DNA of 23,508 nt from a virus, in the IMG/VR virus record IMGVR_UViG_3300035698_011096, positions 1 through 23,508 of that record, one strand, 5' to 3'. Shown one piece after another: positions 1 to 23,508 of the stretch (the stretch's first letter is position 1; every line of letters begins with the position of its first letter). The position numbers and the translations under genes are program-made. The notes beneath the pieces are model-generated. The model did not search any database and was not told the origin of the DNA. It saw only the letters and a list, made by a program, of their open reading frames with translations.

Positions 1-355
1 ATCCTGTTGGTTCTTTTAGTAATGATTTAAATTCATTTGGTAACCTTAACTCAATCTTTTCTTCTTCAGTAGATGGAGTATATGTAACGTAATCATCCCC
101 ATAGATTTCAAAAATCTTTTTTAGTTTGTGGGAATCAGTATGTAACTTTCTTAATAGTGATTGGATTTTCTTTCCTTTTGAATCACATACCCAACAATGC
201 CATTGTTGAGTTTCCAAGTTTATTTGTAACTTCTTTTTATGGTGATGACAGAATGGACAATGGTGTGACTGTTCATTTCCTTTCATGGAAGTACCAGTAC
301 CCAAAGTTTCATCAAGTATGTTTATAACTGTTATTCTATCTCTATGTGAAAGCAT
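1..355 (-). CDS. DNA primase, T4 gp61-like, N-terminal part (runs off left edge)
   Basis: This is the first 118 codons of a gene that leaves the window at base 1. The reading starts at an ATG at 355-353, with an in-frame stop upstream at 400-398. It contains a zinc ribbon, HHCPFCHHH followed about 20 residues later by WHCWVCD. The segment between them, KLQINLETQQ, is characteristic of the zinc-binding domain of phage and bacterial DnaG-type primases. In T4-like phages this protein makes RNA primers for lagging-strand synthesis together with the gp41 helicase. An internal ATG at 286 lies just before the zinc ribbon, but the residues between the two ATGs (for example RITVINILDETLG) look like the usual N-terminal helix of the family, so I prefer 355. 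The catalytic TOPRIM region would lie outside the window. It follows the nuclease gene with a 42-base gap. Confidence 0.85.
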   Translation of the reverse strand, partial: MLSHRDRITVINILDETLGTGTSMKGNEQSHHCPFCHHHKKKLQINLETQQWHCWVCDSKGKKIQSLLRKLHTDSHKLKKIFEIYGDDYVTYTPSTEEEKIELRLPNEFKSLLKEPTG

Positions 356-397
356 AGCTATCCTATTATTTGTATCAAAGATACGAAATATAAATCG

Positions 398-850
398 TTA
401 TTCCAAATCTTTTCTGAAGAATTTACCCATGAGATTTTCATTAAGCGAATGTTTATCAGCAAGAACATCGTGAGCGAATTGTTCTTGTAGTTCATAGTAG
501 GTTAAAGATTTTTTACCTGAACAAAATCTAAGTATCTCTAATTTGGTAGTTTCACTATTCCAATACTTAACTACATCATTGGAAGAACGATATGTTAACC
601 AATCAGATTCTTTGGTTACCCATTCCCAATGTTTTATTCGTTTATCGGTTAGAGCAGCAATTTCTTTTTTTCCGAATTTTCTTTTTCGAACCGATATTAC
701 TTGTTTTTTACCAATATAAAATTCTTTGGTACTTGTGTTAGTAATTTTGTAAATAAACCCAAAACAATTTTCGGGCATATCTGATAATTCTGTTATTATT
801 TGACCTTTATATATCCATGTCATAGTTAAAAAATTTGAAATCATTTTCAT
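398..850 (-). CDS. SegE-like GIY-YIG endonuclease
   Basis: A 150-residue protein resembling the SegE-like branch of the GIY-YIG nucleases. GFIYKI (residues 31-36) and YIGKK (45-49) stand for the GIY and YIG motifs, and there are basic residues around 55-61. A YYELQEQF segment (118-125) could supply the catalytic Glu, and the C-terminal NENLMGKFFR (137-146) resembles the conserved Asn-containing end. Related phage proteins are free-standing homing-type or DNA-degrading nucleases; which applies here cannot be told. The start is uncertain. The ATG at 850 overlaps the sulfotransferase by 44 bases. Met3 (844) has the better-spaced AGAGG upstream. Met10 (823, MTWIYKG) would reduce the overlap to 17 bases. 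The gene sits between a sulfotransferase and the primase, a typical position for a mobile free-standing nuclease. Confidence 0.75.
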   Translation of the reverse strand: MKMISNFLTMTWIYKGQIITELSDMPENCFGFIYKITNTSTKEFYIGKKQVISVRKRKFGKKEIAALTDKRIKHWEWVTKESDWLTYRSSNDVVKYWNSETTKLEILRFCSGKKSLTYYELQEQFAHDVLADKHSLNENLMGKFFRKDLE

Positions 851-1370
851 ACCTCTCTCGAACCCAATCCTTCATCCATTCTTCGGTATACATATATTTG
901 TAATACCTTTGTTGGTTTAATTCAGGATGTTTATCATAAAGTGGATTTCGATTTAAGTGCGGAATTGGAGATTGAACTCCAATTTGTGTAAAGATGTTAG
1001 TTACATCTTCTTTAAAGTTTTCGTATCTACCGATAAAAGATACTTCAACATTTCCCGCGTTAATATAGTAACTTTGGGGTAATAGAACTAAATCTAAATT
1101 ATTTGATTTTTTTAAAAACGTTCCAAAATCATAATCAGTTCTTCCTTTTCTCCGTTCGTGTAAAAATGCAGATGTTAATCTTGTAAAAGGATTTCTAACC
1201 ATAGTATAAATTTTATAGTTAGGAAATTTCTGAAATACACGAATAGAATCATGCACCATTGGAGAGGTTGTATTTTCTATATTTTGTAATACACTTGATA
1301 TAGAAGTACCACCTGTCTTAGGTATATGAATAAATCCCCATTTATTAGAATGATTGATGATTACACTCAA
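807..1370 (-). CDS. Sulfotransferase family protein (PAPS-dependent)
   Basis: A 187-residue protein with both nucleotide-binding signatures of the Sulfotransfer_2 type. FIHIPKTGGTS (residues 13-23) is the 5'-phosphosulfate-binding loop and VRNPFTRLTSAF (58-69) is the 3'-phosphate-binding element. IGRYENFKEDV (113-123) matches the conserved later segment. H40 in the MVHDS stretch is a candidate catalytic base. Such enzymes move sulfate from PAPS to a hydroxyl or amine, usually on carbohydrate; the acceptor here is unknown. The start must be TTG at 1370-1368: an in-frame TAA lies two codons upstream, and the next Met (residue 38) would remove the phosphosulfate loop. The protein is short for the family but has both binding ends. 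It follows the 60-residue gene by 11 bases and overlaps the nuclease gene, so it is probably co-transcribed from the box at 1587-1596. It is an auxiliary gene rather than a virion gene. Confidence 0.85.
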   Translation of the reverse strand: MSVIINHSNKWGFIHIPKTGGTSISSVLQNIENTTSPMVHDSIRVFQKFPNYKIYTMVRNPFTRLTSAFLHERRKGRTDYDFGTFLKKSNNLDLVLLPQSYYINAGNVEVSFIGRYENFKEDVTNIFTQIGVQSPIPHLNRNPLYDKHPELNQQRYYKYMYTEEWMKDWVRERYENDFKFFNYDMDI

Positions 1371-1381
1371 ATCTTACGATT

Positions 1382-1564
1382 TTAGTACTTAATTGAATCT
1401 GAGTATTTCTTATCAGATAATTTACCACCTCTTGCTTGTGCAAGAGCTTTCTCATCTTTGTGAAGTTTGTTAATATCATCTGCAGAGATTGGAGTTTTAT
1501 CTTTCGATTTATCTGCCAATTTAGCAAAATCTGATTTTTCGTATAATTCTTGTATTGAAGCCAT
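1382..1564 (-). CDS. Small charged protein of unknown function, 60 aa
   Basis: A 60-residue, lysine- and aspartate-rich protein beginning MASIQELYEKSDFAKLADKS. It has no hydrophobic segment and looks largely helical or disordered. I do not recognise the family. The gene is well supported by its signals: an exact TATATTTATA box 22 bases upstream and a strong AAGGAG ribosome binding site 9 bases before the ATG. The box makes late expression likely, and its position right after the structural genes suggests a minor virion or assembly protein, but that is inference. A longer overlapping reading frame covers part of the same bases; it is a shadow without these signals. Confidence 0.7.
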   Translation of the reverse strand: MASIQELYEKSDFAKLADKSKDKTPISADDINKLHKDEKALAQARGGKLSDKKYSDSIKY

Positions 1565-1586
1565 AGTTTATTTCTCCTTTGTATAT

Positions 1587-1596
1587 TATAAATATA
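1587..1596 (-). promoter_or_regulatory. Putative late promoter box TATATTTATA, upstream of the 60-aa gene
   Basis: An exact copy of the ten-base box on the coding strand. It begins two bases past the stop of the upstream structural gene and ends 22 bases before the ATG. It is one of seven identical copies, all directly upstream of genes. Confidence 0.65.
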
Positions 1597-1598
1597 GA

Positions 1599-2723
1599 TT
1601 ATGTATCGAAACGAACAATGAAGTTCACATCATAATCTGGTAAATTCTTAATTGGTTGTGGTAATTTAGCCACTGCAACCATATCCCCATCCTTATCATA
1701 GATACCAATTGTGGTTACCATTGGGGCAAGATATGACCCGGTTGGATTCATTTTAGAGTTAATAGAATAATCATCCCAAGAACCACTAACAGAACTATCA
1801 TACGAACTGATAAATGTTTCTTTAATTGAAATATCTAATACTTCTTTTATTTTACGAGTTCTTTCTGGTGATACATTCGGTATTGCAGTTGTTGTAAAAT
1901 CATAAGACCCACTTAGGGTAACATTTACCGCAGATGGGTTTTGTGAGTAATTAAATTCTCCTGCTTTTGCCTCTAATAAAATTTCGGTTTCATGGATAGT
2001 TGTAGTAGAACGATATTGTAAATCGTACTCAGTAAATTCAGATACATTACTTACCACTAATCTACCATCAGAATAAAACACATTACCATATGATTGATTA
2101 CCCACAATAATACCATTAAAGTTTAGGATTGCGGTAAATGAAATCAAACCAGATTCAAAATCTATATTGGTAAGAAACATTTCATCAGTATCACCATTAA
2201 ATGTTAAAATAGTACTACCAGTTTCTAAATCAATAGAAGATATAGTTACCTCAAATGAATCGGTACCACTTGTTATAGTTAAGGTTTCATTTTCAATATC
2301 TAAATTAGAAAAGGTATAAGTTGGATTTGGATTTACTAATCTACCCTTACCATCATCAACATAGGTATCATCACCAATTTGTATATTTACTGATTTTGGT
2401 TTTATCTTTTCACCAACTTTATCTCTATCTAAATCAATTACAAATAAAGTATCTTCTAATAATCTTTCATTATCAAATTCGGCAGGATTAGAAAAAGAAC
2501 CATAGTTGTTTAATAACCCATTATCGGTATAATACTTGTTTTTAATACTCTGATAAAGTAAATGTACAAACACACCTTCATCAGTTGGTGATGTGTCTGA
2601 ATCAAATAAACCATCTACGTTATATACTTTAATAACGGGTCTAATGAGTTGAGAAGTATTCCATTGTTTGTAAACTTTGAAACTTCTACGAGATATGTTT
2701 GATTTTGGTATTGATTTTAACAT
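1599..2723 (-). CDS. Virion structural protein, paralogue of the gene at 2818-4020
   Basis: A 374-residue protein rich in Ser, Thr, Asn and beta-prone segments, as expected of a phage tail or fibre component. Its layout matches the upstream neighbour in order. LFVIDLDRDKVGEK pairs with IYVINVARARYKEK, NVFYSDGRLVVSN with GLFYPDQGLIVLN, and GEFNYSQNPS with REYNYSNNPS. The C-terminal VTTIGIYDKDGDMVAVAK pairs with ITTVGLYNDANELLSVAK. The two therefore look like full-length paralogues with different N-termini. I do not recognise a T4 counterpart. Probable roles are baseplate-periphery or short fibre proteins. The gene has its own promoter box and an AGAGGA ribosome binding site, and lies just downstream of a strong terminator, so its expression is separated from the neighbour's. 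Confidence 0.75.
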   Translation of the reverse strand: MLKSIPKSNISRRSFKVYKQWNTSQLIRPVIKVYNVDGLFDSDTSPTDEGVFVHLLYQSIKNKYYTDNGLLNNYGSFSNPAEFDNERLLEDTLFVIDLDRDKVGEKIKPKSVNIQIGDDTYVDDGKGRLVNPNPTYTFSNLDIENETLTITSGTDSFEVTISSIDLETGSTILTFNGDTDEMFLTNIDFESGLISFTAILNFNGIIVGNQSYGNVFYSDGRLVVSNVSEFTEYDLQYRSTTTIHETEILLEAKAGEFNYSQNPSAVNVTLSGSYDFTTTAIPNVSPERTRKIKEVLDISIKETFISSYDSSVSGSWDDYSINSKMNPTGSYLAPMVTTIGIYDKDGDMVAVAKLPQPIKNLPDYDVNFIVRFDT

Positions 2724-2738
2724 AATATAATTCCTCTA

Positions 2739-2748
2739 TATAAATATA
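2739..2748 (-). promoter_or_regulatory. Putative late promoter box TATATTTATA, upstream of the 374-aa structural gene
   Basis: An exact copy of the ten-base box, 15 bases before the ATG and 11 bases after the terminator hairpin. AGAGGA lies between the box and the start codon. The leader would be very short. Confidence 0.7.
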
Positions 2749-2750
2749 CC

Positions 2751-2781
2751 GAAATAAAAAACCCCCACCGAAGTGAGGGTT
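2751..2781 (-). terminator. Rho-independent terminator after the 400-aa structural gene
   Basis: On the minus strand, AACCC-T-CAC pairs with GTG-G-GGGTT around a TTCG tetraloop (one T/G opposition, which can pair as G-U in RNA), followed by TTTTTATTTC. The hairpin occupies 2760-2781. It lies between the stop of the gene ending at 2818 and the next promoter box. Confidence 0.85.
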
Positions 2782-2817
2782 CTACCTTAAAATTCTAATT
2801 TAAGAGGGGTTTATATT

Positions 2818-4020
2818 TTAGAAATCTAATTTAACTTTTATAAGAACTTCTTTATCAAATGATTTAGCGATTGGTTGTGAAGTTTTAGCTACGGATAATA
2901 ATTCATTTGCATCGTTGTATAAACCAACGGTTGTAATAAAAGTTTTAGGGTCTGTTTCAAATGTAGATTCTGAGAATGAACCATCTGAACCACTTACAAA
3001 TGAAGGGTTGTTAGAATAGTTATATTCTCTGTTTGTTGCTCTTACGAAGTAATGTGAAGTAGAAACATTTTCTGTTCTTCTTGCTTCAAAATCACCACCC
3101 AATTTAATTGCATCATATAATTTAGAATGATTCTGACCTTCTACTGATACACCCAATGAAGGACTTATTTCAGAACCAACTACGGATGCAATTGCGGCTG
3201 GGTTTAAAACTATCAATCCTTGGTCTGGATAAAATAATCCTAAACCTTCTCCATTAGAACCAGTTGTAGATGTTACAGTTGCTTCTCCTTGTTGACCTAA
3301 ATTTAAATCTCCAATAGCAACATTAAATACTCTACCAGCTTTTCCAACTGTATCTGAGAATTTCTTGCCACTATCATCAATAAGGTTTATTTCTGCAGTA
3401 GAACCACTAAGTTTCATAGACCAGTTTCCTGCATCCATTTTTTCTTTGTATCTTGCTCTTGCAACATTTATTACATAAATATCCGATGAATCGTGTGTAC
3501 CTTCACTTGAAGAAGATACGAATGTAAAGAATTCATCATCTTGGTCTAAAAGTATTTGTTTGTATTGTGCGTAAGTTGCTTTAGTTGCTAATGTTGAATC
3601 ATCATTATTGGCCAATGATACTGAACCACTACCAAATTTATGTCCATATGCTACTGCAAACTGAATAGATGCATCTGTTCCAATTGGGTCTGCATTATAA
3701 ACATTATAATAGTAATCACCACTTGTTGCAGCAACTTGGTCAGATGATGTAAAGAAAGTGGTTAAACTTCCAGTATCTCCACTCCACATTCCAGTTGTTA
3801 CTACTTCAATCTTACCGGTTACTTGATCAAACTCACCAAATCTTTTGTAGATACCGGTTGAGATAGAACCACCTTGTGCAGCAATCTTATCACCACCAGT
3901 CAAATACTGATTTATAATTACTGATAATTGTTCAGATGTAAGGTTACCTTGATTAGCCGATAAATACGATGCTAATTCAGTAGATAAATTTACTCCTGCT
4001 TGTCCTGTTATTTGTGCCAT
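2818..4020 (-). CDS. Virion structural protein, paralogue of the gene at 1599-2723
   Basis: A 400-residue, Ser/Gly/Asn-rich protein starting MAQITGQAGVNLSTELASYL. The start has a helical N-terminal region and the rest is mostly beta-prone. It shares an ordered set of motifs with the downstream gene: IYVINVARARYKEK, GLFYPDQGLIVLNP, REYNYSNNPSF and ITTVGLYNDANELLSVAK. It ends in alternating charged and hydrophobic residues, VLIKVKLDF. The shared second half probably fixes the two proteins to the same partner while the N-termini differ. I recognise this as a type of marine phage structural protein but cannot give it a T4 gene name. It follows the 209-residue gene by 19 bases with an AGAGAAA-like binding site and no promoter box of its own, so it is read from the box at 4695-4704. 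Its transcript should end at the terminator at 2751-2781. Confidence 0.75.
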   Translation of the reverse strand: MAQITGQAGVNLSTELASYLSANQGNLTSEQLSVIINQYLTGGDKIAAQGGSISTGIYKRFGEFDQVTGKIEVVTTGMWSGDTGSLTTFFTSSDQVAATSGDYYYNVYNADPIGTDASIQFAVAYGHKFGSGSVSLANNDDSTLATKATYAQYKQILLDQDDEFFTFVSSSSEGTHDSSDIYVINVARARYKEKMDAGNWSMKLSGSTAEINLIDDSGKKFSDTVGKAGRVFNVAIGDLNLGQQGEATVTSTTGSNGEGLGLFYPDQGLIVLNPAAIASVVGSEISPSLGVSVEGQNHSKLYDAIKLGGDFEARRTENVSTSHYFVRATNREYNYSNNPSFVSGSDGSFSESTFETDPKTFITTVGLYNDANELLSVAKTSQPIAKSFDKEVLIKVKLDF

Positions 4021-4039
4021 GTTTCTCTACTTTCTCTTA

Positions 4040-4669
4040 TTATGTTGGTTGTATGTAGTTTACGGTTACTGGAATCGTTTGTGAACCACCAGTTTCGTTA
4101 CCATATACAGTAATTGTTGTTTTAATGGTTTGAGTAACATTTGGATTAGGAATAAATGTAAATGTTAATCCGGTTTCTACCGCTGCCGTTGTTGTGATTT
4201 CATCACCCAAAAATACAGGAATAGTTCCACTACCAGCACTTGCACCTGCACCTACAACAGAACCTGCGTTCTTGTTAGAAAGTACAATGGTATATCCACT
4301 TTGTGAATTACCACTTGGAGAAGTTGTTGGAGTTAGTGATACTTGACCTGATGTCTGATTTACAGAAATAGAAGGAACACCAAATTCTACCTTTGGAATT
4401 TTTTTGGTTCCTTTTGGTAAAGTTACTAATTTGTATTTTAGAACTTGTGTTTCATCTGGTGAAGCTTCAGTAATTGGAATTGCTCTAATTGCCGAATCAT
4501 AATACGCAGAACCCTTTGGATGAGCTGGTTCATATAAGGTATAATCTACCTCATCATCACCTAACGCGAATTTTGTAATGTTTAACCCTTGACCAGCTGC
4601 AAGTTTCTCTCTACCTTTTTTGGTAAGGATTGCATCTACTGTAATCGTTGAATTATCTAAATATGCCAT
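4040..4669 (-). CDS. Virion structural protein with conserved-looking N-terminus and Ig-like C-terminus
   Basis: A 209-residue protein. The N-terminal half (MAYLDNSTITVDAILTKKG, then a GDDEVDYTLYEP segment) looks like a module I associate with structural proteins of marine T4-like phages, often next to tail genes. The C-terminal half from about residue 105 is beta-rich and resembles a single Ig-like domain. Its first strand, FGVPSISVNQTSG, recalls VGVPSISVSSTS in the giant upstream protein, so the two may carry related Ig-like domains. The precise role is unknown; tail or baseplate decoration is most likely. It is the first gene after a promoter box, with an AGAGGA binding site, and is followed closely by the 400-residue gene. 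Confidence 0.7.
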   Translation of the reverse strand: MAYLDNSTITVDAILTKKGREKLAAGQGLNITKFALGDDEVDYTLYEPAHPKGSAYYDSAIRAIPITEASPDETQVLKYKLVTLPKGTKKIPKVEFGVPSISVNQTSGQVSLTPTTSPSGNSQSGYTIVLSNKNAGSVVGAGASAGSGTIPVFLGDEITTTAAVETGLTFTFIPNPNVTQTIKTTITVYGNETGGSQTIPVTVNYIQPT

Positions 4670-4694
4670 AATTTATTCCTCTATGTTTTCAATA

Positions 4695-4704
4695 TATAAA
4701 TATA
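4695..4704 (-). promoter_or_regulatory. Putative late promoter box TATATTTATA, upstream of the 209-aa structural gene
   Basis: An exact copy of the ten-base box, 25 bases before the ATG. It lies in the 65-base gap after the giant baseplate gene. No terminator hairpin is visible in that gap, so readthrough from the baseplate operon is also likely. Confidence 0.65.
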
Positions 4705-4734
4705 AGTAATTTTATTTTTAGTTATTTTTTATTT

Positions 4735-7700
4735 TTAATCAATTTGTAGGATTGGTTCTCCACTTCCTCTACCACTATCAGAAACTCGTAAAGTATTCGG
4801 ATTAGTTGCGAATGTTTGTACTGGTTCTCCACCATCTAAGGTTGTTAATCGAGTTTGTTTTGCCCCATTATAGTATGAATTTTCTAATCCAGTTGATAAA
4901 TCTTCCACAAACCGATAATGAGTTGAGAACGTACCATTTAGGGGAGTTACTGTTCTATCAATAGTATTTGTAATATCATCGGCATCCCATGGTAATATAC
5001 TAACAAACTCATTATATCTATCAACATTAACCACATCATATATAACTTGGTCATTAGAACCCGTTGTTCTTGGGTAGCCTGATATTTGTTGTTTTTCAGT
5101 TTCGGTATATCTTTCTTTTATTTTAAATACTTTAACTCTATCTTTTACAATGTTTCCGTTTCCATCTAAACGAGTTCTAATAGAATAAGAACCACTGCCG
5201 AATAAGTTAAATCCTGCAACTGCCAAATCATTAGGTCCAAATCCACCAACTTGGGTAAAGGTAGTTGAATCATAGAATGCATCAGCAGAACCAGTCATCT
5301 TTGCATCTATGTTGAATTCAAATCCACCCATAGTTGCTCCTTCATTTCTTCGGATATCACCACTTTGATTAGAAAAATCAGTTGATATAATATTTCCATC
5401 TAAATTAAAAATATCAGAAACAACACTAACATTTGCACCACCACTCACATAACCATCATAGAATGATTGTTCAGTTGATACGTGAATATTATCGGATGCC
5501 GATACTATTGTAAGAAAGTTATTTATTTCAGTAGTTACATTTGTAGTTTCGGTTGTATCAATTGTGGTTTCGTGATAATTTTCTTCACCACTTGGTCTAT
5601 TCCATTTAGTTTTACTTCTTTCTAAAATATGTGGTTCAATTAATAAACCTTTAGCAACCTTTGCTCTTGCGGGTACTAAAGATTCTAATTGGTCAAATAA
5701 ACTTCTATCAATATATCTTACTAATTGAATATACTCATTAAAATTTAAATTATATCTTTGGAAATAGTATTCTCTAAATTGAGTTAAATCTTTATATGAA
5801 TCATTATAATCATCAGATGGGTTACCGATAAAATCATCAATATTAATTGGTCCAACTGAACGAAGGATATCCATATTGATTTCTTTTATTGGAGAAAAGA
5901 AAAGTCCTAATCTATCTGAATCTATTGGAGATTTATCATATGATTTTTGAGTTGAACGTTCTCTATATGATAATCCAATACCATCTTCGGTAATTTCGGT
6001 ACCATCTAAATTATATTGTTCTTCAAATCTAACCTTATTACTAAAGTTAAATCCAGAAGAAGGAACTTGTGCAGTTACAGTTCTTTCGTATGGAGTGTAA
6101 TTGTAAGGGTAATCTACAATTGAATCAAAATTAGAAGATGTTGCAAATGATGAACTATATAATGAATTAATAGATACATTTTTTATAAAATTAGTTTTAA
6201 GTGGATTTGGTGAAATAAATACATCATCGGTTTTATTAAAAACACTACCAGTTACCAAATACCCATATTGACCATTATTTATGTAGTAATCATTAACAAC
6301 ATCATTAAACGAAATACTACCACTATCTACGCTGCCAGAAATGTAATCAATAACTTCCGCTTGTGTTAAGATTGTTCGATTTTTTGGATATTCAAAATCT
6401 AATCTTAAAAGTAAATCTTCGGTAGATGCAGAATTATGATTTCCATTTATTGCATCTGGTAATAAAGTATGGTTATCAATTACAGATTCTAATAATGGAG
6501 TTGTCCATAAACGAACTTCATCAATAGAAGCAGTTAAGGTAGAACCACCAATTACTAATTCACTTCCACTTGTCCAACCACTCGTTCCACTAACTGAGAA
6601 TGAAGCAGATGCCTCATTTCTAATTCTTTCTTGGAATCCTTCTTTTGCAAAAATCTCAAAAGTATCATTACCACCAACAACTGATTTGTTAATTGTAATA
6701 TGAGTAAACTCATCATTATAGAATGGGAATGGGTTAGTAGATTGTGATATTAAGGCAGACCCTTCTAATACTTTTAATTCTACTTTTGCATGAGAACCTG
6801 TATCTTTTAATAGATGTAGACTCCAGCCACTACCACTAACGATTTGTTGGTCAACTCTTTCTTCGGTAGATAATCTAATTTCAAATGAGTTTGGATAATC
6901 ACTACCATATTGTTTCCATGGAATGGTTATTGCAGCAGAACCACCAATGTTAATTGCAGCAGTTCTATCATCATAAGTAAACTTAGTTGTACCACTACTA
7001 TCAACATATGTTGGTCCACCAAATTCCATTACAGTCAACATTGATGATGGGATACCATAACAACTCATCAAAGCATGTAATGCTCGTTTGGTTCCTTTGT
7101 GTTTTAAAAGATATGGTAAGTTATTTAAAATTCTTCTCCAAATTTGATTTTGATTAGCTTTTCCAGTTGATACTGAACTACTTGTTTCATCTATACTTCG
7201 TTCATCACCATTTGCGTTCCAATTACCATATGCATATTCCCAAAGTGCTTGAGATTGAACACCCATATCAGCATCCCAACCAAAAGATTCTAACATTTGG
7301 TATAAGAATTCATCTTTTATACCACTTTCATATTTGTGTTCTAATTTATTTTTTTCTGATAAAGCTTTGGTATATAACCAAAGAGTATCAAAGTGTTGTC
7401 CTAACATATGGAAGAACAAAACAAACTCTTGTCCTTCATCATCATCTTGAACGTGTTGTGGTAAGTTTCTAACTAAACCATTTACGTTATTATAATCATA
7501 TGTTCTAGCATCAGTTGAAGATGGTGTTTCTTGGTTAATGTAAAGATAATCTTCAAACGCATCAAATCCAACAATTACTCCGTTGATTTGAGATTCTAAT
7601 CTTTCTTTTTCATTTAATAAAGATATAGATGATGTGTAATCGGAACCAGAAGTTACTAAATCAATTCTCTCATTATAGAAATCAATTAATTTAAGCTTAT

Positions 7701-9990
7701 ATATATAATTTTCTACACGTTCTTCTGCTGATGAATATTTTACAAAGTTTTCCCAAACAATATCTCCATTAGAACTTGTAAATTGTATATCTAATTTCTT
7801 TAAATCAAATCCACTACCACTTACAAACCGATTAACTAAATCAGTAGATGAGGTTGAACCACTTGCGATTAAATCATCATAAATAAGTAATCCTACATTA
7901 TCGGTAAATTTTTCATTAAAGTTTGGTTGTAATGAGATACATTCTTCAACACTCTCATTAATAACTGTCATTTGTTCAATCAAAGGAATCGATTGAATTT
8001 TGGACATCCAAACTTGTTGGTTTGGTTGAACTGATTTTGGTAGGGGTTCGTATAATTTTAAAACTAAAGTTTTAACTTCTTTAGTTTTTTCTTCTCTACC
8101 GGTTAAAGGGTCTACAACTTTATATTCAGAAAAAGTTTCAGTATCAACTCCCCATGTAGATATTAATTTATTATCACCTTCACCTAAATGTAATAGGTGA
8201 GTTAAATATTTTGAATTTTCTGATTGAAGAATACTTGTATCAAATTGTTTAGAAATTGCCTCACGAATATCTCGTACTACATTTCCTCTACGTAATCTTA
8301 AATTTCCTTTATCAAAGGAAATAGTAATTTCTTCTGTCTTACCAGCAAAAGTAGAATCTCCTTCATCATTATAAGGAATGAATAAAAGTTTGAAATCAAC
8401 TATATCAACCGATTCTGCGAGTGATTTACCAGCTTTGGTTAAAACGTCTTTAACATTTAAAGTAAGTTGTCCTTGAGGATCTCTTTTAGTAGCTAGTTTG
8501 GTTTCATTGGAAATTTTACCAACCCACACATCAACCCAATTGGTATTGATAGATGACCAATTAACTTTGAAATCAACATCATAACCTTTGAAATCTTCAC
8601 CAATAATGTTTTGAGGATATGTGATGTGTGTTATATCCGGTCCTGCGAATGATTGTTTATCTGAAACATTGATAATTACTTTTTTTACATCACCACTTCC
8701 ACCCAAACTTGAAATCGGTTGTAAGTATAATTCAAAGTTTCCAACACCAGAAAAATCTGATTTAGAAAAACTAATTGAACCATTCGCTGATAAAGTTCGG
8801 GTGGTATTGCCCAATGAATATCTTACACTATCTGCATTGGAAGTTGAGTATGATATACCAGGTCCTCCACCAGAAAGGTTATATGTTATGGATGTAGAAC
8901 TTACAGATATACTTGGAACTCCCACAATAGGTGGTTTACTATCAGGTATTATACCTTTACTTGCAGATACATTTAGTGTATATGAAATTCCTGGTTGTAA
9001 GTTATATGATTGTTTTGGAGATGATGATGAAGATAATACAACTCCATTCTTTTTTAAAATATATTGGAAATTGTAATCTGATGAAATTGGTGTTATACTA
9101 AAAACTCCAGTATCATTTGCCTCAAAAACACCCTCTGTTAAATTACCACTATTTCCATCAAATGAATAGTTTAATAAACTTGAAATATTTGAAGAATCAA
9201 ATAACACATCAATTGATACCTTTGGTGTAGGTTGTATTGTATTGGATATATCCCAAATAGAAGTATCCCAATTAATTTGACTGGTAAAGATAGTTCCATT
9301 AACTGTACCAACTACGCTATCATTTTTATAAAGTAAAACAGATGTTCCTGCTCCTGCAGCAATACCCGTATTATCTACTCGTTTTATTTTGTAGATATCT
9401 GGATGTGTTTTACTAGAATAAACTAATTTAAAAATATGACCATCTAATGGTATTGCAGAAATTTGAAAAGGTATAACTGTACGAGTTTCTCTATTACCAT
9501 TTAAATAAACATCCCCTCTATCTGGAGTTTTATTAATAGTAATAGTTACGAGTTTATCAACAAGGGCAGCCTTCACTACATTAGGTTGTACATTGTTTAA
9601 TAGATTATTTAATGCAGCTGTATTTAAATCTCTAAATTCAGGACCATTACCAAATCCAGCATTAACATTTATGTTGAATGCATTATCTGGTAAATCTTTT
9701 ATTTTATCTAAATTAATACTGTAATCGGGTAAGCCAACCAATGGTTGACCAGTAAACCCACTAAAATCCCCAGCTATATTAAGTCCAGGTATTGTAGTAG
9801 TTTGTGTAGTTGTTGGGCTTGATTGTAAGTTTAATGTATTTAGAGGGTCATAGTTAACTCCACTCATTGTATTAGTAAATGTACTAAAATCTGCCCATTG
9901 ATTTATGATAGATACCCAAGACCACCCATTACGAATTTCTCCATTAATAGTACCCGGTGTTTTTGGTTTTGTATTTGGGTCTAATGCCAT
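4735..9990 (-). CDS. Giant baseplate wedge protein, gp7/gpI-like, with LamG-like domain
   Basis: A 1751-residue protein, probably the wedge component equivalent to T4 gp7 or P2 gpI, much enlarged. The N-terminal part has a PEGA-like segment (about residues 150-205, PDRGDVYLNGN) and one or two Ig-like domains (about 355-560). Residues about 890-985 hold a P2-gpI-like stretch: FLYQMLESFGWDAD, then LLKHKGTKRALHALMSCYG. A concanavalin/LamG-like domain follows (about 1010-1170, ending SIDEVRLWTTPL), the kind that binds glycans. A further conserved-looking stretch, LESLVPARAKVAKGLLIEPH, lies near 1435-1455. T4 gp7 is about 1030 residues, so this is a large expansion by inserted domains. The position downstream of gp25 and gp6 fits the W-J-I order of the minimal contractile baseplate. 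It follows the previous gene by 3 bases, with AAAGGA inside that gene's final codons. The gp7 identity is inference. Confidence 0.7.
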   Translation of the reverse strand: MALDPNTKPKTPGTINGEIRNGWSWVSIINQWADFSTFTNTMSGVNYDPLNTLNLQSSPTTTQTTTIPGLNIAGDFSGFTGQPLVGLPDYSINLDKIKDLPDNAFNINVNAGFGNGPEFRDLNTAALNNLLNNVQPNVVKAALVDKLVTITINKTPDRGDVYLNGNRETRTVIPFQISAIPLDGHIFKLVYSSKTHPDIYKIKRVDNTGIAAGAGTSVLLYKNDSVVGTVNGTIFTSQINWDTSIWDISNTIQPTPKVSIDVLFDSSNISSLLNYSFDGNSGNLTEGVFEANDTGVFSITPISSDYNFQYILKKNGVVLSSSSSPKQSYNLQPGISYTLNVSASKGIIPDSKPPIVGVPSISVSSTSITYNLSGGGPGISYSTSNADSVRYSLGNTTRTLSANGSISFSKSDFSGVGNFELYLQPISSLGGSGDVKKVIINVSDKQSFAGPDITHITYPQNIIGEDFKGYDVDFKVNWSSINTNWVDVWVGKISNETKLATKRDPQGQLTLNVKDVLTKAGKSLAESVDIVDFKLLFIPYNDEGDSTFAGKTEEITISFDKGNLRLRRGNVVRDIREAISKQFDTSILQSENSKYLTHLLHLGEGDNKLISTWGVDTETFSEYKVVDPLTGREEKTKEVKTLVLKLYEPLPKSVQPNQQVWMSKIQSIPLIEQMTVINESVEECISLQPNFNEKFTDNVGLLIYDDLIASGSTSSTDLVNRFVSGSGFDLKKLDIQFTSSNGDIVWENFVKYSSAEERVENYIYKLKLIDFYNERIDLVTSGSDYTSSISLLNEKERLESQINGVIVGFDAFEDYLYINQETPSSTDARTYDYNNVNGLVRNLPQHVQDDDEGQEFVLFFHMLGQHFDTLWLYTKALSEKNKLEHKYESGIKDEFLYQMLESFGWDADMGVQSQALWEYAYGNWNANGDERSIDETSSSVSTGKANQNQIWRRILNNLPYLLKHKGTKRALHALMSCYGIPSSMLTVMEFGGPTYVDSSGTTKFTYDDRTAAINIGGSAAITIPWKQYGSDYPNSFEIRLSTEERVDQQIVSGSGWSLHLLKDTGSHAKVELKVLEGSALISQSTNPFPFYNDEFTHITINKSVVGGNDTFEIFAKEGFQERIRNEASASFSVSGTSGWTSGSELVIGGSTLTASIDEVRLWTTPLLESVIDNHTLLPDAINGNHNSASTEDLLLRLDFEYPKNRTILTQAEVIDYISGSVDSGSISFNDVVNDYYINNGQYGYLVTGSVFNKTDDVFISPNPLKTNFIKNVSINSLYSSSFATSSNFDSIVDYPYNYTPYERTVTAQVPSSGFNFSNKVRFEEQYNLDGTEITEDGIGLSYRERSTQKSYDKSPIDSDRLGLFFSPIKEINMDILRSVGPINIDDFIGNPSDDYNDSYKDLTQFREYYFQRYNLNFNEYIQLVRYIDRSLFDQLESLVPARAKVAKGLLIEPHILERSKTKWNRPSGEENYHETTIDTTETTNVTTEINNFLTIVSASDNIHVSTEQSFYDGYVSGGANVSVVSDIFNLDGNIISTDFSNQSGDIRRNEGATMGGFEFNIDAKMTGSADAFYDSTTFTQVGGFGPNDLAVAGFNLFGSGSYSIRTRLDGNGNIVKDRVKVFKIKERYTETEKQQISGYPRTTGSNDQVIYDVVNVDRYNEFVSILPWDADDITNTIDRTVTPLNGTFSTHYRFVEDLSTGLENSYYNGAKQTRLTTLDGGEPVQTFATNPNTLRVSDSGRGSGEPILQID

Positions 9991-9993
9991 TTG

Positions 9994-11583
9994 TTATTTT
10001 TCCTTTATATCTTTTCTTATTGAAATAATTGGTTCTGCACTTATTGATGGTGCGGGTATATTTCTAGTCCCACCACCACTTCTAATAGGAACGTTATTTA
10101 TTGAAGTACCTGATAGTGGAAGACTTCCGGGTAGTATGGATAAATCACCAGTTCCATTTACTAATAAACTACTTGGATTTAATATTCGTTCGGTTGTTTG
10201 ATTATTTACAATCTGTGCAACTCCGCCAACATTTATCATTGGAAGTGCATCATCAAATCCACTACCGCGAACTTTAATATCTGCAACATTATCAAATAAC
10301 TCTATTGGTTTTTCTTTTTTTATTGGTGGGTAAATACAAACACCTTCTAATCCATAATTCAATGCATTAGGGTCATTACATAACACCGGTTTTGGTGGTG
10401 GTGGTGGATCTTGTCTTACTTCCTCTTGTTTTGGTTGAACAACTACTTTAGTTTGTTTAGCGGGTTCATCAATTACCACATTTTCAGAAATATTTGGAAA
10501 TACACATAAATCCTCTCTACTAATAGTAGCATTTGGATTGTAGTTCATAGCAGATGGATTCATACACCCAACTATTTGTGCAACTACACTTGGTGGTATT
10601 GTTGATGTATAATTTTGATTACTTGTTACTGTTTTCAAAATCTCCCCAACTTTATCTAAAGTTTCTTGTTGTTCAATGGTTAAAGAAGTTTCTTCTTGTA
10701 CATTTCTTTTTGGTAAATAATACTCAATACAATTACCAATGATTGTGGTTACTGTATTCATAATCTCATTTGTATCGTAACATAATTGAGGTTCGGTACT
10801 TTTTGGTTGTCCAAAATTATTTGAAAGAATATTATACTCTCTATTGTTTTTATAATGATTTACTGCTTGTACAAACTTTTCTTTTACATTTTGTAAATAT
10901 AATTCAAAGTTTTGAATTTTGAATTCTTCAATAATTAGATTGATATAATTCTGACCAGATTCAACAGTACCTTTTAAGGTTAACATATTTTCTAATGCCG
11001 TCTGAACATTAAATTGTTCTACAAATTCATCTAAAAATGGAAGAACATCTCCACCAAATGTTTTACCTTGAATTAAACATTCGTATCTTTCATTTAAATC
11101 AGAATTAGGTTTGCCGGTTTCATCAATGGTTGGTAAAATTCTAATCTCGGTTCTTGAAGGAGAAATCTCATGTATCCAAGTAGTATCGTTTTCTCTACCA
11201 TCAGAACCCAATCTTCGGTTTAATAAAGAAATTTGAGATTTGAATATTCCATTAGAATATCCTGCCTCTTTAATTAATTTTTCAACATCTACAAAGAATT
11301 CTTCTGATTGATTTGATTTTATATTTTTTTGATTTAGTTGAGTTTTACCAAAGTAATCTTTTTTGGTATCATCGTTATACTCAATATATCTTGCAGTTTT
11401 ACCTTTGGCAGATTCTTGTGGTAAAGGGTTATCATTTGAATCATATAAAACAAACTCAATAGTATCACCTATATTAATACCAAAATAACCTTTGGAGATT
11501 TCTCTCTCAAAGATTTTTCTATCCTTATCATCAACAAGGTATCCTTTGGTATCTTCTATTTTTTTAAAGTTATCTATTGCCAT
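9994..11583 (-). CDS. Baseplate-region structural protein with two Cys-rich GC-xP-A-NY repeats
   Basis: A 529-residue protein with three parts. Residues 1-320 form a mixed or helical region I do not recognise. Residues 339-363 and 401-419 hold two degenerate copies of a Cys-framed repeat, GCMNPSAMNYNPNAT...C and LCNDPNALNYG...C, joined by a linker with a run of five prolines (393-397). Residues 420-529 are glycine- and proline-rich and probably flexible. The repeat matches the GC-T-DP-A-NY-P-AT-DDGSC unit common in secreted Bacteroidetes proteins, so it is a host-like module in a phage protein. The gene is inside the baseplate operon, 3 bases after the coiled-coil gene and 3 bases before the giant protein, so a baseplate or fibre-attachment role is likely. 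Like its upstream neighbour it starts MAIDN. There is no clear ribosome binding site, suggesting translational coupling. Confidence 0.7.
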   Translation of the reverse strand: MAIDNFKKIEDTKGYLVDDKDRKIFEREISKGYFGINIGDTIEFVLYDSNDNPLPQESAKGKTARYIEYNDDTKKDYFGKTQLNQKNIKSNQSEEFFVDVEKLIKEAGYSNGIFKSQISLLNRRLGSDGRENDTTWIHEISPSRTEIRILPTIDETGKPNSDLNERYECLIQGKTFGGDVLPFLDEFVEQFNVQTALENMLTLKGTVESGQNYINLIIEEFKIQNFELYLQNVKEKFVQAVNHYKNNREYNILSNNFGQPKSTEPQLCYDTNEIMNTVTTIIGNCIEYYLPKRNVQEETSLTIEQQETLDKVGEILKTVTSNQNYTSTIPPSVVAQIVGCMNPSAMNYNPNATISREDLCVFPNISENVVIDEPAKQTKVVVQPKQEEVRQDPPPPPKPVLCNDPNALNYGLEGVCIYPPIKKEKPIELFDNVADIKVRGSGFDDALPMINVGGVAQIVNNQTTERILNPSSLLVNGTGDLSILPGSLPLSGTSINNVPIRSGGGTRNIPAPSISAEPIISIRKDIKEK

Positions 11584-11586
11584 TTG

Positions 11587-12699
11587 TTATCCGTTATTTT
11601 TTCTAACACCCCAAGTTGATGTACCAGTCGCAGTAGTACCATCATCATAAGTTACAGTTATAGTAAAGTCTCCAGTATATGTGTTTCTATCTATGTCACG
11701 ATCCGCAAATTTAGTACTGAAAAATAAATCATAACTTTCTTTTGCACCAACCTCAATATCAGTTGTTTTAGTTTTGGAAGGATTACCACCATCGGTAAAT
11801 CCTATAATAGAAGAAACTGAACCTATTCTTAATGGATTGGTTGATATAGATAATTTGTTAATTTTCACCGTATCATCTCGTAAGTTTTGAATTGTAATCT
11901 TACCAGCCTTACCACTTTGTTTAGGATTATTTCTTGATGTTGTAAATCCAATATCTTGAGAATCCCATGCTGCATCAGTTTTTCCTTCTTGTTCAACTCC
12001 ATAGAAGAATTCATTATCAGAACCAGGTTTCAATCCTGCAGCCGCAGCGGATGATTCTGCTGCTGCTCCACTTAATTGTGATTGTAATAACCCAACCATA
12101 GAACGTAAAGATTCTTTTTGTGCAATCAAACCTTCTGTTTGGGCTTTAAGAGAAACTCTCTCAATCCCTTCTTTAGTTGATTTTACGATTGCGGTAGAGA
12201 AATCTTGTAATATAGTTGTATATCTATCATTGGTGGACTGTGCTTCGTTTTGAGCGGCCGCTGTTTGTAATGCTAGTGCATCCAATTGAATTAACAAAGA
12301 TTGAACTTGTGCTTCTAATGAAGCAACTTGAGAACGTAAATCTCTGGTAATAACTCTTTCAGCAGCAAGTTGAGCAGAAACATCTAAGAATCTCTGTCTC
12401 ATATCCTCAAATACTGGTCTTGGAACAACATCAGGACTTTCTGGTCTTGGGTCTGTAATTAACTCATCAACAATAGTATCTACTGATTTTTTGAGTTCTT
12501 CCTCATTGTATTTGGGTTTTTCAATTCTACCAATTAATTCACCATCTCTCTCACCTTTGATGTGTTCGTATGGTTCAGTTAAAACCTGTTTAGAACTAAT
12601 GGTAAATGTATGATTGCCCGATACTTCATCTTTGGAGACGATAGCACGAGAACCACTACTGATTAACTCACCTATTCTAAATTGATTATCAATTGCCAT
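11587..12699 (-). CDS. Coiled-coil virion protein with C-terminal beta-sandwich
   Basis: A 370-residue protein of unknown family. Residues 1-65 look globular (MAIDNQFRIG). Residues about 97-215 form a long alpha-helical coiled coil with heptad-like leucines (LRSQVASLEAQVQSLLIQLD), ending in an alanine-rich stretch. Residues about 262-366 look like a beta-sandwich with an aspartate/glycine turn (FTITVTYDDGTTATGTSTWG). This build is typical of a trimeric fibre or whisker: head domain, coiled-coil shaft, beta-rich tip. It sits in the baseplate operon, 3 bases from each neighbour, with no evident ribosome binding site. A short fibre or baseplate-attached rod is my inference. The protein has no recognisable T4 homologue. 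Confidence 0.7.
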   Translation of the reverse strand: MAIDNQFRIGELISSGSRAIVSKDEVSGNHTFTISSKQVLTEPYEHIKGERDGELIGRIEKPKYNEEELKKSVDTIVDELITDPRPESPDVVPRPVFEDMRQRFLDVSAQLAAERVITRDLRSQVASLEAQVQSLLIQLDALALQTAAAQNEAQSTNDRYTTILQDFSTAIVKSTKEGIERVSLKAQTEGLIAQKESLRSMVGLLQSQLSGAAAESSAAAAGLKPGSDNEFFYGVEQEGKTDAAWDSQDIGFTTSRNNPKQSGKAGKITIQNLRDDTVKINKLSISTNPLRIGSVSSIIGFTDGGNPSKTKTTDIEVGAKESYDLFFSTKFADRDIDRNTYTGDFTITVTYDDGTTATGTSTWGVRKNNG

Positions 12700-12702
12700 T
12701 TA

Positions 12703-13761
12703 TTATTTTTCTACTATAAAAGTTAAATCTTTATCTTCAAAATATTCAATTACACCATCTCTATCAACTTTGATTTCTAAATAATAATCTCGTTGAGTTT
12801 CCCAATTTTTCAAATTAAGTTTAAAGAAGTTTCCATTTGAATCACATGATACTTTTGTATAATCTGAAAATGGAACTATAATCTCATCTGTAATAATATC
12901 TTTTACTTGATAATAAGTAGTTGAAGGTAAGAATTTTACATCGTTGTAAGCGTATAGATTGGTATATGTTTTAAGTGGATACTTCTCTCTACCGAACACT
13001 CTAATCTCAGGTGAACTACCAACTCTATATCTTGTTTTTAATCTCTTAAACGTTACGTGAATATCATCCTCGGTTAAAGGAGTAAGAGAACCAGTCTCAA
13101 ATGTAGAATCATCCCAACCAATTCTAATTTTTGGTTGGTAGATAGTATTTGTTTCTTTAGAAAAGAATTTTAATTGTCCGTAATCTTCGGTATCATTTTC
13201 TAAAACAGAATCGTGTTTTAATATCCAACCTTCGTTTGGAATAGAACCATCTAACCAACTTGTCATTGGAGTAAGAACATCCATAACGATATCAGAAGAT
13301 TCGTAAGAAAAAGATTGAGATGCAGCTGAACCAGTAAACCAAGTTCCACCCTTACCATTAAAAGAACCAGTCGTTCCACTAATGTATTCTCCTTCTAACC
13401 AATTTACACCAGTTGTTTTAGAACTCCAATTTACACCATCGGTAGATATTTCATCGAAACGAGTTCCAATTCCCATATCCCATTCTTGCCAGATTGGGTG
13501 TGCGAAGATTGTATAATCAACTGGTATTTCAGATGATTCACATTCACGAAGAATTAATTCTGCAGAACTCATAGTAACATCCCCACTAAAAAGTGAAGAT
13601 GATAGTGATGTAATATCAAACTTAATTAATGAATGTGCAATATCTTTTAGGTTTCCATAATAAGTTTTGGAAATTTCTAATATTTCATCTAACCCAGTAT
13701 TCTGACTAGGTTGTTGTAAGTATATTGATGCATCTTTGGATGCGGTTAAAAACTGATACAT
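12703..13761 (-). CDS. Baseplate-region protein with DNRLRE/CBM-like domain
   Basis: A 352-residue protein. Residues about 9-105 fit the DNRLRE-type carbohydrate-binding fold: DASIYL at the start, SLIKFDITSL near 44-53, SSAELILRE near 65-73 and IWQEWDMGIGT near 90-100. In bacteria such domains sit in secreted polysaccharide-active enzymes and surface proteins. The C-terminal half (240-352) is another beta-rich region without a name I can give. Its ATG overlaps the gp6 stop as TAATG, so it is translationally coupled to the wedge protein and is probably made in similar amounts. A receptor-binding or baseplate-decoration role is inferred. I see no catalytic motif and do not call it an enzyme. 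Confidence 0.7.
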   Translation of the reverse strand: MYQFLTASKDASIYLQQPSQNTGLDEILEISKTYYGNLKDIAHSLIKFDITSLSSSLFSGDVTMSSAELILRECESSEIPVDYTIFAHPIWQEWDMGIGTRFDEISTDGVNWSSKTTGVNWLEGEYISGTTGSFNGKGGTWFTGSAASQSFSYESSDIVMDVLTPMTSWLDGSIPNEGWILKHDSVLENDTEDYGQLKFFSKETNTIYQPKIRIGWDDSTFETGSLTPLTEDDIHVTFKRLKTRYRVGSSPEIRVFGREKYPLKTYTNLYAYNDVKFLPSTTYYQVKDIITDEIIVPFSDYTKVSCDSNGNFFKLNLKNWETQRDYYLEIKVDRDGVIEYFEDKDLTFIVEK

Positions 13762-15785
13762 TAAACAACCCTCCCTTGTATATCTTTATTTGGATATTTC
13801 ACTTCAAAAACCGAAGGGTCTAATGAAGGATATACCATTTTATTTTTTGTTGCGTTTTGAATATTGTAACTAACGTTTGAATAATTACCACCACATTTAT
13901 TGGTTACTTCACATTTAGGAACCGATTGAACTCCTTCAACTCCTGCAATAATTAATTCTAATTCAGAAAGGTTTATCGGCATGTTAAAAGTCCAATCATC
14001 AATGTTTAAGTAATTTTTGATTTCCGTTATACACTTAACAAGAACTTCTTGTTTATTATATCCACCATATACTCTGATTTCAAAATCCACACCAATGTTG
14101 ATGATGAACCCATTTAATATATTTACACCATCGGTTAATAATCTATACTCACCTAAATAAGTTTTTAAATTTTCTTTAACCGCTCTATTTAATAAATTCA
14201 AATTTTTGTTTGAATTATATCCTAACACATATAAGTTTATTGCAAGAGGATTATTCTTTTCTTTTGAATCAGTTTGTTTACCAATTAAGAAGGTATTTAC
14301 TTCGTTTTTAATTTCTTGTTCTGATAAATCTCTTTCTTTTAAAGAAGTTACCAAATCAGTAAATTCTTGTAATGAATTTGGGTTTGATAAAATAGATGCA
14401 GGAGAATTATTATCTAACTCACCATCGGGTGCGCAAAATACTTTTGCAATTCCACCATATTTTGCTGGTAGAGATAATGCTCTTACTTGATAATCTTTAC
14501 GAGTTACTGCTCTGTTTTGAGAACCAAAATTTGCTAAAGCATTCTGTCTAATTTCTTCTAAAGTTTCTATACCACGTCCACCAACAGCAGGTTCTTCATT
14601 ATCAACCGCAACCGATGATTTACAAAAATTGTATAAAGGTATTAAATCTTGGTCAAACGTAGTTATATCTTCATCAAATGAAATAGATGATATTCTTGTT
14701 AAATTATTTTTTGATACATTTGAAGATATCCCACCACCAACTAAATAAGAAACTGTTAGTGTTGTATTAGATGGAGATTGACCATATGAATTTGTTTTCA
14801 AAAAGTTAGCAGGGTCGAATGATGCTCCTAATTTATTAATAGAAGAATTTAATCCAAGACCTACATTTTTGAAATTAGGTATTAGAGTTTCATCATTACT
14901 ATTTTCACCTCCACCAAATATTAATGAAGTTGTTCCATCTGTATTTATTTTTCTAACAAATCTACGAGATGTTTTAACCAATTTTAAAACACTTGGAACA
15001 GAATTTTTGAATTGTGATAAATCTTTATCAAATTGTTCTGTGTTTGGATAATCTACATAAACCATATCTTGTGCAAGATAAGGAACTTCATACCATTTGT
15101 TACCACTTGAATCACGAACATCGTAAATATCAACAACGTTTGTATCAGAGATATTTATTTGAGAAAATTCTTGAGAAGTACCAAATGTTTGTGTTTGGGT
15201 TTTTAATTCAGCAGAAATACAATTAACATATTTTTTTACCAAATATAACGATGGATAATTTGTGAGAGAATCTCTTTCATAAATAGTAATTTCTCTATCA
15301 TTTGAATCAGAAAAATCTACAACATCTGTTGTTCTAAATTGTACTCCATTATTTGATTCAACACCCAATCCTTCTTTTAATCTTAAATAAAAATTCGCAT
15401 CTGGTTCAAAATTATCACCAGTACCACTTGACCTTCTTTTACTTGGTACCAATTGGAATACCGATAATCTTGTCAATGCGGGTGAAGTTACTTTGGGTTT
15501 ATATCCAAGTACATTTGCTAGTTCAATAACACTTTCAGAATCCTCTGCTGTTGTTATTAATGATTCTTTTAAGGTATCATCAATGTAATATCCAAGAACA
15601 TCTCCTAAGTAAGATGCCATTTCGATAAACATCATACCTGGTGATGATTCATTAAAATCAGTATAGGTTTGTGGGAAATATGTTTTAGCGTACTCAATTA
15701 GATTTTGTCTAAATTGCCCAAAATCTTTATTGAGATATTTTATATCCCTACCTCTATTTTTTTTATTTGTGGTGTTAAGTGCCAT
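13761..15785 (-). CDS. 6: Baseplate wedge protein gp6 (P2 gpJ family)
   Basis: A 674-residue protein, close to T4 gp6 (about 660). It begins with a helical segment containing YFPQTYTDFNESSPGMMFIE, characteristic of gp6/J proteins. Near residues 405-440 it has ETLEEIRQNALANF followed by AVTRKDYQVRALSLP, a very recognisable gp6 pair. The C-terminal third holds the usual alternating domain ending SELELIIAGVEGVQSVP. In T4, gp6 dimers link neighbouring wedges into the inner baseplate ring together with gp7 and gp25. It lies directly after gp25 with a 4-base gap, the same order as in P2 (W then J), and its stop overlaps the next start. This is one of the firmest assignments in the window. Confidence 0.92.
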   Translation of the reverse strand: MALNTTNKKNRGRDIKYLNKDFGQFRQNLIEYAKTYFPQTYTDFNESSPGMMFIEMASYLGDVLGYYIDDTLKESLITTAEDSESVIELANVLGYKPKVTSPALTRLSVFQLVPSKRRSSGTGDNFEPDANFYLRLKEGLGVESNNGVQFRTTDVVDFSDSNDREITIYERDSLTNYPSLYLVKKYVNCISAELKTQTQTFGTSQEFSQINISDTNVVDIYDVRDSSGNKWYEVPYLAQDMVYVDYPNTEQFDKDLSQFKNSVPSVLKLVKTSRRFVRKINTDGTTSLIFGGGENSNDETLIPNFKNVGLGLNSSINKLGASFDPANFLKTNSYGQSPSNTTLTVSYLVGGGISSNVSKNNLTRISSISFDEDITTFDQDLIPLYNFCKSSVAVDNEEPAVGGRGIETLEEIRQNALANFGSQNRAVTRKDYQVRALSLPAKYGGIAKVFCAPDGELDNNSPASILSNPNSLQEFTDLVTSLKERDLSEQEIKNEVNTFLIGKQTDSKEKNNPLAINLYVLGYNSNKNLNLLNRAVKENLKTYLGEYRLLTDGVNILNGFIINIGVDFEIRVYGGYNKQEVLVKCITEIKNYLNIDDWTFNMPINLSELELIIAGVEGVQSVPKCEVTNKCGGNYSNVSYNIQNATKNKMVYPSLDPSVFEVKYPNKDIQGRVV

Positions 15786-15789
15786 TATA

Positions 15790-16221
15790 TTATCCCTGTA
15801 CTGTAAATGTTAGTTCTTGTGTTTCTATATTATTACCAACGGTGAATTCAATTTTCATACCAGCGGTATGCCTATCTTTCATTTCATCACTCATATCAAC
15901 TTCAATATTTTCAACTGTAATGTATGGTAACCAAAAACTTACAGAGTTGGTAATCATTTCTTGTAATTTTTGCTCAAATGAGTTATCCATTGGTTCAAAC
16001 AATAGTGAGTGAAGACCTGTTCCAAATTGTGGTTGCATTACACGTTCACCTCTTTTTGTTAAAAGTAGATTTCTTAAATTAGCTTTTGCAGCATCAAGAG
16101 ATGTAAATGTTTGTTCAAACATAGCATTCCCTCGTTTTGTTGGAGAGGTAATACCATATGCAACTGAATCAAATTCTGTTTCAGTATCCTTAATTACTTT
16201 TCTACCAATTACGTAAGCCAC
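15790..16221 (-). CDS. 25: Baseplate wedge protein gp25 (GPW/gp25 family)
   Basis: A 143-residue protein (T4 gp25 is 132). The family core is clear: LLLTKRGERVMQPQFGTG (residues 52-69) followed by LHSLLFEP, including the conserved E of the RGER segment. In contractile tails gp25 starts sheath polymerisation and forms the wedge core with gp6 and gp7. The start is GTG at 16221-16219, supported by a good AAGGAG site 7 bases upstream; the reading MAYVIGRKVI from that GTG is a normal family N-terminus. The ribosome binding site shares bases with the stop codon of the preceding gene, so the two are coupled. Confidence 0.93.
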   Translation of the reverse strand: MAYVIGRKVIKDTETEFDSVAYGITSPTKRGNAMFEQTFTSLDAAKANLRNLLLTKRGERVMQPQFGTGLHSLLFEPMDNSFEQKLQEMITNSVSFWLPYITVENIEVDMSDEMKDRHTAGMKIEFTVGNNIETQELTFTVQG

Positions 16222-16228
16222 CTATAAT

Positions 16229-16235
16229 CTCCTTA
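16229..16235 (-). promoter_or_regulatory. Ribosome binding site that fixes the GTG start of gp25
   Basis: TAAGGAG on the minus strand, 7 bases before the GTG. Its first three bases are the stop codon of the upstream gene. This is one of the strongest binding sites in the window and justifies choosing the non-ATG start. Confidence 0.75.
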
Positions 16236-16892
16236 TCTCTTAAACTTTTTTACAAGTTCTGAATTATCTCTATTTAGTATTCTATCTAAACCAGGCAATC
16301 CTGTCTGAACACCTAAACCTGTTTTCTTAACTCCAACTCCACCCATATTTCCATATCCCATTTTTTGAGATATTTGAGCTCTTAGAGCATCAGTACCGCC
16401 AGCACCGAGAGAACTTCCCATATTGATGGTTTCATCAATATCCGGTTCTGCATCCATATAAGATGGTATGTAAGTATTTTCTTGAACTAATTCTTGTTGT
16501 GGTAATGTATCTAATACCGATTTTGTACCACCACCAATTTGACCACCACTTCTTTGTTGTGAACTGAATGGTTTGGTTTGGTTTAAAATATCGTTAAGAA
16601 TTGGGTTCTTTGTGAATTGTCTTTGTTGAGTTTGTATACTTTCTTGTACTTGTACTCTTTCGTTTTGTAATACTTGATTAGCAGCTTCGAATGGGTCTAT
16701 CTCAATTTCCACCACTTTCGCGGAGGAAGCGGATACACCTCCCTTCACCTCATTGAGAGCCTTTTTGACTCTACGATTTACTTCTTCCTCTAATATTTTA
16801 GGGAAGGTTTTAGAAAGGAATTGCTCTTGTGTTTTGGCAACTTCTACTTCTACGATTACTTTAATTAGTTTTGCTAACTTTTTTGAATCCAT
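16233..16892 (-). CDS. Unknown linker-like protein upstream of gp25, 219 aa
   Basis: A 219-residue protein I cannot assign. Residues 1-50 form a charged amphipathic helix (KTFPKILEEEVNRRVKKAL). The middle (about 75-190) is Gln-, Gly- and Ser-rich and probably disordered. The C-terminus has a compact motif, GLPGLDRILNRDNSELVKKF, that looks like a binding peptide, since it is the only other ordered-looking part. Two helical ends joined by a flexible linker suggest a tether or assembly factor. It is the first gene of the long baseplate operon, behind a promoter box, and its stop codon forms part of the gp25 ribosome binding site, so equal or coupled expression with gp25 is expected. A role in baseplate or tail assembly is inferred from context only. 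Confidence 0.65.
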   Translation of the reverse strand: MDSKKLAKLIKVIVEVEVAKTQEQFLSKTFPKILEEEVNRRVKKALNEVKGGVSASSAKVVEIEIDPFEAANQVLQNERVQVQESIQTQQRQFTKNPILNDILNQTKPFSSQQRSGGQIGGGTKSVLDTLPQQELVQENTYIPSYMDAEPDIDETINMGSSLGAGGTDALRAQISQKMGYGNMGGVGVKKTGLGVQTGLPGLDRILNRDNSELVKKFKR

Positions 16893-16917
16893 TTTTAATT
16901 AATTGTTATTATCTTAG

Positions 16918-16927
16918 TATAAATATA
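16918..16927 (-). promoter_or_regulatory. Putative late promoter box TATATTTATA for the baseplate operon
   Basis: An exact copy of the ten-base box, 25 bases before the ATG of the 219-residue gene, in the 66-base gap after the peptidase gene. No further copy occurs until 4695-4704, so this box would drive about 12 kb covering seven genes. Confidence 0.7.
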
Positions 16928-16958
16928 TTTTGTTTGAGTTTATGGTTATTCAGTACGA

Positions 16959-18296
16959 TTATACATAGTACAACTTAATACCTGGTTCGTATTTGCCTTT
17001 TAGCATTGTTAATTGTTTTTTTCTATTACCACCTCTTTTATGACTAATATGTAACCATATTGAATTACCATGTTCAAAAATGATTTGGTCAAATGCAATA
17101 TTTTGGACTATAAATTCAGTAACTGCTAAATAATCTTTTGGAGAAAATCCACTAAATTGTAAATCCACAGCCTCACCCTTTTCATGTTGTGATATTCTAC
17201 CACCGGGTAAAGAAGGGCCCCCTCTAAATGCAGAGTTAATTACCATATTGGGATATTTTTTGAGAATAGGTTCTAAGATATTTTCAGAAACTGCTTTTAA
17301 ATTACATATAATTTCATCTACACTCAAACCAACCTGTGCTTTTATTTTATGAGGGAACGTTGTTTTTATTGATAAATCTTTAACTTTAAAATTTGGTGAA
17401 ATTTGTGCATCATAATCAAGTCCAATACCACATTCAACTGCAACTCCATCACCTAATTTAGAAGTAACATTTATTTCAGTTGGATTATTTAGGGTTGGTA
17501 CCGATGGTGTCGGTATTGATTCTAATAATACTTTTTTTATTGTATTAATTTGAGAACCAGCATCCTCACCATCATCAGATAAAATTTCAACAGTACCCAA
17601 TAATTTAACAATTGCAGTTGCACCTTCTATGGTATTGTTATCCTCTGGAATAGAATCTAATAATTTTTGAACCTCACTTAATTCTTCAATTGGTGAAACT
17701 ACTAGAGTTGGTTTTGCTGGAGTTAATGTATAACCAGTTAATTGAACAAATCCAGGTAAGGGTGGTATAAGTGGGAATCCAAAATATAATGAGATAGTAG
17801 TACAACTAAATTGTATTGTTGTTAAATGTATTTGCGCGTACAAAATAAATAAATCTAAAAAGTTACCAGCAGAATCAGTTGGTTGTTCTGCGGGTGTTTC
17901 CGGCCATTTTCCTGGATTAGAAACTATACCACTTGTTAATGCTATATTTTGAAATGCAAGAAGAGGTGGAATCAATGGTGGTGTTTGTGCCAATTGAGCA
18001 CCGCCCCAATAACCAAGTACTGCCTGTCCTATATCTTTTAACCATTTATGTTTACCAGTTTCAGATTTGGTGAGTGCAATTGCACAGGCAGATATCATCA
18101 ACTTTTCCATTACTTCAGTATTGCCTTTAGCAAGAGGTAATGGTAATCCTAAAATTCCGCGTGTAGTAACACTACCGAGTTTCATTGCAGAATCATAAGC
18201 AGTGGTAAATTGTTTGGCAAAATCTTCTTTGGATTTAACTCCATTGGGATTATCCATATAGGATTTCATTATGGTTTTAAAGATATCCCAAGACAT
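16959..18296 (-). CDS. Tail-associated protein with C-terminal M15-type zinc peptidase
   Basis: A 445-residue two-part protein. The C-terminal part (about 325-430) carries the zinc-peptidase signature of the M15/hedgehog-DD-peptidase fold: SQHEKGEAVDL (residues 369-379, ligands H371 and D378) and WLHISH (414-419, third ligand H416), with E408 as candidate catalytic base. Such domains cut D-Ala-containing or other peptide links of peptidoglycan. The N-terminal part (1-190) is a separate domain with proline-rich hydrophobic turns (PPLIPPLLAF, FGFPLIPPLPGF) that may anchor it in the tail hub. Position directly after the spike gene (3-base gap) suggests a tail lysin that opens the cell wall during DNA entry. 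A lysis endolysin is less likely, because no holin-like gene is adjacent and the N-terminal domain looks structural. Confidence 0.8.
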   Translation of the reverse strand: MSWDIFKTIMKSYMDNPNGVKSKEDFAKQFTTAYDSAMKLGSVTTRGILGLPLPLAKGNTEVMEKLMISACAIALTKSETGKHKWLKDIGQAVLGYWGGAQLAQTPPLIPPLLAFQNIALTSGIVSNPGKWPETPAEQPTDSAGNFLDLFILYAQIHLTTIQFSCTTISLYFGFPLIPPLPGFVQLTGYTLTPAKPTLVVSPIEELSEVQKLLDSIPEDNNTIEGATAIVKLLGTVEILSDDGEDAGSQINTIKKVLLESIPTPSVPTLNNPTEINVTSKLGDGVAVECGIGLDYDAQISPNFKVKDLSIKTTFPHKIKAQVGLSVDEIICNLKAVSENILEPILKKYPNMVINSAFRGGPSLPGGRISQHEKGEAVDLQFSGFSPKDYLAVTEFIVQNIAFDQIIFEHGNSIWLHISHKRGGNRKKQLTMLKGKYEPGIKLYYV

Positions 18297-18299
18297 AAT

Positions 18300-19568
18300 T
18301 TATTCTGTGAAGTTTAGAGTAGATTTAATATCGTTTAATCTTGATTGTATTTCATCAAATTGAGATATATTAGTTGGTCCAACTGCCGATGGGCCTGCTG
18401 GAGTATTAAATACTTGTTTTTTTATCTCATCAATTAAATCATTTAAAACATCTACTAATTGTTGTCCTCTTACCAAAGGTTCGGTGGTTTCGGTAGTATT
18501 TAAAAGTATATTTCCATTACCAGTATCAATAAAAACATTTCCACTATTTCTATCAGTTGTAATATTAACATCACCACCAAAATCTAAATCTGCACCACCA
18601 CTACCATTATCGATTGTAAATTTACCATCAGAGATAAATCCATAATCTCCTTTAGAAAAGAATAACATCTTATCTGTTTTGGATGATATAGTAATACGAC
18701 CCGAGTTTATTAAAACTTGATCTAATCCATCGGGTTCATCAGTTTTGGCGTTAATTGGTTTGGTTTTAAAATCAGATGAACCACCATCATCAATAGTTCC
18801 AGGTAAGAAACCTAATTTATAATTGTTAGAAGATAATACGATAGTAGAACCATCTTTGTTTACATCTTCTTCAGTTAAAGACCTTTTTTTTAATTTTTCA
18901 ATAGATTCATCATTTTGTCTGTTTCGTATAATGATAGTTGGTGAAAATTCAGTATTATCTTTAGTTCCATTATTATATGCACTAAATCGAATAGATTGGC
19001 CAAAACGAGATTCTATTATCCTATCCCCTTCATATAATTTTAATTTATTTATTTGAGTAGGGTCAAAGTAATCACCAAGTAATTGTTTTCTATCGACTGG
19101 TTCATTTCCATCCGAAGATTTTTTTGGTATGGTTGTTTGGGATGATTCTGAATAATCTTTAGATTTACTTTCGGAGGGTTTTTCGGATTTACCAAATAAC
19201 GAAATATCAGCATCTTCTATTGCATTTCCTTTATTAATATCCGCAGAATGGATTCTATCATAAAATCGATTACTACCATCTTTTAATATTCTAACAGTTT
19301 CACCTTTTATGGGAATACCTACTGAATCATTAAATGGTTTTGCAATAGGAAATTGTTTGTTATTGGAAGTTAAATCTGTGGTTTCTCTTACAAAGATACA
19401 ACCAACCAAATCAGTATCTAATGATTCAACATCATCCGATACGTTTTCAAATTCAGCAATTCTTGGGTCGTTATCATCTAAAACTACATAATCTACAATA
19501 GCAGTAGTCCATTGGTTAGATAATCCAAACCTATTATTTTTTGATTGCGATTCTCTACTCCCTGCCAT
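18300..19568 (-). CDS. Baseplate central spike protein (gp5/VgrG-like), no lysozyme domain
   Basis: A 422-residue protein. Residues about 20-115 and 160-220 look like OB-fold material (VGIPIKGETVRILKDG; YEGDRIIESRFGQSIRFSAY), the part that sits on the hub in gp5-type spikes. Residues about 285-360 are short repeated beta-strands (DVNITTDRNSGNVFIDTG, then GNILLNTTE) as in the triple-stranded beta-helix needle. The end (365-422) is helical (EPLVRGQQLVDVLNDLIDEI). In T4, gp5 also has an internal lysozyme; no such domain is visible here, and the next gene encodes a peptidase that may replace it. The ATG lies 14 bases inside the previous gene. Confidence 0.8.
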   Translation of the reverse strand: MAGSRESQSKNNRFGLSNQWTTAIVDYVVLDDNDPRIAEFENVSDDVESLDTDLVGCIFVRETTDLTSNNKQFPIAKPFNDSVGIPIKGETVRILKDGSNRFYDRIHSADINKGNAIEDADISLFGKSEKPSESKSKDYSESSQTTIPKKSSDGNEPVDRKQLLGDYFDPTQINKLKLYEGDRIIESRFGQSIRFSAYNNGTKDNTEFSPTIIIRNRQNDESIEKLKKRSLTEEDVNKDGSTIVLSSNNYKLGFLPGTIDDGGSSDFKTKPINAKTDEPDGLDQVLINSGRITISSKTDKMLFFSKGDYGFISDGKFTIDNGSGGADLDFGGDVNITTDRNSGNVFIDTGNGNILLNTTETTEPLVRGQQLVDVLNDLIDEIKKQVFNTPAGPSAVGPTNISQFDEIQSRLNDIKSTLNFTE

Positions 19569-19980
19569 TTCCTTTACCTACTCTTTGTTTTAATTCTTCA
19601 ATCTCATTAGTAAGTGAATCAACTTTTAAATCTTGTTCATCTGCAACTTCATTGACAGTATCTTCTAATTGTTTTAAAAGTTGTTCTTTTTCAGTATCAG
19701 AAAGAAATCCAACATCCCCTTCTGCTTTTTGTGATGCACCGATGATTCGTTGTGCAATCGCAGCCATCTTAATTAAAGAATCATCGTTCCTTACTGATGA
19801 ATCAATTAAATCTTTTATAATAGGGCCCATAACTGCCATATCACCAGAATGACGAATAAGTTTTCTCATCTCTGCAATCAATTCAGATATCCTAAGTTTT
19901 TTGGTTTGTTGGTTATCGTAAATATCCTTAAACAAACCACCAAGGTTCTTTCCAGGAAATAATTCAAAATCTATACTCAT
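19555..19980 (-). CDS. Unknown helical protein, 141 aa, upstream of the spike gene
   Basis: A 141-residue protein of unrecognised family. It is predicted almost wholly helical: residues 20-85 form a compact helical region (ISELIAEMRKLIRHSGDMAV; LIKMAAIAQRIIGASQ), and residues 95-135 form an acidic coiled coil (LLKQLEDTVNEVADEQDL). It opens a three-gene unit with the spike and peptidase genes, behind a promoter box 22 bases upstream, and overlaps the spike gene by 14 bases. A tail-hub chaperone, hub component or packaging-related factor are all possible; nothing in the sequence decides. Confidence 0.65.
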   Translation of the reverse strand: MSIDFELFPGKNLGGLFKDIYDNQQTKKLRISELIAEMRKLIRHSGDMAVMGPIIKDLIDSSVRNDDSLIKMAAIAQRIIGASQKAEGDVGFLSDTEKEQLLKQLEDTVNEVADEQDLKVDSLTNEIEELKQRVGKGNGRE

Positions 19981-20002
19981 GATTTTACTATATTATGTTG
20001 TA

Positions 20003-20012
20003 TATAAATATA
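20003..20012 (-). promoter_or_regulatory. Putative late promoter box TATATTTATA for the spike unit
   Basis: An exact copy of the ten-base box, 22 bases before the ATG of the 141-residue gene and 10 bases after a terminator hairpin. Confidence 0.7.
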
Positions 20013-20046
20013 GTAAAACAAAAAACCCTCCATATTGGGAGGGTTT
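20013..20046 (-). terminator. Rho-independent terminator after the exported-protein gene
   Basis: On the minus strand, AAACCCTCC pairs perfectly with GGAGGGTTT around a six-base CAATAT loop, then runs into TTTGTTTTAC. The stem is 9 base pairs (20023-20031 with 20038-20046). It lies 24 bases beyond the stop of the small exported protein. Confidence 0.9.
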
Positions 20047-20069
20047 CGAATAATCACTTTAGTCTACGA

Positions 20070-20381
20070 TTATTTATTATTGGATGCCAAACGTGTTTCT
20101 AAACGTTGTACCTTTCTTCGGAGTTGTTCCATCCTAATCTGATTATAAGTATATCGTTCTCCCTTAATTGGTTCTATCCAAACTAAAGTTCCCATATTAT
20201 ATTCAGCCTTCCCAAATTCAGATTTCCATATACCATCGGGTACATGTTTAGTTCCATTATAAACGAGTTTTCCTTTTTGGATACCATCATTTACTTTAAT
20301 TTTTTGTTTGATTACTTCCACCTCTTGTGAGAATGCAATTGTGGTGAAGATGAGAAGTAATAGTGTAGTAAGTTTTCTCAT
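20070..20381 (-). CDS. Small exported protein with flavobacterial-type signal peptide
   Basis: A 103-residue protein. The N-terminus MRKLTTLLLLIFTTIAFSQE has a basic start, a hydrophobic core and a likely cleavage after AFS, before QEVEV, the form common in Flavobacteriia. There is no lipobox Cys, so a periplasmic or secreted soluble protein is predicted. The mature part has a short beta-like region (GKLVYNGTKHVPDGIWKSEF), loosely reminiscent of YwqK/MORN-variant repeats, and a basic coiled-coil C-terminus (IRMEQLRRKVQRLETRL). I cannot name a function. The gene has its own promoter box with an AGAGG site and its own terminator, so it is a stand-alone unit inserted between conserved phage genes, like a moron. 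Exclusion of other phages, envelope alteration or help with lysis are possible roles; all are inference. Confidence 0.75.
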   Translation of the reverse strand: MRKLTTLLLLIFTTIAFSQEVEVIKQKIKVNDGIQKGKLVYNGTKHVPDGIWKSEFGKAEYNMGTLVWIEPIKGERYTYNQIRMEQLRRKVQRLETRLASNNK

Positions 20382-20398
20382 AATATATGCCTCTTTAT

Positions 20399-20408
20399 TA
20401 TAAATATA
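20399..20408 (-). promoter_or_regulatory. Putative late promoter box TATATTTATA for the exported-protein gene
   Basis: An exact copy of the ten-base box, 17 bases before the ATG, with AGAGG in between. Directly upstream lie four phased TTAAC repeats. Confidence 0.7.
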
Positions 20409-20410
20409 GG

Positions 20411-20449
20411 AATGTTAAGAAAACGTTAAGAATGTTAAGATAATGTTAA
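20411..20449 (-). repeat. Four phased direct repeats of CTTAACATT upstream of a promoter box
   Basis: On the minus strand TTAAC occurs four times within 36 bases, in a consensus close to CTTAACATT. Steps are 11, 9 and 11 bases, so all copies face the same side of the helix. They fill the space between the carbamoyltransferase stop and the promoter box. This arrangement suggests a binding site for an activator or repressor of the exported-protein gene. No other box has it. Confidence 0.55.
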
Positions 20450-22156
20450 TTAAAATACTTTCTTCTTTACAATAAAATTACCAAGAACCAATGTATCCAT
20501 TTCACAATTTAAAAAAGTTTCAATTGCAGTTCGTGGGTCTAACACCATTGTCTGGTCTTTCAAGTTGAACGAAGTATTAAGAACCATTGGGTACCCATTA
20601 TCTACATTGAGTTGAGTAAGAAGTTTATACATTCTTCTGTGATGATTGTTAGATACTGATTGTATTCTTGCAGAACCATCAATGTGAGTAATTGCAGGTA
20701 AGTATTTTTGGTGTTCTTCTTTTACATGAACTACTTGATTCATATAAGGAACTATCTTATCGTAATCAAAGTATCGAGTTTGTTCTTCTAACTTTACCAT
20801 CGGAGCGAAAGGTCTGAACCCTTCTCTCTTTTTAATTACACGATTTACCCTTGCCTTCATTTGTGGGTCACATGGATTTGCAAGTATGGAACGATTACCC
20901 AATGCACGAGAACCAAATTCCATTGGTCCTTCAAACCAACCAATAACATTACCTTCAGTAATTTGTTTGGATATAATTGGTATAAGTTCGGAATCTATTT
21001 TGAATTGGTAATATACATCTTTTTTCATTGAGATTAAAACTTCTTCCATTTCTTCTTTTGAATAAGAAGGACCTAAGTAAGGATTAGTATTATCAATTCT
21101 TGGTGAAGTTGGATTTGTTCTATAAAAGTATTCTAAGGCACATCCAATGGCAGAACCAGCATCAGATGGTGCAGCAGGAATCCATAATTGTTTGTATAAA
21201 GATTTTTTTAGAATTTTTCCATTAGCAGTTCCATTGTAGGCACAACCACCGGATAAACATAAGTTAGTAGTTGAACGAGTAATATATAACTTATCAATCA
21301 AACGAAATAACAAAAACTCATATTGTTGTTGTAAAGTTGCTGCTAAATCTTTATGGTCTTGTGTAAGTTCTTCTTCCGGAAATCTATTTGGTAATTCTAA
21401 TAATGATGATAACTTCTCATTAAACATATGGTCATCCGACCAATCGTATGTAAAGTATTTCATATCTAATTCAAACCCACCATCGTTTGTAGTGGTGTAT
21501 AATTTCTCAAATCTTTTTTGAAATTTAGTTGAATTACCATAGGGTGCCAATCCCATTACCTTATACTCGCCTTCATTTGGTTTGAAACCAAGAAAGGCAG
21601 TAAAGGTGGAATACAACATACCCAATGAATGGGGGAAATTAATCGATTGTAGGGGGAATAATTTATTTCCTTCTCCATAGTATAGAGAAGTAGTTTCCCA
21701 CTCTCCTACACCATCTACTGAAAGAATAGATGCCTTTTGAAATGGGGAAGTATAGTATGAATACGCTACGTGAGATAAATGATGGTCACCATATTGAATA
21801 TCTACATAAGGATTTGTTATTTCCTTAATACAATTTTCTATCTCAGTAATTTTATCTTTGTTTCTTTTGATTATCTCTAATCTATTTTCCTTTTCAGATT
21901 TAGGTCCTCTCTTAGTAGATGTTTCAATTCTATCTAATTTAGTATGGGGGTTATCATAAAAAGTAACAACCTCAATTTCTCTACCATCAACATTGAATTT
22001 TTTAAATAACCAATTAATAGTATTTGTAGGAAATGATGAATCATGTTTTATACCTGTGAATCTTTCTTCTTCACAAGCTCCTAAAACTTTTCCATCTTTT
22101 AATAAAGTTGCTGCCGAATCGTGGTAACCACAACTAATTCCTAATATATAACTCAT
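20450..22156 (-). CDS. Carbamoyltransferase, NodU/CmcH/TobZ family
   Basis: A 568-residue protein, full length for the family. The N-terminal ASKHA-like part (1-345) carries HHLSH (125-129), the metal-binding His motif shared with Kae1/HypF-type enzymes, then VDGVGEWETTSLYY and EGEYKVMGLAPYG (195-207), and LSGGCAYNG (301-309). The C-terminal part (about 385-565) has GPMEFGSRALGNRS (410-423), FRPFAPMV (447-454) and LNTSFN (526-531), all signature segments. The enzyme uses carbamoyl phosphate and ATP to form a carbamoyl-adenylate and transfers the carbamoyl group to a hydroxyl. The acceptor cannot be read from the sequence: sugars in Nod factors and antibiotics are classical, and carbamoylation of 5-hydroxymethylcytosine has been reported for a virus-derived relative. 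It has its own promoter box 20 bases upstream, pointing to late expression. No active-site truncation is evident. Confidence 0.92.
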   Translation of the reverse strand: MSYILGISCGYHDSAATLLKDGKVLGACEEERFTGIKHDSSFPTNTINWLFKKFNVDGREIEVVTFYDNPHTKLDRIETSTKRGPKSEKENRLEIIKRNKDKITEIENCIKEITNPYVDIQYGDHHLSHVAYSYYTSPFQKASILSVDGVGEWETTSLYYGEGNKLFPLQSINFPHSLGMLYSTFTAFLGFKPNEGEYKVMGLAPYGNSTKFQKRFEKLYTTTNDGGFELDMKYFTYDWSDDHMFNEKLSSLLELPNRFPEEELTQDHKDLAATLQQQYEFLLFRLIDKLYITRSTTNLCLSGGCAYNGTANGKILKKSLYKQLWIPAAPSDAGSAIGCALEYFYRTNPTSPRIDNTNPYLGPSYSKEEMEEVLISMKKDVYYQFKIDSELIPIISKQITEGNVIGWFEGPMEFGSRALGNRSILANPCDPQMKARVNRVIKKREGFRPFAPMVKLEEQTRYFDYDKIVPYMNQVVHVKEEHQKYLPAITHIDGSARIQSVSNNHHRRMYKLLTQLNVDNGYPMVLNTSFNLKDQTMVLDPRTAIETFLNCEMDTLVLGNFIVKKKVF

Positions 22157-22176
22157 TGGTATTTTTTTGTATTATA

Positions 22177-22186
22177 TATAAATATA
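22177..22186 (-). promoter_or_regulatory. Putative late promoter box TATATTTATA for the carbamoyltransferase gene
   Basis: An exact copy of the ten-base box, 20 bases before the ATG, in the 72-base gap after the sigma factor gene. No convincing ribosome binding site follows. Confidence 0.65.
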
Positions 22187-22228
22187 CTTTTATTATAAAA
22201 TTTATAGTATTATTATAATGAGAGTATT

Positions 22229-23005
22229 TTATAAAAACTCTTCATCAATATATGGATTTGAATCTACCATATCATCTTGAGTTGGTGCTTGCCAAAATTC
22301 TTTCTTTTTTGGTTCTCTAAATTCACCATACTCTAAATAATCATTTAACATTACCTTCTGATGTTTCTTCATCGTATTTACAACTTTGGTAATGTAATGA
22401 GTTTTACAATCTGTCATTTCTCTTACCAAAAGATAGAGGTGTTTCTTATTAAAGTTTTCAATATGTTCACTTCTACGAAATAATTCTAAGATTGCATCTG
22501 CAATTTGTAAATCTCTTTTTTTGGTAAAGATGGAATTTAAATTTCTATCCCAATACGAAATCATAATGTGTTTAAATTCTTTAAACTCACTTGCCTCATT
22601 TACATCATCAAAATCGTTTTCCGGATTCCAAGTTTCTGGCATTGTAGAAATTAATGCGTTTTGTTTCCATCTTTTGTAATTACCATTATTTGCAAGTATC
22701 AAATGATTCTTTGCGATAATAGTAAAGTAAGAGAACGCTCTACCTTTACCTTCTTGAAACATATGCATCTTTTCAACCATAGTAGAAACTACTTCGGTTT
22801 GCATATCTTTTTTAGGAACATCAAAATACTGAAACTTAAATGTATTAATTACATTCTCTGCAAGTTTTTCAAAAGGAAATTTAATTCTTTCTGAGTAAAT
22901 CTTTGAACGAGTTTCTGAACAATCACAATTGTTGTATTCAACTATTGCTTCTTGAGCGGGTGTACCAAAATATATTTTGGATTTTTTTCTTCTTGGTTTA
23001 GTCAT
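22229..23005 (-). CDS. 55: Late-transcription sigma factor, T4 gp55-like
   Basis: A 258-residue protein. KGRAFSYFTIIAKN (residues 87-100) is the region-2 helix seen in gp55-like phage sigma factors, followed by KRWK (111-114) and a helical second half (VREMTDCKTHYITKVVNTMK). The N-terminus is strongly basic (KPRRKKSK) and the C-terminus acidic, ending YIDEEFL, which could serve as the clamp-binding tail that in T4 gp55 contacts the gp45 sliding clamp. T4 gp55 is 185 residues, so this version is longer. It would direct host RNA polymerase to late promoters, a good match to the repeated TATATTTATA boxes. Its ATG overlaps the preceding stop as TAATG. No promoter box precedes it inside the window, as expected of a gene needed before late transcription. 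Confidence 0.82.
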   Translation of the reverse strand: MTKPRRKKSKIYFGTPAQEAIVEYNNCDCSETRSKIYSERIKFPFEKLAENVINTFKFQYFDVPKKDMQTEVVSTMVEKMHMFQEGKGRAFSYFTIIAKNHLILANNGNYKRWKQNALISTMPETWNPENDFDDVNEASEFKEFKHIMISYWDRNLNSIFTKKRDLQIADAILELFRRSEHIENFNKKHLYLLVREMTDCKTHYITKVVNTMKKHQKVMLNDYLEYGEFREPKKKEFWQAPTQDDMVDSNPYIDEEFL

Positions 23006-23268
23006 TAAATTTCTTCGTTTAAATCTTCTATTATTTTTTTAAGTTGTGAAAAGGTTTCACCAACTTCATCATCTTTTTCAAATGCTTGTTTTAAATCAAT
23101 TTCTCTCATATTGTTTAAAGAAATTTCTACCTTAGAACGAGTTTCATCTATGGTTGATATAACTCTATCTTCTAATTGTTCAATTTGTTTAAGTAGATTT
23201 CTGATAATAATGACTGATAGTACAACAAGTACAATTGATATGATTATCACACTATATAATGTATTCAT
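23005..23268 (-). CDS. Small membrane-anchored coiled-coil protein, 87 aa
   Basis: An 87-residue protein with one N-terminal transmembrane helix (about residues 4-24, YSVIIISIVLVVLSVIII) followed by a charged coiled coil (LLKQIEQLEDRVISTIDETR) and an acidic end. The basic residues just after the helix predict the tail in the cytoplasm. No family is recognised. It is coupled by a one-base overlap to the sigma factor gene, so the two are made together. A spanin- or holin-like role is possible from size alone but is not supported by motifs or by neighbouring lysis genes. Confidence 0.65.
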   Translation of the reverse strand: MNTLYSVIIISIVLVVLSVIIIRNLLKQIEQLEDRVISTIDETRSKVEISLNNMREIDLKQAFEKDDEVGETFSQLKKIIEDLNEEI

Positions 23269-23280
23269 AATATTGTAAAG

Positions 23281-23508
23281 TTAATTTGTTACCAAACTCC
23301 TTTTAGTAACTTTTTTGGTTATCTCTAATAAAAGTTCGGATTCATTTTTAAACATTTGATCTTCTATTCTCTGTCTATCCGCACTTATAGCGCTTTTCAT
23401 TATATTTTGTATACTGGTGGAGAATCTGCCACTAATATCGTTTGTATAATAAAATTTATGGTTTGTAATTTTTATTGTACTATCCGTTATAAGTACGAAA
23501 TAGCTTAA
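23281..23508 (-). CDS. C-terminal end of an unknown protein (runs off right edge)
   Basis: An open frame without a stop from the right edge to a TAA at 23283-23281, giving the last 75 residues of a protein whose start is outside the window. It is mixed in composition; the end (IEDQMFKNESELLLEITKKV) is helical and charged. It ends 12 bases before the small membrane-protein gene, the normal spacing here, which supports it as a real gene in the same operon. No family is recognised. If translation instead began at the internal ATG at 23400, it would be a 39-residue peptide, which seems less likely. Confidence 0.5.
   Translation of the reverse strand, partial: LSYFVLITDSTIKITNHKFYYTNDISGRFSTSIQNIMKSAISADRQRIEDQMFKNESELLLEITKKVTKRSLVTN

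Follow-up and report, generated by a model that had tools for sequence, protein, structure and literature searches.

An intact O-carbamoyltransferase as a core gene of uncultured T4-like phages, set apart from the hydroxymethylase-linked type and with a glycan sugar as favoured acceptor

In the family of the O-carbamoyltransferases (CTases), a YrdC-like domain uses carbamoyl phosphate and ATP to make carbamoyl-AMP, and an iron-bearing Kae1-like domain hands the carbamoyl group to a hydroxyl. The active site has been described for the antibiotic CTase GdmN, where H133, H137, D156 and D333 are the iron ligands and H27 is the general base (PMC9633730). A phage-derived CTase that acts on 5hmC is also known, and the genes of this type co-occur with ThyA-like genes having Asp177 and with a pyrophosphohydrolase (PMC8670742). 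The residues that discriminate the 5hmC type were given as W408, G421 and R423 in TobZ numbering, the replacements not being printed in the text of that report (PMC8670742).

The stretch of DNA analysed here (the window, 23,508 nt) is a 23.5-kb IMG/VR fragment of a phage genome. T4-like baseplate genes are present in it, and the phage setting is correct. The CTase is encoded by a single intact ORF with an ATG start and zero internal stops (Table 1). Its sequence covers both Pfam domains completely, namely Carbam_trans_N (E 1e-67, profile positions 2-346 of 346) and Carbam_trans_C (E 1e-61, positions 2-170 of 170), so that the Kae1-like and YrdC-like domains that define class III (the NodU/TobZ type) are both complete. 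Moreover, PHROG 1601 ('Nol-like carbamoyltransferase') matches over its full length (E 2e-111, 374 bits, positions 2-527 of 528). The best solved homologues are antibiotic O-carbamoyltransferases, with NovN (E 3e-84) and GdmN (E 1e-80) at the top (~34% identity) and TobZ next. GdmN has an extra C-terminal dimerisation domain, whereas the window CTase stops where that domain would start. Rhizobial NodU belongs to the same family and aligns over nearly the full length, but the score against the NodU profile NF041651 is far below the cut-off (139 versus 1000 bits), which rules out that the CTase is NodU proper.

Table 1. Features of the CTase locus and related elements in the window (positions in nt)
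Feature	Position	Strand	Remarks
Sulfotransferase (PF03567)	807..1370	-	kept in all 9 long clade records read
Conserved 141-aa protein	19555..19980	-	closes the CTase neighbourhood; can directly follow the sigma-like gene where the CTase is missing
103-aa protein, apparent signal peptide	20070..20381	-	downstream of the CTase; in part of the clade
O-carbamoyltransferase (CTase), 568 aa	20450..22156	-	Kae1-like N-terminal domain, residues 4-341; YrdC-like C-terminal domain, residues 397-565
TATATTTATA motif	22177..22186	-	putative late promoter element of the phage, ending 20 nt ahead of the CTase start codon (ATG)
Sigma-factor-like protein, 258 aa	22229..23005	-	directly upstream of the CTase; weak fold matches, mostly sigma factors; syntenic in 79/81
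Small membrane-type protein	23005..23268	-	upstream of the sigma-like gene; syntenic

The canonical active-site residues, carried by NovN and GdmN as well, are all in place. CTase residues H125, H129, D148 and D332 align with the four iron ligands of GdmN and H12 aligns with its general base, giving the His, His, Asp, Asp ligand set and the general-base His of the NodU/TobZ type. These five residues are unchanged in 23/23 rows of the window clade and in every other group of the comparison alignment, and they are also constant across 82 viral loci, gaps apart. Judged from its sequence, the CTase is an intact, canonical O-carbamoyltransferase and probably an active enzyme. The earlier note had proposed a NodU-type carbamoyltransferase in a phage, with intact signature motifs and probable activity, and the complete domains, the PHROG match, the baseplate genes and the invariant residues bear this out.

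A first scan of viral contigs together with a profile scan yielded 81 loci at ~62-95% identity, and 390 relatives overall. Of the 81 loci, 79 have the sigma-like gene directly upstream of the CTase, the remaining two contigs beginning at the CTase, and the gene for the 141-aa protein is found downstream, again in 79 of 81. A search seeded with the sigma-like gene recovered the CTase in 70 of the 80 nearest loci and ten more distant loci without it. A maximum-likelihood tree of 63 proteins recovers the window clade as a single clade (100/100). Considering this synteny and the presence in 70/80 loci, the CTase is a core gene specific to one large clade of uncultured T4-like phages, in which it occupies a fixed genome position; this kind of CTase is hence a core gene of an abundant phage clade. 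The PHROGs category of the family (moron, auxiliary metabolic gene and host takeover) and the ten CTase-free relatives would fit a metabolic gene carried as a passenger, without a conserved function in the phage cycle, but the constant position in both sets of loci and the invariance of the catalytic residues make this extremely improbable. The hosts of the clade are probably Bacteroidota, since the signal peptides end in FSQ or AQ and one 65% relative is located on a contig binned to Saprospiraceae. For the sigma-factor-like protein a family search gave no match, and the fold matches of its structure model (pLDDT 58.8) are weak and only suggestive. In three CTase-lacking loci (L381:4422-6097, L390:2171-3846 and L393:4009-5432) the CTase site holds, by eye, a PAS/histidine-kinase-like protein followed by a response-regulator-like protein, a two-component pair in the phage late region.

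An apparent late promoter had been noted ahead of the gene, and the motif behind it is real in the subclade of the window. More specifically, the coding strand has 7 copies of TATATTTATA and the other strand has 0, against 0.25 copies expected under a first-order Markov model. Each copy ends 15-25 nt ahead of a start codon (starts 1564, 2723, 4669, 16892, 19980, 20381 and, for the CTase, 22156, all on the minus strand), and the motif precedes the CTase in 7/7 members of the closest subclade. It includes the reverse complement of the T4 late promoter consensus TATAAATA; the consensus itself was not found on the coding strand of the window. Many members farther from the window have the CTase start at or within the end of the sigma-like gene, an arrangement that probably places it in the operon of that gene. 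The CTase would be made together with, or after, the phage sigma-like protein, i.e. late in infection.

The earlier note had left the acceptor between a DNA base and a glycan. For a comparison with the 5hmC type we used Acinetobacter phage Effie, together with six contigs found from the Effie CTase, as a positive control. The neighbours of the Effie CTase are a T4 gp42-like hydroxymethylase with Asp177, a MazG-like gene and a kinase-like gene, and the hydroxymethylase lies at most ~2 kb from the CTase in 6/6 of the derived contigs, whereas no hydroxymethylase is close to the window CTase. The Effie-type CTases are phage-borne and have the same domains, iron ligands and general base, but they are only 22-24% identical to the window CTase. 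In addition, the three discriminating positions are changed in the hydroxymethylase-linked CTases (W to V/L/I in 7/7, G to C in 6/7 and R to T in 7/7), in agreement with the positions reported in PMC8670742. The window clade shows none of these changes: W407, G420 and R422, matched to the TobZ numbers by motif spacing (W, +13 G, +15 R), are kept in 23/23 rows, as they are in NovN, GdmN and most bacterial rows. In the 63-protein tree the window CTase falls outside the hydroxymethylase-linked clade, both groups being recovered separately at 100/100. The branch to the Effie group measures 3.7 changes per column, and the tree tool flags long branches joining there, which leaves the exact placement of that group unsure and the clade status of each group unaffected. 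The biochemically tested enzyme of PMC8670742 is absent from the tree, and the equation of the Effie type with the 5hmC type rests on gene context and the three positions. On its residues and tree position, the window CTase is not of the hydroxymethylase-linked, DNA-carbamoylating type. Two kinds of phage CTase can thus be told apart by residues and gene neighbourhood, which provides a simple annotation rule for the numerous phage members of the family.

A role in DNA modification, in which the CTase would carbamoylate a 5-hydroxymethylpyrimidine supplied by a ThyA-like ORF of the replication module and thereby shield the phage DNA from host nucleases, was also followed through the genomes of the relatives. 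The thymidylate synthases close to the CTase in relatives do not qualify as hydroxymethylases: Asn177 is present in 27/27 of the ORFs read, His147 wherever the region is present, and none of the 27 has Asp177. By these residues they are canonical dTMP synthases. The lack of a hydroxymethylase in the 100-kb relatives was discarded as evidence, because the whole replication module is missing from those records; among the nine long records read, the module is found only in the 287-kb one. However, all three CTase-bearing records of 276-288 kb (G016, G041 and G066) contain, besides a canonical ThyA, a second ThyA-superfamily ORF of 232 aa with the catalytic Cys at the 146 position and Asp at the 177 position, where dTMP synthases have Asn177 (PF00303 28.6 bits in G066). 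This Asp-type ORF is part of a cassette adjoining the DNA polymerase, together with Asn-synthase, PLP-enzyme and methyltransferase-like ORFs. The phage of the window probably carries the ORF too, as relatives from G016 and G066 (L042 and L252) flank the window on different sides in the CTase tree.

The earlier note had held that a hydroxymethylase elsewhere in the genome would support the DNA role. Formally one is present in 3/3 long relatives, and the precedent of a phage-derived 5hmC carbamoyltransferase (PMC8670742) points the same way, but the finding does not discriminate. Three records of 169-221 kb have the Asp-type ORF but no CTase, the downstream gene coming immediately after the sigma-like gene at the vacant site; the Asp-type ORF is therefore independent of the CTase. 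Considering these relatives and the distance of 130-150 kb between the two genes, against ~2 kb in the Effie type, the hydroxymethylase-like ORF does not point to the CTase. Together with the separate clade and the unchanged W, G and R, this makes the DNA role unlikely. A special form of it, in which a sugar-type CTase was recruited separately from the Effie type and would act late, after replication, on 5-hydroxymethylpyrimidines of the Asp-type enzyme, would constitute a second origin of DNA carbamoylation; we regard this as very unlikely.

Several data were kept out of this comparison. The structure model of the Asp-type ORF (mean pLDDT 46.6) was left unused. The profile hm.hmm had been built with one clade ORF, which makes the scores for that ORF family circular; they were not counted, and PHROG and Pfam scores were used. 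DNA-polymerase contigs that lack the cassette could not be linked to CTase-bearing phages and were counted neither way. A TET/JBP search gave no match, and its controls gave none either. As an observation in its own right, the cassette at L123:6231-10510, also seen in L311 and L296 (276-288 kb phages), encodes a methyltransferase-like protein, the divergent Asp-type ThyA-like protein, an Asn-synthase with glutamine amidotransferase and a PLP-enzyme-like protein, and it may constitute an unknown pathway of DNA base modification that does not depend on the CTase.

The glycan part of the earlier proposal is favoured by context. Bacterial relatives (~41% identity) have a GT2 glycosyltransferase, methyltransferases, GDSL-type hydrolases and an SxtJ-like protein nearby. 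The PHROG 1601 CTases of cyanophages and pelagiphages share the two domains, the catalytic residues and the T4-like type of phage with the window CTase, but they are only ~29-34% identical to it and their genes occupy other genome positions, in several isolates within sugar clusters. In the Synechococcus phages Bellamy and S-SCSM1 the CTase is located within sugar-nucleotide and glycosyltransferase clusters and in Pelagibacter phage HTVC008M it is found beside a UDP-glucose/GDP-mannose dehydrogenase gene, whereas no clear sugar cluster surrounds it in P-SSM2, S-TIM4 and C48C1. The isolate CTases in sugar clusters are distant from the window CTase (~29-34% identity). In the window no glycosyltransferase or sugar-nucleotide gene adjoins the CTase, and the three long relatives have only 1-2 GT2-type matches each. 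Taken together, the conserved sulfotransferase, the glycan-type contexts of several relatives and the canonical active-site residues make a sugar hydroxyl the favoured acceptor.

The CTase may instead act on neither a glycan nor a DNA base but on a hydroxyl group of a tRNA, of a small molecule or of a protein of the virion or the host. Indeed, catalysis is uniform across this family, which also acts on non-sugar compounds, ansamycins for example (PMC9633730). The gene itself lies on the edge of the baseplate module and shares the TATATTTATA motif with structural genes. Nevertheless, no partner for such a modification was found nearby and the surroundings of the bacterial relatives are partly of the glycan type, which makes this alternative rather unlikely. 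We therefore favour, with moderate confidence, an active class III (NodU/TobZ/GdmN-type) CTase, passed on vertically as a core gene of an uncultured clade of T4-like phages with probable Bacteroidota hosts, that most likely acts on a glycan sugar hydroxyl. The YrdC-like domain would convert carbamoyl phosphate and ATP to carbamoyl-AMP, and the Kae1-like domain with its iron would pass the carbamoyl group to the acceptor, with H12 as general base; the sugar would most likely be part of a glycan on the surface of the infected cell or on the virion. If the glycan acceptor is correct, these phages would have carbamoylation, in addition to sulfation, as a conserved modification of sugars.

Some smaller features of these genomes deserve mention. 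An ORF for a SegE-like GIY-YIG endonuclease (window 398-850) shares 44 bases with the end of the sulfotransferase ORF. In the close relative L003 a sulfotransferase-like ORF was recognized by eye (L003:708-1217), and a radical SAM/SPASM protein and a SAM synthetase are likewise encoded upstream of its CTase. Finally, a baseplate-region protein has an endolysin-like C-terminal domain in the window (16959-18296) and a CHAP domain in L003 (L003:13867-15279), a domain swap between near relatives.
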